From Acetobacterium malicum subsp. dehalogenans DSM 11527 (GTDB taxonomy: Bacteria; Bacillota; Clostridia; Eubacteriales; Eubacteriaceae), in assembly GCF_000472665.1 (NCBI RefSeq), contig NZ_AXAC01000006.1, positions 479-64,478 of the forward strand: a DNA stretch of 64,000 bases, given 5' to 3'. Positions 1 through 64,000 of the stretch are shown piece by piece. The translations under genes and the position numbers were made by a program. Within the stretch, counting starts at the first letter, position 1, and every line of letters starts with the position of its first letter. Under the pieces are notes generated by a model. That model did no database searches. It was not told the DNA's origin and saw nothing but the letters and a program-made list of their open reading frames with translations.

Positions 1-588
1 AAGGTCATGTATTTCCCGATGTCTTCCGGGACAACCATGGATTTTTACCGGGGGCTGGCCTTTTCGCTTGGGGAACAGCCAAAATTTCGCAAAGTGGAGC
101 TGTTCTTTCAGATTCAGAACGTCATTACCGATCTTTATGATAAGCGCCGCATCACGCCAGTCTTTATCCTCGATGAGATGCAGTCGGCTTCGGCTCAGTT
201 TCTTCACGATCTGAGCATCATTTTTAACTTTGACATGGATAAACGTAATCCTTTTATTCTGATTCTCACCGGTTTACCAACGCTGGCCAACCGTCTGGCT
301 TTAAACCAGAACCGGTCGCTTGATCAGCGACTGGTGACCCGCTTTCATTTCTCACCGCTTACACCGGATGAGGTCAGGGACTATATCAAACACCGGTTTA
401 AGCATGCCGGTGTTTCACGGAATCTGATCAACGAGAATGCTTATGAAGCCATTTCATCATCCACTGGCGGGTATCCGCGATTAGTCGGTAATCTCGTTAC
501 CCAGTGTCTGATTCTCGCCTTTCAAAAACAAACCGAACTTATTGATGAAGAAATTGTATTTGCCGCTTCTGCGGAAGCTGGGATTTAA
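1..588 (+). CDS. Transposon-associated AAA ATPase (ExeA/TniB-like), 5' end outside window
   Basis: The frame is open from the first base (codons before the first ATG at 7 are coding), so the N-terminus with the Walker A motif lies upstream of the window. The visible 193 residues contain a Walker B-like strand (VFILDEMQSA), a sensor-type segment (LILTGLPTLANRL) and the arginine-rich helix LDQRLVTRF, followed by a small helical lid domain ending in GGYPRLVGNLV. This arrangement is typical of ExeA/TniB/IstB-related ATPases that work with DDE transposases as target-selection or helper proteins. The partner transposase would be expected just upstream, outside the window. A secretion ATPase (ExeA proper) is possible but there are no secretion genes nearby. 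The family call is good; the exact element cannot be named. Confidence 0.7.
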   Translation, partial: KVMYFPMSSGTTMDFYRGLAFSLGEQPKFRKVELFFQIQNVITDLYDKRRITPVFILDEMQSASAQFLHDLSIIFNFDMDKRNPFILILTGLPTLANRLALNQNRSLDQRLVTRFHFSPLTPDEVRDYIKHRFKHAGVSRNLINENAYEAISSSTGGYPRLVGNLVTQCLILAFQKQTELIDEEIVFAASAEAGI

Positions 589-637
589 CGCCTAACGGCG
601 TTATTTCCCTTTTTTCTGGAGAAACAGAGCGTGATTA

Positions 638-760
638 TGTGATTAAAAACTGGCGTTTTATTTTTGACACGCCAGTTTTTTCCCATTATTTCGTTCTTTT
701 TCATCCGTTTTATTGTGATTAAACCAGTCTGAAATAATGTGAAAATTTACAGGGTATTTC
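638..760. repeat. Direct repeats that may be the right end of the upstream mobile element
   Basis: The 10-mer TGTGATTAAA occurs at 638-647 and again at 714-723, with related words (GTGATTA at 631, AATGTGAAAATT near 735-746, TGATCACA near 761) in the same 130 bp. Clusters of short direct repeats after a transposition ATPase often form transposase-binding sites at an element end. No terminal inverted repeat or target duplication can be shown because the left end is outside the window. Confidence 0.3.
645..696 (+). terminator. Intrinsic terminator after the AAA ATPase
   Basis: AAAACTGGCG and CGCCAGTTTT form a 10-bp stem around a T-rich loop and are followed by more T residues. It lies about 60 bases after the ATPase stop codon. 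Confidence 0.6.
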
Positions 761-776
761 TGATCACACCTAATTA

Positions 777-2042
777 CTAGTTAATACTTTTGATGATACT
801 TTCAATTTTTATAAATATGTCAACCAATTTGTCATCAAATTGAGTTCCACTGTTTCTTTGAATTTCCGCTACTGCAACCTCATGGCTAAATCGCTGTCGA
901 TAAGGCCGATCTGTCGTCATTGCATCATAAGTATCGGCAATGGCAATGATCCGTGAACCCAGTGGAATTTCCGCACCTTTGAGCCCACATGGATAACCAT
1001 TGCCTGAGAACATCTCATGATGGTGGCGAATAATTGGTAAAGCTTCAGTTAGAAAATCGACATTACTAAGGATATTAATTCCAATATCCGGATGCTTTTT
1101 TATAACCTCGTATTCTTCATCTGTCAGCTTACCATTCTTATTCAAAATATGATCAGGTATCCCTATTTTCCCGATATCATGGAAAAGCCCTGCATATTCA
1201 AGAATTTCTTGATTTTCTGCTGTCAATTTCAGTTCTCTACTTAAAAGCATGGATATTTTTGACACCCGTTCAGAGTGTCCTGCTGTATAAGGATCTCTTG
1301 CATCAACAGCATTGGATAAAGCAAAGACAGTATTTAAATAGGAATCATCAAGTCTTTTCAGTGATAATTCGATTTCTGACTTTTGATTAATTAGCTCTTT
1401 ATTTTGTTGTCGAAGTGTTTGTGATGTTTTATAAAGAATGCCAACCAACAATAAAAAAAGGATCAAAAATCCACCAAAGACTGTCAATGCTATCACTTGT
1501 ACAATCATGTTTGCATGTTCACTGATGTTCTTTTCAAGGATTTGCAAAACGGCAACACCTTCAACTTTACCGTCATAGATGATCGGTTCATAAATATTTA
1601 TGACCAGCTTGCCTTTATTCTCATCTTCAGCATTATTGAGTGCATAAGCATCTGAAACGACGAAAGGAGTCTCACCATTTAATACTTTTTCAAGATTTTT
1701 TTTGTCAGGTTGTTCAACAGTAAAAACAGAATTATCTGCCATGATTACTTTTTCATCCTGGTTGATGAGCATAATCGCTTGAATGTCATATAAATTCATG
1801 GATTCAATGATATTAGACTTGATTTGAGATGCCTTAGTGTCAGATATGGTATCAGCAAAGTCTGTTTTAGTCAGATTGTTTTTAACAACCGTACTAATTG
1901 TAATTTTAGAGACTTCTTCAAGATTATCTAGCTTATCATTTTTAATATGTTCATATATAACCAGGGAAAGCACAATGCCCATTAAAACAAACGCGAATAG
2001 ACTGTATAAGGCAAAAGTCCTTATTAATGGATATCTTTTCAT
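777..2042 (-). CDS. Membrane-anchored HD-GYP domain protein (probable c-di-GMP phosphodiesterase)
   Basis: Predicted to hydrolyse cyclic di-GMP in response to an extracellular signal. A transmembrane helix near the N-terminus is followed by an extracytoplasmic sensor region of about 150 residues (single-Cache-like in appearance), a second hydrophobic helix (about 180-205), a short coiled linker and then an HD-GYP domain. The HD-GYP motifs are clear: NAVDARDPYTAGHSERV, the HD pair in GLFHDIGKIGIPD, RHHHEMFSGNGYP (the GYP loop) and IIAIADTYDAM. I start it at the ATG at 2042 because AAAGGTG is correctly spaced before it; an in-frame GTG at 2051 lies inside that binding site. 421 residues. It begins an AT-rich stretch and has a perfect inverted repeat in its upstream region. 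Family assignment is firm; substrate is from family knowledge. Confidence 0.9.
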   Translation of the reverse strand: MKRYPLIRTFALYSLFAFVLMGIVLSLVIYEHIKNDKLDNLEEVSKITISTVVKNNLTKTDFADTISDTKASQIKSNIIESMNLYDIQAIMLINQDEKVIMADNSVFTVEQPDKKNLEKVLNGETPFVVSDAYALNNAEDENKGKLVINIYEPIIYDGKVEGVAVLQILEKNISEHANMIVQVIALTVFGGFLILFLLLVGILYKTSQTLRQQNKELINQKSEIELSLKRLDDSYLNTVFALSNAVDARDPYTAGHSERVSKISMLLSRELKLTAENQEILEYAGLFHDIGKIGIPDHILNKNGKLTDEEYEVIKKHPDIGINILSNVDFLTEALPIIRHHHEMFSGNGYPCGLKGAEIPLGSRIIAIADTYDAMTTDRPYRQRFSHEVAVAEIQRNSGTQFDDKLVDIFIKIESIIKSIN

Positions 2043-2076
2043 AAATATCACCTTTCACAATGTTGTTTAATCCTAT

Positions 2077-2102
2077 CATATCTATCTGTTATGATAGATA
2101 TG
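2077..2102. promoter_or_regulatory. Perfect 10-bp inverted repeat upstream of the HD-GYP gene
   Basis: CATATCTATC and GATAGATATG flank a 6-base centre, about 35 bases before the start codon. It could be an operator or a 5'-leader hairpin. No matching site was found elsewhere in the window. Confidence 0.4.
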
Positions 2103-2261
2103 CATTATACGTTATTTTATCGGCTAAATCAAGTTGTAGATTATCTTTTTTATCTTAATATGAAATTCAGATAATCTCAATCACTATTTGACAGATATCT
2201 CATTGATATCCGAATTTTCTGTTTTCTGAAAAAACTGTAATAAATTTTTAAAATTTTCCAA

Positions 2262-2295
2262 TCTCCATAAAATCTCCACAACTATCAAGTATACT
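2262..2295 (+). promoter_or_regulatory. Promoter with tandem 11-bp activator-type repeat (copy A)
   Basis: TCTCCATAA at 2262-2270 is repeated as TCTCCACAA at 2273-2281, exactly 11 bp on. Eight bases later is a -10-like TATACT (2290-2295). There is no -35 box other than the repeats, as in promoters driven by OmpR-family activators. The same layout recurs at 2751 and 4252. Confidence 0.6.
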
Positions 2296-2334
2296 TGCAA
2301 ACATAGATCAAATAATTTTAAGGAGCTGATACTG

Positions 2335-2622
2335 ATGAATTGTTGTAAAAACGATGAAAACAAGAACAACCTGAAAAAAAATAAAAAACATCACATGTCA
2401 CACATGATGATGATGGCCCTTTGTTGTGGTGCACCCATTTTAATACTACTTATCATAACATTGCTTGGTTATCAAGGTATTCTATTTACGCTTCTGCCAT
2501 TCATTTGCCCGATTATGATGGTACTCATGATGCCGATGATGTTACGGGGTGGAGATAAAGGTAAATCTGAACAAACGGATCAAACAGAGGAAAAACCTTC
2601 AAATCAGAACATACTTTCTTAG
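2335..2622 (+). CDS. Small Cys/Met/His-rich membrane protein
   Basis: 95 residues, AAGGAG ribosome site 9 bases before the ATG. The N-terminus holds a CC pair, a Lys/Asn-rich stretch and the cluster HHMSHMMMM, then a membrane region (about 28-72) with another CC and a second methionine cluster (MMVLMMPMM). The acidic C-terminal tail is polar. Met, His and Cys clusters are typical of proteins that bind soft metals such as copper or silver, but no named family was recognised and a metal role is inference. It is a single gene between its repeat-bearing promoter and a terminator. Confidence 0.75.
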   Translation: MNCCKNDENKNNLKKNKKHHMSHMMMMALCCGAPILILLIITLLGYQGILFTLLPFICPIMMVLMMPMMLRGGDKGKSEQTDQTEEKPSNQNILS

Positions 2623-2651
2623 TAATTTTACTTTCTGTTTTCCAGCTAGAT

Positions 2652-2686
2652 GGACACATGCATTGTTTTGCAGGTGTCCTTTTTTA
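2652..2686 (+). terminator. Intrinsic terminator
   Basis: GGACAC pairs with GTGTCC, with further TGCA/TGCA pairing inside, followed by a run of six T residues. It lies 30 bases after the small membrane protein gene. Confidence 0.7.
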
Positions 2687-2750
2687 TCATTCTCAAATTT
2701 TTGCAAAATTATTTGAAAATTTGATTTTATTTATGTTGAAATACTCAATC

Positions 2751-2784
2751 TCTCCATAATTTCTTCATAAGTCTATTGTATGAT
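2751..2784 (+). promoter_or_regulatory. Promoter with tandem 11-bp activator-type repeat (copy B)
   Basis: TCTCCATAA (2751-2759) and TCTTCATAA (2762-2770) are 11 bp apart, and TATGAT (2779-2784) follows after eight bases. Repeat length, spacing and -10 position match copies A and C exactly. Confidence 0.6.
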
Positions 2785-2817
2785 AGATACAACAAATAAT
2801 TTTAAAGGAGAATTTCA

Positions 2818-2982
2818 ATGGGAACAATCATATCAATTTTAATCTTTATCGGACTCATGTTTGTCATGTCTAAATTCGGCATCGGATGTTGCGGTGGCCA
2901 TTCTGGTCATAAACATCATAATGGTCAAAAAAATTTAGAGGATTCAGAGAAAGAACAAATTTCTAAGAATGATTTGGAATAA
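2818..2982 (+). CDS. 54-residue His-rich membrane peptide
   Basis: This short gene has an AAAGGAG site before its ATG and its own promoter. The product starts with one hydrophobic helix (about residues 3-18), continues through GIGCCGGHSGHKHHNG and ends in a charged tail. The CC pair plus four histidines just outside the membrane looks like a metal-binding segment. It resembles the many uncharacterised one-helix His-rich peptides of Firmicutes; no function is established. The shared promoter layout ties it to the 2335 and 4344 genes. Confidence 0.7.
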   Translation: MGTIISILIFIGLMFVMSKFGIGCCGGHSGHKHHNGQKNLEDSEKEQISKNDLE

Positions 2983-3068
2983 TGATTATAAGCATTGTTT
3001 AAACGATGGCGGTTATTTTATTAATCTATTCTGCTTCGATCTGCAAGTCAAAGATCATTTTAAAACAT

Positions 3069-3108
3069 AAAGGGGGTCGTGCCAAAATCATATGCACTGC
3101 CCCTTTTA
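3069..3108 (+). terminator. Intrinsic terminator
   Basis: AAAGGGGG/CCCCTTTT with an inner GTGC/GCAC pairing, followed by a T-rich tract. It probably ends transcription of the 54-residue peptide gene. Confidence 0.6.
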
Positions 3109-3468
3109 TATTTTTCTTAGAATGATAGTGAGAATAGCTGTATAAAATTAGTCAGCCGAGAAGATCTGTCTCTATAATTGACTCCTTTAATTTAGGTCAT
3201 ATGAATAAACACTTCAGTAGTGCTGTCTGACGCAAATCATTGTTGACAAACGTTGACAAGTGTGATAGCTTGACTTTATTGAAACATGTGCTCATCCTTC
3301 TGTGAATCAAGACAAGATTTTTTAATTTTATTTGATAAAAGTTAAATTGCCGTGAATAGAATCTATTGTTACCACCTTGTGATAGCCGATATTTTTGATG
3401 ACTATTTTCAAAAGTGTAGAAACGGCTTATCTTTAGATGATATTGATGCAATAATTTAGGAGGGAAAT
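3109..3468. other. AT-rich gap with no recognised gene
   Basis: Nothing supportable is seen here apart from the AGGAGGG ribosome site of the next gene. The antisense reading frame across it has no start signal and low-complexity composition. Confidence 0.5.
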
Positions 3469-4146
3469 ATGAAAAAGCAGTTTTTTGTAATAACTTTAGT
3501 AGCGTTGTTAATATTTGCATTAACGGGTTGCAATGATAGGACATCTGAAAACAATAGTGCGATTATAAGGGATGCAGCCAGTAGTTTTAATTTGATAGTA
3601 ACTAACAATTTAGAAAATAAAGTCTATCATGAGACATTAAGCCATTTTGGGCTCCTACTTAAAGACGGTGATAAGTTTGAATGGACAGAAGATCCTTCTG
3701 TGAGTGATGCTGACTTTTCTCTTTCTATAAATGCTGATGAATTTATACATGCTGGATTAGATGTTACTAAACTCGAAGGAACACCCTTCACTTATGTAGC
3801 AGCTTCAGATAACAATCCAAATATGCTCATATATAAATTTGATGTCAGCAGTAACAAAGAAATCTATAAAGACTCTAATGAAGCATTCGAGAAACTAATA
3901 AGTCAGATACCTGACCAAATTGCTGTTTTAGAAAATGATGGTTATATTCTAAGTCTCGATCAAGGCTTTCAAGTGCATTGGAATGCAGATGGACGTGTAA
4001 ATAAAGATATGGCCTTTATTGTTGGTGCTGAAGACCTTGTAAAGGCTGGGCTAAATGTTGATGAACTTAACGAATGGAAAGTGATGAAAAATAAGTATCC
4101 AGATGATACACAGTTGAAATTATTAAAAATATATTATTTGAAATAG
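3469..4146 (+). CDS. Lipoprotein of unknown function
   Basis: 225 residues. A lipoprotein signal sequence is clear: MKKQ, a hydrophobic core and the lipobox LTGC with the acylated Cys at about position 21. The mature part is hydrophilic and appears to hold two related halves (an FEWTEDPSVSDADFSLSINADEF-type segment and a later FQVHWNADGRVNKDMAFIVGAEDL segment, both followed by a GLxV helix), suggesting an internal duplication. A strong AGGAGGG site precedes the ATG. I do not recognise the family. It sits inside the AT-rich island between genes for small membrane proteins, so an envelope role is plausible. Confidence 0.7.
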   Translation: MKKQFFVITLVALLIFALTGCNDRTSENNSAIIRDAASSFNLIVTNNLENKVYHETLSHFGLLLKDGDKFEWTEDPSVSDADFSLSINADEFIHAGLDVTKLEGTPFTYVAASDNNPNMLIYKFDVSSNKEIYKDSNEAFEKLISQIPDQIAVLENDGYILSLDQGFQVHWNADGRVNKDMAFIVGAEDLVKAGLNVDELNEWKVMKNKYPDDTQLKLLKIYYLK

Positions 4147-4251
4147 ATTATTGAGGAAAATTTCTTAATAATCTACATGGCAAGAATTTTAAGAAATAGT
4201 CGAGAAATTGATCAAATGAAAATAGTTGAGAAAATATTTTTGTAATTGAAA

Positions 4252-4285
4252 TCTACATAAGATCTACACATAATTTTATTAGAAT
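4252..4285 (+). promoter_or_regulatory. Promoter with tandem 11-bp activator-type repeat (copy C)
   Basis: TCTACATAA (4252-4260) and TCTACACAT (4263-4271), then TAGAAT at 4280-4285. The eight-base gap to the -10 box is the same as in copies A and B. Confidence 0.55.
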
Positions 4286-4343
4286 AAGTACAAAGATATA
4301 CATCAAGTAAAATCAAGAAATCAGTTGAAAGGTGGCTAATAAA

Positions 4344-4643
4344 ATGATGGGATTTAATACGTTAGGTTGGCACGGAATTCACTCACTGTATGGTATGCAC
4401 AATGGATTCGGTATGATGGGAATAACAGGGGGTGTAACCATATTTATGGTATTACTATTAGTGCTTGTGGTGGTTGTTGCTATTGTTTGGTTTTCAAAAA
4501 ACGGAAATCCCCAAAACAATCGATTTAAATATCAAACAACAGATCGATCTTTAGAAATTTTGAATGAACGCTATGCATCTGGAGAAATTGCTGATGAAGA
4601 ATATGCTAAGAAGAAAATAGAATTAAGGAAACATAATTTATAA
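4344..4643 (+). CDS. SHOCT-domain membrane protein
   Basis: 99 residues. A Gly/His/Met-rich N-terminus is followed by one transmembrane helix (about 30-52) and a C-terminal SHOCT domain with the pattern SLEILNERYASGEIADEEY, ending in KK..EL. SHOCT is a short C-terminal module found on many membrane-anchored and oligomeric bacterial proteins; its role is unknown. I prefer the ATG at 4344, preceded by AAAGGTGG at good spacing, over the in-frame GTG at 4332 that lies within that site. Two more SHOCT proteins are encoded on the other strand 360 bases downstream, with nearly the same C-terminal motif, so these are likely paralogues. Confidence 0.75.
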   Translation: MMGFNTLGWHGIHSLYGMHNGFGMMGITGGVTIFMVLLLVLVVVVAIVWFSKNGNPQNNRFKYQTTDRSLEILNERYASGEIADEEYAKKKIELRKHNL

Positions 4644-4752
4644 TCAGCTTTAAGAGTCCTGCTTTAGACCTTGAGATCTCTTTTCCGAAAGCCAGGAAAA
4701 TGTTTCATTTTTTGTGTAAACTCTGAAAACTGATATCGTGTGAATTAATCTT

Positions 4753-4792
4753 AAGGGACAATAAATGGCGACAAACCGTTATTTGTCCCTTC
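4753..4792 (+). terminator. Inverted repeat downstream of the SHOCT gene
   Basis: AAGGGACAATAAATGG and CCGTTATTTGTCCCTT pair over about 16 bases with small mismatches. There is only a short T tract, so it may be a weak or bidirectional terminator. Confidence 0.4.
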
Positions 4793-4952
4793 ATTGCTTT
4801 ATACATAGATTTTTCGATAAGCCAATAAGAAGCACAAAATATAGATTTTCCGCCTCAATTGGAAGTGCCTTTCTTTATTTTCAACTATATTTACACTTTA
4901 TAACAGTTGGAAATATAATTACCTATTTGACCAACCATTACATCAAAACTAC

Positions 4953-4990
4953 TAAAAAAAAGGACAGCACCAGAAAGCACAGTCCTTTTC
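4953..4990 (-). terminator. Intrinsic terminator of the SHOCT operon
   Basis: Read on the minus strand, GGACTGTGC and GTGCTGTCC form an imperfect stem followed by seven T residues, just after the stop codon at 5004. Confidence 0.6.
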
Positions 4991-5003
4991 CATCCTGTCT
5001 TAG

Positions 5004-5246
5004 CTATAACTTTCGTAACTCCGCTTTTTTTCGATTGTACTCTTCTTCATCGATTTCACCGCGAGCATACCGCTCATGCAAAATTTCCAGAGCTTTATCA
5101 CCTGAACGGGTTCCTTCTTTTACATTTGAATTTGTAAAATGGTGAACAATAAAATACACTCCGATGATAACCAGAACAAGTAATAGAAACAATCCAAACA
5201 TCATAAAGAAGCCAAAACCACCACCATAACCTATGCCATACATCAT
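5004..5246 (-). CDS. SHOCT-domain membrane protein
   Basis: 80 residues. The start MMYGIGYGGGFGFF is placed at 5246, where AAGAAGGAA is correctly spaced; an upstream in-frame ATG at 5276 lacks a ribosome site. A Gly/Phe-rich N-terminus leads into one transmembrane helix (about 15-40) and the C-terminal SHOCT motif ALEILHERYARGEIDEEEY. It is 64 bases after the next SHOCT gene on the same strand and probably in the same operon. Function unknown; conserved architecture makes it a real gene. Confidence 0.75.
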   Translation of the reverse strand: MMYGIGYGGGFGFFMMFGLFLLLVLVIIGVYFIVHHFTNSNVKEGTRSGDKALEILHERYARGEIDEEEYNRKKAELRKL

Positions 5247-5310
5247 TATTGATTCCTTCTTTCTATTCTCAAACATATTTCACTCTAATGAACCCAACTA
5301 AAATCTGAAT

Positions 5311-5988
5311 TTATTTTAGGGAGCGGATGTTCTTTGTCATATTATTAAATTCTTCCTTTGTGATTTCACCTTGTGCGTACCTTATACCTAATATTTCCAG
5401 AGATTTTTCCTGAGCTATCGGTATCTTTTTTGATCTTATCACTGCAAAAATTATGACGCCAATAATTAAAATCAGAAATATGGCAATAATACCAATGGTA
5501 ACCACTGCAGATACAAAAGAATTCATCATCCCATATCCATTCCATCCTGAATTGGCATATGAATTATTATTCATCATTCCATTTCCGTACCATCCAGAAT
5601 TAGTAGATGAATAACTATTCGTCATCATTCCTCCGCTCATGAGATTCATCATCCCATTTGGGTAATCTGTTAGATAATTGACAGCAAGATTGATATGAAA
5701 GGCTCTAAGGGATTCTGATCCGTCTCCGCCTAGTTTGATGTCCATCTGTTCATGCATAGCTGAATTAGCAATCATTTTTTCCATCACCGAATCACCTAAT
5801 GCTTCAAGTGTCTCCTGGTTTACTTTGTTTGGATCAATCTGTGTTGCATCCTTAATTCCTTGCTCTACCATAATTTCTGATAGTATAACATCCGGACTTT
5901 TAAGTTCCATCTCTTCCGCAAATGAAATGCTAGTAAGAGCCAAAGCGGCTAACAACGATAAAGTGAAGACAAGAATTACTTTTTTCAT
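5311..5988 (-). CDS. Secreted/membrane SHOCT-domain protein with Met/Asn-rich linker
   Basis: 225 residues, starting at MKKVILVF (AAGGAG ten bases upstream); the longer frame starting at 6045 has no ribosome site. A cleavable-looking signal peptide (to about SFAEE) is followed by an extracytoplasmic helical domain, then a low-complexity region with three repeats of the type GW[YN]G[NY]GMMN, a transmembrane helix (about 160-190) and a C-terminal SHOCT motif (SLEILGIRYAQGEITKEEF). The repeated GMM words resemble methionine motifs that bind soft metals, but that is inference. It heads the two-gene SHOCT operon with the 80-residue protein. Confidence 0.75.
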   Translation of the reverse strand: MKKVILVFTLSLLAALALTSISFAEEMELKSPDVILSEIMVEQGIKDATQIDPNKVNQETLEALGDSVMEKMIANSAMHEQMDIKLGGDGSESLRAFHINLAVNYLTDYPNGMMNLMSGGMMTNSYSSTNSGWYGNGMMNNNSYANSGWNGYGMMNSFVSAVVTIGIIAIFLILIIGVIIFAVIRSKKIPIAQEKSLEILGIRYAQGEITKEEFNNMTKNIRSLK

Positions 5989-6045
5989 TTTTTCCACACT
6001 CCTTACTTGATTAATTTGATACCCCAATGAATATGGATGAAACAA

Positions 6046-6408
6046 GAATCAAGAATTTATAATATAGTTTGCTTTATGATATCGTGTAATGGGCGGGATA
6101 ACCTAAATGTTTAGTAAGCAGCCTGTTTAGTGTCATAAATTGTTGTCAAAACTAATGGATTTAATATTTTCCGGGGTTAGATTTATCAAATTATCTTTGA
6201 TCTTTCGATTTCATCGTTCTGAATGGGAACTGATAGCTAAATAATAATTGATCAATCTAATTGAACTCTACTTAAACGCATCAAAAAAAACACATACTAT
6301 TTCATATGCATTTCTGAATTGGTCTTTAAGTTTTATTATATTTTTTGATTATATGTAATAAATCTATAATACTATTATTTAGCCATTTAAGTATATTTAT
6401 TATGTTTT
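6046..6408. other. AT-rich junction with no gene, between the island and truncated nrdD
   Basis: No reading frame or recognisable RNA structure. The base composition is much more AT-rich than nrdD. The break in nrdD lies at its right edge (about 6418-6421). No repeat or inverted repeat was found that would identify the event that created the junction. Confidence 0.45.
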
Positions 6409-8535
6409 TTACCTTATATAAGAGCCATAGCCGATGCCGGCTTCCTTCATCGTCCGGACCACTTTCTCAAAGGCTTCCAGATTATCCAGGGGATCCCCAT
6501 CCATTTCCACATAGGTGATGTGCCCGGCGTTGGTCAGTTCATGATAAGGGGCTTCCAGCATGATCTTTTCGTAGGCACTGGTAGGATAGTAAACGGGAAT
6601 ATGAAACGAGTTGGTATAGTATTCCCGGTCGGTTACGCCGGGGATTTCACCAAAGACCTGTTTATCCAACTTGACAAAACGTCCGGCGGTGCCTTCAGCG
6701 GGGGTTCCCAGCAGGGTGAAGTTCAGCTGATACTGGGTGCTGGTTTCATCCATACGCCTGCGCATATGACCAATGATTTCCAGCCCCAGTTCCTGAACTT
6801 CAGCCCCTTCGCCATGGTGTTTTCCGGTTAAAACCGTCAAGCATTCCGCCAGTCCGATAAAGCCCATACTCAGGGTGCCATGTTTCAATACTTCCCGGAT
6901 TTCCATCTCGTCGGTCAGATCCTCCGAATCAATCCAGACCCCCTGACCCATCAGAAAGGGAAAATTCTTAACCTTTTTATGGGCCTGAATTTCAAATCGC
7001 TCCAGCAACTGCTCAATCACCAGATCGATTTTCTGATCCAACTCTTTAAAAAACAGCTCCTGGTTGCCCTTGCTGTTTAAGGCAATCCGGGGCAGGTTAA
7101 TGGTGGTAAAACTGAGGTTGCCGCGGCCATAGGTGATTTCCCGATTGCTATCGTGGACATTTCCAATCACCCGGGTGCGACAGCCCATATAAGCAATTTC
7201 AGTTTCCGGTTGGCCGGCCTGGTAATATTTCAGGTTGTAGGGCGCATCCAAAAAGGAAAAATTGGGAAACAAACGCTTGGCACTGACCCGGCAGGCCAGT
7301 TTGAATAAATCATAGTTGGGATCCCAGGGATTATAATTCACCCCTTCCTTAACCTTAAAAATATGAATCGGAAAGATCGGAGTTTCGCCGTTTCCCAACC
7401 CGGCCTCCGTGGCCAGCAGCAGGTTTTTAATCACCAACCGTCCTTCGGTTGAGGTATCCATACCGTAGTTGATGGAACTAAAGGGAATTTGGGCTCCGGC
7501 CCGACTGTGCATGGTGTTGAGATTATGGACAAAGGCTTCCATCGCCTGATAGACGCTGCGATCGATCTCTTTTTCAGCATTTTCCATGGCAAACTGCTGA
7601 ACTCGAGTAATAATGTTGGCGTCGTGAATCCACTGGGCCAGACTCCGGGTTTCTGCTTCAAGGTAATCTTGCGGATGATTCAACTCAGGACTTAGTCCCA
7701 GTTTTTTGTCAATATCTTCACTGATGGCCTTAACCTTGGCTAAGGCATTTTTGGTATCCGTCAATAGGGTTAAGCCCTTAGCCAGATTTTCCCGATAAAG
7801 CCGGATATAGGTTTTTTTCACCCCTGGAACCATGGCATAGTCAAAATTGGGAATACTCTGTCCACCATGCTGATCATTTTGATTAGACTGGATGGCAATG
7901 CAGGCCAGCGCCGAATAGCTCTGAATATCATTGGGTTCGCGCAGATGTCCATGGCCGGTCGAAAAACCATTTTTAAACAGCCGTTCTAAATCAATCTGAC
8001 AGCAGGTGGTGGTCAAAGTCAGAAAATCCAGATCATGAATGTGGATTTCACCGGCTTTATGGGCCTTTGAATGGTCCGGATTCAGGACAAACATTTCATA
8101 AAACTGTTTGGCTCCTTCTGATCCATATTTCAGCATCGTGCCCATGGCGGTGTCACCGTCAATGTTGGCATTTTCCCGTTTTACATCGTTGTCTTTGGCT
8201 TCTTTAAAGGTCAGGTCTTCATATATCTTCATCAGCCGGGTATCCATTTCCCGGATCCGGGTCCGCTCAGCCCGGTAGAGAATATACTCCTTGGCGGTTT
8301 TAGCATGTCCGGTTTCAATGAGAATTTTTTCAACCGCATCCTGAATTTCTTCCACCGTCGGTGCTTTGGTCTTCATTTCCTGTTCGATATAAATGGTCAC
8401 TTTTTCGGCCAGATCCATGGCGGTCTGGTAATTTTGTCCGCCAATTTCACTGGCTGCTTTGAAAATAGCATTGGCAATTTTTTCAATATTAAAAGGGGCT
8501 TCACGACCATCTCTTTTTTTGATTTTAGTAATCAT
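6409..8535 (-). pseudogene. nrdD: Anaerobic (class III) ribonucleoside-triphosphate reductase NrdD, 3'-truncated
   Basis: NrdD makes deoxynucleotides from NTPs under anoxia using a glycyl radical put in place by NrdG. The 708 residues carry an N-terminal ATP-cone (about 1-95, KIKKRDGREAPFNIEKI), the class III barrel with the conserved active-site regions (TTTCCQIDL; YMGCRTRV) and the late motifs SMGFIGLAE and TNAGHITYVEMDGDP. The protein stops at AGIGYGSYIR. Full-length family members continue from GIGYGS into a Cys-rich zinc site and the glycyl-radical segment (R-x-x-G-Y); neither is present in any frame before the AT-rich junction. As encoded here it should be inactive unless a separate glycyl-radical protein completes it. 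No nrdG is in the window. Start at 8535 follows a cobalamin riboswitch leader. Confidence 0.8.
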
Positions 8536-8589
8536 ACGGGTTTGTTTTCCTTCTTTCCTGGTAGTCTTGTTTCATTGTTTTGGGCATTG

Positions 8590-8618
8590 AAAAGCCCCTC
8601 GACGGCGTGTCAAGAGGC
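8590..8618 (-). terminator. Riboswitch-linked terminator hairpin before nrdD
   Basis: On the minus strand GCCTCTTGAC and GTCGAGGGGC form a stem with a 5-base loop, followed by CTTTTC. It lies between the cobalamin aptamer and the nrdD start, the position expected for an expression platform. Confidence 0.6.
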
Positions 8619-8674
8619 ATAATGATTCCTTGGTTCAAACACCCCCTATCACGCGTAGAGTCTGGTGTGTCTAA

Positions 8675-8845
8675 TAACGGCGGGTATTCTGACTCAGGTT
8701 TGATTTTTTATAAAAACACTCAGATTTATCTGCTTGTTTTCCGATAAAAAACTCCCCTTTACAGCGGCGGGACCGTGCCGGATTTGCACCTGCTTCCCCT
8801 TAAACTGCTCCAGCTGGCGCAGCACCATTACCATCTTATTTTGTT
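8675..8845 (-). ncRNA. Cobalamin riboswitch upstream of nrdD
   Basis: The minus strand reads GGGGAAGCAGGTGCAAATCC then GGCACGGTCCCGCCGCTGT, which is the conserved B12-box region of the cobalamin aptamer, and further on the closing element GAGTCAGAATACCCGCC. A GGTGCTGC segment stands at the 5' side. Cobalamin aptamers usually switch expression off when B12 is ample. That fits a gene for a B12-independent ribonucleotide reductase, which would be needed when a B12-dependent (class II) enzyme lacks cofactor. Confidence 0.92.
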
Positions 8846-8851
8846 GTACTT

Positions 8852-8880
8852 ATATTAACACATACAATATGTAGTGTCAA
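8852..8880 (-). promoter_or_regulatory. nrdD promoter with NrdR-box-like dyad
   Basis: On the minus strand TTGACA (8875-8880) is separated by exactly 17 bases from TAATAT (8852-8857). An ACAC...GTGT dyad of 20 bp (8858-8877, ACACTACATATTGTATGTGT) fills the spacer and overlaps the -35 box. It resembles the NrdR repressor boxes that control ribonucleotide reductase genes, though only one box is seen. Confidence 0.6.
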
Positions 8881-8905
8881 ACCCATTCTTCTCTGCAAAC
8901 GGCCA

Positions 8906-10237
8906 TCATTGTTTTAAACTAAAAGGTTTGACATAAAAATGCCGGCTGATGGTCTTAACCACCGTATCACTGTCACTGGTACCAATCTGCGTCCAGCCCA
9001 TTCCTTTTAGACCATCCGAGGCATTTTCAACCACATAAGCAAAATCGGCGGCCTCCAGCACGGCTGAGTTTCGGATATCGTTACCAAAGGCGACCACTTT
9101 TTCGGCATCATAATAAGTCTTCATATCGCTGATGGCATTTTTTACTGAGGCTTCATGACTGGTTATTTCGATAAAATAATAGCCGGGGTGTTCGTCGTCC
9201 GGGTAACACTCAATATTAACAGAAGGGGCAATATCCAGGGTCATGATGGCATCTTTCAGCTCCACTATAGTCTTTTGCTGATCCACTGCCATGATCGATA
9301 AAACGCTTTGATCATTTGGTAATTCACCGCACACATAGCTCTGCTCGGGGAGGCGCTTTTTCGAGTGATAGATTTTTTCCTCCACCGGGTTAATGAGCCT
9401 GGTATAATAAACATGCAGGACATCGTTAATAATGGCGTGAGTAAAACAGTTCCGTTCGCTCCTTTCAAAAACATCAATAATTCGTTTGGCTGTTTCCGGT
9501 TTCATTTTCTTACAGCATGAATAAGTCCGTTTTTGCAGATCATACCAAACGGCGCCATTCATCATGATAATGGGGACTTTCATTTCGATCCCTTCCAGCA
9601 AGGGTAACAGGGTTTCCGCGCTTCTTGTCGTCGCAATGGTAATCAAAGCGCCCTGCCGGATCATGGTATTTAATTTTATTCTGGAGTAACTGCTGACTTC
9701 ACCATGAGAATTTAGCAATGATCCATCAAGATTGGTAACAAATAGAGTCTTCCTGTTTTTTCGCCGGGGCAGATGAAAGGCGTTAACACCTAACGACACA
9801 AAAATTCCAATCAACGTATCAATAATTCGGTCGATGGTAAAGATCAGCGGATTCACATCAGCCCCATGGGTCACCGTAATACTTAAAAATACCACACAGG
9901 TAATATAAGCTGCGCTTGCTTTTCTGATGCTGACGGTAAAATAAATCAGCGGGATCACGCAAAGAGAGACCACAAGATACTGCAATACCGGCATATCCAC
10001 CGGAATGAAGCTCCGCTCGAAGATAAGCAGCACCAAACCCATCGCACCACCGATAAAGGTTCCCAAGGTCCGATTCATCGCCACCTTAAAGCTATTGGAA
10101 ACATAGGGTTGCATGCATAAAATCGCCGCAATCGCCGAATAGAAGGGGGAGCCTTGCTCGCCTCTTAATAAATAGATTAAGAAGCACAGATAAACCGCTA
10201 TAAATGTCTTAAAAATTCGCATTCCTACTTTTGGCAT
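8906..10237 (-). CDS. FUSC-like membrane domain fused to a HAD (Cof-type) domain with degenerate catalytic motif
   Basis: 443 residues; GAGGAG precedes the ATG. Residues 1-155 hold several hydrophobic helices typical of the aromatic acid exporter/FUSC family (SPFYSAIAAILCMQPYVSNSF; NRTLGTFIGGAMGLVL). Residues about 163-435 are a Cof-type HAD hydrolase domain. The HAD motif I normally reads DxDGT; here it is N169-L-D-G-S, so the nucleophilic Asp is Asn. The acidic motif IV, normally GDxxND, reads GNDIRNS. Both changes argue that the HAD part no longer hydrolyses phosphate esters and may act as a ligand sensor for the membrane part. The gene is monocistronic, facing away from the MarR operon. 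Domain calls are firm; loss of activity is inferred. Confidence 0.85.
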   Translation of the reverse strand: MPKVGMRIFKTFIAVYLCFLIYLLRGEQGSPFYSAIAAILCMQPYVSNSFKVAMNRTLGTFIGGAMGLVLLIFERSFIPVDMPVLQYLVVSLCVIPLIYFTVSIRKASAAYITCVVFLSITVTHGADVNPLIFTIDRIIDTLIGIFVSLGVNAFHLPRRKNRKTLFVTNLDGSLLNSHGEVSSYSRIKLNTMIRQGALITIATTRSAETLLPLLEGIEMKVPIIMMNGAVWYDLQKRTYSCCKKMKPETAKRIIDVFERSERNCFTHAIINDVLHVYYTRLINPVEEKIYHSKKRLPEQSYVCGELPNDQSVLSIMAVDQQKTIVELKDAIMTLDIAPSVNIECYPDDEHPGYYFIEITSHEASVKNAISDMKTYYDAEKVVAFGNDIRNSAVLEAADFAYVVENASDGLKGMGWTQIGTSDSDTVVKTISRHFYVKPFSLKQ

Positions 10238-10373
10238 AAAGTTCTCCTCTTTCTGATGCCTATCTATAATAACATAAATTCGAAATTTTCTGCTGCTTAA
10301 ATTTCTGCAAACCCTTTCAAATACAGATACCCCTTAACTTTTTTCAGAAACAAATTAATTTTACCGAAAAGTA

Positions 10374-10402
10374 TTGACAGATAAAAAAAGGTAATGTATT
10401 AT
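10374..10402 (+). promoter_or_regulatory. Promoter of the MarR/FMN-binding operon
   Basis: TTGACA (10374-10379), 17-base spacer, TATTAT (10397-10402). The GGTAATGTATTATC segment overlapping the -10 box resembles a half-conserved copy of the palindrome that follows. Confidence 0.75.
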
Positions 10403-10430
10403 CTATTAAGGTAATATATTACCTTAATAG
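10403..10430 (+). promoter_or_regulatory. 28-bp perfect palindromic operator
   Basis: The 28 bases at 10403-10430 are a perfect palindrome, with left half CTATTAAGGTAATA. It lies immediately after the -10 box, over the transcription start, so a bound dimer would block transcription. Autoregulation by the MarR protein encoded just downstream is the natural reading. Confidence 0.75.
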
Positions 10431-10448
10431 ATTGTTGGAGGTTATATT

Positions 10449-10913
10449 TTGGACATTATCGATTCAATGCCCGATCAAAAATTCATCTTTGGCGGGATTC
10501 AAGTCGTTGCCAACCAGATGGATACGATGCTGGAGCGGGAACTGAAAGAATACAATTTAACAACCAAACAGTGGCTGCTCACCATTGTCGTTGCTAATAT
10601 TTTTGATCACGACCCAACCATCAAAGAAGTTGCCAAAGGAATGGGGAGTTCTCATCAGAATGTCAAACAGGTTGCGCTCAAGTTAGAACAAAAGGGTTTT
10701 GTGGTGATGGAAAAAGATTCCCATGATGCCCGGATCACCCGGATTAAACTAACCGATGCGGTTGCTTCGTTTGGTAAAAATAGTCAAAAAAAATCAGAAA
10801 TCTTCACCGAAAAGTTATTTAAAGGTATCTCGGCTGAAGAAATGGCGATGACCCGGTCAGCACTAGAAAAAATGCTGGCAAACCTGGAAGTAATGGACCA
10901 GGAATCTAAATAA
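10449..10913 (+). CDS. MarR-family transcriptional regulator
   Basis: 154 residues starting at a TTG; GGAGG is seven bases upstream and no better start exists. The winged helix is recognisable (TTKQWLLTIVVA, PTIKEVAKGMGSSHQNVKQVALKLEQKGFV, wing DSHDARITRIKLT). MarR proteins are dimers that usually repress their own operon and respond to small phenolic, oxidant or antibiotic ligands. The perfect palindrome in its promoter and the FMN-binding protein 15 bases downstream suggest it senses a redox-related compound. The C-terminal helices match the dimer interface of the family. Confidence 0.88.
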   Translation: MDIIDSMPDQKFIFGGIQVVANQMDTMLERELKEYNLTTKQWLLTIVVANIFDHDPTIKEVAKGMGSSHQNVKQVALKLEQKGFVVMEKDSHDARITRIKLTDAVASFGKNSQKKSEIFTEKLFKGISAEEMAMTRSALEKMLANLEVMDQESK

Positions 10914-10928
10914 CAGGAGGAAAAACAG

Positions 10929-11315
10929 ATGAAAAAAGTGATGATGATTATTCTCAGTATTCTGGGGGTATTGGTACTGGTCGGCGCTGGGGGCGTTTTT
11001 TACATCACCAACGGCCTGGAAGCCGGAGAAAACCTGGCGATCAACCCGGTCGATCTGACCAAGATTGAAGATGGCACCTATGCCGGTGTTTACCAGGCCG
11101 GACGCTGGACTAATGAGGTCGCCGTCAGCGTTGCCGATCATCAGATTTCAAACATCGATGTGGTCAAAACCGTCACCATCGAATCTCCGGAAATGACCAG
11201 CACCATCATCAACAGTGTCATCGAAAAACAAAATACCACCGTCGACACCGTCACCGGCGCCACCGTTTCCAGCAAGGCCTATCTCAAATCGATTGAAAAT
11301 GCCTTATCCCAATGA
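10929..11315 (+). CDS. Membrane-anchored FMN-binding domain protein (covalent flavinylation site)
   Basis: 128 residues with an N-terminal membrane anchor (about 4-26) and an extracytoplasmic FMN_bind domain. The end of the domain carries DTVTGATVSSKAY, matching the D-x-x-[ST]-G-A-T motif in which the last Thr receives FMN from the flavin transferase ApbE. Such small flavoproteins take part in extracytoplasmic electron transfer. AGGAGG precedes the ATG 15 bases after the marR stop, so the two genes form one operon controlled by the palindrome. No ApbE or other redox partner is encoded beside it. Confidence 0.85.
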   Translation: MKKVMMIILSILGVLVLVGAGGVFYITNGLEAGENLAINPVDLTKIEDGTYAGVYQAGRWTNEVAVSVADHQISNIDVVKTVTIESPEMTSTIINSVIEKQNTTVDTVTGATVSSKAYLKSIENALSQ

Positions 11316-11353
11316 TGCGATTGAAGATTGTCAATTATATAAACGTTTTGAAA

Positions 11354-11397
11354 AAAAACAGCCTGTTGTCGATTAAAGACAACAGGCTGTTTATTTA
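11354..11397. terminator. Bidirectional intrinsic terminator
   Basis: AACAGCCTGTTGTC and GACAACAGGCTGTT form a 14-bp perfect stem with A-rich and T-rich flanks, serving both the FMN-binding gene and the converging MFS gene. Confidence 0.85.
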
Positions 11398-11423
11398 TTC
11401 ACTTATTTTATGACGTCTTAATT

Positions 11424-12770
11424 TCAAACTGTTGCTTTATTTATTTCTTCCAGGGTTTTGCCCATCGTTTCCTTGCCAAACACCGCCACCACAACAGCCA
11501 CCACCGCAAACACCAGGGTCAAGGTAATAAACACATTGGTATAGCCGATTTCGGTGCCATAATAATTATAGATCACCGGCACCACAAAGGGTGCTGAAAA
11601 GGCCCCAATGCGACCAAAGGCGGCGGCCCAACCGGAACCGGTGGCCCGAAAAAAGGTGGGATAGACTTCCGGGGTATAGGCATAAACGCAGCCCCAGGCG
11701 CCCAAACTAAAGAAATATAGCATCGAACCATAGATTAGAATTTGTTCCACACTGCCAGCATGGCCAAACAGCCAGGCCGCCAGAGCCGTTCCGGCGAAAT
11801 AAATGGCCAAGACTTTTTTTCGCCCGACCTTTTCGATCAGGTAGGCAGCACTGAAGTATCCCGGTAACTGAGCCAGACACATAATCAGGGTAAACTCAAA
11901 ACTTTTAGTCAGTGTAAAGCCCTTGGCTACCAATAGCGATGGGGTCCATAACACGAAGCCATAATAACCAAAATTGATACCAAACCAGATCACCCATAAA
12001 ACAATGGTAGAACGGATATATTCTTTGCCCCATAAATCCAGAAACGATGCCTTGATATGAGTTAACTTATCGGTTACAGATTCCTCGGCTTTCACCTGAC
12101 TGGTAATGTTAGCCTGTTTCTCCATCGTCATCAGCAGATCTTCCGCTTCACTGGTTTTACCCACTGATTCCAGATAACGGGGCGATTCGGGCACGGCCAT
12201 GCGAAAAAAGGCCGCAAACAGGGCTGGTATTCCACCGACAAAAAAGGCCATCCGCCAACCGTATACGGGAATAAATAAATACGCCACGAAGGCCGCAATC
12301 AGCCATCCCCAGGCCCAGAAGCTCTCTAAAATAATAACATTGCGGCCCCGCATCCGGGTCGGCGAAAACTCACTGACCAGGGTTGATGCCGCCGGCAGTT
12401 CCCCGCCCAGTCCAAAACCAGTACAGAACCGTAATACCAGCAGCATTGTAAAATTCACGGCAAAACCAGACAGCGCGCTGGAGACCCCATAAATAACCAG
12501 GGTCCACATAATTACCGTCCGGCGGCCCCATTTATCCGCGGCCATGCCGGACAATCCGGCGCCCAACGCCATCCCCAGCATCCCGATGCTGCCCAACAAA
12601 CCCAGCTGGCTGGGATCCAGGGCCCATTCTTTGCCAATGGCTGCCATCACACCGGAAACCATCCCCTGATCCATCGCATCAAACATCCAGCCGATCCCGG
12701 TTAACAGCAGAACCTTCTTCAACATCGGGGTCATCGGCAGTTGATCAATCCGCGAAGCAATATTTAACAT
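11424..12770 (-). CDS. MFS transporter (AAHS/sugar-porter-like)
   Basis: 448 residues from MLNIASRID (GAGGAGGG eight bases upstream; the upstream in-frame ATG has no site). Twelve hydrophobic segments are present with the family signatures: GWMFDAMDQGMVSGVM in helix 1, the loop 2-3 motif AADKWGRRTV, RFCTGFGLGGELPAAS in helix 4 and the post-helix-6 motif PESPRYLE. The combination is that of the aromatic acid:H+ symporter/NiaP/SV2-like group. The substrate is an organic acid or nicotinate-like molecule at best guess. Monocistronic, with a shared terminator on each side. Confidence 0.85.
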   Translation of the reverse strand: MLNIASRIDQLPMTPMLKKVLLLTGIGWMFDAMDQGMVSGVMAAIGKEWALDPSQLGLLGSIGMLGMALGAGLSGMAADKWGRRTVIMWTLVIYGVSSALSGFAVNFTMLLVLRFCTGFGLGGELPAASTLVSEFSPTRMRGRNVIILESFWAWGWLIAAFVAYLFIPVYGWRMAFFVGGIPALFAAFFRMAVPESPRYLESVGKTSEAEDLLMTMEKQANITSQVKAEESVTDKLTHIKASFLDLWGKEYIRSTIVLWVIWFGINFGYYGFVLWTPSLLVAKGFTLTKSFEFTLIMCLAQLPGYFSAAYLIEKVGRKKVLAIYFAGTALAAWLFGHAGSVEQILIYGSMLYFFSLGAWGCVYAYTPEVYPTFFRATGSGWAAAFGRIGAFSAPFVVPVIYNYYGTEIGYTNVFITLTLVFAVVAVVVAVFGKETMGKTLEEINKATV

Positions 12771-12883
12771 TGTTACCCTCCTCATCATACTTAAACTTGT
12801 GATTATTATAGCACAACTATTGGTTTTTGCGACAAAATCCCGGTAAGAATCGGGAGAATTTGTTACGCTTTAAACAGCGCTAA

Positions 12884-12924
12884 AAAAGCGTTTCAAAATC
12901 CAAATGGAATCTTGAAACGCTTTT
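12884..12924. terminator. Intrinsic terminator between cysE and the MFS gene
   Basis: AAAGCGTTTCAA and TTGAAACGCTTTT form a 12-bp stem; on the minus strand an A/T-rich tail follows, so it can end the serine acetyltransferase transcript. Confidence 0.7.
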
Positions 12925-12947
12925 GTCTGCATATGCTGTTATCCTTT

Positions 12948-13901
12948 TTAAATCGTTTCGATATCTGAAAGCTGTTCCTGTTTGGGGGCTTCCTTTTTCG
13001 ATCGTTCGCCAAAAACCAGTTCCGGACTTTTTATACTGACCTTTGTCCCTTCCGGCACCGATTTTGTGATAAACACATTACTGCCGATAACCGACCCTTT
13101 ACCGATTACCGTTTCACCCCCGAGAATGGAAGCCCCGGAATAAACCGTTACCTCGTCTTCCAGACAGGGATGACGCCGTACTCCTCTGAGTTTCTGTCCA
13201 CCCCGGGTCGACAGCGCCCCCAAGGTAACCCCCTGATAGATTTTGACATGCTCACCAATAACAGCAGTTTCACCAATAACTACTCCGGTACCATGGTCAA
13301 TAAAAAAATACTTGCCGATGGTAGCGCCGGGATGAATATCAATGCCCGTGATATTATGGGCATATTCGCTCATGATGCGGGGAATCAACGGCACTGAAAG
13401 CTTGTAAAGTTCATGGGCCAGCCGATGAATACTGATGGCGAAAACGCCGGGATAGCAAAAAATAATTTCATCTTTGCTTTTTGCCGCCGGGTCGCCATCA
13501 AAGGCCGCGATCACATCAGTGGCCAGAAACTCCCGGATTTGGGGAATTTTGCTCATAAATTCATAACAAATTCTTTCCGCTTCCTGGTGACACTCGGCTT
13601 CGCCTAAATCTCCGGATTTGCCAGCCTGATGCTTTAGCGCCAAGGTGAACTGCTTGGTCAGACTTTCGATGATGCAAACCAACAATTCACCAATGTGATA
13701 GTCCTGAATTTCTCTGCGAAAATTAGTTCTCCCGAAATAACTGGGAAAAACAAGCTGCCGCAATGCTTTGGTCGTATCAATAATCACGGTCCGATTCGGT
13801 AAAAAACCTAAATCATGGGGGGCAATATAACATTCCTTTTTATAACTCTCAGAAATACTGTCAACCAATGTTCCTATTTTTGCTTTATATTCGTTGCTCA
13901 T
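12948..13901 (-). CDS. cysE: Serine O-acetyltransferase
   Basis: Makes O-acetylserine from serine and acetyl-CoA, the carbon acceptor for cysteine synthesis. 317 residues from MSNEYKAK (AAAGGG six bases upstream). The N-terminal helical domain (about 1-190) carries the AHELYKLSVPLIPRIMSE segment before the left-handed hexapeptide-repeat domain: GIDIHPGATIGKYFFIDHGTGVVIGETAVIG, then GVTLGALSTRGGQKLRGVRRHP, which contains the conserved substrate loop. This is the long form seen in clostridia and some proteobacteria rather than the short CysE of Bacillus. No O-acetylserine sulfhydrylase is adjacent. Confidence 0.9.
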   Translation of the reverse strand: MSNEYKAKIGTLVDSISESYKKECYIAPHDLGFLPNRTVIIDTTKALRQLVFPSYFGRTNFRREIQDYHIGELLVCIIESLTKQFTLALKHQAGKSGDLGEAECHQEAERICYEFMSKIPQIREFLATDVIAAFDGDPAAKSKDEIIFCYPGVFAISIHRLAHELYKLSVPLIPRIMSEYAHNITGIDIHPGATIGKYFFIDHGTGVVIGETAVIGEHVKIYQGVTLGALSTRGGQKLRGVRRHPCLEDEVTVYSGASILGGETVIGKGSVIGSNVFITKSVPEGTKVSIKSPELVFGERSKKEAPKQEQLSDIETI

Positions 13902-14021
13902 GGTTTTCCCTTTCACTTTTGCCGATTGTATTTTTTGGTGTTTTTTAATTATCTTGCCGCTTCAATCATTCAACGGCGTTTTAATTTCTTTATTATACTA
14001 CAAAATCCAACTTAATCCGGA

Positions 14022-14064
14022 AAAATAATAAGGATTAACCCCTTTAAATACTAGGAGTTAATCC
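14022..14064 (-). terminator. Intrinsic terminator after the baeRF gene
   Basis: On the minus strand AGGATTAACTCC and GGGGTTAATCCT form a stem, followed by TATTATTTTT. Confidence 0.7.
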
Positions 14065-14092
14065 TCTGTTCGACGTTAATCCAACCGGATTC

Positions 14093-15229
14093 TCAGTACC
14101 GGTACACGGCGGCAATATCGCTTTCGGTCGGCATATCCTCGTTTTCTAAAATCAATACCTCACCACCCCGACTCAGTACCACCTCGGCCATGTCATCATA
14201 AACGTCCCCAACTCGGGGATCCACAATTTTGCCCTGAACGATGGTTCCCAATTGGGGATCAAAGAGTCCTGGATGAACCTTGTTTTCTTCCAGATAAAGA
14301 GTGGCTACCTTGCCTTCGGCGATGGCTCGGCCGATCTGCACCAGGTCATCGGAACCTAAATCCTTGGCGTGAGCTTCCGAAAAAATATCCATTCGTTCCT
14401 TCAGCTCTTTTTTAAACAGCTCCTTCATTACATTCTGAACTTTTTCATGCAAACTCTTTTTGTCCTGCGAATCGACATCAACTTTTATGCCCTCATTAAT
14501 CAGATATTTATTCTTTGTCAGCTTTCTGAATTCCCCCTGATGTTCATCCAGGCCAACGAGAATAAGGGGTATTTTATATGGCTTGGAGTAGTTCTCCAGA
14601 ATAAAAGCATCGACATGACGGAAAAATTTTTCCTGATCAACCTTCCGCTCATCCTTGGCGCCACCATGGCCGTGATACATCGACTGATCGCCGCCAATAC
14701 TAGCGACCGAAAGATGGGGGGCAGTTTTTTCGGTTCCCAGAACCCCTTCCATGGTTGAATCTTTTTCGTCTACGGGAATCCCGTGGATTCCGTCGCGGTC
14801 GGCTTCAAAAAGAATAAAATTATCCCGATTCAAACCCAGCACATGATAATGGCCATAAGACTGAAAACTCCTTAACATAGGTTTTATATAATAGCTGTCT
14901 GACACAATCGCCAGGCTTTTTACATTCACCGGCAGCTTATAGACAATGCATTCTTCTTCATCCCCCAGAATGGCCAGGCTTTCAGTGGCCCCTTCCCAGA
15001 ACAAAGCGTCTTCCTCCATTTCTTTAAAAAGCGAAAACAGATCTTTAAATCCTTTGAATTCCTTGTCTTTTAAAGAAGCCTGTGCTTCTTTGACGAGATT
15101 TTTGAAACGGATGGGATTTTCCAGACGATCCGGTTTCTTAATGTTGGTATCCACATAAATGGAGATCACCGGCCTCTTTCCTTTTTCCATCATCGGATGG
15201 GGAAATTCTTTAATGATTTGATAGTTCAT
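14093..15229 (-). CDS. Bacterial archaeo-eukaryotic release factor-like protein (baeRF family)
   Basis: 378 residues; GAGGAGG precedes the ATG. The opening segment RPVISIYVDTN, the central LGLNRDNFILFEADRDGIHGIPVD strand and the late region DEHQGEFRKLTKN followed by a domain-3-like C-terminus match the bacterial proteins related to aRF1/eRF1 (baeRF group). A His/Gly-rich insert (SMYHGHGGAKDE) sits where the family has a variable loop. These proteins are thought to act on ribosomes or tRNA-linked stress but no activity is proven. It is monocistronic here, 107 bases downstream of the CheW-like gene. The family call rests on motif memory and is moderately sure. Confidence 0.7.
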   Translation of the reverse strand: MNYQIIKEFPHPMMEKGKRPVISIYVDTNIKKPDRLENPIRFKNLVKEAQASLKDKEFKGFKDLFSLFKEMEEDALFWEGATESLAILGDEEECIVYKLPVNVKSLAIVSDSYYIKPMLRSFQSYGHYHVLGLNRDNFILFEADRDGIHGIPVDEKDSTMEGVLGTEKTAPHLSVASIGGDQSMYHGHGGAKDERKVDQEKFFRHVDAFILENYSKPYKIPLILVGLDEHQGEFRKLTKNKYLINEGIKVDVDSQDKKSLHEKVQNVMKELFKKELKERMDIFSEAHAKDLGSDDLVQIGRAIAEGKVATLYLEENKVHPGLFDPQLGTIVQGKIVDPRVGDVYDDMAEVVLSRGGEVLILENEDMPTESDIAAVYRY

Positions 15230-15336
15230 CTACAAATCCTCCTCTCTGGTTTATGGAATACTTACCCGTTTTTTCAATAAAATCACACCGTTTCATTTAT
15301 CATGTCAAAGAACTGCTGCCAAAACAAAAAGTTTTG

Positions 15337-16134
15337 CTATAAATTCAAAAAATATTTTTCATCGATCGTGAATACCGGTGCTTGATCTTTTGATCGTTTA
15401 GCCAAGCCAAGACTCTCATGAGACTTATGGGTCACTGAATCAAGGGTATTTTCCCGATCTTCCAATATTGGTTCAATGGCAATGACCCGATCCACCGTAA
15501 GGCCAATTTCCAGGTTTTGTTTTGGATCTTCCAACACGATTGCCAATTCCCGTTTCGATTCCGCAAAGTCATTCACCAATGAATCAAATAGTTTAATCAT
15601 TTGAATCAGTTCGCTATTTTTTGCTTTCCTGACTACCTCAAAGGCCTTTTCCCGATCGCCCTGATCAACCAGTTTTCTGACCTCAACGCCGACTGCATGA
15701 ATCCGCTTATGGGGTGCATCAAATTTTCGCAAAAGATATTCCAACGTGTTGTCATTGGTTTCAAAATGATCATACCATTTCCCGAAAGCACAGGCATGGG
15801 GATCTGTTGTCAGCTTGAATTCCCGGTTTTCCACAACCGAATCTTCCAATTCTCTGATCCAATTGATATGATCCTGTTTTCGTTGTCCCAGCAGCTCTGT
15901 CAGTCCGTTAATCTCCTCAGCTACCGATTGGAAGCCATAAAATTTTCGCGTATCAATAATCGGTACAATTTTTCCGCGCATATTAACTGCGCCCCGCATA
16001 TAATGGGGCATACCCGGCATTTTAATTAAATTTTCGATTTTAAAAATGGCTTTAATATATTGACTGGAAACACCATAGATACCCTGCTCCAGATTAAACA
16101 ATGCCCATGGATATGCTGTTTCTAATTCACTCAT
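15337..16134 (-). CDS. CheW-like protein with an inserted CZB (zinc-binding) domain
   Basis: 265 residues; GGGAGG before the ATG. Residues 1-75 are the first half of a CheW fold (FNLEQGIYGVSSQYIKAI; MRGAVNMRGKIVPIIDTRKFYG). Residues about 85-190 are a CZB domain: DHINWIRELEDSV, then DPHACAFGKWYDHF and APHKRIHAVG, giving the His-Cys-His-His zinc set. Residues about 200-265 resume the CheW fold (EIGLTVDRVIAI). CZB domains bind zinc and can sense hypochlorite or zinc through the Cys. They usually sit at the end of chemoreceptors or cyclases, so an insertion in CheW is notable. No other che genes are near. Confidence 0.8.
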   Translation of the reverse strand: MSELETAYPWALFNLEQGIYGVSSQYIKAIFKIENLIKMPGMPHYMRGAVNMRGKIVPIIDTRKFYGFQSVAEEINGLTELLGQRKQDHINWIRELEDSVVENREFKLTTDPHACAFGKWYDHFETNDNTLEYLLRKFDAPHKRIHAVGVEVRKLVDQGDREKAFEVVRKAKNSELIQMIKLFDSLVNDFAESKRELAIVLEDPKQNLEIGLTVDRVIAIEPILEDRENTLDSVTHKSHESLGLAKRSKDQAPVFTIDEKYFLNL

Positions 16135-16366
16135 TGCTAGCCTCCCGATTTTTAGTAGTTATCCTCTTTTATCAAATAATCATTATAAACAAATTAATCT
16201 CTATGTTAATTAAACCAGTTAAAATAGTCAAGAAAAAAGTTTGTTAACTGGGATTTAAATTCCCTTTAATTCCTCTGGTTTTATTTTTTACTACTCTGTT
16301 TATCATATCTAATCGAGCCAAATATCAAATCAGGCCGGTTTCACAAAATAATACCCTAACCCTGCT
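16135..16366. other. AT-rich region before the aspA-hydF promoter
   Basis: No gene or clear structure. It separates the CheW-like gene (leftward) from the aspA-hydF operon (rightward). Confidence 0.4.
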
Positions 16367-16395
16367 TTGACAAACCACTCAAACAATGCTAAGAT
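16367..16395 (+). promoter_or_regulatory. Promoter of the aspA-hydF operon
   Basis: TTGACA (16367-16372), 17-base spacer, TAAGAT (16390-16395). It would start transcription near 16402, giving a leader of about 230 bases. Confidence 0.65.
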
Positions 16396-16401
16396 TGCCT
16401 T

Positions 16402-16589
16402 ATTAACTGAAAACGTTATATTATTGCTATTATCCTGACCGAAAAGATTTTTCTGACCGGAAAGGTGCGAAATTGGCAAGTTTATTTGATTTAGTATTTT
16501 AACTTAATTGTTGTTATTTTTTATTAAATAAACGTCCTTAATGCTATTACGCTCTCTTTCCGTCCATTTTTCGGAGAGAGAGTTTTTTT
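16402..16589 (+). promoter_or_regulatory. Long leader with intrinsic terminator before aspA (candidate attenuator)
   Basis: The leader ends in a strong intrinsic terminator at 16551-16589: CTCTCTTTCCG pairs with CGGAGAGAGAG and seven T residues follow. It lies between the promoter and the aspA start, so some antitermination must occur. The upstream part (about 16434-16480) carries a repeated CTGACCG word (16435 and 16453) and a GAAAAGATTTTTC hairpin. I do not recognise a known aptamer or T-box. Confidence 0.6.
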
Positions 16590-16632
16590 GTCTTTTATTT
16601 TTATTTGATTCTTATTTGAAATGAGGGAAAAG

Positions 16633-18027
16633 ATGCGAACAGAACACGACTTATTGGGCCCACTGGAGGTGCCAATTAATGCTTACTACGGTATCCATAC
16701 GGTTCGAGCCCTGGAAAATTTTCAGATCACCGGCATACCGATTCATAAAGAACTGGTGGAAGCCCTGGTGGTCATCAAGAAAGCGGCGGCGCTGACCAAT
16801 ATCAGCATCGGCGCCCTGGATCCGGACAAGGGCGAAGCCATCACCGCCGCCTGTGATGAGATCCTAGCCGGGGCGCTGCGCAGCCATTTCGTAGTGGATT
16901 GTATGCAGGGTGGTGCCGGCACCTCGGCTAATATGAATGTCAACGAGGTGATTGCCAACCGGGCCATTGAACACCTGGGCGGACAAAAAGGCGATTATAG
17001 CCTGATTCATCCACTGGATCACGTCAATCTCCACCAATCCACCAATGATGTCTTTCCCACCGCGGTACGGATTGCTGCCATCCGGCTGCTAAAACCGGTG
17101 ACCGAGTCCTTTGCCAACCTGCAATCGGCGCTCCAGGAAAAGGAGGAAGAATTTTCGCGGGTCATCAAAGCCGGACGGACCCAGCTCCAGGATGCCGTAC
17201 CGGTGACCCTGGGCCAGGAGTTTGGGGCCTGGGCCCAGGCTATTTCCCGGGACCGCTGGCGGCTTTACAAGGCTGAAGAACGGCTCCGGCAGGTGAATAT
17301 CGGCGGGACTGCCGTGGGTACCGGCTTAAATGCGCCCCGGTCCTACATCTTTACGATGATTGAAAAGCTCCGGGATCTCACTGGCATCAGCCTGGCCCGG
17401 ACCGACTATATGATGGATCCAACCCAGAACTGCGACGTCTTTGTAGAAGTTTCCGGCCTGTTAAAAACTGCCGCCGTCAATCTTTCTAAAATTGCCAATG
17501 ATCTGCGGCTGCTTTCCTCGGGACCCTACACCGGCCTTGGCGAAATCACCCTGCCGACAGTTCAGGCCGGGTCTTCGATTATGCCCGGCAAGGTTAATCC
17601 GGTCATTCCCGAAGCTGTCAACCAGGTGGCCTTTCAGATTATTGCCAATGATACCGCCATTACTCTGGCTGCCATGTCGGGACAACTGGAGCTGAATGCT
17701 TTCCTGCCGGTGATAGCCAAAAACCTGTTTGAAGAACTGGATCTGCTCAGTCACACCCTACCGATCTTTATCCGTCGCTGTATCGACGGGATTGCGGCCA
17801 ATGAGGAGACCTGTCGGGCCAATCTGGAAAACAGTACTGTGACACTCACCGCCCTCACCGCCATCATCGGTTATGACAAGGGCACCGAAGCCGCCCTGAT
17901 TTTAAAAGAAACCGGAAAACCGATCAAGGATATTATTCTTGAAAAAAAATGGATGACAGCTGCTGAACTGGCCGAGGTGCTAAAACCGGAACGCCTGACC
18001 TCACCCAGCATGGATCGAAAGCATTAA
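16633..18027 (+). CDS. aspA: Aspartate ammonia-lyase
   Basis: Converts aspartate to fumarate and ammonia. 464 residues of the fumarase/aspartase superfamily with EHDLLGPLEVP, the HPLDHVNLHQSTND substrate loop, AGRTQLQDAVPVTLG and the signature GSSIMPGKVNP. I prefer the ATG at 16633 because GAGGG lies just before it; the ATG at 16621 has no site of its own. The GC-rich codon use matches hydF, 46 bases downstream. Aspartase genes next to hydrogenase maturation genes recur in anaerobic Firmicutes. A supply of ammonia for the H-cluster dithiomethylamine bridge has been suggested by such neighbourhoods, but this is inference here. Confidence 0.92.
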   Translation: MRTEHDLLGPLEVPINAYYGIHTVRALENFQITGIPIHKELVEALVVIKKAAALTNISIGALDPDKGEAITAACDEILAGALRSHFVVDCMQGGAGTSANMNVNEVIANRAIEHLGGQKGDYSLIHPLDHVNLHQSTNDVFPTAVRIAAIRLLKPVTESFANLQSALQEKEEEFSRVIKAGRTQLQDAVPVTLGQEFGAWAQAISRDRWRLYKAEERLRQVNIGGTAVGTGLNAPRSYIFTMIEKLRDLTGISLARTDYMMDPTQNCDVFVEVSGLLKTAAVNLSKIANDLRLLSSGPYTGLGEITLPTVQAGSSIMPGKVNPVIPEAVNQVAFQIIANDTAITLAAMSGQLELNAFLPVIAKNLFEELDLLSHTLPIFIRRCIDGIAANEETCRANLENSTVTLTALTAIIGYDKGTEAALILKETGKPIKDIILEKKWMTAAELAEVLKPERLTSPSMDRKH

Positions 18028-18073
18028 TCAAAATCTCTGATCTAAATCACCGATCGAAAGGAAATAAAAAATT

Positions 18074-19324
18074 ATGAATCTAAATAGTATGAATGAAACC
18101 CCAATGTCCAGCCGCATGGCAATTGGCCTTTTTGGCAAACGAAATGCCGGTAAGTCCTCGCTGATCAATGCCCTCACCGATCAGTCGGTGGCCGTTATTT
18201 CTGATGTGGCCGGAACCACCACCGACCCGGTTTATAAAACCATGGAACTGCTACCCATCGGCCCGGTGGTCTTTATCGACACTGCCGGTCTGGATGATAC
18301 CGGGGAACTGGGGCTGCTGCGAATTGAAAAAACCTACGAGGTACTCAGAAAATGTCATTTTGCGATTGTGGTGGCGGATATTGAAACCGGCATTACTGAC
18401 TTTGAAGAAGAATTCATCGATCAACTGATCAAGCGCAAAATCCCCAGCGTTTTTGTGTTAAATAAAGCTGATAAGGGTTGTCCCGCCCCCGAAGAGATCG
18501 AAGCCTTGAAAAAATCGCTTAAAATCCCCCTATCCTTTACCAGCGTTTATAATGGTACCGGGATTAAAGCGGTCAAGCAAATGATCATTGACCATGCCAA
18601 TTATGAGGATGTGGAACCGGCCCTGGTTGGGGATCTGATTGAATCCGGTGATATGGTGGTGTTGGTGACCCCGATCGACAAATCCGCGCCTAAGGGTCGG
18701 CTGATTCTGCCTCAGCAGCAAACCATCCGGGACATCATCGAAAAGGATGCGGTAGCGATGATCACCAAGGAACATGAACTGAAACACACGCTGGAGAGCC
18801 TGAACAAGCCGCCGGCCATTGTCATCACCGATTCTCAAGCTTTTCTCAAAGTATCGGCCGATACCCCGGCCGGTATTCCACTGACTTCGTTTTCGATCCT
18901 GTTTGCCCGACAAAAAACCGATCTGGCCGAAATGGTCCGGGGCATTAAGCGAATTGAACAACTGGCCCCCGGGGATAAGGTCCTGATTGTTGAAGGCTGT
19001 ACCCATCACCGCCAGGCCGATGATATCGGCAAGGTTAAAATCCCCCGCTGGATCCGCCAGATTGCCGGCTGTGATATCGAATTTCACTGGGCCTCCGGTG
19101 CTCATTATCCCAAAGATATTGGTGAGTATGCCGTGATTGTCCACTGTGGCGGCTGTATGCTCAACCGCCGGGAAATGCAGTATCGAGTCCACACGGCCCG
19201 ACAAAAAGGGGTTTACATCACCAACTATGGGATGCTGATCGCCTATGTTCAGGGAATCTTAAGCCGGGCCCTGGAACCCTTTCCCGCCGCCAAACTGGCT
19301 TTGGAAGAAAACAATCTGAATTAA
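18074..19324 (+). CDS. hydF: [FeFe]-hydrogenase H-cluster maturation GTPase HydF
   Basis: HydF is the scaffold on which the two-iron subcluster of [FeFe]-hydrogenase is built before transfer to HydA. 416 residues: a GTPase domain (GLFGKRNAGKSSLINAL P-loop, FIDTAGLDD G3 motif, VLNKADKG G4 motif), a dimerisation domain, and a C-terminal [4Fe-4S] domain with EGCTHH and HCGGCML supplying the Cys ligands. AAAGGAAAT precedes the ATG. It shares an operon with aspA. HydE, HydG and the hydrogenase are not in the window. Confidence 0.95.
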   Translation: MNLNSMNETPMSSRMAIGLFGKRNAGKSSLINALTDQSVAVISDVAGTTTDPVYKTMELLPIGPVVFIDTAGLDDTGELGLLRIEKTYEVLRKCHFAIVVADIETGITDFEEEFIDQLIKRKIPSVFVLNKADKGCPAPEEIEALKKSLKIPLSFTSVYNGTGIKAVKQMIIDHANYEDVEPALVGDLIESGDMVVLVTPIDKSAPKGRLILPQQQTIRDIIEKDAVAMITKEHELKHTLESLNKPPAIVITDSQAFLKVSADTPAGIPLTSFSILFARQKTDLAEMVRGIKRIEQLAPGDKVLIVEGCTHHRQADDIGKVKIPRWIRQIAGCDIEFHWASGAHYPKDIGEYAVIVHCGGCMLNRREMQYRVHTARQKGVYITNYGMLIAYVQGILSRALEPFPAAKLALEENNLN

Positions 19325-19332
19325 CGAAAACT

Positions 19333-19368
19333 ACACCCTGACACTTATTCAGGGTGTTGATTTTTTTG
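19333..19368 (+). terminator. Intrinsic terminator after hydF
   Basis: CACCCTGA and TCAGGGTG form the stem, with TTGATTTTTTT after it. It overlaps the last codons of the converging GGDEF/EAL gene. Confidence 0.8.
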
Positions 19369-22300
19369 TCGTAGTACTGCCTCCATTTCCGCTGCCGGCA
19401 TCGGCTTATAGTAAAAGAAACCCTGAACCGTATCACACTGCTGCACTTTTAAAAAATCAATCTGTTCCTCCGTTTCAGCGCCTTCGGCAATTACACTAAG
19501 TCCCAAATTTTTGGCCAGCAGAATAATCGTGTTAACGATCGCCTGATCTTTTTCATTTTCGGTGATGCCATCAATGAATTGCTTGTCTATTTTTATCTGA
19601 TCCATGGGCAATAATTTCAGGCGACTCAATGATGAGTATTCGGTCCCGAAATCATCGATGGAAATATAAAGTCCCAGCTTTTTTAACCCGTTTAAAACAC
19701 CGACAATATAACTGGATTTGTTGATTGCGATGTTTTCGGTCAGCTCCAGTTCCAGATACCTTGGTTTTAAATCGGTTTCTTTGAGCAGCTTTTTCATCTG
19801 ACTGATCAACAGTGGGTTTCGAAATTGGGTTGCCGAGATATTAACAGCGATCCGTACCGGGGGCAGTCCCATATCCTGCCATGTCTTATTTTGACTACAT
19901 GCGGTCGTCAGCACCCATTCTCCGATCGGATTGATCAATCCGGTTTGTTCTGCCAGGGGAATAATCACCTTGGGCGGAATTATTCCCAATTCAGGATGCT
20001 GCCATCGCAGCAGCGCTTCCACAGCGACAATTTTTCCCGTTGTCAGACAAATTTGTGGTTGATAATAAACCCGTAATTCATGATTATCTAAAGCATGATA
20101 CAGATTACTGGTCAGTTTGTTTTTGAATTTGACCTCTTCTTTAATCGTTGATGAACATAACACATAGTTATTTTTTCCCTTTTCTTTGGCCTTACACATG
20201 GCAATATCGGCATTTTTTATCAGCTCCTCGGCGGTATCCCCATCCTTCGGATAAATCGAAATACCGGCATTGGCAGAGATATAAAATTCCTGGCCATTGA
20301 CAATAAAAGCATGCTTAAATAAGCCGGCGATCCGGTCGGCTACTTTTAAAACCTCTTTATCCCGAGCCATATTATTTAACATGATTGCAAATCCATCGCC
20401 CTCAAAACGGCAAACCGCATCGGTTTTTTTTACCGATCTTACCAACTTTTGACTGACCTGAACCAGCAGCTTATCACTGCCCTCATGCCCCATCATATCA
20501 TTAACAGTTCTGAAACTATCAATATCCAGATAGATGACTCCGATCATTTTGCCATTTTGTTGTGCTGATTCTATTCCCTGGTTTAACCTGTCATTGAACA
20601 ATAACCGGTTAGGCAGTCCGGTTAGTTGATCATAATAAGCGCGATAGTTGATTTCATTTTCGGCATCGATCTTCACCAGTGCATCTGCTAAAATGTTGGC
20701 AATAATTTCCAGTAGCCCTTCGTATTCAGGGTTTAATTCATCCTTCTCTGTTTTTATTTCAAAGGCCAGGAATCCTCTTACCTCAACTTTACTGGATATC
20801 GGGATCGCGATAATTACATCATTGGGTCTTTCATCCAAAATATCTCCGCGATTGAAATTATGAACAATCTTATTTGCAATAATTGATTCAATCCATTCTG
20901 GTGCTGCTTCGACCGGAATTTCCTGCCGTTCTGCTTTTTGTGACGCGACGTCTTCATTGCGCCATTCCTGTTGACACGATACGCTACTTTTATCGTCATT
21001 AAAAAAACAGATACAGGCCCGGTCAATATTGAAGAACGCTCCGCTTTTACGTAACCATTTTGCGGATTTTTCTTCAAAATTGATAGCATTGACATTTAAA
21101 AAGTCAGTCGAAAATTCTGAAATCATTTTTTGGATTTTTAACTGGTCAGCATTTTGCTTTAATCGCTGAACATAGAGTTTATTTACAAAAAATGCCACCC
21201 ATACACCAATTCCAAACAAACCGATTCTCGCCACATAAGCAGAGCTGTTAATTTCGACAATTGCCTGAGGTTTGATAATAAACACGAGAATCTGGGTTAG
21301 AAAAATGGACACCGTTATACCAACCAGCGCAATTCGGTTATTGTAAACAAGGGCAACAATAATCAAAATAAATGGGAACGCCCAAATTGTCGGACTGGCA
21401 ATATTGATAAACTCAAAGGTTATCACTGGTATCGATAAACCAATTAGCGCCATGATGATATAATTCTGGTACTTCTTTAGCGGCTCAACACGCTGGGCAA
21501 TCTGTATCATAAAACCAATCGCCAATAATAGTCCACTAAAGCTCAGGATCGTGATCAGATCAGCCTGTTCTGGAATAAAGTGCCGGGACACGATATTCAA
21601 AAAACTCCCGGCGATAAAGCATCCCGACAAGTAATTGTATATTTTTGTGCGATTCCCCTTGTTTAAAATGACTTCATCCATATTGAGTGGCGGCATTCTT
21701 ACCAGTTTGTATTTTTTTATTGAATAAAACATTGCCAGGATTGCGACAAACATAACATTCGAAACTTTTTGTGTGGCTCCTGTTAAGAATAATTCATTCC
21801 CGAGAATCTGTAACATAAAGCCACTGATTAATGAAATACTAAACCCATACAAAATAAGCCTGGCCTGTTGCTTATTTCGCTTGTCACCGGAGTATTCTCC
21901 CCAATGCCAGAGCACTGCCAGCCCGATGGCGATAAAACTATAGTAATAAATATAATACAGCACGTTCCAGATATTATTTTCGGCTTTATTCATCCACCCA
22001 AATGGTGTATTGATTAAATTATACTGTAGGATGGCCAGGTCATGAGATAGCGCAAAGATGTAAATAAAGACCGCTGCCGGTGTATAAATTAAAAAATAGA
22101 TCCACCACTTTTGAAGCAACCTTCGTTTATTGGTTAGAATTAAAAAGAAGTGTAATAATATCCCCGCAAAGGTGCACCAACCCAGTGCTGAAACACGTCG
22201 CCAAAAAAAACAAGTCTCTATGTCCGCCACAGAAATGGACATGGCCAGGCTAAATGTCCAGACACTTAAGAAGATACATAACACAAAGAAAATCCGATTA

Positions 22301-22404
22301 CTTTTTTCTTTTGAATTAACCGAAACAATATAAGCACCAAAGAACATATACATTCCGCATATAATGAAAAACAAAAATGAAAATATCAATGGTAGTATCC
22401 CCAC
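19345..22404 (-). CDS. Membrane GAF-GGDEF-EAL protein (probable c-di-GMP phosphodiesterase)
   Basis: 1019 residues. About 12 hydrophobic segments fill residues 1-410, the first part resembling the 7TM N-terminal region of histidine-kinase-like receptors. A GAF-like domain follows (about 430-580), then GGDEF (about 590-750) and EAL (about 760-1010). The GGDEF signature reads EGDGF, so cyclase activity is unlikely and the domain may only bind GTP. The EAL domain is intact: VEALLRWQHP, ELTEN, IDDFGTEYSS, KIDKQFI, EGAETEEQ. I start it at the GTG at 22404, which has AAAGGAG five bases upstream; the ATG at 22419 has no site. Likely degrades c-di-GMP in response to a membrane and a cytosolic signal. 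Confidence 0.88.
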   Translation of the reverse strand: MGILPLIFSFLFFIICGMYMFFGAYIVSVNSKEKSNRIFFVLCIFLSVWTFSLAMSISVADIETCFFWRRVSALGWCTFAGILLHFFLILTNKRRLLQKWWIYFLIYTPAAVFIYIFALSHDLAILQYNLINTPFGWMNKAENNIWNVLYYIYYYSFIAIGLAVLWHWGEYSGDKRNKQQARLILYGFSISLISGFMLQILGNELFLTGATQKVSNVMFVAILAMFYSIKKYKLVRMPPLNMDEVILNKGNRTKIYNYLSGCFIAGSFLNIVSRHFIPEQADLITILSFSGLLLAIGFMIQIAQRVEPLKKYQNYIIMALIGLSIPVITFEFINIASPTIWAFPFILIIVALVYNNRIALVGITVSIFLTQILVFIIKPQAIVEINSSAYVARIGLFGIGVWVAFFVNKLYVQRLKQNADQLKIQKMISEFSTDFLNVNAINFEEKSAKWLRKSGAFFNIDRACICFFNDDKSSVSCQQEWRNEDVASQKAERQEIPVEAAPEWIESIIANKIVHNFNRGDILDERPNDVIIAIPISSKVEVRGFLAFEIKTEKDELNPEYEGLLEIIANILADALVKIDAENEINYRAYYDQLTGLPNRLLFNDRLNQGIESAQQNGKMIGVIYLDIDSFRTVNDMMGHEGSDKLLVQVSQKLVRSVKKTDAVCRFEGDGFAIMLNNMARDKEVLKVADRIAGLFKHAFIVNGQEFYISANAGISIYPKDGDTAEELIKNADIAMCKAKEKGKNNYVLCSSTIKEEVKFKNKLTSNLYHALDNHELRVYYQPQICLTTGKIVAVEALLRWQHPELGIIPPKVIIPLAEQTGLINPIGEWVLTTACSQNKTWQDMGLPPVRIAVNISATQFRNPLLISQMKKLLKETDLKPRYLELELTENIAINKSSYIVGVLNGLKKLGLYISIDDFGTEYSSLSRLKLLPMDQIKIDKQFIDGITENEKDQAIVNTIILLAKNLGLSVIAEGAETEEQIDFLKVQQCDTVQGFFYYKPMPAAEMEAVLRQKNQHPE

Positions 22405-22607
22405 AAGAGCTCCTTTCATCTACTGTTTTTTAATCATAAAACTGCTATCCACCGCAGTGTTTTATTATATACCCCCAAAAATCAATCTGTCACATTTTTG
22501 ACTTATTCTTTAACAAATTTAACCTGTTCCAAACCTGTCACTTGATCTTTTGGTGTACACTCAACGTGAAACTGCAAAACATAAAATAGCTTTTATGGAG
22601 GTTTTCT

Positions 22608-23978
22608 ATGCCAAAAACGTATGTACTGGATACCAACGTACTGATTCAATCCCCCCAGGCACTGTTGTCCTTTGAGGATAACAAGATTGTTCTGCCCATC
22701 GCCGTATTGGAAGATTTGGACAAACTGAAAAACGAGGATGGCGAGCGTGGTTCAAACGCCCGACAGTCGATTCGTTTTCTGGAGCAGCTAAGGCAGAAGG
22801 GGAATCTGTTTGAAGGGGTCAGCCTGGAAAGTGGTGGACTACTTAAAATTGAAGCAAATTTTGCATCGGTGGATCTTCCCTACGGTTTTCAAAACAATTC
22901 CAACGATAATCGCATTCTCAAAGTCTGTAAGGGACTGATCAGTCAGGGCGAACCGGTAACACTTGTGACCAAAGATATCATCGTCCGGTTGAAATCCCAG
23001 ATGCTGGAAATCCCCACCGAAGATTTCTTTGCTGAACAGTCGCCGGTGTTTCAGAATCAGTATACCGGTCGAACCGAAGTCTATGCACCGGATGAAAAAA
23101 TGGAGGAATTCAAGAAAAAAGGAATTCTGCCAGAAAATATCTATGTGATCAATGATAACAAAACAAAATCTGGTATCATCCCTGAACATAATCAGTTTTT
23201 CATCATTCATTCTGATATCAATGAACGAAAAACGCTGCTGGGCCGCTTCAATGGCAAGAAAATTGTCCCCTTAAAAAGCCTGGACCTGGAGCCTTTCGGG
23301 GTTAAGCCCAAAAATGTCGGACAGCGTTTTTTGCAGGAAGCCCTGATGCAGGACGCTGAAACCGCCCCGCTGGTAATTGTCAAAGGCACCGCTGGAACCG
23401 CCAAGACCTTCTATTCTTTGGCCGTGGGGCTGCACCAAACCCTCGATCCCGATTTTAAAGGATACCGCAAAATCTTAGTCACCCGGCCTAATGTTCAGTT
23501 TGATGATGAAATTGGTTTTTTGCCGGGTAGCGAGCAAGAAAAAATCGCCCCACTGCTACGGCCGATCATTGATAATCTGGAGATTTTAATGAATCGCAGT
23601 GATAAATCCCGGTTTCAGAATGAAATCGAAATGCGCAAAAAAATTGAGGAACTGTTTGAACGGGGTGTCATCACCGCCGAAGCCATGAATTTTATCCGCG
23701 GCCGCTCCATTACCCATACCTATCTGATTATTGATGAAGCGCAAAACCTTACTCCCAAACAAGTAAAGGGTATTATTACCCGGGTCGGCAAGGGTACCAA
23801 AGTAGTCTTACTAGGCGACCCGCAGCAGATTGATCATCCCCTTCTGGATGAAAAAACCAATGGCTTAAGCTACGCTTCAGAACGAATGAAAGGCAGCCCC
23901 CTATGCTTCCAGTTGACCATGTTTGCCGACGAATGTCTGCGTTCACCGCTGGCCTTCGATGCTACCCAACGAATGTAA
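22608..23978 (+). CDS. PhoH-family ATPase with N-terminal PIN domain (PhoH2/YlaK type)
   Basis: 456 residues; ATGGAGG before the ATG. The PIN domain (about 1-140) starts YVLDTNVLIQSP and keeps the acidic residues of a metal-dependent RNase (D8, the ED pair in VLEDLDKL, and NDNRIL). The PhoH ATPase domain (about 225-450) has Walker A VKGTAGTAKTFYS and Walker B TYLIIDEAQNLTP. PIN-PhoH proteins are thought to couple RNA unwinding to cleavage, and the family is linked to phosphate starvation and toxin-antitoxin-like RNA turnover. Monocistronic. Confidence 0.9.
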   Translation: MPKTYVLDTNVLIQSPQALLSFEDNKIVLPIAVLEDLDKLKNEDGERGSNARQSIRFLEQLRQKGNLFEGVSLESGGLLKIEANFASVDLPYGFQNNSNDNRILKVCKGLISQGEPVTLVTKDIIVRLKSQMLEIPTEDFFAEQSPVFQNQYTGRTEVYAPDEKMEEFKKKGILPENIYVINDNKTKSGIIPEHNQFFIIHSDINERKTLLGRFNGKKIVPLKSLDLEPFGVKPKNVGQRFLQEALMQDAETAPLVIVKGTAGTAKTFYSLAVGLHQTLDPDFKGYRKILVTRPNVQFDDEIGFLPGSEQEKIAPLLRPIIDNLEILMNRSDKSRFQNEIEMRKKIEELFERGVITAEAMNFIRGRSITHTYLIIDEAQNLTPKQVKGIITRVGKGTKVVLLGDPQQIDHPLLDEKTNGLSYASERMKGSPLCFQLTMFADECLRSPLAFDATQRM

Positions 23979-23992
23979 ATAATACGAATATA

Positions 23993-24042
23993 AAAAAATT
24001 GGGCGGTGGGCTAGTCATCATTTGACTGGCCTACCGCCCCTA
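23993..24042. terminator. Long inverted repeat after the PhoH gene
   Basis: GGGCGGTGGGCTAGTCA and TGACTGGCCTACCGCCC pair over 17 bases with one bulge or mismatch. On the minus strand it is followed by seven T residues; on the plus strand the T tract is missing, so its main direction is unclear. Confidence 0.55.
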
Positions 24043-24181
24043 TCATTGGATGGATACTCTTTAAATAAATACGTAAACAATGAAAACCATAGAATTTACA
24101 CATTTTTAATCTCGAATTAAAGACGAAACCTGGAGCCATCCATATAATCACATTATCGAGTAAGTTCAGGAGGAATGAATA

Positions 24182-24772
24182 ATGAATCAGTTGAATTTTT
24201 GTATTGATATTGATGGCACGATAACCGAAGCTTATGACTGGATTCCCAGAGCCAACGAATACTTCAACACCCAAATTATCCCAGAAATGGTTACTGAATA
24301 TGATGAATATATCGCGCTTGGGGTAGACCCAAAAGCCTTTGCTGAATTTTATCATTTGTATGGTGAAACCATTTATGCCGAGTCCCACATCCGCGCGGGT
24401 GTAAAAGACGTTCTCAATGGCCTTTTTACCGATCACAATCTTCACTTTGTTACCGCCCGGGAGATCGAAATGAAAAACGTGACTGAAAAGTGGTTGTCTC
24501 ATCACCACATCCCGATGAGTTCCCTATCACTATTGGGCTCTCATGATAAGGTTGCCAAAGCCTACGAATTCTGCTGTGATATTTTTATTGAGGATCGCTA
24601 CGAAAATGCGGTGCAACTAGCAAGTCACGGATTTAATGTCCTGCTGATCGACTGTTATTATAATCAGGGTCATTTGTTTCCCGGGATTACCCGGGTTAAT
24701 GATTGGATCGACATCGATCGTCATATTGACAACTATATTCAAACCTGCAATTATTCTCAAATCGCAATTTAA
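24182..24772 (+). CDS. HAD-family 5'(3')-deoxyribonucleotidase-like protein (NT5C type)
   Basis: 196 residues; AGGAGG eight bases before the ATG. The HAD motif I is intact (CIDIDGTITEAYDWI), motif II lies in HFVTARE, and the acidic motif is DIFIEDRYENAVQLA. Length and the ITEAYDW segment match the small NT5C/YqfW-like nucleotidases that hydrolyse nucleoside monophosphates. It may clear excess deoxynucleotides, but the true substrate is unknown. Stand-alone gene, 200 bases after the PhoH gene. Confidence 0.8.
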   Translation: MNQLNFCIDIDGTITEAYDWIPRANEYFNTQIIPEMVTEYDEYIALGVDPKAFAEFYHLYGETIYAESHIRAGVKDVLNGLFTDHNLHFVTAREIEMKNVTEKWLSHHHIPMSSLSLLGSHDKVAKAYEFCCDIFIEDRYENAVQLASHGFNVLLIDCYYNQGHLFPGITRVNDWIDIDRHIDNYIQTCNYSQIAI

Positions 24773-24945
24773 ATCTCAACTATTTAGAATTCTAGTCCTT
24801 AATATCAGATAATCACTAATTCTCCACCCTCAACACATTTTTCGACAGATTTTTTTTGCTGTTAGCAAGATATTTATCGCCCCATCCAGGTTGCCCACAT
24901 TTTTGTCTGTTGCAACCTGGATAATTTATCTAGCTGCTTGATGGC

Positions 24946-25341
24946 TTACTTCACCACTTCATAAGGCCAATCCACAATACCACCAAAATCATAGATATGA
25001 GTATAGCCGAGATCCACCAATTTTTTAGCCGCCTCGGCACTTCGCCGGCCAGTGCGGCAATAAACAAGAATGGTCTGATTCTGATCAGCTAAAACAGTAG
25101 GCGCCTTAGCGCTGATCTCGGTATCCGGAATCAGTACCGCATTCTCAATATGACCTTGATCGTATTCCTCCTGAGTCCGGACATCCAGAATAACCAGGTC
25201 TTCGCCCCCATCGATCATGACTTTGGCCTCTGCAGCCGTAATTTTTTTAACTGACACCGCCTTCTCCTTTGCTTTTTCCTGACTTGAACATCCGGCCACC
25301 AAAATGACCACAACCAGCAATAGTATTCCTAACTTTTTCAT
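24946..25341 (-). CDS. Rhodanese-like lipoprotein
   Basis: 131 residues from MKKLGILL (AAAGG eight bases upstream). A lipobox (LVAGC, Cys about 18) anchors a single rhodanese domain with LDVRTQEEYDQGHIENA and the active-site loop VYCRTGRRS, where Cys carries the persulfide. Extracytoplasmic single-domain rhodaneses move sulfane sulfur or detoxify cyanide, or act as thiol redox proteins. It is 29 bases downstream of the VanY-type gene and probably co-transcribed. Confidence 0.88.
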   Translation of the reverse strand: MKKLGILLLVVVILVAGCSSQEKAKEKAVSVKKITAAEAKVMIDGGEDLVILDVRTQEEYDQGHIENAVLIPDTEISAKAPTVLADQNQTILVYCRTGRRSAEAAKKLVDLGYTHIYDFGGIVDWPYEVVK

Positions 25342-25370
25342 CGCATTGCCTTTCGTAAAAATCAAATCAG

Positions 25371-27008
25371 TTAATAAATCCCATAAAACTCTTCCATGGT
25401 TTTACCACTGTTGTGAATGGTGGTGGCCACCGGAACCCCCAGATAACGCAGATGCCAAGGTTCATAGGCATAGCCGGTGATATTGGTTTTACCCTGAGGA
25501 TAGCGGACAATAAAGCCATATTCATGAGCATGATCCCGGATAAACTGACCTTCCGCCGTGGCCCCAAAGCTTTCCACCAGATCAAAATCAACCGTGGCGG
25601 ACGTGACATCCATGGCCAACCCCAGTTGATGCTCACTCATTCCCGGTCGGGCACTGACCAGCTCCGCCCCAGCGACCCCATACATCTCCACATTCCACTG
25701 ATACAACGCTGACTGGGTCGCATAAGAGCGATACCCAGAACAGCAGTAAAGGGTCAAGCCCTGAGCACTGGCGCCATTAAACAGCTGGATCAGATGCTCA
25801 GCGGCATCAGCCCGGAGTTGCGTGTCCCGGGTCGAGGGCAGATTAACCCAGACCAGATCGTCCGGAACATAATCCGGTGAAACACTGTGGTTTTTATTGA
25901 CCAGCTGAGCCATCGAACCCAACTCATTTTGGGTGGGGCTGGGTCCCTGTGAACCTTTGAGCTGAACAATAATTCTAATTCCTTCCAGACGTAACCCCAA
26001 CCCTTCGGTCCCGGCACTTTCCCCATTCATCACCCAGGGCATCCAGCCAAAACCTTCCACATAGGCTTCATAATATACGTCGAACAGATTGGCATTGGCT
26101 CCAGTCAGCCGGATTTGGATTCCTTCCAGGCGCAACCCCTGATTCGAGGTGCCGCTCATTTCGCCGTCCTCTTTCCAACCCTGCCAACCAATATTCTGAA
26201 CATGGGTCTGGTATTCAAGCCCGACATTACTCTCGCTATTATCATTCTTTATTTCAATCGCTTCCAGACGCAGATTCTGTCCCGTTGTGCCACTCAGTTC
26301 GCCATTTTTCTGCCAACCCTGCCAGCCAATATTCTGGATATGGGTCTGGTAAACCGTTTGGATGTTGGTGGTGACAAAGGGCCGGTCGGTTGCCCCCGGC
26401 GCCGGATCACCCTTGGGTACCACCATGATTTTGATCCCTTCCAACCTTAAGCCAAACCCTTCGGTTCCGGCACTAGCATCATTTTTAGCCCAATCCAGCC
26501 AGCCAAAATTTTGAGCGTGGACCTGATAGTAAAGGTCGTAATTCTCAGCGTCAGCCCCAGTCAATCTAATTTTGATCGCTTCCAGCCGCAGTGACTGGCC
26601 GGAGGTTCCGCTCATCGTACCATTTTTTACATAATTCTGCCAGCCGACATTCTGGACGTGGGTGGTATATTCAATGCCGACATCGCCGCTGACATTCTCC
26701 AAGTTGGCTTCGATGCCCTCCAACCGCAGACCCTGTCCTTCAGTTCCGCTAATGACGCCGTTGCTGACAAAACTCTGCCAACCGACATTCTGAACATGGG
26801 TACGATAAGAACAACCCATCGCAGCATTTACCGTGCGCTCTGCTGTCATTGCCTGACCCACCGAATCCGAGGCCGCTTTGACAGCGTTTTCAGTTTGTGT
26901 CGGATTTTCCTCTGCACTGACACTGCCACAAAGCGGCGTCAGCACCAGCAATAAAGCCAGACCGCATAAACCAATCAAAGTGATCCTAATTGCCCTTAAT
27001 CTTAACAT
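25371..27008 (-). CDS. Secreted ChW-repeat protein with C-terminal VanY D-Ala-D-Ala carboxypeptidase domain
   Basis: 545 residues from MLRLRAIR (AAGGAAGGG upstream), with a signal peptide cut near SVSAEE. Six ChW (clostridial hydrophobic-W) repeats follow, each of about 45 residues with the pattern H[VI]QN[VIF]GW..W..[NS]G..[SA]GT.G.[GS]LRLEGI; alternate repeats are of the Y[EQ][AV] type, giving three pairs. The C-terminal VanY domain (about 390-540) keeps GYRSYATQ, the zinc motif SEHQLGLAMDV and EPWHLRYLG. ChW repeats bind cell walls or extracellular partners; the peptidase trims peptidoglycan stems. It may remodel the wall or give low-level glycopeptide tolerance. Confidence 0.92.
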   Translation of the reverse strand: MLRLRAIRITLIGLCGLALLLVLTPLCGSVSAEENPTQTENAVKAASDSVGQAMTAERTVNAAMGCSYRTHVQNVGWQSFVSNGVISGTEGQGLRLEGIEANLENVSGDVGIEYTTHVQNVGWQNYVKNGTMSGTSGQSLRLEAIKIRLTGADAENYDLYYQVHAQNFGWLDWAKNDASAGTEGFGLRLEGIKIMVVPKGDPAPGATDRPFVTTNIQTVYQTHIQNIGWQGWQKNGELSGTTGQNLRLEAIEIKNDNSESNVGLEYQTHVQNIGWQGWKEDGEMSGTSNQGLRLEGIQIRLTGANANLFDVYYEAYVEGFGWMPWVMNGESAGTEGLGLRLEGIRIIVQLKGSQGPSPTQNELGSMAQLVNKNHSVSPDYVPDDLVWVNLPSTRDTQLRADAAEHLIQLFNGASAQGLTLYCCSGYRSYATQSALYQWNVEMYGVAGAELVSARPGMSEHQLGLAMDVTSATVDFDLVESFGATAEGQFIRDHAHEYGFIVRYPQGKTNITGYAYEPWHLRYLGVPVATTIHNSGKTMEEFYGIY

Positions 27009-27072
27009 TTTATTCAACCCTTCCTTGATATCATTTATCATTTCAAAAAAACCATCGTCATGATTTATTCTA

Positions 27073-28071
27073 TCATAAATCATGACGATGGGCAGATAAT
27101 TTGTTTGTTTTTGTTATAAATTCATGTCTGCTGGTTCTCAATTTTAGCTGATCTTTTCGGTTTGTTCGGCAATCGTATTTCCCCCCCGGGGCTACCTGCC
27201 TTTCGGAAATGACCAATCCCAGCAAGGTTAGCATAATCCCCAGAACCGCCAGCCCGGTTAGTCTTTCCTGCAGAACCAGCACCGATGTTGCCACCGTGAT
27301 GACTGGCACCAGATAAATATAAACCGTCGTTTTGGTGGCTCCCAATCGTTTAACCGCCAGACTCCAGGTGACAAAGCAGAGCGCCGAGGCCAATAATCCC
27401 AGAAACAGCAGATTAAAGAGATAAACCGGCTGGGCCAATGGTTTAAGACTCCAATTGACATCAAAAAAGAGCAGCACTGGCAGCATAAATAGGATCCCGT
27501 AAAAAAAGATCCGCCTTGTGGTTTGAATGGTATGATAACCCAGACCACTTATTTTCCGGGTCAACACCGAATAAACCGCCCACACCCCGGCCGCCAGCAG
27601 CGCCAGTAAGTCACCAATGGGATTGAGTTGCAGCACCATGATCCCGTTAAAGCTGATCAAAAAAATTCCCATGATCGCGGCCAGAAAACCAATGAAAAAA
27701 TTCAGACGCAGTTTTTCTCCCGCCAAAAAGAAATGAGCCAGGATGGCCGTAAAAAAGGGCGCAATCGAAATAATCACGCCAACGTTAGAGGCATAGGTAT
27801 AGGTTAGGGCAATGTTCTCCAGCAAAAAATAAAGCGTGACCCCACACAAACCCGCGGCCATCATCAGCATTTCCTCAGTCCTGCTGCAAAGGCCCATGCG
27901 TCGGGGGTAGACAAGCGTCAGAGCGATATACCCGATGACGAAGCGCAAAACCAGAATCTCAATCGGCGCAAAGACATCCAGTAGAATTTTTGTCGAAACA
28001 AAGGTGATGCCCCAGATAAAAATCGTAAATGCCGCGGCCAGATGGCCGGTCAGCCGGGGATCGCCACTCAA
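27073..28071 (-). CDS. EamA/DMT-family exporter
   Basis: 332 residues with ten hydrophobic helices in two EamA halves (FTIFIWGITFVSTKILLD; ALLAAGVWAVYSVLTRKISG). It starts at a TTG whose last bases overlap the AraC gene's TGA stop (TTGA), with AAGGGAG upstream, so translation is coupled to the regulator. The C-terminal 30 residues are charged and have no counterpart in the core fold. Substrates of this family are amino acids, purines or drugs; the AraC partner probably controls it in response to the exported compound. Confidence 0.85.
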   Translation of the reverse strand: MSGDPRLTGHLAAAFTIFIWGITFVSTKILLDVFAPIEILVLRFVIGYIALTLVYPRRMGLCSRTEEMLMMAAGLCGVTLYFLLENIALTYTYASNVGVIISIAPFFTAILAHFFLAGEKLRLNFFIGFLAAIMGIFLISFNGIMVLQLNPIGDLLALLAAGVWAVYSVLTRKISGLGYHTIQTTRRIFFYGILFMLPVLLFFDVNWSLKPLAQPVYLFNLLFLGLLASALCFVTWSLAVKRLGATKTTVYIYLVPVITVATSVLVLQERLTGLAVLGIMLTLLGLVISERQVAPGGKYDCRTNRKDQLKLRTSRHEFITKTNKLSAHRHDL

Positions 28072-28937
28072 TTTTTGCTCCCTTCATCCCCGCTCCTGGA
28101 TCCCCGGGGTTGCGGAGCATGTGGGATAAATATTTTCTGGTATTGTTTGGGGGTAATCCCGATGAATTCCTTAAAAAAATTAGTGAAGTGACTCTGATCC
28201 GAAAATCCTGTCTGGTAAGCTGTTTCAAGCGGTTCCAGGCCTTTTTCCAGCAACTGCTTGGCCTGGTTGATACGCACCGTCTCCAGATAGCGGTAGGGGG
28301 TGATGCCCTTTGTTTTAGTAAAAGCCCGGACCAGATAATACTTGCCGCATCCGCTTAAGGCACATAAGTCCGCCAGTGTGATCCGCTCCTGATAATGTGC
28401 TTCCAGGTAAGCACAGATCATTTCAATGTCGCCATCACTTTCCGGCTGATCACAATCGGCTTCCCAGTTTCCGTATTCTTCGACCAGCTGCTCGATCAAA
28501 AACAGAAAGGCTTCTTCTTTGTTAAATTCGCATGCTTCCTGCATCACCATCTGATGCAGTTCCTGAAGGCCCTTGACCTGTTCGCACCGGGATACTACCG
28601 GCTGTTTAAAAATCAGCCTGTCCAACTTCCCGGTGATTTCGTAAACCACTTCCTTCATTATTTCCGGTTTGATATTAAGACACCGGTAATCCAATGGTTT
28701 TTCATCAATTTGTTCGCAAAAATGATTATCATAGGGGTTAAAAAGCAGCAAGTCCCCCGGTTCCACCCGGTATTCCCTGTTCTTACAGGACAGTTTTCGC
28801 TGTCCGCTTTCAATAAAACCAATCACATAATGCTCATGAAAGTGATTGGGAAATTTTTGAATAATGCCTCTTAACCGCAAGGCTTCGATTTTCAGTTCGC
28901 TATCATAACGGACAACCCGTTCTTCGTGGTGTTTCAT
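28068..28937 (-). CDS. AraC-family transcriptional regulator
   Basis: 289 residues from MKHHEERVV (GGAGG seven bases upstream; the earlier ATG at 28970 lacks a site). The N-terminal half is a cupin sensor (HFHEHYVIGFIESGQRKLSCKNREYRVEPGDLLLFNP) and the C-terminal 100 residues hold two helix-turn-helix units (ITLADLCALSGCGKYYLVRAFTK; PLETAYQTGFSDQSHFTNFFKEFIGITPKQY). It is the first gene of an operon with the DMT exporter and likely activates it when the cupin binds ligand. Confidence 0.9.
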   Translation of the reverse strand: MKHHEERVVRYDSELKIEALRLRGIIQKFPNHFHEHYVIGFIESGQRKLSCKNREYRVEPGDLLLFNPYDNHFCEQIDEKPLDYRCLNIKPEIMKEVVYEITGKLDRLIFKQPVVSRCEQVKGLQELHQMVMQEACEFNKEEAFLFLIEQLVEEYGNWEADCDQPESDGDIEMICAYLEAHYQERITLADLCALSGCGKYYLVRAFTKTKGITPYRYLETVRINQAKQLLEKGLEPLETAYQTGFSDQSHFTNFFKEFIGITPKQYQKIFIPHAPQPRGSRSGDEGSKN

Positions 28938-29016
28938 TTTACTACCTCCGCTTCCATCCCAGTGTAGCATTGATCTGGTTTTATCTCTTGGATGATATTG
29001 CAGTTCCGAAAAAAAA

Positions 29017-29290
29017 CAGGAAATTACTTTCCTGCAGAGGTTGTCGATAAACTACCGTACCGACCAATTGTTAATCTGTTGTTCGCTGCGCTATGCGAAA
29101 TCCGCTACGCTCCTTTCGCATTAGTCGCGAGCAGTCGCCAACTACAAGCAAGCTTGTGATTGGCTCGTTACTTTCGCGAAGAATCGGACAGGCTCTGCCG
29201 TGTCCGCTCCGATGCGTACAACATGATGTAACAATTGTCGGTACTAGGTTATCTTTTTTGACAGTCTGAGCAGGAAATTACTTTCCTGCA
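29017..29290. repeat. MITE-like intergenic repeat, copy 1, with 20-bp flanking duplication
   Basis: The element body (29037-29270) is bounded by identical 20-mers, CAGGAAATTACTTTCCTGCA, at 29017-29036 and 29271-29290. The right one is the 3' end of fdhD, so it looks like a target duplication; the 20-mer is itself a hairpin. The ends are imperfect inverted repeats (GATAAACTACCGTACCGACC against GATAACCTAGTACCGAC read from the other end, each running into AATTGTTA). Copy 1 has about 75 extra bases of short stem-loops that copy 2 (36793) lacks. No reading frame. Confidence 0.8.
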
Positions 29291-30084
29291 TAAAGATTCA
29301 TTCGTTTACCTCTGACAAAACCAATCAGGGTGAGATTAAACTGGCGGGCCAGTAAAACCGCTTCGTCGGTGGGTGCTGAATGTGAAGCAATCACCGGGAT
29401 GCGGCTTCTGATCGCTTTTATGACCATATCCGAGGGAATCCGACCGGTGGTAAACAGGATTGCCTCGTCGAGGTTTTTTTCTTCCATTAAGGCCTGGCCA
29501 ATGGCTTTATCCACCGCATTATGGCGACCAATATCTTCACAGATAAAAGTCAGTTCGCCGCTAATGCTCATCGCACAGCAGTGCGTTCCGCCGGTTTCGG
29601 CAAATAGTCCGGCATTCCGGTTACAGGCATTGGCCAGCATCGATACCGTTTCATGAGACCAGTCATGGACCGGTATCGAAATCAGACTTGTGGCGTAAGC
29701 GGCCTGGCGGATTTTCCGGTTATTGCCACAGGAAATCGAGTTACTGCCGGTGTCATGATCAATTTCCGGCAATGCCAACGGTTTGTTCAGCTGGACCTTG
29801 ACCCGCTCCCCACTTTCACAGACATAAATAAATTCAATCTCATCGGGCTTTTCAATATAGCCCTCACTGAGCAGAAATCCCAGCACCAGGGCATCCAGTT
29901 TTTCCGGGGTGCAGACCAGCTTGAAGGCCAGTTGATCATTGATATAAGCATCCAGATGATGTTCGACAATCACCATGTCAGTCATTTTCTCATCAGTCAA
30001 CTGCTGGTCTGTCGACTGATGGATGCGTTCGATTGCAAAATTCTCTTTTAAACTTAAGCTGTGGGTTTCATTGATTATCTTCAT
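29278..30084 (-). CDS. fdhD: Formate dehydrogenase accessory sulfurtransferase FdhD
   Basis: FdhD passes sulfur from a cysteine desulfurase to the molybdenum/tungsten cofactor of formate dehydrogenase. 268 residues from MKIINETH; GGAG lies nine bases upstream, inside the longer frame beginning at 30099. Family motifs seen: LGFLLSEGYI, THCCAMSI, EDIGRHNAVDKAIG, LFTTGRIPSDMVIKA and SAPTDEAVLLA. The usual CxxC active loop reads SISCGNNRK, so only the first Cys remains. Co-transcribed with the PucR regulator 22 bases upstream. The last codons overlap the repeat element's flank. Confidence 0.9.
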   Translation of the reverse strand: MKIINETHSLSLKENFAIERIHQSTDQQLTDEKMTDMVIVEHHLDAYINDQLAFKLVCTPEKLDALVLGFLLSEGYIEKPDEIEFIYVCESGERVKVQLNKPLALPEIDHDTGSNSISCGNNRKIRQAAYATSLISIPVHDWSHETVSMLANACNRNAGLFAETGGTHCCAMSISGELTFICEDIGRHNAVDKAIGQALMEEKNLDEAILFTTGRIPSDMVIKAIRSRIPVIASHSAPTDEAVLLARQFNLTLIGFVRGKRMNLYAGK

Positions 30085-30105
30085 CGCGCTTTTCTCCATT
30101 TTTTA

Positions 30106-31662
30106 CTATAAACAGGCTAAAATTTCATTTACCTTCACTGACAGCTGAATATTGAACAAGGTTTCGCTATCGGATAAATCAAGCTCGGTTAATTCGATAA
30201 TCCGATTAATCCGGTATTTGAGCGTATTGTAGTGAACATGCAGGCTTTTAGCTGTCAGGGTAGTATCCTGATTATGATTAATATAGGCTACCAGGGTTTC
30301 CAGAAAATTGCTACCTTTTTTATCATCCAGGTCTTTCAGTGCTTTCACCACCGGATGGATTAAATTTTTAATATTGGTTTCCCCTCTAAAACTGAGGATC
30401 ATGTGGGGAATAATCAGTTCGTCATAGTTGCGAATCCGTCCTGGTTTTTTCAGCTGATCGCCTAAATTCAGCGCGTTGTGAGCCTGTTTATAGTGCTCAC
30501 AAAAATCATACAGGTGATAAAATATTTTGCTGATGCCGGCGGTACAGTCATTTTCCTCCAGCAGATTTTCAAAAGATGCCATCTCCCGCTCATTCTGAAT
30601 TTCTGCGGTAATGGTGTCCAGCAAAATCACCAATTGCCCATTGTAAATAATCACTGTTTGACGATTAAAGAAATTCTGATAAATCCGTTTTAAATAGTAC
30701 AACCGATCATTGGTATTCTGGCGATTATCAATGCGGATGACCAGGGCAAAGAGGTTTTTATAGAGCTTTAATCCATAAATTCTTTCCCGTTCTTCAATGG
30801 CCTTATGATCATACATTTTCTGGTTGAGCAGGGCAATTAAAAAGGTGTCGCTGAGTGAACTGGCGGTATGGCTGCTGCCGTTGGCATCTTCCATGGTCAT
30901 CGCCACGGCATGACAGAGCATGATCAGGATTTCCTGATCGCTTTCAGTAATCGGATGATGATACTCCAAGAGTTTCAGATAGGCCAGCGGCCGATTGTTT
31001 TTTAAAACCCGGCCAACCAGTTGCCGGTGGTTTAACAGGCCGGTTTCCCAGATGACCAGCACTTCTTTGCCCTGTTCAATTTCATTTTGATTATCATCCG
31101 TCATCACCGATTTTGCATACTCTTTATTGACATAGCCCTTGGACAGGGTCCATTCCCAGAGCGGTTCATCGTCAATATTATTTCCGCCGGAATGGGCAAT
31201 AAAACATAACGAAACGTCAACCAGCAACAAGGGATTATTCAGCAGCTGATAGCCCAGATCCAGTAATTGCTGGATCGTATAGCCTTTCCGGCAGGACTCA
31301 AGAATCTTTATTGAACTGTCACCAATCCGATACTGCTCCTCAAATAATTGTCTTACCCGCTTGACCACCGTTTCCGGGTTCCAGTCTTTATTCACCAGAA
31401 TGGCCTTCGTGCCGCTTACCCTGATATCCTTTTCGTCCAGGGGCTGATCCGCAATGATAATGAAACAGTTTTTGTGATCCAGCCGTCGCTGGACTAGCTC
31501 AGACATCTTAATGACATAGGCATAGTCTGGCAACAAGTCCGGACGCTGTTCAGCAAAATAATCAATGCCTTTAATTTCAATATTGTCGTCATTTTCATCG
31601 CTGCTCATTTTAATGGGACGCCCATTCAATACCGACCTAATTTTTTGAAGTGTTACCGCCAT
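30106..31662 (-). CDS. PucR-family transcriptional regulator
   Basis: 518 residues from MAVTLQKI (AAGGTGG before the ATG; an in-frame GTG nine bases earlier lies inside that site). The long N-terminal sensor part contains a PucR-type region and a middle nucleotide-cyclase-like segment, and the C-terminus has the PucR helix-turn-helix (TTLTAKSLHVHYNTLKYRINRIIELTELDLSD). PucR proteins activate purine, allantoin or amino-acid catabolism. Here it is divergent from the alcohol dehydrogenase-flavoenzyme operon and upstream of fdhD, so either may be its target. Confidence 0.85.
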   Translation of the reverse strand: MAVTLQKIRSVLNGRPIKMSSDENDDNIEIKGIDYFAEQRPDLLPDYAYVIKMSELVQRRLDHKNCFIIIADQPLDEKDIRVSGTKAILVNKDWNPETVVKRVRQLFEEQYRIGDSSIKILESCRKGYTIQQLLDLGYQLLNNPLLLVDVSLCFIAHSGGNNIDDEPLWEWTLSKGYVNKEYAKSVMTDDNQNEIEQGKEVLVIWETGLLNHRQLVGRVLKNNRPLAYLKLLEYHHPITESDQEILIMLCHAVAMTMEDANGSSHTASSLSDTFLIALLNQKMYDHKAIEERERIYGLKLYKNLFALVIRIDNRQNTNDRLYYLKRIYQNFFNRQTVIIYNGQLVILLDTITAEIQNEREMASFENLLEENDCTAGISKIFYHLYDFCEHYKQAHNALNLGDQLKKPGRIRNYDELIIPHMILSFRGETNIKNLIHPVVKALKDLDDKKGSNFLETLVAYINHNQDTTLTAKSLHVHYNTLKYRINRIIELTELDLSDSETLFNIQLSVKVNEILACL

Positions 31663-31952
31663 CAGAACCACCTTATCATCTTATCGAATTTGACTCATTA
31701 TATCACGGGGTGAAACCCCTGTACATCAGGGTCTTAAATAAAAACGACTGACCTTTCCCGGATCTCATTTTTAGGAATCGTTTACCAATTCAGCCTCCTC
31801 ATTTTGTCATTTTTTACAAGTCTGCTTTGTTAACTGACTTCTTTTTTGATCACTAAAATCTCAAACCCTCACAAAGACGGAGCCACCCCCAACTGCTATA
31901 CTGATGCCAGATAGAAATGACAACTCTTTAACAAAATCAAGGAGGATTTGAT

Positions 31953-33113
31953 ATGGTACAACGATACTCACAATTATGTCCGGTGGCTTTCGGTGCTGGC
32001 GCTGTCAGCACCACCGGAGATGTCGCCAAAGAATTAGGATTTAACAGGGTTTTAATCGTCACTGATGAAAACGTTGAAAAAATGGGGCACTCTCAAAAAG
32101 CCATTGACAGTTTAACCGCTGCCGGGATGGAAACCTTTTTATTTACCGACTGTGAAATGGATGCCCCGGACTATACGGTTCAGGCTGGTGCCGATCTGGT
32201 AAAAACCCACGCCATTGATGGGATTGTCGGCATTGGCGGCGGCAGTGTTCTCGACACCGCCAAAGGAATCAGCTCCTTGGGCGCCAATAATGTCAGTGTT
32301 TCAGAACTGCTGGATTCAGCCCGAAACATGACGCCACTGGCAAACCCACCCATTAAACTTATTCTGATTCCCACCACCTCTGGTACCGGCTCGGAAAGCA
32401 CCGTTATCGCCGTGATCAGCGATACCAAGAATCATGAAAAAATCGGTGCGATTGCACCTGCCAGCTTTGCCATTGTTGATCCGGAACTGACTCTCGGTCT
32501 ACCAAAGGAGATCACGGTTTACACCGGTATGGACGCTTTTTCCCATGTTTGCGAAGCATTAACCAGTGTGCAACCCAATCCCCACTCCGATATTCTCTGT
32601 TATGACACCATTGAACGGATTACCAAATGGCTGCCCATCGCTGCTGCTGATTCTTTGCATCTTGAGGCCCGGGAAAATCTGGCCCTGGCCAGTAACAATG
32701 CCGGCATTGCCTTTAATGATGCCATGGTTCACCTGGGTCACGCCATTGCCCACGCCATGGGCGCCACCTTTCATATCCCCCATGGGATTGCCTGCGCCCT
32801 GGTCACGCCGGTTATCCTTGAATTGACGGCACCCGTTTATCCCGAAAAAGTCAAAAAAATCGGTACCTGCATGGGCCTAACCATCAGTGCCACTGATCCC
32901 CTGGACATTGGGATCGAAGTCGCCAATGGATTACGGCAATTTCAGAAGCAATTGGGGATCCCCACGCTTCAGGACTTAAATATATCCCGGGAGCAAATCA
33001 TCGGCTGTACAAACTATGTCGCCAATGAAGGATTACGCTTTCTCTGTCCGGTTCCCGCTACTGAAGAACGCATTGCCGCATCGCTGGCCAAGATCTTCGA
33101 CTGCTATCAGTAA
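31953..33113 (+). CDS. Iron-containing alcohol dehydrogenase
   Basis: 386 residues; AAGGAGG before the ATG. NAD(P)-binding loop GIGGGSVLDTAKG, PTTSGTGSESTVIAVI and the metal-ligand region with MVHLGHAIAHAMGATFHIPHG identify a group III alcohol dehydrogenase that oxidises or forms primary alcohols or diols with an iron (or zinc) centre. It is the first gene of a two-gene operon with an Fe-S flavoenzyme. The upstream region (31663-31952) is shared with the divergent PucR gene and probably carries its binding sites, none of which I can delimit. Confidence 0.92.
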   Translation: MVQRYSQLCPVAFGAGAVSTTGDVAKELGFNRVLIVTDENVEKMGHSQKAIDSLTAAGMETFLFTDCEMDAPDYTVQAGADLVKTHAIDGIVGIGGGSVLDTAKGISSLGANNVSVSELLDSARNMTPLANPPIKLILIPTTSGTGSESTVIAVISDTKNHEKIGAIAPASFAIVDPELTLGLPKEITVYTGMDAFSHVCEALTSVQPNPHSDILCYDTIERITKWLPIAAADSLHLEARENLALASNNAGIAFNDAMVHLGHAIAHAMGATFHIPHGIACALVTPVILELTAPVYPEKVKKIGTCMGLTISATDPLDIGIEVANGLRQFQKQLGIPTLQDLNISREQIIGCTNYVANEGLRFLCPVPATEERIAASLAKIFDCYQ

Positions 33114-33143
33114 ATCGATTTATAAAATTTAAGGAGAATCTCT

Positions 33144-35120
33144 ATGACTTTTGAAAATTTATTATCCCCTATTAATATTGGTTCATTAAAAATCAGAAAC
33201 CGGGTCGTGATGGGCGCCATGGGTTCGGGAACGGCCCACGACAACGCTACGGTTTCGGAATGCGAATGCGCCTACTACGCCGAGCGCGCCAAAGGCGGGG
33301 TCGGACTGATTATCAATGAGGTCACCCGGGTAAATAATGAAACCGGGGTGATGATGCCCCGTCAAACCTCTGCCGCCACCGACGACTGCATCCCAGGACT
33401 GGCAAAGCTGGCCAAAGCCGTTCATTTTTATGATGGAGCGATCTTTATTCAGCTTCATCATCCCGGTCGCCAGACTGATAACATGGCCATCGGCGGTCGG
33501 GCGACCATCTCCCCCAGTGGCATCAAGAGCATGCTAACCCAGGCCGAATGCCGGGAAATGACCAATGCCGAAATAAAAAGTTTTGTTCAGGATTATATCA
33601 ATGCTGCAGAACGTTGCTACAAAGCCGGGATCGACGGGGTTGAACTGCATGGCGCCCATGGCTATATGTTAAACCAGTTCATTTCCCCGCTGACCAATAA
33701 ACGGACTGACGAATACGGCGGCAGCACCGAAAACCGGGCTCGCGTCGTTAAAGAAATTATTGAAGGCATTCGCGCCCGCGTTGGCCGGGACTACCCGGTG
33801 ATGTTCCGGATTTCAGCCGATGAGTTTCTCCGGGAATCGATGTTCCCCTTTTCCGAAGACGGCTTGCTGCTGGATGAAGCGGTGGAAATCTGTAAATACC
33901 TGGTGCCCTTTGGTCTCGATGCCATCAACGTCTCCGCTGGTATCTATGAAACCATGAACCAGGCCTGGGAACCAATTTCTTTTAACGAAGGCTGGAAAAT
34001 CTATCTGGCCGAAGCCGTTAAAAAAGCGGTCGATGTGCCGGTCTTTGGGGTCGGTGTGATCCGCAACCCCGAGTTTGCCGAACAAATCATTGCCGAAGGA
34101 CGGGTAGACGGGGTTACCATCGCCCGGGGTTTATTGGCCGATCCCGATTGGGTCAATAAAGCTGCTGCCGGACAGGTGGACGATATCCGCCGCTGTATTT
34201 CCTGTCTGAACTGTATGGATTCGATGATTGCCAATGGAATGAAGGGTGAACCCTTTGCCTGTGCCATCAATGCCCGGGCCGCCCGGGAATGGTTCTATAA
34301 TGATGCCCGGCGGGATGGCGATGGCCGTTTAGTGGTTGTTATCGGTGGTGGTCCCGCGGGCATGGAAGCGGCCCGAAAGCTGGCCGAACGCCAGTTTAAA
34401 GTCGTCTTATTTGAGAAAGACGGCGAACTGGGTGGCCAACTCGGGCTGGCCAACAAACCACCTCATAAAGACAAAATCAACTGGCTGATCGACTATTATA
34501 AAATCCAGCTCACTAAACTGGGGGTGGAGGTTCGACTCAATACGCCCGCCACCCATAATGCCATTACGGCCCTGAACCCTTATGCTGTTTTTGTTGGCAC
34601 CGGTTCTGAAGCGATTGTTCCCCAATCGATCAAAGGCGTCAAAAAAGCCCATGTCTGCACCAGCACCGATATTCTCACTGGCAAGGTCCAGCTCGCTGGT
34701 AAAAAAGTTGCTGTGATCGGCTCTGGCATGACCGGGGTTGAAACGGCTGAGCTGCTGGAAACCCAGGATAACGAGGTTTTTGTGGTGGAAATGGCTGATC
34801 GCATTGGCCCCGATGCCAGCTGGCAGAGCTTCAGCGACGTTCAGGCCCGCCTGATAAAATTTGGCACGATCTTTATGCCTGCCCATAAGCTGGTTTCGAT
34901 TGATGACAAATCGATTAAATTGGAGCAGACTAATGGACAATGCACTGACCTCGCTGTTGACTATGTGGTGCTATCCTTAGGTGTCAAAGCTGATCAAACC
35001 CTGGCCGATGTGCTTGCTAATCACTTTGATCGGGTTGTCAAAATTGGTGATACCGCCCAGGTTGGCCGAATTGCCAACGCGGTCGAAACCGGTTTTGTTG
35101 CCGCCTACCATTTGGTGTAA
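33144..35120 (+). CDS. NADH:flavin oxidoreductase with [4Fe-4S] and FAD domains (2,4-dienoyl-CoA/enoate reductase type)
   Basis: 658 residues; AAGGAGA before the ATG, 30 bases after the alcohol dehydrogenase. The FMN barrel (1-340) shows QLHHPGRQT and GVELHGAHGYMLNQFISPLTNKRTDEYGGS; CISCLNCMD followed twelve residues later by another Cys binds a [4Fe-4S] cluster; VVVIGGGPAGMEAARKLAE and KVAVIGSGMTGVETAE bind FAD and NADH. Such enzymes reduce activated C=C bonds. Coupled with the dehydrogenase it may reduce an enal or enoate formed from an alcohol, or detoxify unsaturated aldehydes. The exact substrate cannot be read from the sequence. Confidence 0.9.
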   Translation: MTFENLLSPINIGSLKIRNRVVMGAMGSGTAHDNATVSECECAYYAERAKGGVGLIINEVTRVNNETGVMMPRQTSAATDDCIPGLAKLAKAVHFYDGAIFIQLHHPGRQTDNMAIGGRATISPSGIKSMLTQAECREMTNAEIKSFVQDYINAAERCYKAGIDGVELHGAHGYMLNQFISPLTNKRTDEYGGSTENRARVVKEIIEGIRARVGRDYPVMFRISADEFLRESMFPFSEDGLLLDEAVEICKYLVPFGLDAINVSAGIYETMNQAWEPISFNEGWKIYLAEAVKKAVDVPVFGVGVIRNPEFAEQIIAEGRVDGVTIARGLLADPDWVNKAAAGQVDDIRRCISCLNCMDSMIANGMKGEPFACAINARAAREWFYNDARRDGDGRLVVVIGGGPAGMEAARKLAERQFKVVLFEKDGELGGQLGLANKPPHKDKINWLIDYYKIQLTKLGVEVRLNTPATHNAITALNPYAVFVGTGSEAIVPQSIKGVKKAHVCTSTDILTGKVQLAGKKVAVIGSGMTGVETAELLETQDNEVFVVEMADRIGPDASWQSFSDVQARLIKFGTIFMPAHKLVSIDDKSIKLEQTNGQCTDLAVDYVVLSLGVKADQTLADVLANHFDRVVKIGDTAQVGRIANAVETGFVAAYHLV

Positions 35121-35152
35121 CTTTCAATAACATCACAGTCAAAAATTTTCTA

Positions 35153-35192
35153 TAAAAATTGGCGAATCCCCTGGGGCTTCGCCAATTTTGTT
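35153..35192. terminator. Intrinsic terminator
   Basis: AAAATTGGCGAA and TTCGCCAATTTT form a 12-bp stem with an internal CCCC/GGGG pairing, serving the flavoenzyme operon and the converging DUF1254 gene. Confidence 0.8.
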
Positions 35193-35250
35193 ATACTCTA
35201 ATTCGGATTCCTACTCATATCACCACTGCTACTTCTTAAATCACACCTTC

Positions 35251-36654
35251 TTACTCAGTCTTTTTAATCGTTGGCGGTTGCCAGGTTCCATCAAACACTG
35301 AATCCTGAGGAAGGTAGATACGCAGATATAAATGGAAGTTGTCGGCCGAAATCGGTAGCCAGTTATTGGTCATTGCGGCATCGCCAGGAGCCTGCGTTTG
35401 CAGCAGCAAATCCAGTGATCCGTCCTGATTATAGGTGACGGCGCTGCGGTCATTGATGCTGTAACGGTTAATCGGATTATCAATTAAAAAGTTATTACTG
35501 TCATAGGCAGTGATCGACCAGAAACCGGTATTGTTAGTTGGCGGAAGTTGATCTATGTCAAAATGAATAACATAATTATTGGTGCCATCAAAGGTGCCGC
35601 CAGCGCTGTCAGTACTGGCATTGGGGTAAATGGCCACTGAAACCGGATTGGCCGCCAAACCATTTAAGGCAATCAATGCCCGGTAATCATATTCGGTGCC
35701 AAATTCCGCCACCGGTTCCCCAAAGAACCGCCAGTTATTCATCTGAACCAGGAAATCCTGGGAATCATTAAACAACGTGGTCGACAGCTCATTAATCATT
35801 TCGGTCCAGTTTTCCTGGCCGGAATCCCCCAATATCGCTTCATCAAACTTAAGGCCCGGTCCTACTCCCACCATGCTGATTTTTTCGATCATGGCCTGAT
35901 CAGCGCTGGCGGGGGGATTAGCAACCATCAACTGATTGGCCGTATTGAAAAAATCCGCCGGAGACATCTGCAACACATGTTCAATGGGAATAAAGTTATT
36001 ACTTTCATTATAGCTGCCCTTAGCCGGGATATAGACTTCCCCTGACAAATAGTTTTGTAATGGTTGCAGTTGCATCTTATTTTGAATGGCGTAAACATTA
36101 TCAAGATCGGCTTCGCCGTAGCTGAGCACCCGGCATAGAATCCAGGCCATATTGGTTGGCATCGCTACTTGGGTCAGGTTATCGGGAACTTCACCACGGT
36201 AGTCCGGCCCGGTGATCAGAAAAGCCGTCTGATCGGGATTATCGCTGCCAGAGCCGGTAATTTTCACCGCATTGGTATAGGCATCCATAATCTCCCCGGA
36301 ACAGAAACGATCGGCTTTGGGCATCACAAAAACCATCGGCGTTTCCGAAAGATCCAAAAATGCCTGAGAATAGAGGGTATCCGTATTGAGGGTGACCACA
36401 TCTTTAGCACTGGCATTGGCCAGATTATGGCTGTGGAACAACTGATTGGGCGGTGCCTGGGTTGTCGTTGGCTCCACGGTATTGGTCATCTTTTCCATGG
36501 TGGCATTCACCAGCACCAACGGAAAGGCATAAACGTAGGCATCGTAGATGGTCTCTTTGATACGCTCTGTTTTTGGTTCATTTTGACTGGCGGTACAGCC
36601 GGTCAAAAACAGCACCGAAAGAAATAGACAGATAATCTTGGTAATCTTCTTCAT
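35251..36654 (-). CDS. DUF1254/DUF1214 domain lipoprotein
   Basis: 467 residues with a lipobox (LFLTGC, Cys about 20). The N-terminal domain is DUF1254 (AYVYAFPLVLVNATMEKM; NTDTLYSQAFLDLSETPMVF; YTNAVKITGSG) and the C-terminal is DUF1214 (GTFDGTNNYVIHFDIDQLPP, NTGFWSITAYDSNNFLIDN). These domains occur in secreted proteins of bacteria and some viruses; no reaction is established. Here it is a stand-alone surface lipoprotein just downstream of repeat copy 2. Confidence 0.88.
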   Translation of the reverse strand: MKKITKIICLFLSVLFLTGCTASQNEPKTERIKETIYDAYVYAFPLVLVNATMEKMTNTVEPTTTQAPPNQLFHSHNLANASAKDVVTLNTDTLYSQAFLDLSETPMVFVMPKADRFCSGEIMDAYTNAVKITGSGSDNPDQTAFLITGPDYRGEVPDNLTQVAMPTNMAWILCRVLSYGEADLDNVYAIQNKMQLQPLQNYLSGEVYIPAKGSYNESNNFIPIEHVLQMSPADFFNTANQLMVANPPASADQAMIEKISMVGVGPGLKFDEAILGDSGQENWTEMINELSTTLFNDSQDFLVQMNNWRFFGEPVAEFGTEYDYRALIALNGLAANPVSVAIYPNASTDSAGGTFDGTNNYVIHFDIDQLPPTNNTGFWSITAYDSNNFLIDNPINRYSINDRSAVTYNQDGSLDLLLQTQAPGDAAMTNNWLPISADNFHLYLRIYLPQDSVFDGTWQPPTIKKTE

Positions 36655-36772
36655 GACAAATTTCCCTTCTTAATTCAAATAAGCAAATCTGCAATCACCC
36701 TGGATAATTTTTCGACTCATAATCAATTGCTCTATTTCATTCATTGTAACCCAATTCCGACAAAAAAATAAG

Positions 36773-36956
36773 ACTCAAAATATATTTTGAGCGAGGTTGT
36801 CTATAAACTACCGTACCGACCAATTGTTAATCTGTTGTTCGCCGCGGAATCGGACAGGCTCTGCCGTGTCCGCTCCGATGCGTACAACATGATGTAACAA
36901 TTGTCGGTACTGGGTTATCTTTTTTGATAGTCTGAATCAAAATATTTGTTTTGAGC
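36773..36956. repeat. MITE-like intergenic repeat, copy 2
   Basis: The body (36793-36935) matches copy 1 almost base for base (GAGGTTGTC, ATAAACTACCGTACCGACC, and TCGGACAGGCTCTGCCGTGT in the middle) but lacks about 75 internal bases. It is flanked by similar hairpins, TCAAAATATATTTTGAGC on the left and TCAAAATATTTGTTTTGAGC on the right, which look like a diverged target duplication. Like copy 1 it lies between genes. Confidence 0.75.
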
Positions 36957-36977
36957 CTTATTGCAAGTACTGACTAT

Positions 36978-38978
36978 TTAAAAGCTGTACTGATAGACAA
37001 ATTCATCGCCTTCGTTTCCGATAAACATCAGATAGGAGTCCGCTGTCACCGGCACTTCTTCAATTGCTGCATACATGGTATCGGCTAATACCGTCAGCGC
37101 TGGATCATAGATCACCAATCGGCCACTCTCTGGCAGGGTGACACTAAAGCTGCCATCGGCATCCAGCTTTCGGACGACATTTTCGCCAGCTTTTTCAATC
37201 CTGATTTTTTCATCGCTGGCCAGAACGGGGATCTCGGCCACATCCAGAAAAACGTAACCCATCGCCGTCATCGTTGTGGTTCCGTTTTCTACTTTAATGG
37301 TTGGCTCAACCAGATCCCGGGCATAGGGCAGGTTCATAAAGGCGGTATTTTCGTCCTTTAGGGGATAAGGGGTAAAGCTGCCGTCGCTGCCGAAATAAAT
37401 CGTCCCCGGAAGCTCCGGCAGACTGCCGGTCACAGCCGAGAAGGCATACAGATCAATGGCACTGAGATTCACCGGAATCCAGGCTTTACCAGCAAAACGG
37501 CTGGTATCGACCGGATTATTGGCCTTAATATCTGCTGCGATAACAAGCGAATAATCAGCCTCATTCATCGATTGCAGTACCAATTTTTTGCCAAAACTTT
37601 CGGAAAAAGACATCCGATATCCGTTTTGCATATCAAAGAATCCGTCACCCGTGTAGGGATAGCTGCCGGCGGTGGCAAAGCCATTTCCATCGAAGCGTTT
37701 GTATTCGAGGGTGTTGTTCTGCTGATTAAACTCAATTTTAATGGCACTGCCACTGGCTCCATAATACCCAGCAAAACCGAGAATTTCGTTGGGTATCGCT
37801 ACGGCGGCGGTTGTCGCGGTTTGATCCGCGGCTACCGGGGCGGGAATAATCCCCTTTTCTTCCAGCAGTGTCTGAGTGATGGTTTCGGCAATTCCCGAGG
37901 CATCACCGGTACCGGCAAAGATCAGGGCAACTGAAATATTCTCCTGGGGTATCACATACAACTGGGAATTAAACTGCAGGGTTCCCCCATTTTTGCTGAG
38001 CACATGGACGCCCTGTTCGGCAAAGCTGGCGACGTCCACCATATCCCAACCCAAACCGTAATTGGTGATCGGGGTACCTGACGGCACCGTTTCTTTTCCA
38101 TACTGGGGACTGGTATACTCGGCAAAGGATTCGGCACTCATCAGCTTGTTCCCCAGCAGGGCATTTCCGAAACGACACAGATCCGCTGCTGTCGCGGAAA
38201 TTCCCCCGGTACCCATCAGATTGATGATTTCTGCCGGCAGAGCAGCGCCATCCTCATTGTTATACTTCAGAGCAATATTGGGATTTTCAGCCTTAAAGGA
38301 ACAGCTGCTGTCTTTCATCCCGGCTTTTGAAAAAATGTTTTTATCCAGATAGTCCGCATAGCTCTGGCCGGTTACTTTTTCAACTAAAACCTCGGCCAAA
38401 GTGAAGCCATCATTGCAGTAAACACTGACCACCCCAGGATCAGCCTTGAGACTGCAGCCCGCCAGATAATTCATAAATTCGCTTAAAAACTGGGGATCTT
38501 TGGCCGATGCAAAGCCATTATACATCATTGTTCCCGGCAATCCCGAGGTATGGTTCAGCAGCATCCGGACCGTGATATCTTGGTAGCGGCTGTCCTGCAT
38601 GGTAAAATCCGGAATATAATCAACCACCGGCTTATCCAGCTCAAGCTGGCCAGCCTCCACCAGCTGCATCACGGCGGCAGCCGTAAAAACCTTACTGACT
38701 GAGCCAATATTAAACTGGGTGCTGGTATTTACCCCCAGAGCCTCCACCCGGTTGGCCATGGCAAAGCCTTCTTCATAAACAATTTTACCATTGTCCATAA
38801 TGGCCACCGTCGCACTGGAAGCCCTGCCACCGGCGATCGCTTTCCAGATTTCGGTGCGAGCGGTAGCAATGGTTTTTTCATAGCTCTGACTCTGAGAAGG
38901 GGCGGTCGTACACCCCGCCAAAGGAACAAGAATCAAGAACAAACTGAGGATCACAACCGTTAATCTTTTTTTTAACAT
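36978..38978 (-). CDS. Serine hydrolase (beta-lactamase/DD-peptidase fold) lipoprotein
   Basis: 666 residues from MLKKRLTV (GAAAGGA upstream). A lipobox (LVPLAGC) precedes a class C beta-lactamase-like domain (about 45-380): SxxK motif in IGSVSKVFTAAAVM, YxN-type motif YCNDGF, and a HKGG-like KNGGT. A C-terminal region of about 280 beta-rich residues has no recognised family. Such proteins are usually esterases or peptidases acting on D-amino-acid peptides rather than true beta-lactamases. The neighbour at 39111 is a close paralogue with the same layout and length. Confidence 0.88.
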   Translation of the reverse strand: MLKKRLTVVILSLFLILVPLAGCTTAPSQSQSYEKTIATARTEIWKAIAGGRASSATVAIMDNGKIVYEEGFAMANRVEALGVNTSTQFNIGSVSKVFTAAAVMQLVEAGQLELDKPVVDYIPDFTMQDSRYQDITVRMLLNHTSGLPGTMMYNGFASAKDPQFLSEFMNYLAGCSLKADPGVVSVYCNDGFTLAEVLVEKVTGQSYADYLDKNIFSKAGMKDSSCSFKAENPNIALKYNNEDGAALPAEIINLMGTGGISATAADLCRFGNALLGNKLMSAESFAEYTSPQYGKETVPSGTPITNYGLGWDMVDVASFAEQGVHVLSKNGGTLQFNSQLYVIPQENISVALIFAGTGDASGIAETITQTLLEEKGIIPAPVAADQTATTAAVAIPNEILGFAGYYGASGSAIKIEFNQQNNTLEYKRFDGNGFATAGSYPYTGDGFFDMQNGYRMSFSESFGKKLVLQSMNEADYSLVIAADIKANNPVDTSRFAGKAWIPVNLSAIDLYAFSAVTGSLPELPGTIYFGSDGSFTPYPLKDENTAFMNLPYARDLVEPTIKVENGTTTMTAMGYVFLDVAEIPVLASDEKIRIEKAGENVVRKLDADGSFSVTLPESGRLVIYDPALTVLADTMYAAIEEVPVTADSYLMFIGNEGDEFVYQYSF

Positions 38979-39110
38979 TTTCTTCATCCTTTCGTGTCTT
39001 TTTTTCTATTTAATTTCAAAACTAAATCCATAGCTCACGGCACTTTCGCCGTTACCTACTTTTGTATAAACAGCCTTAGTAGCTTCTCCATCCCTGGCAA
39101 TGCTGCCGGG

Positions 39111-41099
39111 CTAAAGCGTATAGTTGTAAGCGAATGTATCTCCCGGCGCTCCGATAAAGACCAGATAGGATCCGGCGGTCACTGCGGTTTCTTTGGCCGC
39201 GTCAGTCATACTGTCGTAGCCTGGCTGCAAATCAGGATCGTAAATAACAATCCGGCTGCCTTCCGGAATCACTGCGCCAAAGACCCCGTCATGATCCAGC
39301 TTACGACACACGTTCAGACCATCACTGCCAATGACAAGCGGTTCATCTTTTTGCAACAAAGCCACAGTAGCGGTATCGATTAACTGATAATCCATGATGG
39401 TTAAGATCGCCTGACCGTTGCTTTCGGTAATCGTGGCCTCGGCCAGATCCCTGCCATAGGGCAGAACCATTTGCGTTGTCGTTGCATCCTTTAAGCCATA
39501 GAGGGTGTAACCCCCATTAGCCGTGTGATAAAGATAACCCGACAGCTCTGCTACAACACCGGTTTGGACGGCCATTGCATTGGCATCAATGGCTGAAAGA
39601 TTGGTGGGAATCCAGGATTTTCCGTTAAACTGGCTGGTATCCAGAACCCCATCTCCAGACGCCATTTTTTGACCTGAAACAAAGCCCGCATCGCTGTTGA
39701 GATCATAGATCACGAAAAGTTTTTGGCCGAAATTTTCAGCAAAGCCAGCCCGGTAGCCCACCGGTAAATGAAAATAGCCATCGCTGAGATAGGGATAGGT
39801 GCCCTGGGTTTCAAAGACCTGGCCGTTAAATTTTTTATAAGTCATCGCATTCTTCTCATTATTGAATTCAATCTTTTGAATGGCTGAACCATCGCCATAT
39901 ATCCCGGCGTAAGCCAAAATCGCATCAGGGATGGTGGCTGCTATTGGCTCCGTTACCGCAATTTCCGGAACTTCACCGAGGCCATTTTCATCAAGCAGCG
40001 ACTGGACAATATCATTGGCAACGCCAGTGACATCAGCATTTCCCGCAAAGACAATGGCCACTGAGATATTTTCCTCAGGCAGCAGATATAACTGCGAATT
40101 GTATTGGGGTGATCCGCCGTTTTTGCCAATCACGGTCACCCCCTGGCGCTCAAAATCCGCCACTGCCACACTATCCCAACCCAACCCATAAGGATAAAGG
40201 GGCGTTCCTGCGGGTACTGTTTCATCACCATATTGAGGACTGGTATATTCAGTGAACATCGCTTCATTGATAATTTTGCCCTGGAACAGCGCCTGGCCAT
40301 AACGGCATAAATCGGCCGCGGTGGAGGAAATCCCTCCCGAGCCCAGGCTGTTGATGTATTCCACTGGAGCGGCAGTGCCATCTTCGTTGTATTTCCGGGC
40401 AATGTCCGGGTTGTCGGCTTTAAAATAACAGCTGCTGTTTTTCATCCCAGCTTTATTAAAAATGTTTGTCGCCAGATAATCAGCAAAGGACAGGCCGGAA
40501 CGCTTTTCGACCAGAATTTGAGCCAACGTAAAACAATCGTTGCAGTAGACGCTAACCTTCCCGGGCTCGCCCTTTAACTCTGTTTCGGTCAGATAGGCCA
40601 GAAAATTTTTGGTATAGTTGGGGTTCGGCACCGTTGTTTCGGCATTATTGGTATAGGTTCCGGGCAAGGCGGCAGTATGATTGAGCAGCATTCTGACTGT
40701 GATATTCTTATACCGGCTGTCCGCCATGGTGAACTCCGGCAGATAATCAACCACCGGTTTATCCAGTTCCAATTTTCCATCTTCGCAAAGTTGCAAGATT
40801 GCCGCAGCAGTAAACACCTTGCTGACCGAACAGATATTAAACTGGGTATCCCTGGTCACTGGAAGCCCGGTATCCCGGTTGGCCATGGCAAAGCCTTCTT
40901 CATATACCAGATTGCCATTGTCCATAATCGCCACGGTGGCACTCGACGCCCCTCCTGCTGAGATGGCATTCCAGATCTCCGTTCGCGCCGTTTCAATGGT
41001 CTTTTCATAGCGTTTTGGTTCAGCGCTTTGTGTGCATCCCGACAATATCACCATTATCAATACCAGACTAGCCCCCAACGCCATCAACTTCTTGTTCAT
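39111..41099 (-). CDS. Serine hydrolase (beta-lactamase/DD-peptidase fold) lipoprotein, paralogue
   Basis: 662 residues; AAAGGGG before the ATG. Lipobox VILSGC, SxxK in CSVSKVFTAAAIL, YCNDCF and GKNGGSP. It aligns with the 36978 protein along its whole length (for example MDNGNLVYEEGFAMANR against MDNGKIVYEEGFAMANR), so they are tandem duplicates. It ends in FAYNYTL at a TAG; the same frame then stays open for 34 coding-like codons to a second TAG at 39006-39008, before the next gene's ribosome site. The paralogue ends at the same place (FVYQYSF), so the shorter form is taken as the product. Confidence 0.85.
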   Translation of the reverse strand: MNKKLMALGASLVLIMVILSGCTQSAEPKRYEKTIETARTEIWNAISAGGASSATVAIMDNGNLVYEEGFAMANRDTGLPVTRDTQFNICSVSKVFTAAAILQLCEDGKLELDKPVVDYLPEFTMADSRYKNITVRMLLNHTAALPGTYTNNAETTVPNPNYTKNFLAYLTETELKGEPGKVSVYCNDCFTLAQILVEKRSGLSFADYLATNIFNKAGMKNSSCYFKADNPDIARKYNEDGTAAPVEYINSLGSGGISSTAADLCRYGQALFQGKIINEAMFTEYTSPQYGDETVPAGTPLYPYGLGWDSVAVADFERQGVTVIGKNGGSPQYNSQLYLLPEENISVAIVFAGNADVTGVANDIVQSLLDENGLGEVPEIAVTEPIAATIPDAILAYAGIYGDGSAIQKIEFNNEKNAMTYKKFNGQVFETQGTYPYLSDGYFHLPVGYRAGFAENFGQKLFVIYDLNSDAGFVSGQKMASGDGVLDTSQFNGKSWIPTNLSAIDANAMAVQTGVVAELSGYLYHTANGGYTLYGLKDATTTQMVLPYGRDLAEATITESNGQAILTIMDYQLIDTATVALLQKDEPLVIGSDGLNVCRKLDHDGVFGAVIPEGSRIVIYDPDLQPGYDSMTDAAKETAVTAGSYLVFIGAPGDTFAYNYTL

Positions 41100-41143
41100 T
41101 TTAACCCCTTTCTGCCTTTAATCCAGTCTCTTTCTGATCTGTT

Positions 41144-41887
41144 TTATTTAGTATTTTTATCCTCATACATCCTCATATCCGCTGTTTTCGTCAGCAACTC
41201 CAGGCTTTGCCCATCTTCCGGGAAATGTGCATAACCCACACTGATACCAACATTTTCCTGCGGATAGAAGCACTTGACCTTTTCTCTAATAACACCGAGA
41301 AAACTCTCAATTTCCATCTCCTTGTTATCTTCAAAAAGGATAATAAACTCATCTCCTCCAGTTCTCGCTACCCATCCTTTAGCTTCCACCAGGCCGACCA
41401 TCAGGTTTACTGTATTGCTGATAAACTTGTCACCTTCAATATGACCATAAGTATCATTAATAGATTTCGTTCCATCGAGATCGCAAACGCAAAGAAAAAA
41501 AGATCTCTCCTTTTTAATCAATTCCTGAAATCTTTTCTCGAGTCCATTTCGGTTTAAAGCTCCAGTCAGCGGATCCGTCGAAGCAATTTGTTCCAGTTCC
41601 TCAATCATCGCTTTTGTTAAACCACTCCAGAGAATAATTCCGATAATATAAAAAATTGATCCCAATGTAAAACATAAACGCAATAAATCATAAATCACCT
41701 GATTATTGACAATTTTAGCGATTATATCCAAAAATGTTGCGATGGAACTCAGTGAGAGTCCGCAAATCATAATAATAAAAACGTATGCCTTATCTTTTTT
41801 ATTTCGTGTCGCATATAACAGGCGACAGGTATAAAAAAGAAGCAACAACACAAATACAAAAACGATGATCTTTCTAGGCTCGATCAT
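41144..41887 (-). CDS. Membrane GGDEF diguanylate cyclase
   Basis: 247 residues from MIEPRKII (AAAGGGG upstream; the frame is open to 41905). Three hydrophobic segments (about 5-90) precede a GGDEF domain with DPLTGALNRNGLEKRF, DLDGTKSINDTYGHIEGD and the intact catalytic RTGGDEFIILF. It should make c-di-GMP from GTP. No standard sensory domain is recognisable in the membrane part. It follows the Ca2+/H+ antiporter gene on the same strand but is separated from it by a terminator. Confidence 0.9.
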   Translation of the reverse strand: MIEPRKIIVFVFVLLLLFYTCRLLYATRNKKDKAYVFIIMICGLSLSSIATFLDIIAKIVNNQVIYDLLRLCFTLGSIFYIIGIILWSGLTKAMIEELEQIASTDPLTGALNRNGLEKRFQELIKKERSFFLCVCDLDGTKSINDTYGHIEGDKFISNTVNLMVGLVEAKGWVARTGGDEFIILFEDNKEMEIESFLGVIREKVKCFYPQENVGISVGYAHFPEDGQSLELLTKTADMRMYEDKNTK

Positions 41888-41965
41888 CCCACTTTCCCCT
41901 TTCAATTACATTTTTCTCGACGTTAATATATAACCGACGCTTTTAATTCTTTATACCCACCATAT

Positions 41966-42018
41966 CCCTATCAAAAATAAAATTCCAACAAACTAGAAAA
42001 ATAATTTGTTGGAATTTC
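41966..42018 (-). terminator. Intrinsic terminator after the antiporter gene
   Basis: On the minus strand AATTCCAACAAA and TTTGTTGGAATT form a 12-bp stem followed by TTATTTTTG. Confidence 0.75.
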
Positions 42019-42049
42019 CTTCATTAAGAGCATTGATTGAATCAAAGAA

Positions 42050-43093
42050 TCAAAGAATAAAAAATGACACCGCCATAATCAGATAGACTGCCAGCAGCTG
42101 AACCCCTTCCAGCCAGTTGGATTCCCCGTCGCTGGCGACCCGATTGGCAATCAGTACCGATAAAACCAGGGCTACCAGTTCAAACTCGTTAAAAATGATG
42201 CTCATCGGCGTAAACAGTAGGCTCAAAAAAATCAGCACCGGTGTAACAAAAAGAATCATCTGAAGACTGGAACCAATGGCGATCTCCATTGCTACGTCCA
42301 TTTTATTTTTATAAGCCATCACAATGGCGGTACTGTGTTCCGCAGCATTTCCGATAATCGGCACCAGAATAATCCCCACGAAAAACTCGCTCAGTCCAAT
42401 GGCTTCAGTCATCGGTTCAACCGCTCCCACAAACATCTCACTCTCGACACCGATGAGGACGGTTGCGCCAACTAAAACAGCAATCGCCTTGTTGAGGGAC
42501 CACTTGGGTGTGGCTTCCTCCTCTGGTACTGCCGAGTAAATATCTTTATGGGTATAAAAAGAAAAATACAGACTCATCAGATAAATGGCAAACATGATCA
42601 CCGCTACCGTAATACTGAGACCCTCATAGCGGGTATTGAGAAGATCGGCCGCAACTGTATGGGTAAAGATCGCCGGAACAGTTAAACCAATGACAGCAAA
42701 CAGCAGCATACTGGATGACACCTCAATGGATTGTTTATTAAAGGTCTGGGATTTAAACTTAATCCCCCCCATCAGCATGCTGGCCCCCAGCACCAGTAGA
42801 ATATTACCAATCACCGAACCGGCAATCGACGCTTTGACCACGTCAAACAACCCAGCCTGCATGGCAAAAAAGGCGATGATCAATTCGGTGGCATTACCAA
42901 AGGTGGCATTGAGAAATCCGCCGATTCGCGGCCCCGAATAAAAAGAAATTTCTTCGGTTGCCTCTCCCATAATGCCCGCCAGGGGGATAATGGCCAAAGC
43001 TGACAAAATAAACATCAAGGTGGGTGAAAAATGCATGAATTCTCCCACAATACTTATCGGCACAAAAATCAGTAAAAATCTCAGTATCTTCAT
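42050..43093 (-). CDS. cax: Ca2+/H+ antiporter (CaxA type)
   Basis: 347 residues, eleven hydrophobic helices. Both ion-binding repeats of the family are present: GNATELIIAFFA in the first half and GNAAEHSTAIVMA in the second, with the acidic stretch between halves short. It exports calcium in exchange for protons across the cytoplasmic membrane. The upstream site is only moderately good (GAGGA 14 bases before the ATG). Divergent from the MarR operon. Confidence 0.92.
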   Translation of the reverse strand: MKILRFLLIFVPISIVGEFMHFSPTLMFILSALAIIPLAGIMGEATEEISFYSGPRIGGFLNATFGNATELIIAFFAMQAGLFDVVKASIAGSVIGNILLVLGASMLMGGIKFKSQTFNKQSIEVSSSMLLFAVIGLTVPAIFTHTVAADLLNTRYEGLSITVAVIMFAIYLMSLYFSFYTHKDIYSAVPEEEATPKWSLNKAIAVLVGATVLIGVESEMFVGAVEPMTEAIGLSEFFVGIILVPIIGNAAEHSTAIVMAYKNKMDVAMEIAIGSSLQMILFVTPVLIFLSLLFTPMSIIFNEFELVALVLSVLIANRVASDGESNWLEGVQLLAVYLIMAVSFFIL

Positions 43094-43222
43094 TTACGCT
43101 CTCATCTTCCTCTTTTGTTAATTTTTGATACGGTGACGCTGGTAAAAGAATACCACAAACCTTAAAGAAAATAAATCTAAAAAGTGCTGAAAACTTTTTA
43201 TCCGGTTGATTTGATATTTAAT

Positions 43223-43269
43223 TTGCAATGCGCAATTAATTGTGCTAAACTATTTGCATATCGCAAATA
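43223..43269 (+). promoter_or_regulatory. Promoter and dyad operator of the MarR-SDR-decarboxylase operon
   Basis: TTGCAA (43223-43228), 17-base spacer, TAAACT (43246-43251). An inverted repeat TATTTGC-ATATC-GCAAATA covers 43251-43269, just after the -10 box. A related TTTGCAATGCGCAA sits over the -35. Binding by the MarR product would block its own transcription. Confidence 0.6.
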
Positions 43270-43282
43270 AACGAGGTGAATG

Positions 43283-43735
43283 ATGGATAAACAACAGGTC
43301 AATGATGCTCTTTTTGCATTCTTACAGGCTATTTATAAATTTGAACAAATGGAGCTGGCAAAATTTTCAATTTCCTGGCAGGAAATGCTGCTCCTGAAAC
43401 AGCTCTCGAGCACCAACGATTTCAGTATGGGTTATGCCACTGAGCTACTCGGCATAAAACCCTTCCAGGCCACCCGACTGGTCGATGGACTGGTCAAAAA
43501 AGAATTGCTGCTGCGGTTTGAAAAAAAGTCCGATCGTCGAATCAAATCACTTCAGATAACTGCTAAAGGAAAAGCTGTAATCGCAGAAATCGATGCCTTT
43601 CATTATCAGGTCATCGAAAAAGCCAGTACAAATCTTGGGTCCGAACGTACCCAGACAATTTTAACGATGATGTTTCAGCTTGAAGAATTACTGGGCCTTG
43701 ACGAAACATCATGGAAAGGAAATGATGACTTATGA
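43283..43735 (+). CDS. MarR-family transcriptional regulator
   Basis: 150 residues; of the two adjacent ATGs (43280, 43283) the second has the better spacing from GAGGTG. The winged helix is visible in FSMGYATELLGIKPFQATRLVDGLVKKELLLRFEKKSDRRIKSLQIT. It opens a three-gene operon: the next gene overlaps it by four bases (ATGA). The dyad in its promoter suggests self-control. Ligand unknown; the neighbouring oxidoreductase and decarboxylase point to a carbonyl or acid metabolite. Confidence 0.85.
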   Translation: MDKQQVNDALFAFLQAIYKFEQMELAKFSISWQEMLLLKQLSSTNDFSMGYATELLGIKPFQATRLVDGLVKKELLLRFEKKSDRRIKSLQITAKGKAVIAEIDAFHYQVIEKASTNLGSERTQTILTMMFQLEELLGLDETSWKGNDDL

Positions 43736-44475
43736 ATTTAAACGGTAAACGGATTATTCTAACCGGGGCTTCATCGGGCATCGGACTTGCCCTGCAACCG
43801 CTGCTCCATCATAAAGGCGCCCGGGTTTTAGCCGTGGGTCGCCAAGCCTTTACGCCGGATTTTTCCACCATCACTTATATGCAAGCAGATATTTCAACCC
43901 AATTGGGGGTTGATTCAGTGTTCACCAAAGCCGAAACCATTCTCGGTGGGGTTGATATATTTATTGCCAATGCCGGATTTTCTTATTATGAAGGGGCCGA
44001 ACAGGCAGACTGGGATCATATTGAAGCCATTTTTGATACGAATGTCACTTCCCCCATCTATGCTTTTCACAGACTAAAAAAAATAAAGGGTGACCAGCCC
44101 TTTCAGTTTGCCGTGACCGCCAGTGCCATGAGTTTTTTACCGCTTCCCGGCTATGCCCTGTACTCGGCCACCAAACACAGTCTGCAGGGGTTTTTCGAAG
44201 CCGCCCGGTTTGAACTTCCCCGTCATCAGGTGATTTCGCTGATCCACCCGATTGCCACCAAAACGGCATTTTTCAAGAATGACAATCCTGACCTTTTTCC
44301 AACTCAGACCCCCGAAGCGGTAGCTCGACATTACGTGGCTGGCATCGAAAAAAACAAGGCTCACATCTACCCTTCCAAAATTTTTCAGCTTATTCATCAT
44401 CTGGGCCTGATCCACCCGCTGATAAAAAAGCAGGAAGCCGATAAACTATCTAAATGGAGGACCGTACATGACTGA
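43732..44475 (+). CDS. Short-chain dehydrogenase/reductase
   Basis: 247 residues. The cofactor motif TGASSGIGLAL, the NAG motif in IFIANAGFSY and the catalytic YSATK (Ser at SAMSFL just before) are all intact. It oxidises or reduces a carbonyl or alcohol with NAD(P)H. The gene overlaps the marR stop by four bases and the next gene's start by eight, so all three are tightly coupled. Confidence 0.9.
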   Translation: MNLNGKRIILTGASSGIGLALQPLLHHKGARVLAVGRQAFTPDFSTITYMQADISTQLGVDSVFTKAETILGGVDIFIANAGFSYYEGAEQADWDHIEAIFDTNVTSPIYAFHRLKKIKGDQPFQFAVTASAMSFLPLPGYALYSATKHSLQGFFEAARFELPRHQVISLIHPIATKTAFFKNDNPDLFPTQTPEAVARHYVAGIEKNKAHIYPSKIFQLIHHLGLIHPLIKKQEADKLSKWRTVHD

Positions 44476-45124
44476 TTATCCCGCCCCCTGGACCTTACGC
44501 GGCTACGGCTATATTCTTCTCTATCGATTTGGCACCAGCTTTGCCAATCAACAAGCCCCAGAGTTTCTCACTGATCAGGCGATCCCCGGTTTTGGCAGTG
44601 TGATGCTGGTAAATTATCAGACCTCCGACTGTGGCCCCTATGGTGAACTGCTTGTCATCCCTGGCAAATATCAATATCACCAGGAAAAGAAACATACCAT
44701 CAGCAAAATTTATGTGTCATCCCAGGCTTCAGTGGAAAATGGCCGGAAAAACTGGGGGATCCCCAAAGAACTGGCCCAATTCAATTTTGAACCCCAGTCA
44801 GACAAAAGCGAAAAAGTGACCGTCACAAACAGAAACAACGGGGAATCCTCGCCCATCTTTGAGGCCAGTTTCAAAACCGGTCCGATCCCGTTTCCGGTCA
44901 GCACCCGGCTGCTACCCTTTCCGTTGATTCAGCACTGGGATAACAAGGCCTTTCGAACCACCTTTTCCGGCACAGGTACCGGTCGCTTTGCAACGATGAC
45001 CGATCTTAACATAAACGAAAATTTCTTTCCCGATCTGGGCCGTTTCAAGCCCCTCGCAATTATTAAGGTTGATCCCTTTGCGATTACTTTCCCGGCAGCA
45101 AAAATAAATAAATTGACGCGCTAA
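44468..45124 (+). CDS. Acetoacetate decarboxylase-family protein
   Basis: 218 residues; GGAGG seven bases before the ATG. The family core is recognisable: VMLVNYQTSDCGPYGELLVIPG, then VSSQASVENGRKNWGIPKELAQF, where the Lys of the G-[YFI]-P-K motif lines up with the Schiff-base lysine of acetoacetate decarboxylase. The rest of the beta-cone fold follows. Many family members are not acetoacetate-specific, so the substrate is open. Its coupling to an SDR and MarR suggests a small pathway for a beta-keto or enol acid. Confidence 0.75.
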   Translation: MTDYPAPWTLRGYGYILLYRFGTSFANQQAPEFLTDQAIPGFGSVMLVNYQTSDCGPYGELLVIPGKYQYHQEKKHTISKIYVSSQASVENGRKNWGIPKELAQFNFEPQSDKSEKVTVTNRNNGESSPIFEASFKTGPIPFPVSTRLLPFPLIQHWDNKAFRTTFSGTGTGRFATMTDLNINENFFPDLGRFKPLAIIKVDPFAITFPAAKINKLTR

Positions 45125-45209
45125 AATTTTACTGCAAAGATACCCAACTCAGGCTATAATAAGTATTAAATCTAAACCGTTAATATTTAAATTTTCTGGA
45201 GGTATTTCC

Positions 45210-46067
45210 ATGACACTGGATAATGAACAATACCGGATCATTGTTGAGTCATCCCCTAACATGATCTGGCGTGCTGGTACCGATACATTGTGTAATTACT
45301 TTAACACCACCTGGCTGAGTTTTTCCGGCAAAGCCATGGCCGAAGAAGTCGGAACCGGCTGGGCCGAAGGCGTTCATCCTGAGGATTTTGACATGTGCCT
45401 GAAAATTTATTTAGACGCCTTTGCCAAACAGGAATCCTTTGAAATGGAATACCGACTTAAACGAAAGGATGGCGTTTATCGCTGGATCAATGACCGGGGC
45501 ACTCCCTACTATATCAACGATCATGAATTTGCCGGCTATATTGGCAGCTGCATGGATGTGACGGATAAGGTGGAAGGTCAGAAAATGCGCGATCTTGCCC
45601 AGCGGGACGGTCTGACCCGGATCTACAATCGTCAGTATTTTGAACAATTGGCCACTGTTGAATTTTCCAAAGCCAAACGATTTCATGCAGATCTTTGTGT
45701 TGCCATGATCGATATTGATCGATTTAAGAATATCAATGATACCTACGGTCATCATGCCGGAGACCTGGTTTTAAAAACAGTCGCCCAAACGATCAATGAA
45801 AGCATCCGGGATTTTGACCTATTTGGCCGCTATGGTGGGGATGAATTTGTATTGCTGATGTCCAGTACCAATTATGCCGAAGCATCCATCCTCATCGCCC
45901 GCTTAAAACATGTTCTCGACACCATCGAAATTAATTATAACGATACCCTTATCCACATCAGTGCCAGCTTTGGATTATACCAGATGCGTAACGAAGAAAT
46001 TCTCGAAAAGGTCATCATTGAAGCAGACAAGAAGTTATATGAAATAAAAAACAGCCGTACAAAATAA
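45210..46067 (+). CDS. PAS-GGDEF diguanylate cyclase
   Basis: 285 residues, soluble; TGGAGG before the ATG. A PAS domain (about 1-115) shows EQYRIIVESSPNMIWRAGTD and the PAC segment FEMEYRLKRKDGVYRWINDRGTPYY. The GGDEF domain (about 125-285) has RDGLTRIYNRQYFEQL, DIDRFKNINDTYGHHAGD and the intact RYGGDEFVLLMS. It should make c-di-GMP under control of a small ligand or redox state bound by PAS. Stand-alone gene with its own terminator. Confidence 0.92.
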   Translation: MTLDNEQYRIIVESSPNMIWRAGTDTLCNYFNTTWLSFSGKAMAEEVGTGWAEGVHPEDFDMCLKIYLDAFAKQESFEMEYRLKRKDGVYRWINDRGTPYYINDHEFAGYIGSCMDVTDKVEGQKMRDLAQRDGLTRIYNRQYFEQLATVEFSKAKRFHADLCVAMIDIDRFKNINDTYGHHAGDLVLKTVAQTINESIRDFDLFGRYGGDEFVLLMSSTNYAEASILIARLKHVLDTIEINYNDTLIHISASFGLYQMRNEEILEKVIIEADKKLYEIKNSRTK

Positions 46068-46133
46068 CCCCCTCATTCACTTGCGTAGCGGATCCACTTT
46101 CTAAAATGGACTAGCTGATTTTCTAAATTGCGC

Positions 46134-46184
46134 TTTCAAAAAGCAAGTAAGACCTCTATAAAAGAGATCCTACTTGCTTTTTTC
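46134..46184 (+). terminator. Intrinsic terminator after the PAS-GGDEF gene
   Basis: AAAAAGCAAGTA and TACTTGCTTTTTT pair, with an inner CTCT/AGAG stem, giving a long hairpin and a T run. Confidence 0.8.
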
Positions 46185-46237
46185 TGCTTCTTAATACGTG
46201 TGCTGCTACAAAAATCAGCGTCATTCATGAATCACGG

Positions 46238-46690
46238 CTAGTTCAATGGTGACTGGGCTTTTTGAGGCTGGGCTCGACGGGAATTTTTGACTGTCAGAAA
46301 AGCAAATATTGCCAACCCGATGGCAATCAACAACCAACCCAGGATTATAAAAAACGCCAGATAGTCGGAATTGGTGCCAGCAATTTCGAGTATTCCTTTC
46401 AGGAAGCTCCCCACTGTCAGGGCCCCAATCCCTGAGTTATAGCTATTATAAGCAATGCGATAAACAACAAATCGGGTGATCAAAGGACTGCCGCGGTCAA
46501 TCAGAAAATAAACTAAAGCCCCGCCCAATAGCGGGTATAAGAACATCCATGTCATTGCTGCTGAATGTACTCCATGACCAAACAAACTATAAATCAGATT
46601 GACGGCAATGGCCACCAGCGCCAGCAGCAGATATACAGCAATGGTCTTACGAATCTTTTTGCTTTTTATTTTAATACCCGAAATAAACAA
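46238..46690 (-). CDS. Small four-helix membrane protein, unknown function
   Basis: 150 residues with four predicted transmembrane helices and a basic C-terminus (KNSRRAQPQK). I start it at the TTG at 46690, nine bases after GGGAGG; this overlaps the end of the previous gene by 20 bases. It is the last gene of the operon with the GT2-GtrA glycosyltransferase and the phosphodiester glycosidase-like protein, so a role in cell-surface glycan display is likely. No family was recognised. Confidence 0.65.
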   Translation of the reverse strand: MFISGIKIKSKKIRKTIAVYLLLALVAIAVNLIYSLFGHGVHSAAMTWMFLYPLLGGALVYFLIDRGSPLITRFVVYRIAYNSYNSGIGALTVGSFLKGILEIAGTNSDYLAFFIILGWLLIAIGLAIFAFLTVKNSRRAQPQKAQSPLN

Positions 46691-47558
46691 TGTCACTGAC
46701 CTCCCGCTCTTCAATACTTCGGCCGTCGGTGGGATTATTGATCACCTCACCATTAAAAACCATGGTGGAGGATCCGCCGCCGTCCAGATTATAGGCAACG
46801 GTACAACCTCTTTCCTGAAATTCCTGGGCTAATTCCAGCAGCGAAAGTCCCTCGCTCTCATCTGTCCGGCCGTCAGAAACGATCACAAGATAGTGGCCTG
46901 CTGAAATCTGACCGATGGCTGTTCGGGGGTTGCTTTCCTTGGCCTGACCAACCTCGCTGCTGCTGTCTACCGTGATGGTACCATTTTCAACCAGGGCGGG
47001 ACCAAAGGACAAAACCTGCCAATTCTCACTCAGTGAAGTCATCCTGACTTCGCTTTCAGAGACAATTGAAAAATTCCCGGTTTTATCTATAACCAGTGCT
47101 TCATTTTCACTGGCACTGTCCCGATAGACAACACCATTACGCAAGACATAGCCCTCATCCCGGAAACCATAATAATCACCATTGATGGCAAATATGGCAT
47201 TCTGAGCCGCAGCGATATCCGATGTTTTGGCTTTGACATTTCGGCCATAGGTACTATTGGCGAAGGCCGTTTTCAGATATGAGGCATCAGAAATCTGAAT
47301 GTCGGCCACATAAATGGTCGAATCATATTCTTGCAGCGTTTCTATGCTGATCTCGATATGCTCATCTGCATAGGAGGTTTCCGTGACCACTGGCTCAACT
47401 TCCACCACTGTGGCCGTTTCGGTACCTGTTTCCGACGCTACAATCACCATCGATTTCTGAATCACAAAGGCGTCCAGCAGTACAAAGGTAAACATCCCCA
47501 CCAATAATAGGGAGAAAACCCCTGCCCAGCGGTAGGGTTTAGAAAAAAATTTAATCAT
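46671..47558 (-). CDS. Membrane-anchored phosphodiester glycosidase-like protein (NAGPA/DUF2233)
   Basis: 295 residues with one N-terminal membrane helix and a NAGPA-type domain outside the cell. Family landmarks are FAINGDYYGFRDEGYVLRNGVVYR, RTAIGQISAGHYLVIVSDGR and YNLDGGGSSTMVFNGEVIN. Eukaryotic NAGPA removes GlcNAc from mannose-6-phosphate diesters; bacterial relatives act on exopolysaccharide or wall glycopolymers. It overlaps the upstream glycosyltransferase gene by four bases (ATGA). Confidence 0.85.
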   Translation of the reverse strand: MIKFFSKPYRWAGVFSLLLVGMFTFVLLDAFVIQKSMVIVASETGTETATVVEVEPVVTETSYADEHIEISIETLQEYDSTIYVADIQISDASYLKTAFANSTYGRNVKAKTSDIAAAQNAIFAINGDYYGFRDEGYVLRNGVVYRDSASENEALVIDKTGNFSIVSESEVRMTSLSENWQVLSFGPALVENGTITVDSSSEVGQAKESNPRTAIGQISAGHYLVIVSDGRTDESEGLSLLELAQEFQERGCTVAYNLDGGGSSTMVFNGEVINNPTDGRSIEEREVSDIVYFGY

Positions 47559-48613
47559 TTGAGGCGATACTCCTTTCGCTGTTCACCGAAAATAAGATTT
47601 TTCTGAATCAGGTAACTGCCGAAAAATAATCCGGTATCGACGCATATCTTTAAAAGGGTCAATTGAATAGGCAGACTGCTTAAACTTGAAACGAAAAACC
47701 AGCTTAACAGCATTTGACTGATAAACAGGATCGCATACTGTAATGCCGCCTTGCCTTCGCGGTCCTTATTCTGAAATACCCAGTGCTTATTGAGGATATA
47801 ATTGACCCCGCCGGACATTACCCGGGCGATAATCGTTGCCTCCAGGATACCCAGAAAGGTGGACCCAAAGGCGATCTGTATCAGTAGCGTGAAGACCGAA
47901 TTGTCCACAATTGCCGAAACAAAGGATGATAAACTAAATTTCAGGATATTAAGGTAGATCCGGGCTGAATCTTTAATCGCATGAAAATGAGAAGCTTTAT
48001 TTTCATTCAGATAGATGGTTTCAATCGGGATCTCCACAAATGGTATCCGACTTTTGCCTGCTTCAAGCAGTACATTCATTTCATACTCATAACGGTCGCC
48101 GGGAATTTCCAGCAACTTTTTTGTCCAACTCATCGGAATTCCCCTTAGCCCGGTTTGGGTATCCGGACACCGTTCCCCAGTCGTTAACCAATAGGCAAAA
48201 GATGTAATACGATTGCCCCACTTGCTTTTAAAGGGCGTTTTTTCGTTATTGAAATCCCGGGTTCCCAGAATGAATTTTCCAGAGTTTTTTTCCATCATCC
48301 TGACAACTTTCAAAATATCCTCTGGTGAATGCTGTCCGTCAGCATCGGCGGTAACATAACCCGGTGCATCTGGATAAACATTGGCGGCATAGGCAATCCC
48401 GGTTTTCAAAGCTACCCCCTTGCCCATATTTTTAGTGTGGACGCAAACCACACAGTCCAACTTTTCTCTTAATATATCAAAAATAATTTCATACCCTGGG
48501 GTACTGCCATCATTTACAATAACTGTCGTTAAATTATATTGCTTCAATTGTTCAACTAAGGTGACTAATTTTTCATCTGGATTCAGAGCAGGGATAATCA
48601 CAATAGGTTTCAT
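47555..48613 (-). CDS. Family 2 glycosyltransferase fused to a GtrA-like flippase domain
   Basis: 352 residues; AAAGGAGG before the ATG. The GT2 domain (1-225) shows ALNPDEKLVTLVEQLKQY, VNDGSTPG and the metal-binding DADGQHSPED, and is of the dolichol/polyprenyl-phosphate sugar synthase type. The C-terminal 120 residues form four GtrA-like helices (NSVFTLLIQIAFGS; ARVMSGGVNYILNKHWVF). The fused enzyme would load a sugar on undecaprenyl phosphate and flip it outwards. First gene of a three-gene operon. Confidence 0.9.
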   Translation of the reverse strand: MKPIVIIPALNPDEKLVTLVEQLKQYNLTTVIVNDGSTPGYEIIFDILREKLDCVVCVHTKNMGKGVALKTGIAYAANVYPDAPGYVTADADGQHSPEDILKVVRMMEKNSGKFILGTRDFNNEKTPFKSKWGNRITSFAYWLTTGERCPDTQTGLRGIPMSWTKKLLEIPGDRYEYEMNVLLEAGKSRIPFVEIPIETIYLNENKASHFHAIKDSARIYLNILKFSLSSFVSAIVDNSVFTLLIQIAFGSTFLGILEATIIARVMSGGVNYILNKHWVFQNKDREGKAALQYAILFISQMLLSWFFVSSLSSLPIQLTLLKICVDTGLFFGSYLIQKNLIFGEQRKEYRLK

Positions 48614-48792
48614 AGGTCTGACCTCCTTTATATTCTTGTCAGCATTCTATTCCCCTAAAGTGACTGTTCTGTGAATGAGCTCTGAATTTTATTGTTTAAT
48701 TTTCTGAAAACGTTATTTATTTTGCCGATATTCTCAGATGATCACAAAAAGACCCTGGTCTTCAGGGCCGCCATTTATTTTACGCTCATAAA

Positions 48793-48830
48793 AAGTCGGG
48801 AAGAGAGAAACCTCGCCTCTTTCCCGACCA
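48793..48830 (-). terminator. Intrinsic terminator of the GlsB-like gene
   Basis: GTCGGGAAGAGA and TCTTTCCCGAC pair over 11 bases; on the minus strand TTTTTATG follows. Confidence 0.65.
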
Positions 48831-48857
48831 ATTGGAACCTGCAGTTAAATATACTCT

Positions 48858-49106
48858 TTATTTTGTAAACAAATTAATGATAACCAGCAGGATTACCGCC
48901 CCCACCGAGGCAACAAAAATACTCCATAAATTAAACCCGGTTACCCCGGCTGTTCCAAAAAAGCTAAATACAAATCCGCCGATCATTGCTCCCAGAATTC
49001 CGACCACGATATTTTTAATTAATCCCATCTTCTCATTGTTTTTAGTCAGCATGCTGGCCAGCCAACCGGCTAACCCTCCAAGTATAATCCAGGTGAAAAA
49101 TCCCAT
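48858..49106 (-). CDS. GlsB/YeaQ/YmgE-family (transglycosylase-associated) membrane protein
   Basis: 82 residues with three hydrophobic helices and the family pattern GGLAGWLASMLTKNN, NIVVGILGAMIGGFVFSFFG. It is a general-stress membrane protein of unknown activity. A good AAGGAAGT site precedes the ATG. Stand-alone gene with its own terminator. Confidence 0.9.
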   Translation of the reverse strand: MGFFTWIILGGLAGWLASMLTKNNEKMGLIKNIVVGILGAMIGGFVFSFFGTAGVTGFNLWSIFVASVGAVILLVIINLFTK

Positions 49107-49503
49107 AGGGCCACTTCCTTTCTTTCTCTGTTTGTTATTATTATACCCATTGATCTTAAAACAAATCTTTCAAATTCGCCAAATATCACCATTCCAGGCT
49201 TTCGCAACTCCGTTATCCCCTTACATCGCTTGGTGATCACCAAAAATTTCGGTTATATTTATCACATTCGCCATTCCTTAAAATGCACCTAAGGTTTTAG
49301 ATGTACAATTACTCGTTGTAGACTTTATTAATAGCAACCGCATTCATCACATGCGCTCACCATTGTTGAGATACTTGTTAAGGCCATAACTCCCCAGCCT
49401 TTATTGATATTGCAACGTTTCCCTATTTACAGCTTGCTTATTGACACGATTAACTATAGAAAGGCATTTTCTACTCTTAATTGATTGAAAGTGATAAAAA
49501 ACA
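49107..49503. other. Intergenic region with no recognised gene
   Basis: Nothing supportable was found beyond likely promoter sequence for the alarmone synthetase gene near its right end (TTGACA at 49441, no convincing -10). Confidence 0.4.
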
Positions 49504-50172
49504 ATGCAAATTAATTCAACTGAAGTCCCCTTTTCTGAAGATCTGGACATTAACGGAAGTCTGAAAGAATTTCTCCTTCAACAGCAGATTTATCGTGCTG
49601 CCATCAAAGAAATTAAAACCAAGCTTGAAATCCTCGATGAAGAATTCCAGGCCAGATACGACCACAATCCGATTCATCACATGGAATACCGATTAAAAGC
49701 GCCCCAGAGCATTGCTGAAAAAATGCAGAAAAAAGGTCTGGAGATCACTGCTGAAAATATCCGCAAAAACCTGACTGATATTGCTGGCGTTCGGGTGATC
49801 TGTAACTATTTAAATGACATCAACCGAATTGCCAACCTATTACTGCGGCAGGATGATATTACCCTGGTCCGTAAAAACGACTATATCACCGAGCCTAAGA
49901 AAAACGGCTACCGCAGCCTCCACCTGATTGTTCTGGTACCTATTTTTCTGGCGGAACGAACCGAATCCGTTCCGGTGGAAATCCAAATCCGCACCATCGC
50001 CATGGATTTTTGGGCCAGTCTTGAACATCAGCTCAAATATAAAGGACATAGCGATATGTCTGAAGGACTCCGGGAACGACTGAAATACTGCGCCGAGTCG
50101 ATTACCCGACTCGATGAGGAAATGCAGATGATTTATGAGGAAATCACCGCTGACGACTGTGAACAACAATAA
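49504..50172 (+). CDS. Small alarmone synthetase (RelQ/YjbM-type GTP pyrophosphokinase)
   Basis: Makes (p)ppGpp from ATP and GDP/GTP. 222 residues containing only the synthetase domain: YRLKAPQSIAEKM, the catalytic DIAGVRVICNYLNDI, KKNGYRSLHLIV, and EIQIRTIAMDFWASLEHQLKYK. No hydrolase, TGS or ACT domain is present, which fits the short tetrameric RelQ class controlled by transcription and product binding. The ribosome site is weak (GAAAGTG). Confidence 0.9.
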   Translation: MQINSTEVPFSEDLDINGSLKEFLLQQQIYRAAIKEIKTKLEILDEEFQARYDHNPIHHMEYRLKAPQSIAEKMQKKGLEITAENIRKNLTDIAGVRVICNYLNDINRIANLLLRQDDITLVRKNDYITEPKKNGYRSLHLIVLVPIFLAERTESVPVEIQIRTIAMDFWASLEHQLKYKGHSDMSEGLRERLKYCAESITRLDEEMQMIYEEITADDCEQQ

Positions 50173-50234
50173 TCGATACCGAGGCAATTGCTTCGGTTTT
50201 TTTATCTTCATTTTTACTTTTTTCCCAAATTTTA

Positions 50235-50289
50235 TTGACACTGCGGTTTTTCTATGATATCTTATTTACAATCATTACTGTTTAGTAAT
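50235..50289 (+). promoter_or_regulatory. Rubrerythrin promoter with dyad
   Basis: TTGACA (50235-50240), 17-base spacer, TATCTT (50258-50263). An ATTACT-GTTT-AGTAAT inverted repeat at 50274-50289 follows, near the transcription start. It differs from the classical PerR box but is in the position of a repressor site. Confidence 0.5.
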
Positions 50290-50316
50290 TATTTCTTGTA
50301 AAAAAGGTTCATCCAC

Positions 50317-50355
50317 AAGAGTCTGGAACGTTCCCCTTTCTTTCCAGACTCTTGC
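50317..50355 (+). promoter_or_regulatory. Leader hairpin before the rubrerythrin gene
   Basis: AAGAGTCTGGAA and TTCCAGACTCTT form a 12-bp stem 45 bases before the start codon, without a T run. It may stabilise the mRNA or regulate translation. Confidence 0.5.
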
Positions 50356-50399
50356 TAAATCGAACTACCTATTTAAACTATTGATATGGAGGAAAACAA

Positions 50400-50894
50400 A
50401 TGTCAGAATCAAAAACATTGAACAATCTTATGGAGGCGTTTGCCGGCGAGTCCCAGGCAAACAGAAAGTACACTGCTTATGCAAAAAAAGCTGAAGCAGA
50501 TGGAAACATTAATGCGGCTAAATTATTTAAAGCGGCAGCTGATGCAGAAACGCTACATGCTCTGAAGCATTTTGAAGTGGCTGGAAAGATTCATACAACA
50601 GCAGAAAACCTTAAAGATGCCGTCGCCGGCGAAACCCATGAATATACTGAAATGTATCCCGACTTCTTAACAGAAGCTGAAGCCGAAGGAAACAAAGAAG
50701 CCATCAAAACCTTTACTTTTGCCATGAAAGCCGAAGCTGTTCATGCCCGACTGTATCAGGAAGCCCTGGAAAATCTGGATCAAACCGAAGAAGTCTTCTA
50801 CTACCTTTGCCCCCTCTGCGGAAATATTGAAAAAGCAGTGCCTGATAAATGCCCGATCTGTGGTGTTCCCGGAACCAGCTTTATTAAGTATTAA
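50400..50894 (+). CDS. rbr: Rubrerythrin
   Basis: Reduces hydrogen peroxide in anaerobes with a di-iron centre. 164 residues; TGGAGG before the ATG. The four-helix domain holds the Glu/His ligands (FAGESQANRKY; AETLHALKHFEV; EAEAEGNKEA; AEAVHARLY) and the C-terminal rubredoxin domain binds one iron with YLCPLCGN and KCPICG. It is the short rubrerythrin form with an AGESQAN start common in clostridia. Confidence 0.95.
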   Translation: MSESKTLNNLMEAFAGESQANRKYTAYAKKAEADGNINAAKLFKAAADAETLHALKHFEVAGKIHTTAENLKDAVAGETHEYTEMYPDFLTEAEAEGNKEAIKTFTFAMKAEAVHARLYQEALENLDQTEEVFYYLCPLCGNIEKAVPDKCPICGVPGTSFIKY

Positions 50895-50948
50895 CTACTG
50901 CGTATTTAGAATACTAAAATAAATAATCAACCCCATCTCCTAACCAGA

Positions 50949-50997
50949 AAAAACCAGAAGTTCCGCCGTCTTAACGGAGGATGCTTCTGGTTTTTTT
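50949..50997. terminator. Bidirectional intrinsic terminator
   Basis: AAACCAGAAG and CTTCTGGTTTTTTT form the stem around a loop with its own CCGCCG/CGG pairing. It also lies at the end of the RiPP export operon. Confidence 0.8.
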
Positions 50998-51007
50998 CTG
51001 CACTTTA

Positions 51008-53155
51008 TCAGACCAGTTGTCTTTTGGCGTATTTATAAAAATAAGCTTCTTTTTTCATCAGTTCATCATAGGTACCAGCTTCAACGATGGTACCCTTTTC
51101 CAGTACCAGAATCCGGTCACAATCCATGATCGTACTGAGCCGATGAGCAATGACAATCCGAGTGGCATCAAGATTTTTCATACTTTCCGAGACAGTCTTC
51201 TGGGACCGGTTGTCCAGGGCGCTGGTGGCCTCATCAAAAAAGATGATCGCTGGATTGGCAGCAATGGCTCTGGCAATTAGCAACTTTTGCCGCTGCCCCC
51301 CCGACAGGGTTCCGGCTCCCTCTGCCACCATGGTTTTAAGACCCATCGGCATTTCCCGGATTTCTTCATCCATGCCCACCTTTTTAAGCAGTTCCCAGAC
51401 ATCTTCTTCGGTCAGTTCTTTTTTTGAGCCGGCGATATTGGATAAAATATCCCCGGGGATCAGTTGACTATCCTGAAGCACCACTCCCATTTGCTTTCTG
51501 ATTTCCCGGATATCGACACTTTCCAGATCAAATCCGCCGCAGTAAATCGTGCCACTGGTCGGTTTTTCAAAACCCAGCAACAAGCGTAACAGGGTTGATT
51601 TGCCGCTGCCGGAGGCCCCCACAATGGCCACATATTCGCCATGTTTGATATTGATAAAAATATTATCCAGAATCGTTGCACCGCCCTCGTAATAGGAAAA
51701 GTACAGGTGCCTTATTTCGATATCCCCCTGAATTTTTCCCGGCGTCGTTTTAAAACTATCTACTTCCGGAATACCGTCAATGATCGGTTTAGTATTTTCA
51801 TACTGCGGCACTACGCTGTTAATCGAAATCAAGGTTTGTACCAGTCCCAGCAACGAGGATATAAAGATAACAAAGGCTGAATTGATGGCCACAAAGCCCC
51901 CGGAAGAAATGCTGTTGACACTCACATAATAATAGATCACACACATTGACAGGGTCGGCAGGGCAATGGTCGTTAACCGCAACAGCGCCATCAACTGTCC
52001 TCTTTTATACTCCACCTTTCGCTGTTTGGCATACTCCCGGACCCATTTCAAATAGGAGCGACTTTCCGCCCCGGCCACCCGCAGCCGCGAAACTGAGGTG
52101 ATCAGCTCAAACACCATCCCCGAAATATCATTGGACATTTCCAGCGAGGTTCGCTGACATTTCATTTGCATTTTTCCGATCACCAGGGTGACTGCCACAC
52201 TGATGGCCGTTAAAGCCATGGCCAGGAAGCCAATGGTGGTGTTGATGGTAAAGATATAAAATCCATTGATAATTGAAAAAGAGCTGGTGATAATCATCGT
52301 AATGACATTAACTGATAGTATCTTCTGGATCATTGCAAAGCCGGTGGCCCGCATGGCCAGAGCTCCGGATGAATACTGCTTGAAAAATGAAGCCGGTAGT
52401 GATAACAGTTTATCCAGCAGCGAATTCTGCAATATCGACAATTTCCCTTGGATGCGGAGTACACAGATATTTTGAACCATGGTAAACAGGCCCCGGCTGA
52501 TGGCCACAGCCACCAGAATAAATCCCACCACCAGAATCGTCACTGATTGATTTTGGGGAATCCAGACGTTGAAGGTCTCTTGCATGGCCATTGCCGGCAG
52601 CAGCGATAACAGGGCCGTCACTACCGCCAGCACCAGGGTCCAGACCAGATCCCGACGGCGGAACAGTTTTAAGCCCAATTTTATCATATCTAAAAAAGAT
52701 ACTGGTTCTTTGGGCAAGGGTGGGTAAAAAACATAAGCCCGGTCGAATTCCGACTGGCCATCCACTTCCTGAGATGTCCCATCAGCACGAAAGCACCGAT
52801 AGCGGGTTGGTGTTTTAGGGATCAGGGCGACTGGCTCTCCCGTCATGGTAAAGGCCAGCATCGGGCCATTGTCGCTGTGATACCACTCCGCTTTCAAGTC
52901 CACCTGGCGAATCCGAAATCCCGATTCATCGGCGATCATTTTAAATTGATCACCGCCGCCACTTAGCTTACGCAGGGGCGGAATTTTCACAACAATTCCC
53001 ATTGCTTCGGCGACCTTGATCACCGCCGCGATCAGCGGGTTATCATCCTGGGATGCCGCCGATTTTTTGGGGGATAAAACGCTGTCAAAGGCTTTTTTGG
53101 CGCTGTTATCGTATTTTTTATTGATCTGTCGGATCTCTTCTAGTTTTTTTGCCAT
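51008..53155 (-). CDS. NHLM-type ABC transporter, permease/ATPase without peptidase
   Basis: 715 residues. The N-terminal 150 residues form a non-peptidase domain (GDQFKMIADESGFRIRQVDLKAEWYHSDNG; FTMTGEPVALIPKTPTRYRCF) found in the second ABC protein of NHLM bacteriocin export systems. Six membrane helices (about 165-430) precede the ATPase domain with Walker A GASGSGKSTLL, signature LSGGQRQKLL and Walker B AIIFFDEATSALD. It starts three bases after the peptidase transporter gene's stop, using GAGGGATAAGAG as ribosome site. Probably works as a heterodimer or second step with that protein. Confidence 0.9.
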   Translation of the reverse strand: MAKKLEEIRQINKKYDNSAKKAFDSVLSPKKSAASQDDNPLIAAVIKVAEAMGIVVKIPPLRKLSGGGDQFKMIADESGFRIRQVDLKAEWYHSDNGPMLAFTMTGEPVALIPKTPTRYRCFRADGTSQEVDGQSEFDRAYVFYPPLPKEPVSFLDMIKLGLKLFRRRDLVWTLVLAVVTALLSLLPAMAMQETFNVWIPQNQSVTILVVGFILVAVAISRGLFTMVQNICVLRIQGKLSILQNSLLDKLLSLPASFFKQYSSGALAMRATGFAMIQKILSVNVITMIITSSFSIINGFYIFTINTTIGFLAMALTAISVAVTLVIGKMQMKCQRTSLEMSNDISGMVFELITSVSRLRVAGAESRSYLKWVREYAKQRKVEYKRGQLMALLRLTTIALPTLSMCVIYYYVSVNSISSGGFVAINSAFVIFISSLLGLVQTLISINSVVPQYENTKPIIDGIPEVDSFKTTPGKIQGDIEIRHLYFSYYEGGATILDNIFINIKHGEYVAIVGASGSGKSTLLRLLLGFEKPTSGTIYCGGFDLESVDIREIRKQMGVVLQDSQLIPGDILSNIAGSKKELTEEDVWELLKKVGMDEEIREMPMGLKTMVAEGAGTLSGGQRQKLLIARAIAANPAIIFFDEATSALDNRSQKTVSESMKNLDATRIVIAHRLSTIMDCDRILVLEKGTIVEAGTYDELMKKEAYFYKYAKRQLV

Positions 53156-53158
53156 CTC

Positions 53159-55360
53159 TTATCCCTCAGTTCTGATCAGACTTGCATACTCACCGCCCAA
53201 AGCCATCAATTCTTCATGGGTGCCGCGCTCTTTGACAACCCCGCAGCTCAGTACGATGATCTCATCACAATCGCGAATCGTTGATAACCGGTGGGCCACC
53301 AGAATGGTGCTGATGCCGCGGCGCCGGATGTTTTCACTGACCTCGGCCTCGGTGGCCGTATCCAGCGCACTGGTAGCCTCATCCATCACCAGGATCCGGG
53401 GATTTTTACATAAGGCCCGGGCGATTTCCAGTCGCTGTCGCTGCCCGCCGCTTAAGTTTTTTCCGCCTTCGCTTAAAATATGGTCAAAGGCGTTGGGCAA
53501 AGCCAGAATATCTTCATAGATACAGGCGTCTTTGGTGGCCTGGATGACATCCTCGACCGCAATGGTTTCATCCCACATGGTAATGTTGTCCAGCACCGAG
53601 GCCGAATACATCACGATTTCCTGATCGACCGAGCTCATCGTGTTGACCCGCAGCTCGGCCGGAATCGCTTTAATATCAATGCCATCAATGCGTATTTCAC
53701 CGCTCCAGGGCTGGTAAAGGGTGGTAATCATTTTGGCAATCGTCGATTTGCCGCTTCCCGATGAACCGACCAGGGCGATTGAACCACCAGCCCGGAGGGT
53801 CAGGTTCAAGCCCTGAATAATCGGGTCTGAGAGTCGGTTATATCCAAAGGTCAGATCCCGGATCTCAATCTCGCCTTCCAATTGATCACAGTCAAATCCA
53901 TCCAATGAAATTTTTTCTGACTCCAGGGCGATATCTTCCGGATATTTTTCGACATCATCGAGACGCGCAATATCGGCGATCATCCCCTGTAAGGCGGCAC
54001 TGGTGCTAACCAGCTCACTCATTGGCTGGGTAAAGCCGGTCATCAGCGTATTAAAGGCCACAAAGGTCCCAATGGTCATGGTTCCCATTAATACATACTC
54101 ACTACCGATAGTAAAGATCAGAGCCGTTAAGATCGCCGTCAGCAGAGTCGGCAGCACCGAAATAACGGCTTCCATCCGCCCCATCCGCTGTTCCACTGCC
54201 AGCGTTTCGGCACTGAGTCCGGCGATGCGGGTAAAGAAATTGTCTTCCTCACCAATTGACTTAATGGTTTCGATGGATTTCAGATTGACCATGATCCAGC
54301 CAATCGATTTCCCCTGATACTGCAGCAGCACCCGGTTGTTGTCAGCATTCTTTTTGGCTGTGTATTGCAGCAGAAAGATGTTGATCCCGGTGATGACGAT
54401 GCCAATCAGGGTCAAAATGACATTATATTGAAAAAGCAGAATCAGGTATAAAAAAGCTGTGACCAGATTAACCAGAATACGGGCCAGATTAGAAGACAAC
54501 GCGGTTGCCACGGTATTGATGCTTTGCATCCGGCTGTTGATATCACCGGATTGGCGCTGATTAAAAAACTCCACCGGCAACCGCAGGACATGACGAAGAT
54601 AGGTGCCGGCACTGTCGATGGCAATATAGTTCTCCATCCGCACCAGGGCGTTCTCCTTCAGCCAGTTGAGAATGGCCTGGAGTACCACGGTGTTTAGCAG
54701 AATAAAAACAAAAATCAAAATATCAAATTTTTCGGTATTATTGAGGTAATAATCGACAAATATTTTGGCGTAATTGGCAATAATCAAACCCGGAATAACC
54801 AGCAGCACCCCCAGCACCAGGGCATAGAGTAAGGGGGAAATCCCGGTTTGGGATAGCCGTTTAAACAGCGCCTTCCAGACATCGGGCTTTTCCCCGGCCT
54901 TTTTAAACTCCGGTCCCGGTCGGGACTCAATCACCACCCCGGTAAACATTTGTCCCAGTTCTTCCGTAGTGATTACCCGTTGTCCCGAAGCCGGATCGCA
55001 CAAATAAACCTTGTCGTTTTTAAACCCTTCCAGGACGACAAAATGGCTGAAATCCCAGTGAATAATCACCGGCATCGTCATTTCTTTTAACTTATCTACG
55101 GTACAGACAAAGCCCTGGGACTCGAGGCCGTAAAGTCGGGCTGTTCTGGCAATATTTCCGGCTTTTACCCCATCCCGGGAGACCCCGCAATCAATCCGGA
55201 GCGTCTCCAGGGTTTCGTAGCGCCCATAATAGGCCAGAATCATCGAAAGCGATGCTACCCCGCACTCTACTGCTTCCATTTGCAGCACTACCGGTACCTT
55301 AGCTATTTTAGGCAGTTTTCCGTGCTCATCCCGACTTTTCTCGGTTTCTGAATTCGTCAT
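53159..55360 (-). CDS. NHLM-type peptidase-containing ABC exporter (C39 peptidase)
   Basis: 733 residues. The C39 peptidase domain (1-135) has the catalytic set C33 (VECGVASL), H106 (HWDFSHFVVLEG) and D122 (LCDPASGQR). It would cut the precursor after its Gly-Gly, then six helices (about 165-440) and the ATPase domain (Walker A GSSGSGKSTIAK, signature LSGGQRQRLE, Walker B ILVMDEATSALD) drive export. Intact catalytic residues and the GG site in the precursor at 60880 fit each other. AAAGGCGG precedes the ATG. Confidence 0.93.
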   Translation of the reverse strand: MTNSETEKSRDEHGKLPKIAKVPVVLQMEAVECGVASLSMILAYYGRYETLETLRIDCGVSRDGVKAGNIARTARLYGLESQGFVCTVDKLKEMTMPVIIHWDFSHFVVLEGFKNDKVYLCDPASGQRVITTEELGQMFTGVVIESRPGPEFKKAGEKPDVWKALFKRLSQTGISPLLYALVLGVLLVIPGLIIANYAKIFVDYYLNNTEKFDILIFVFILLNTVVLQAILNWLKENALVRMENYIAIDSAGTYLRHVLRLPVEFFNQRQSGDINSRMQSINTVATALSSNLARILVNLVTAFLYLILLFQYNVILTLIGIVITGINIFLLQYTAKKNADNNRVLLQYQGKSIGWIMVNLKSIETIKSIGEEDNFFTRIAGLSAETLAVEQRMGRMEAVISVLPTLLTAILTALIFTIGSEYVLMGTMTIGTFVAFNTLMTGFTQPMSELVSTSAALQGMIADIARLDDVEKYPEDIALESEKISLDGFDCDQLEGEIEIRDLTFGYNRLSDPIIQGLNLTLRAGGSIALVGSSGSGKSTIAKMITTLYQPWSGEIRIDGIDIKAIPAELRVNTMSSVDQEIVMYSASVLDNITMWDETIAVEDVIQATKDACIYEDILALPNAFDHILSEGGKNLSGGQRQRLEIARALCKNPRILVMDEATSALDTATEAEVSENIRRRGISTILVAHRLSTIRDCDEIIVLSCGVVKERGTHEELMALGGEYASLIRTEG

Positions 55361-55377
55361 GAGTCTATGCCGCCTTT

Positions 55378-56202
55378 CTAAGAGATAATCAAATTAATGA
55401 GATATAACTGATCGGTGAAAATCGTCGCGCTGGCGGAGGTCCCAGCGGTGATTTCACCGCTGAAACCATTGTTTTCTTTGGTCCAGATATAATTCCCCTG
55501 ATCATCTACCTTGGGATCAATAATAATCTGCATTTCAACGGGACTCTCTTGCTCCTGAGATAAACCACTGAGCTGAACACTGCGAACAATCCCTCTTAAA
55601 TATCCATACTCATCGGTGGCGGCCGATTCCACCGCTACAAATGCCCGGTCTCCCTGCTTAACATTAATCGCCTGTTCATAGCTGGAATAAGCCAGCACCA
55701 CCACTGTGGTTTCTTCGTTCTCCCGTTTGACAATTTGACACAAGGTGCTGTTCTTAGGCAAGAATGCGCCGTCCTGAAAACTCAGGTCTGCCACCACACC
55801 GCTTTCCATCGCGACAATCATCGTTTGTCGTTTAACCAGGCTTTTCTCCTGATCAGTTAAAACGGCCCCACTGGTGATCTGAGCTGCGGTCCCCTCGGTG
55901 GTCAGTACACCCAGCAGATCACCCCGCTTGACATAATCGCCATTGGAGACACTGAGCTGGGATAAGATCCCTTCATTTTCAACCACCACTTGGGCGGTTC
56001 CTTCGCCATAGGATACCACCGCATCCATGGTGGTGGTGATGTTAATGGGGACGGTAATCGAATAAATGATCACACCGACTAAAAAAATGATAATCCCCAG
56101 CAATATCAGCAGATTCCCCGGACCGATGACCGTCATCAGGGCTGCATGCTCACTTTTTTTGGTGCTTTTATCCTCTTTATTTTTAAAAATGGATTTACTC
56201 AC
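55378..56202 (-). CDS. HlyD-like secretion adaptor (NHLM type)
   Basis: 274 residues starting at GTG (GGGAGGACAGG upstream), overlapping the solute-binding gene by eight bases. One membrane helix (about 33-55) is followed by an extracytoplasmic biotinyl/lipoyl-like hairpin domain (VVSYGEGTAQVVVENEGILSQLSVSNGDYVKRGDLLGVL) and a C-terminal beta domain (AVESAATDEYGYLRGIV). It should bridge the ABC exporters to the outside of the single membrane. Order and size match the secretion protein of NHLM systems. Confidence 0.88.
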   Translation of the reverse strand: MSKSIFKNKEDKSTKKSEHAALMTVIGPGNLLILLGIIIFLVGVIIYSITVPINITTTMDAVVSYGEGTAQVVVENEGILSQLSVSNGDYVKRGDLLGVLTTEGTAAQITSGAVLTDQEKSLVKRQTMIVAMESGVVADLSFQDGAFLPKNSTLCQIVKRENEETTVVVLAYSSYEQAINVKQGDRAFVAVESAATDEYGYLRGIVRSVQLSGLSQEQESPVEMQIIIDPKVDDQGNYIWTKENNGFSGEITAGTSASATIFTDQLYLINLIIS

Positions 56203-57337
56203 TACCCTGTCCTCCCCCCGTCAAATTGTCCTTGGGCACCAATTGATCATTGACATAGATCTTCTGGAACACCGGAATCCCGTTGATCAGCCGTTTATCA
56301 AAGCTTAAACTGCCATAGACTGTATCAATACTGTTCTCTTCCAGCACCTTTTTAAGGTCCGCTACGTCCAGACTCTGGGCCTGGTTCGCCGCGGCTGCCG
56401 CCAGGTGCATATTCATGTAGGCTTGAGCCGCCGGTAAATCCGGATTCTTCCCATAGGCCTGTTGATAAGCCTGAATGAATGCCGCTTCGGGACCCGCCGT
56501 GGCGGTATTGTTAAAATAACTGGTGACCTGGGTCAGGTTTTTCATGCTCTGGGGAATTATATAGGGCTGAATCTCAATGTCATAGCTGGCAAAAATTGGC
56601 CGGGTATTACCGGTTTTTTCCAGATACCCATAAAGCGCGGTGATATCCTCGCCGACACAGGCGGTAACGATGGCCTGGGCGCCCAGACTGTCCCATTTTT
56701 TTAGATAATAACGGAAATAATCCAGATTCGGTAGATAAGACACGGCATCAACAATTTCAATGCCGGCTTCACCCGCGTGTTCTTCAACTTTTTGCATATA
56801 ATCTTTGCCATAGGTATTGCCGGCGGTATGAACAACGGCAATCCGGCGGATACCCTGAGCGGCCATACTATTGACCATTTCACTGGCCATCGCATCATCC
56901 GATGGTGCGCAGAGATAGGCGCCCTCATTTTCAGCCAGATTTAGTTTCGAGCTGGCGATAATCGGTGCGAACAGCAGCTTATTATTCTGGTTATAGATGC
57001 TCCCCACCTTCAGCACATCATCGGTGCTCCGATGTCCGATAACAATCGGAAAACCTCGATTTTCGCCAATCCGGGTGGCTACTTCCACGGCGGTATTGGT
57101 GTTATTACCATCATCATTGTAATTGATTTCAATGGTTTGATTGAGGATCCCGCCCTGCTCATTGATCTCCTTAGCGGCCAGTTCGATGCCATTTTTAAAG
57201 GACTCACTGTACTCCTGCGAGAATGGATAAACCACATCCACCGACAGGGTGTTTATTTTGGCAGTTTCTGCTGTGCAGCCAAAGCAAAACACCAGGCCAA
57301 TCAATAAGATCGATAAGATCATAAGGTGTTTTTTCAT
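56195..57337 (-). CDS. Type I solute-binding lipoprotein inside the RiPP operon
   Basis: 380 residues; AAGGAGA before the ATG. Lipobox VFCFGC (Cys about 21) and a two-lobed type I periplasmic-binding fold of the branched-chain amino acid/amide class (PFSQEYSESFKNGIELAAKEINEQGG; GHRSTDDVLKVGSIYNQNNKLLFAPI; TAGNTYGKDYMQKVEEHAGEAGIEIVDAVSYLPNLDYF). No import permease is nearby; its only partners are the exporter and the maturases. It might bind the mature peptide, an immunity target or an inducing ligand. Co-transcribed, 32 bases after the 57370 maturase. Confidence 0.88.
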   Translation of the reverse strand: MKKHLMILSILLIGLVFCFGCTAETAKINTLSVDVVYPFSQEYSESFKNGIELAAKEINEQGGILNQTIEINYNDDGNNTNTAVEVATRIGENRGFPIVIGHRSTDDVLKVGSIYNQNNKLLFAPIIASSKLNLAENEGAYLCAPSDDAMASEMVNSMAAQGIRRIAVVHTAGNTYGKDYMQKVEEHAGEAGIEIVDAVSYLPNLDYFRYYLKKWDSLGAQAIVTACVGEDITALYGYLEKTGNTRPIFASYDIEIQPYIIPQSMKNLTQVTSYFNNTATAGPEAAFIQAYQQAYGKNPDLPAAQAYMNMHLAAAAANQAQSLDVADLKKVLEENSIDTVYGSLSFDKRLINGIPVFQKIYVNDQLVPKDNLTGGGQGSE

Positions 57338-57369
57338 CGCCTTCTCCTTACGTTTGTATAATTCTTAAA

Positions 57370-59073
57370 CTAAATAAATGCTGAAAATAAAATCAAATGC
57401 TGTTTACTCATTTTCACCAACAACTTTTTTAGGTCCCCGGCAGACAAATTCAATTTTTCAGCCATTTCACTGCTGGCAAATCTCCCGGAATAGCTGAGAA
57501 TCTCAACTTCGGTTTGACTGAGAGTGTTCAGATCCAACATCGAAAAATCCGGGATTTTGTGGATAATCCAGGTATTTCTTTCTTCTTCACTGAGCTCATA
57601 CCATTCTTTCAACAGGCCTTTGTACGCAATCAGTTTTTTATAGTACGCCACCATGGTCGCATCTTTGGCATAAATAAATTTAAGGTATCCGGCCGCAATA
57701 CCGTAGTTAAAGGCTAGGTTGAAGTCGGCTTTAATCCGTTCTTGGGGAATCAGACCTTTTTCAAACTGCTCCTTCATTTTATTGGAGACGGCCGTAATAA
57801 AACGGGAGCGACCCATACAGATTTCCGGCAGTGACAGCGCTTGGGTATGGTTGACCGGAAAATCCTCCAGGTTGGTCAGGCATTCCCGGTCTTCCAGAAC
57901 AATCCCGAATTTTTCGGGATGATTATAAATCTGGGTGCCGGGCAGGGGCATAATAAAGGTTGTTGAGATGTCCAACATCCCCGGCGCCAGATCCAGCAGC
58001 GCCAGGACTGTTTTAGTGGTCTCGGCGAGGGTTGCGGCGGTTTCAAAGGCGCCGCCGATAATATAATTCCCGGTTAACTGGGGCAATCCTTCGGCATAGC
58101 AGATCTCGACCACCTTTTTTATGTCGGCGGGGCTGGCTTGTTTGCCATAGGCTTTCAGCACATCATCCACCCCTGACTCCATTCCGATCTGCATCCGTAC
58201 CATGCCACTGTCAATCATTTCGCGGATCAGTGCTGAATGCTTTACCAAAAACCCGGGATGGCCTTCACAAAACCAGACAAAATTATATTTCTTTCGAAGC
58301 GTTCGCAAACCGGCTAAGATCTTTTTTAATCTAACTGGATTGGTGGTGAAGGTATCATCGCAGAAAAACAGGTATCGCGGTCGTCGACTGTTTTTTAAAC
58401 GGGCTGCTATTTCGCCCAGCACCGCTTCCGCAGTTCGCATCCGCAAATTTTTAGAATTCCCGCCCTCAAAACAGAAGGCACAACGATAAGGACAGCCTCT
58501 GGCGGTAATCACCGACAACAGCGGTCGCTCCTGATAATTAAACACATCCTCGTTGCGGGGCAGTTCATATTTTGAGAAATCTTCCAGGTAGACATAATCG
58601 GCATTCTGGGATTTTCGGATTTCACCCGGAACGAGCACATCTTCGCCCCGGACCTTGGCACCCAGCCAGGTTAGGAGGCTTTCTTCGCCTTCGCCTTTTA
58701 AAATGCCATCAGCCTGATAAACATCCAGATCATCTTCGGTCATATGCAAGGTTTGGGGGCCGCCCAATACGATATAAAAATGATAATGCTTTTTTAAATA
58801 GGTGATGATGGCTGCTACCGCTGACCGATTATCAAAATCACAGTAAAAACAGACCGCAAACAGACGGTCTTTCATTTCTTCGATGGTTTTTACTGCGTCG
58901 GTGGTAATGCCGGTATAGGTTTTTGCATCAAAACCATTGGCATTGAGTTGGGCCGCCAGGGTCAATATTCCCAGATTTTCGATCATTTCAAAGGTCCGGC
59001 CCCGGATCATTCGTTGGGTGTAGACCAATAGAACTTCGGGTTTCCTGGTTACGGTTTCCGGTATAAAAGCCAC
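57370..59073 (-). CDS. B12-binding-type radical SAM RiPP maturase 1
   Basis: 567 residues starting at GTG (GGAGGGG upstream), overlapping the previous gene by 25 bases. Residues 10-135 are a B12-binding-like domain (CFYCDFDN; VLGGPQTLHM), residues about 185-400 the radical SAM barrel with CxxxCxxC = C194, C198, C201 (ARGCPYRCAFCFEGG) and the CDDTFTTN, QIGMESG and YIIGGAFET motifs. The C-terminal 60 residues (LSQTEVEILSYSGRFASSEMAEKL) form a winged-helix-like end. It differs most from its siblings by lacking the FELW motif. Such enzymes methylate unactivated carbon or make other C-C changes on peptides. Confidence 0.9.
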   Translation of the reverse strand: MAFIPETVTRKPEVLLVYTQRMIRGRTFEMIENLGILTLAAQLNANGFDAKTYTGITTDAVKTIEEMKDRLFAVCFYCDFDNRSAVAAIITYLKKHYHFYIVLGGPQTLHMTEDDLDVYQADGILKGEGEESLLTWLGAKVRGEDVLVPGEIRKSQNADYVYLEDFSKYELPRNEDVFNYQERPLLSVITARGCPYRCAFCFEGGNSKNLRMRTAEAVLGEIAARLKNSRRPRYLFFCDDTFTTNPVRLKKILAGLRTLRKKYNFVWFCEGHPGFLVKHSALIREMIDSGMVRMQIGMESGVDDVLKAYGKQASPADIKKVVEICYAEGLPQLTGNYIIGGAFETAATLAETTKTVLALLDLAPGMLDISTTFIMPLPGTQIYNHPEKFGIVLEDRECLTNLEDFPVNHTQALSLPEICMGRSRFITAVSNKMKEQFEKGLIPQERIKADFNLAFNYGIAAGYLKFIYAKDATMVAYYKKLIAYKGLLKEWYELSEEERNTWIIHKIPDFSMLDLNTLSQTEVEILSYSGRFASSEMAEKLNLSAGDLKKLLVKMSKQHLILFSAFI

Positions 59074-60800
59074 TTATGCCCCTCCATTTTATTCAGGGAT
59101 TGTTCCGCCTGGTTGTAGAAATCAGCATTTTTTCCCTGGGGGTCCAGTTTCAGTTTGCCCTGTTGCAGGATTTCTTTTTGAGAAAGTTTGCCATTGCATA
59201 ATTTCAGCAGGGTATAGTCGATTTCATCCAGTTCCTGATCAAATATCTGCGGTTTTTCGCCGCTAACATCGGTGTACAGCCACAGCTCAAAGGTGCGGTG
59301 GACAATCGCCGCTTCAGCATTTTTTCCCAATTGATCACTCCGGACATACTCATCCGAAGCCCGCATTTTCCAATAGGCATCATCAATCGGAATATTTTTA
59401 TAGACATAATCATTCCAACGGGTAAAAACACCATACTGACGACCCAAGCGGTAAGAATCCAGAATTACCGCTTCGGGAATTTTTCCATCAAAATAAATTT
59501 TTCGCATTTCATTCTGCAGCCGTTTGTTAGCCTGCAAACGAATATTAATCAGGTTCGTAAAATCCAGTTCTTTAGTGCGGGAAAGGGGAATATCCTCATT
59601 ACAGCAATCAATCAAATCCTCATAGATGGACATCCCGAATTTTTCCGGATTAAGGGTGATGGGAGTTTTGGGATAGGGCAAAAATGAAAAATAAGCGGTT
59701 TCGAACTGACCTGGAGCCCGGTAAAGTAGTTCCATAATCAAATCCTCGGATTCCGCGATGGTTTGCCGGGTTTCATGGGGACCGCCAATAATAATATTGC
59801 CAGAAATGCCGTGAATCCCCGAATCAACGCAGTGGTCAATAACATCAACAGCCATTTTCCGGGTTATTTTTTTATTATAGCTTTTTAAAACCTCATCACT
59901 GCCGGATTCCAGCCCAAAAAAGATCTTTTTAAGGCCAGCTTTCGCCAGATTCCCGGCCATCTCCCGGTGCTTGTCAATCGTTGAGATATGCGCGCTGGCA
60001 AACCAGACAAAATCATAATCTTGGCGGATTTCTGTTATTTCCTGACAAATCTGGTTGACCCGCTTATGATCCAGGGTAAAGGTATCATCAAGAAAGTTAA
60101 TATAATTAATGGCTGGATCGCGTTCAAAATTCTGCCGGATCTCCGTCATCAGTGACGGCACCGAATGGCGACGAACCCGTTTGGCGTTGGCTCCTTCATA
60201 ACAGAAGGTGCAGCCAAAGGGGCAGCCCCGGCCGGTCAAGATTGGCAGCAGCCGATAATATTTATAATCGTTGGTCAGGGTAATATCCGGCCAGGGAATG
60301 TCGTCCAGTTCTTCCGGGGGCTTTCGTGGCGGTGTTTCCACCAGGGTTTCCGTTTCATCGAGATAAACAATCCCCTGAATCGCTTCAAGCGAACCTTTAT
60401 CTTTGATGAAATAATCCATCAGCTCCACAATCGTTTCTTCGCCCTCGCCGATACAGGCTGCCTCAATCGCGGTTTGTTTCAGAAATTGGGCATCCATTCC
60501 AGAAGTTTGTGGCCCACCCGCCAGCAAAGTCACCTCGGGATAGCGTTTTTTTACTTCCTGGGCAAAGGTTTTTACCCAATGAACATTGTTAAAATCACAG
60601 TAGAAACCAATGATTTTGGGTTTATTTTCTGTTTCCATCACAGCGATGACATAATCCAGGGCTTCCTTGGCATAACCCTGAAACATTTCAACTTGATAAC
60701 CTTTTTGCCTTAATAGTTGAGTCAGTATATTCATTCCCAGATTACTGCCGGGAATATAACCGCTGACATAGCGGTGTGATTTGATCAATAATAATTCCAT
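59049..60800 (-). CDS. B12-binding-type radical SAM RiPP maturase 2
   Basis: 583 residues from MELLLIKS (AAAGGGGGGG upstream; the earlier in-frame start at 60842 lies in the hairpin region). B12-binding-like domain (1-130) with GFYCDFNNVHW and AGGPQTSGM; radical SAM barrel with C193, C197, C200 (GRGCPFGCTFCYEGAN), FLDDTFTLD, FFGLESGSDEVLKSY and IIIGGPHET. The C-terminal domain holds FELWLYTDVSGEKPQ and a helix set DEIDYTLLKLCNGKLSQKEIL that resembles a PqqD-like recognition element. First gene after the precursor. Confidence 0.9.
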   Translation of the reverse strand: MELLLIKSHRYVSGYIPGSNLGMNILTQLLRQKGYQVEMFQGYAKEALDYVIAVMETENKPKIIGFYCDFNNVHWVKTFAQEVKKRYPEVTLLAGGPQTSGMDAQFLKQTAIEAACIGEGEETIVELMDYFIKDKGSLEAIQGIVYLDETETLVETPPRKPPEELDDIPWPDITLTNDYKYYRLLPILTGRGCPFGCTFCYEGANAKRVRRHSVPSLMTEIRQNFERDPAINYINFLDDTFTLDHKRVNQICQEITEIRQDYDFVWFASAHISTIDKHREMAGNLAKAGLKKIFFGLESGSDEVLKSYNKKITRKMAVDVIDHCVDSGIHGISGNIIIGGPHETRQTIAESEDLIMELLYRAPGQFETAYFSFLPYPKTPITLNPEKFGMSIYEDLIDCCNEDIPLSRTKELDFTNLINIRLQANKRLQNEMRKIYFDGKIPEAVILDSYRLGRQYGVFTRWNDYVYKNIPIDDAYWKMRASDEYVRSDQLGKNAEAAIVHRTFELWLYTDVSGEKPQIFDQELDEIDYTLLKLCNGKLSQKEILQQGKLKLDPQGKNADFYNQAEQSLNKMEGHKWLLYRKP

Positions 60801-60848
60801 ATCTAACACCCCCCCTTTGAACTGCTGACTGTAGCCAACCAATCAGTA

Positions 60849-60871
60849 GTTCGAAGGGGGAAATCCCCTTC
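60849..60871 (-). promoter_or_regulatory. Stem-loop between the precursor and downstream maturase genes
   Basis: On the minus strand GAAGGGGATTTCCCCCTTC forms a tight hairpin, without a T run. It sits nine bases after the precursor stop. It is likely a partial terminator or an mRNA-stabilising element that raises the precursor level over the enzymes. Confidence 0.55.
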
Positions 60872-60879
60872 TTCGCTTA

Positions 60880-61152
60880 TTAAGCTCTAGCTGTTTGTGT
60901 TGCTGTAAAGGCGTAATCTACGCCAACAATACTTAAACCGCCAGCAGCCTGATCCAATTGATCATCACTGATTGGTTGTTTTGCCTGTGCTTCTTTAAAA
61001 GCAGCATCAAATTCAGCTGCAGTACAGCTGTAACCTAATTTTGCAACAACTGCATCAAATTCTGCTTCAGTTTTAGCATCATCAAGTTGTTTTGCCAATG
61101 CCTCATCAGTTAATACTTTTGCGGCTAATGCTTTTGCACCATCAATACTCAT
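60880..61152 (-). CDS. RiPP precursor peptide with Nif11-like leader
   Basis: 90 residues from MSIDGAKA; AAAGGAGG is ideally placed before this ATG, and an upstream in-frame start lies within it. Residues 1-72 match the Nif11-like leader family (MSIDGAKALAAKVLTDEAL; VAKLGYSCTAAEFDAAF; ISDDQLDQAAGG). The GG at 71-72 is the cleavage site for the C39 exporter. The core is residues 73-90, LSIVGVDYAFTATQTARA: 18 residues, no Cys, one Ser, three Thr, one Tyr and one Asp. With no Cys or lanthionine enzyme, modification by radical chemistry is the expectation. It lies between two maturase genes in the operon. Confidence 0.9.
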   Translation of the reverse strand: MSIDGAKALAAKVLTDEALAKQLDDAKTEAEFDAVVAKLGYSCTAAEFDAAFKEAQAKQPISDDQLDQAAGGLSIVGVDYAFTATQTARA

Positions 61153-61180
61153 TTTCTTCCTCCTTTCCAAACGATTTTGG

Positions 61181-62893
61181 CTAAATCACAAAATGTGTCA
61201 GCCAATATTTAAAATTAAATTGATACAGAATATCAACTAATTTTCCATGGAATTCGGCCTGGTTTTGATAAGGGCCACCAAATATAGTAAACAATTCGGT
61301 TTCGATCTCAGCCAGGCTTTTTTTACCGGCACAACGCAGCAGCAGCTCATACTCCAGCGGCGAAAGCGCCATGCCATCAAGTTTTGGGAACCCTTCAGTA
61401 AAGGTCATCGTGCGCCATAATTCAAAGGTGCGCTGGGGATAATCGCTGGAAAAATCCAGTGATGGGTCAAATGCCTGTCCCTCGTTTAAATAAAGCACGT
61501 AATAATATTCATAAGCTCGGGGATTGGCGGCAATTTCCTCAAACCAGCGGCTGCGGATGCCATAGGTCAGGGCGGCTTTAAATTGCTTCATCACCGCTTG
61601 CTGTTTCAGTTGATGATTTTTGATTTTCTTTTGCATGCTTTGCCGGATCACCTTATTGAGTTCTTGGCGGTCATTCATCAACTGATCCTGACTTTTTCCT
61701 TTTGGTGTAACAAAGGGATAGTCATCGCCGGAAAACCGGCCGGATTGATCATGTAGCTGCAGATTGAATTTTTCCGGATTAGTTAATATCTCGGTGCCGG
61801 GATAAGCTCTTAAAAAACCGGTGATGATATCAATGACCCCGGGGGCCCGATCCATCAGCGTTTCGATCAGGTTAGCAGTTGCCCCAGGTGTTTCCTCTGG
61901 ACCGCCGACGATAAAATTGGTGGCAATCTGGGTCAGACCGCAGTCGGCGGCGTAGGATACAAATTCAATGATGTCGTCAATCTTCACATGTTTGTTGTAC
62001 GCATCAATAACCTGCTGATCGCCGGATTCAATGCCGATTTGTAAGCGGATCAGCCCGGCCGCAATCATCGTCGGCAGGATATCCATCCAGTTTTTGATTC
62101 TGCCCACATGGCATTCGCAATACCAGACCAGATCCCGGTCTTTTCTAATTTCTTTCATGCCGAGGCAAAATTCTTCAATTCGCTCCCGATTGAGGGTAAA
62201 GGCATCGTCCATGATAATAATGTAATTCAAGTCCGGATTATTTTGCAAGTTGAGTTTGATTTCCGCCAGTACGAGCGGAATGCTTCGCAACCGGACCTGC
62301 TGTTTGCCCGGGCTGGGGGCGCAATAGGCACATTGGTAGGGACAGCCCCGGCCGGTAAAAATCAATTTACCATAGGAGTGATCTGTTTGCAACGATGCGT
62401 GGTAAGCCGGCAGCGGCAGAGCATCGAGATTTGCGATTATTTCTGGTGGAGTTTCGGTAAAAATCCCGTCTTTGATCATCGCCAGCCCGTTGATCTCACT
62501 TAAATCGCCATCTTCTTTTAACACGGCCTTTAAAAGCAGTGGCAGCGATACTTCGCCCTCACCTCTTAGAATGAAATCGGCCTGACTGTCTTCCAGAAAT
62601 TTCTGTTTCAGTCCAATACTCTGAGGACCACCAACAATAATGGGAATATTCCAATCTGCTTTGATTTTTTTAGACAAAGCTTCAATCAACTGAACATTAT
62701 CAAAATCACAGGAAAAGCCCACGGCGACCGGTTCATTCTGTTTTACCTGTTCCAGCAGATGTTCCGGCTTGCCATGAAAAACCAGCGGCTCAAAGCCGGC
62801 TTCTTCTAGCGCTCCGGCCAGATAAAAGAGCCCGACATAATCATGGGAACTGGTTTCGTATTTTTTTGACACATTGCAAAGAAGTATCTTCAT
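61181..62893 (-). CDS. B12-binding-type radical SAM RiPP maturase 3
   Basis: 570 residues; AAAGGG before the ATG, 28 bases upstream of the precursor gene. B12-binding-like domain (1-125) with GFSCDFDNVQ and VGGPQSIGL; radical SAM barrel with C184, C188, C191 (GRGCPYQCAYCAPSPGK), IMDDAFTLN, QIGIESGDQQVIDAY and FIVGGPEET. The C-terminal domain has FELWRTMTFTEGFP and LSPLEYELLLRCAGKKSLAEIE, the latter like a PqqD-type winged helix. The residues after the Cys motif (APSPGK) differ from the EGxN of maturases 1 and 2, suggesting a different reaction or site. Confidence 0.9.
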   Translation of the reverse strand: MKILLCNVSKKYETSSHDYVGLFYLAGALEEAGFEPLVFHGKPEHLLEQVKQNEPVAVGFSCDFDNVQLIEALSKKIKADWNIPIIVGGPQSIGLKQKFLEDSQADFILRGEGEVSLPLLLKAVLKEDGDLSEINGLAMIKDGIFTETPPEIIANLDALPLPAYHASLQTDHSYGKLIFTGRGCPYQCAYCAPSPGKQQVRLRSIPLVLAEIKLNLQNNPDLNYIIIMDDAFTLNRERIEEFCLGMKEIRKDRDLVWYCECHVGRIKNWMDILPTMIAAGLIRLQIGIESGDQQVIDAYNKHVKIDDIIEFVSYAADCGLTQIATNFIVGGPEETPGATANLIETLMDRAPGVIDIITGFLRAYPGTEILTNPEKFNLQLHDQSGRFSGDDYPFVTPKGKSQDQLMNDRQELNKVIRQSMQKKIKNHQLKQQAVMKQFKAALTYGIRSRWFEEIAANPRAYEYYYVLYLNEGQAFDPSLDFSSDYPQRTFELWRTMTFTEGFPKLDGMALSPLEYELLLRCAGKKSLAEIETELFTIFGGPYQNQAEFHGKLVDILYQFNFKYWLTHFVI

Positions 62894-62908
62894 TTTATTA
62901 CCCTTTTT

Positions 62909-64000
62909 CTAGAACGGAACAACAAGAAGCCAGTATTTTTTATCAAAAACTTTCAGCGTCGCAATGATCCGCTCCATTAATTCATTGGAACTTTCGTTAA
63001 ATGGTTTTCCGAATCGCTCGTATAGGATGTCAGTAATGGCAGCGATGGTGCTTTTGCCGGTGCAGTATTTCATGATTTCGTATTCAAAGGGTGACAGTGC
63101 CTCGCCCCATAACAGCGGATAACCCTGGGAAAAATCGACATCCCGCCACATTTCAATCATCCGCTGGGGCCGCCAGTTGGGCAGTTCGGCCGGATTCACA
63201 TCGATAACCCGACTGGCGGATTCCCGGGCCAGCATGGTGTAATAGGCGGTCAAGGTCGGGCGATGATGAGAAATAATATTAATCCAGTATTTGGGCCCGT
63301 TGGAGGCCATCGATGTTTGGTAGCATCTTAAAATATCTTCGTGACCCAATTCCCCGTCGTTTAACATGATTTTTACCTCATCCACAAAACTCTGGAGATA
63401 TTCCTGATAGGCCCCCATGATCTCCCGGCGATCCATGGTTTCACTATCCATAATCGGATAGTCGGAAATACTGCCGAGACCCTGCTTGTCGTAAATCGTC
63501 AGCCCATATTTTTCGGGGTGCAGGCCAATATCGGTCATCGGATAAGGCATCACAATGCTGGGGGCAATTTCCATCATTCCCGGGCCCAACCGCAGCAGCT
63601 TGGCCCCAAAAGCCTTATTCTTTTCAATATGTTCCCGATTTTCAAAGGGACCACCCACCAGCAGCGCGCCAAAGACCTGCTGAACCCCGGCATCATAGGC
63701 CGCTTTCACGACGATTTCCACCATTTCCGGAGAAATATTTTTGCGGTAAATTTTAAGCATCTCCTTATCGACGGTTTCAATGCCGATTTGAAGCCGGTTA
63801 AGGCCGGCATCCACCATCGCCTGCAATACTTCTGGTCGGCGGCTTAAGGACACCACATCGGCCTCACAATAGAACTGAAAGGGCTTGACAGCCTGAAGGG
63901 CTTTAGCCTCCCGGCAAAACTGATCCAGCCATTTAGGATCCGTAACCAGGGTGTCGTCACAAAACTTAAAATAATTGAGCTCCGGATATTTAAGCAGAAA
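62909..64000 (-). CDS. B12-binding-type radical SAM RiPP maturase 4 (5' part outside window)
   Basis: The frame is open to the last base of the window, so at least 48 residues precede the first internal start at 63856; these include YFKFCDDTLVTDPKW and FQFYCEADVVSLS, which are middle-of-barrel motifs. Visible are LQIGIETVDKEMLKIYRKN, LLVGGPFENREH, PSIVMPYPMTDIG, IEMWRDVDFSQGYP and SPFEYEIMKYCTGKSTIAAI. The cluster-binding Cys motif and the B12 domain are beyond the window. It is 15 bases upstream of maturase 3 and clearly co-transcribed. Confidence 0.88.
   Translation of the reverse strand, partial: FLLKYPELNYFKFCDDTLVTDPKWLDQFCREAKALQAVKPFQFYCEADVVSLSRRPEVLQAMVDAGLNRLQIGIETVDKEMLKIYRKNISPEMVEIVVKAAYDAGVQQVFGALLVGGPFENREHIEKNKAFGAKLLRLGPGMMEIAPSIVMPYPMTDIGLHPEKYGLTIYDKQGLGSISDYPIMDSETMDRREIMGAYQEYLQSFVDEVKIMLNDGELGHEDILRCYQTSMASNGPKYWINIISHHRPTLTAYYTMLARESASRVIDVNPAELPNWRPQRMIEMWRDVDFSQGYPLLWGEALSPFEYEIMKYCTGKSTIAAITDILYERFGKPFNESSNELMERIIATLKVFDKKYWLLVVPF

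Follow-up and report, generated by a model that had tools for sequence, protein, structure and literature searches.

In the window, by which we mean the whole stretch of 64,000 nucleotides analysed from Acetobacterium malicum subsp. dehalogenans DSM 11527, a small peptide precursor is encoded between genes for five B12-rSAM modules. A fused pair (A1 and A2) and module B lie on one side of the precursor gene and modules C and D on the other, followed by a binding lipoprotein and the components of an exporter (Table 1).

Table 1. Features of the precursor cluster, with positions in the window.
Feature	Position	Strand	Evidence or remark
NHLM ABC2 permease/ATPase	51008..53155	-	TIGR03797, 769.7 bits (cut-off 709.4)
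NHLM ABC1 (C39 peptidase/permease/ATPase)	53159..55360	-	TIGR03796, 901.6 bits (cut-off 853.3); PF03412, 8.3e-33
HlyD-type adaptor of exporter	55378..56202	-	PF13437
Lipoprotein-like substrate-binding protein (Peripla_BP_6)	56195..57337	-	Profile match
B12-rSAM D, 567 aa	57370..59073	-	PF04055, 1.1e-16; PF02310, 7.3e-05, under Pfam cut-off
B12-rSAM C, ~582 aa	59049..60797	-	PF04055 and PF02310; CysS match, 1.4e-16
Nif11-leader RiPP precursor, 90 aa	60880..61152	-	Translation; PF07862, 3.9e-11; TIGR03798 over cut-off
Core residues 11-18, TATQTARA, variable tail	60883..60906	-	Five of eight positions vary
Core residues 1-10, LSIVGVDYAF	60907..60936	-	Identical in all 21 orthologues
Gly71-Gly72, predicted C39 cleavage site	60937..60942	-	Sequence; invariant in 15 aligned homologues
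Shine-Dalgarno AAAGGAGG of precursor	61159..61166	-	Sequence, 5' of the start codon
B12-rSAM B, 570 aa	61181..62893	-	PF04055 and PF02310; AF2 model; Foldseek
Fused double B12-rSAM (A1, A2), C-terminal part	62909..64000	-	1200 aa whole; runs past the window end to ~66511 (L038:3387-6989)

An earlier, sequence-only reading had given the coordinates of the precursor exactly; the gene reads on the minus strand, since the plus-strand frame of the same interval is interrupted by stops. Translation from ATG61152 yields a peptide that begins with MSIDGAKALAAKVL and passes through DQLDQAAGG into LSIVGVDYAFTATQTARA. The Nif11-like leader proposed at that time is recognised by both PF07862 (43.5 bits against a curated cut-off of 23.8) and TIGR03798 (leader_Nif11; 45.6 bits against 32.3). 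A proteusin-type nitrile-hydratase-like (NHLP) leader was not detected, TIGR03798 being in that comparison the sole profile matching the precursor leader. The leader ends in AAGG (residues 69-72), and the 18 residues that follow it form the core, which, as had also been proposed, is free of Cys. Cys residues for the thioether rings of lanthipeptides or sactipeptides are likewise absent from the cores of the orthologues, and the single Cys of the precursor, C43, lies in the leader and is replaced by Val or Ala in some orthologues. The predicted cleavage after Gly72 fits all 15 aligned homologues, but not a distant relative from a phylum sample of 399 genomes (G394), which has GVG in place of GG. 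We regard it as close to certain that this peptide is a RiPP precursor and that its core begins at this point.

The same reading had suggested that homologues be collected to see which core residues are conserved, and had named VGVDY and TATQT as the natural targets of modification. Among 21 orthologues with 18 distinct leaders, none of the first ten core positions varies, as compared with 34 of the 72 leader positions (Fisher P=0.003, which is a descriptive value because the 21 sequences share history). The pS values of core and leader are equal (0.43), whereas pN amounts to 0.026 in the core and 0.077 in the leader, so that amino-acid changes are about three times rarer in the core; pN/pS is 0.060 for core residues 1-16 and 0.178 for the leader. 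The sameness of the core therefore reflects more than recent descent, and we judge from these sequences that its near-identity in Acetobacterium and Sporomusa malonica is not due to chance. The second half of the core behaves differently. Within TATQT the orthologues show T/V, A/G/M, T/V and Q/E/K/P, and only one of the eight residues 11-18 is identical in G394. For G394 taken alone, the retention of core residues 1-10 relative to the leader has a P-value of 0.095. The orthologues, the paralogues with a YPF core and G394 share the pattern [LIT][ST][IMLF][VI]G[VIF]DY[AP]F, in which G5, D7, Y8 and F10 are the only constant residues. Because residues 11-18 drift, the target of modification is likely to be VGVDYAF and not TATQT. 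Thus, one of the two stretches named earlier, VGVDY, lies within the invariant LSIVGVDYAF, whereas TATQT, being partly variable and poorly matched in G394, is an unpromising candidate for a common target.

All five modules contain a radical SAM domain and a CxxxCxxC motif, in the fused protein at residues 197 and 807, one per unit, where NCBIfam matches were also obtained. Modules B, C and D in addition match the B12-binding domain, and the combination of B12-binding and radical SAM domains, CxxxCxxC and fold that defines class-1 cobalamin-dependent radical SAM enzymes is present, with the B12-binding match of D lying under the Pfam cut-off. An AlphaFold2 model of module B (pLDDT 92) was matched by Foldseek to AprD4, MgmA, TsrM, CysS, OxsB and TokK. 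MgmA, TsrM, CysS and TokK are methylases; OxsB is not. In a maximum-likelihood tree, B, C, D and A2 each pair one-to-one with a G394 orthologue (bootstrap 99-100), and the position of the other two G394 genes, near A1 and D, is not firm. Because of this pairing, the common ancestor would already have had at least four, and probably five, distinct enzymes. The A1-A2 fusion is kept in Acetobacterium and Sporomusa, but the units are separate genes in G394, for which either a later fusion or a split in the line leading to G394 may account. It appears very unlikely that this core is the substrate of a mere subset of the modules, the others serving a different substrate or being vestigial duplicates. 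Such a division of labour would fit the unsure placement of the A1 type in the tree, the extra copy (H_1/H_4) in G394, and relatives in which the same enzymes accompany two or three different precursors. However, B, C, D and A2 have been retained one-to-one over a large distance, CxxxCxxC is intact in the modules of the window, and the genome itself has a single precursor. We consider it highly likely that most modules act on this core.

As to the chemistry, modification sites had been said to be necessarily carbon centres of Val, Ile, Leu, Ala, Thr, Tyr or Phe. Modification at carbon is indeed expected of B12-rSAM maturases, but the wording was too strong: the core also contains Ser, Gly, Asp, Gln and Arg, and enzymes of this kind also form cross-links and carry out ring chemistry. 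All modules score under the curated cut-offs of the named families among the NCBIfam/TIGRFAM profiles, C-methyltransferases included. For TIGR03975, which covers C-methyltransferases of RiPP maturation (cut-off 281.85), the best single module scores 92.4 bits and the fused pair sums to 136.2; for the ApyD family NF050148 (cut-off 750) a single module scores at most ~118 bits and the fused pair sums to 198.7. The best family neighbours of the modules include HpnJ, BchE and AprD4, all of which are non-methylating.

The residues expected beneath the cobalt are those corresponding to Trp76 in TokK and Asn186 in OxsB (PMC13331322). In our alignment, the former position is occupied by Asp, Glu or Asn and the latter by an invariant Asp, within a motif resembling CD[FY][DEN]N that is common to the modules, with Val replacing Cys in A2. 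Because of these residues, we predict a polar environment at the lower face of the cobalt, unlike in TokK and CysS. Precedents for C-methylation by B12-rSAMs are found in bottromycin and with PoyB/C (PMC11285071); ApyD makes beta-methyl-Tyr (PMC10635010), and PbsB cross-links aromatic side chains in a RiPP (PMC12257519). We think it likely that at least one C-methylation takes place, but less likely than not that all five changes are methylations. The main chemical rival is a cross-link: at least one module might introduce a C-C bond into VGVDYAF, such as one joining Tyr8 to Phe10, or oxidise this stretch in some other way, while the others methylate. PbsB acts on aromatic residues two apart, in FRF and with YTY tolerated (PMC12257519), Tyr8 and Phe10 are among the four constant residues, and both the predicted polar lower face and the non-methylating neighbours point in this direction. 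Nevertheless, PbsB depends on phenolic residues or on an earlier ortho-hydroxylation and the cluster shows no hydroxylase, Tyr never replaces Phe10 in the main cores, and the spacing is broken in the paralogous core GIDFYENSIW. Such a mixed chemistry seems rather unlikely to us.

The C-terminal ~90 residues of the B12-rSAMs have a beta3-alpha3 topology. When this domain was used for Foldseek, the RRE proteins TbiB1, lasso B1, PqqD and ThcOx crowded a weak list of matches (TM 0.44-0.61, E ~1), and the Pfam PqqD profile gave E 0.042 for one of six rSAM C-terminal domains, which is not significant. Given this fold and a list that is rich in RREs, though weak, leader binding by the C-terminal domains is plausible.

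The precursor is present in 17 of 19 Acetobacterium species and absent from 25 other genera sampled in the same order, and its cluster also occurs in Sporomusa malonica (as the only one among 12 genomes of the Sporomusa family) and in one Eubacteriales MAG. Profile searches in the order (67 genomes) and in the phylum sample (399 genomes) returned Acetobacterium and G394 only, and a search for B-type enzymes in 379 phylum genomes returned only the genome itself and G394. A DNA pattern for the core motif, applied to 83 and 351 genomes, gave no match besides G394 that lay within a Nif11 precursor or beside such enzymes, and a search of plasmids did not find the cluster. Sporomusa probably gained the cluster by transfer, and it therefore contributes less independent time than its taxonomy implies. 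The 12 loci compared, of the Acetobacterium type and Sporomusa, all show the gene order A-B-precursor(s)-C-D, and B12-rSAM genes stand on both sides of the precursor in every cluster seen.

That only one precursor copy exists, as the sequence-only reading had it, is true of the genome itself (4.05 Mb) and not of its relatives. A. wieringae-like strains and one further genome (G005) combine two or three precursors that have different cores with one enzyme set, their cores including TSMIGFDYPFVMTPIVP, ITLVGIDYPFVMTPIVP and LSIVGVDYAFVATETAMS. Likewise, alongside the same enzyme set, the cluster of G012 holds a second precursor (L055:11074-11325) in which GG precedes an almost unrelated core, ARGIDFYENSIW. 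G005 also carries another Nif11-like precursor (L045:1438-1710) with a Cys-containing end, GGGCTVYVGTIF, between two radical-SAM-like genes and a HlyD-like gene. Two more Nif11-like peptides of Sporomusa malonica (L049/L051), ending in GGAHGDNCGWNPMYHH and GGRYNNVCEEWYSGW, adjoin a radical-SAM-like gene whose product has a Cys-rich C-terminus.

Genes upstream of A differ among relatives, and the cluster can therefore be viewed as a discrete unit. Directly upstream in the present genome (L038:7201-15526) are a sigma-54 PAS regulator, an MttB-family methyltransferase, two BCCT-like transporters, and corrinoid-protein-like and methyltransferase-like genes. Since a GNAT or other gene adjoins the fused rSAM in several relatives, this region looks like an inserted methylamine/betaine demethylation island. 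We rejected the regulator and the MttB/BCCT genes as parts of the system, because relatives carry other genes at this place and the cluster begins at the fused rSAM.

On the export side, the C39 residues of ABC1 appear intact when read by eye (Cys in QMEAVECG, His in SHFVVLEG and Asp in CDPASG), and the adaptor scores 63.4 bits with TIGR03794 (NHLM HlyD component), under the cut-off of 156.2. The binding protein, a lipoprotein of the branched-chain-amino-acid type, lies without a permease inside the RiPP export operon and is a possible receptor for the exported peptide. It is found in those Acetobacterium clusters that extend this far, and was not found in the Sporomusa cluster. In G394, the precursor (leader 30 of 71 residues identical, end LTFVGIDYAFVGVKTSSG) sits among six separate B12-rSAM genes. 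A C39-bearing NHLM ABC1 was not found in that genome, the best match (332 bits) beginning after the peptidase part. As core and enzymes persist in G394 although GG is missing and no such exporter was found, export by the C39/NHLM route would not be tied to the modified core. A divergent, papain-like C1 peptidase gene (L053:6025-7239) adjoins the G394 cluster and is a candidate leader protease in a setting without GG and C39 exporter.

These observations bear on the main functional rival, namely that the peptide is a conserved signal or cofactor-like molecule and not a secreted antimicrobial, export being optional; either chemistry would be compatible with this. The situation in G394, the very strict conservation of the core within the genus, the lack of a recognisable immunity gene in the operon and the lipoprotein without its own permease would all suit such a role. 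On the other hand, the Acetobacterium and Sporomusa clusters do include a peptidase/exporter, and the copies with variant cores resemble diversification, and we regard this role as unlikely. A still wider proposal would define a RiPP class in which the ten-residue motif x[ST]xxGxDYxF, little changed from one bacterial class to another, is the target of at least five B12-rSAM units that are distinct and have been separate since ancient times, two being fused. One reaction or more would go beyond plain C-methylation, and the product would be signal- or cofactor-like rather than a fast-evolving bacteriocin; taken as a whole, we find this proposal quite unlikely.

Based on the precursor and its leader class, the families and folds of enzymes and transporter, the one-to-one orthology of the enzymes and the selection on the core, we infer, with modest confidence, a Nif11-leader RiPP pathway in which all five modules alter the core, mostly by C-methylation, before C39 cleavage and export. 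The PqqD-like (RRE-like) C-terminal domains of the five modules would bind the leader, and each module would make its own change at or near LSIVGVDYAF. Most changes would be C-methylations of unactivated carbons, as carried out by BotRMT1-3, PoyB/C and ApyD. The C39 domain of the NHLM transporter would then cut after GG72 and export the product, which the lipoprotein may bind outside.

With a target that is short, free of Cys and almost invariant, mass spectrometry should be able to locate the site of each enzyme, so that the rules of site choice by B12-rSAMs become directly testable. Moreover, Acetobacterium is anaerobic and culturable, and work on these hard-to-handle enzymes is therefore possible in the native host. 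In view of the strict conservation, one may also ask why the product of a 'bacteriocin' cluster should be frozen. In 2019, acetogens were compared by antiSMASH, and a Nif11/B12-rSAM 'bacteriocin' cluster of seven genes was listed for four species of Acetobacterium (PMC6925170). With its Nif11 leader, B12-rSAMs and HlyD, it is very probably the present cluster, but it was given as a gene list only, the core, fused module, orthology and distribution being unanalysed there; we found no open-licence paper that analyses the peptide, its enzymes or its product.

Among known systems, the biphenomycin-like pbs cluster resembles the present one in that the target of a B12-rSAM is a pair of aromatic residues, two apart, within a short conserved motif, but it has one B12-rSAM and depends on hydroxylation by an MNIO, a step lacking here (PMC12257519). 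Aminopyruvatide ApyD is a B12-rSAM acting on Tyr of a RiPP core and is the top NCBIfam match of module B (7.6e-31). However, module B reaches 107 bits against the cut-off of 750, and no P450 or MNIO is present here. Polytheonamide and other proteusins (PoyB, PoyC) are leader-guided RiPPs with B12-rSAM C-methylation of Val, Ile and other residues (PMC11285071), but they have a nitrile-hydratase leader, in contrast to the Nif11 leader and 18-residue core of the present system, whose modules score far under TIGR03975 and in which no epimerase or dehydratase was seen. In bottromycin, several B12-rSAMs (BotRMT1-3) likewise serve a single short and hydrophobic core, each with residues of its own (PMC11285071). 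Bottromycin differs by its C-terminal follower and three B12-rSAMs, as opposed to a Nif11 leader and five modules, and by the O-methyltransferase, which is lacking next to the core here. Five B12-rSAM modules for one 18-residue core thus exceed the numbers in the characterised RiPPs compared (bottromycin three, polytheonamide two).
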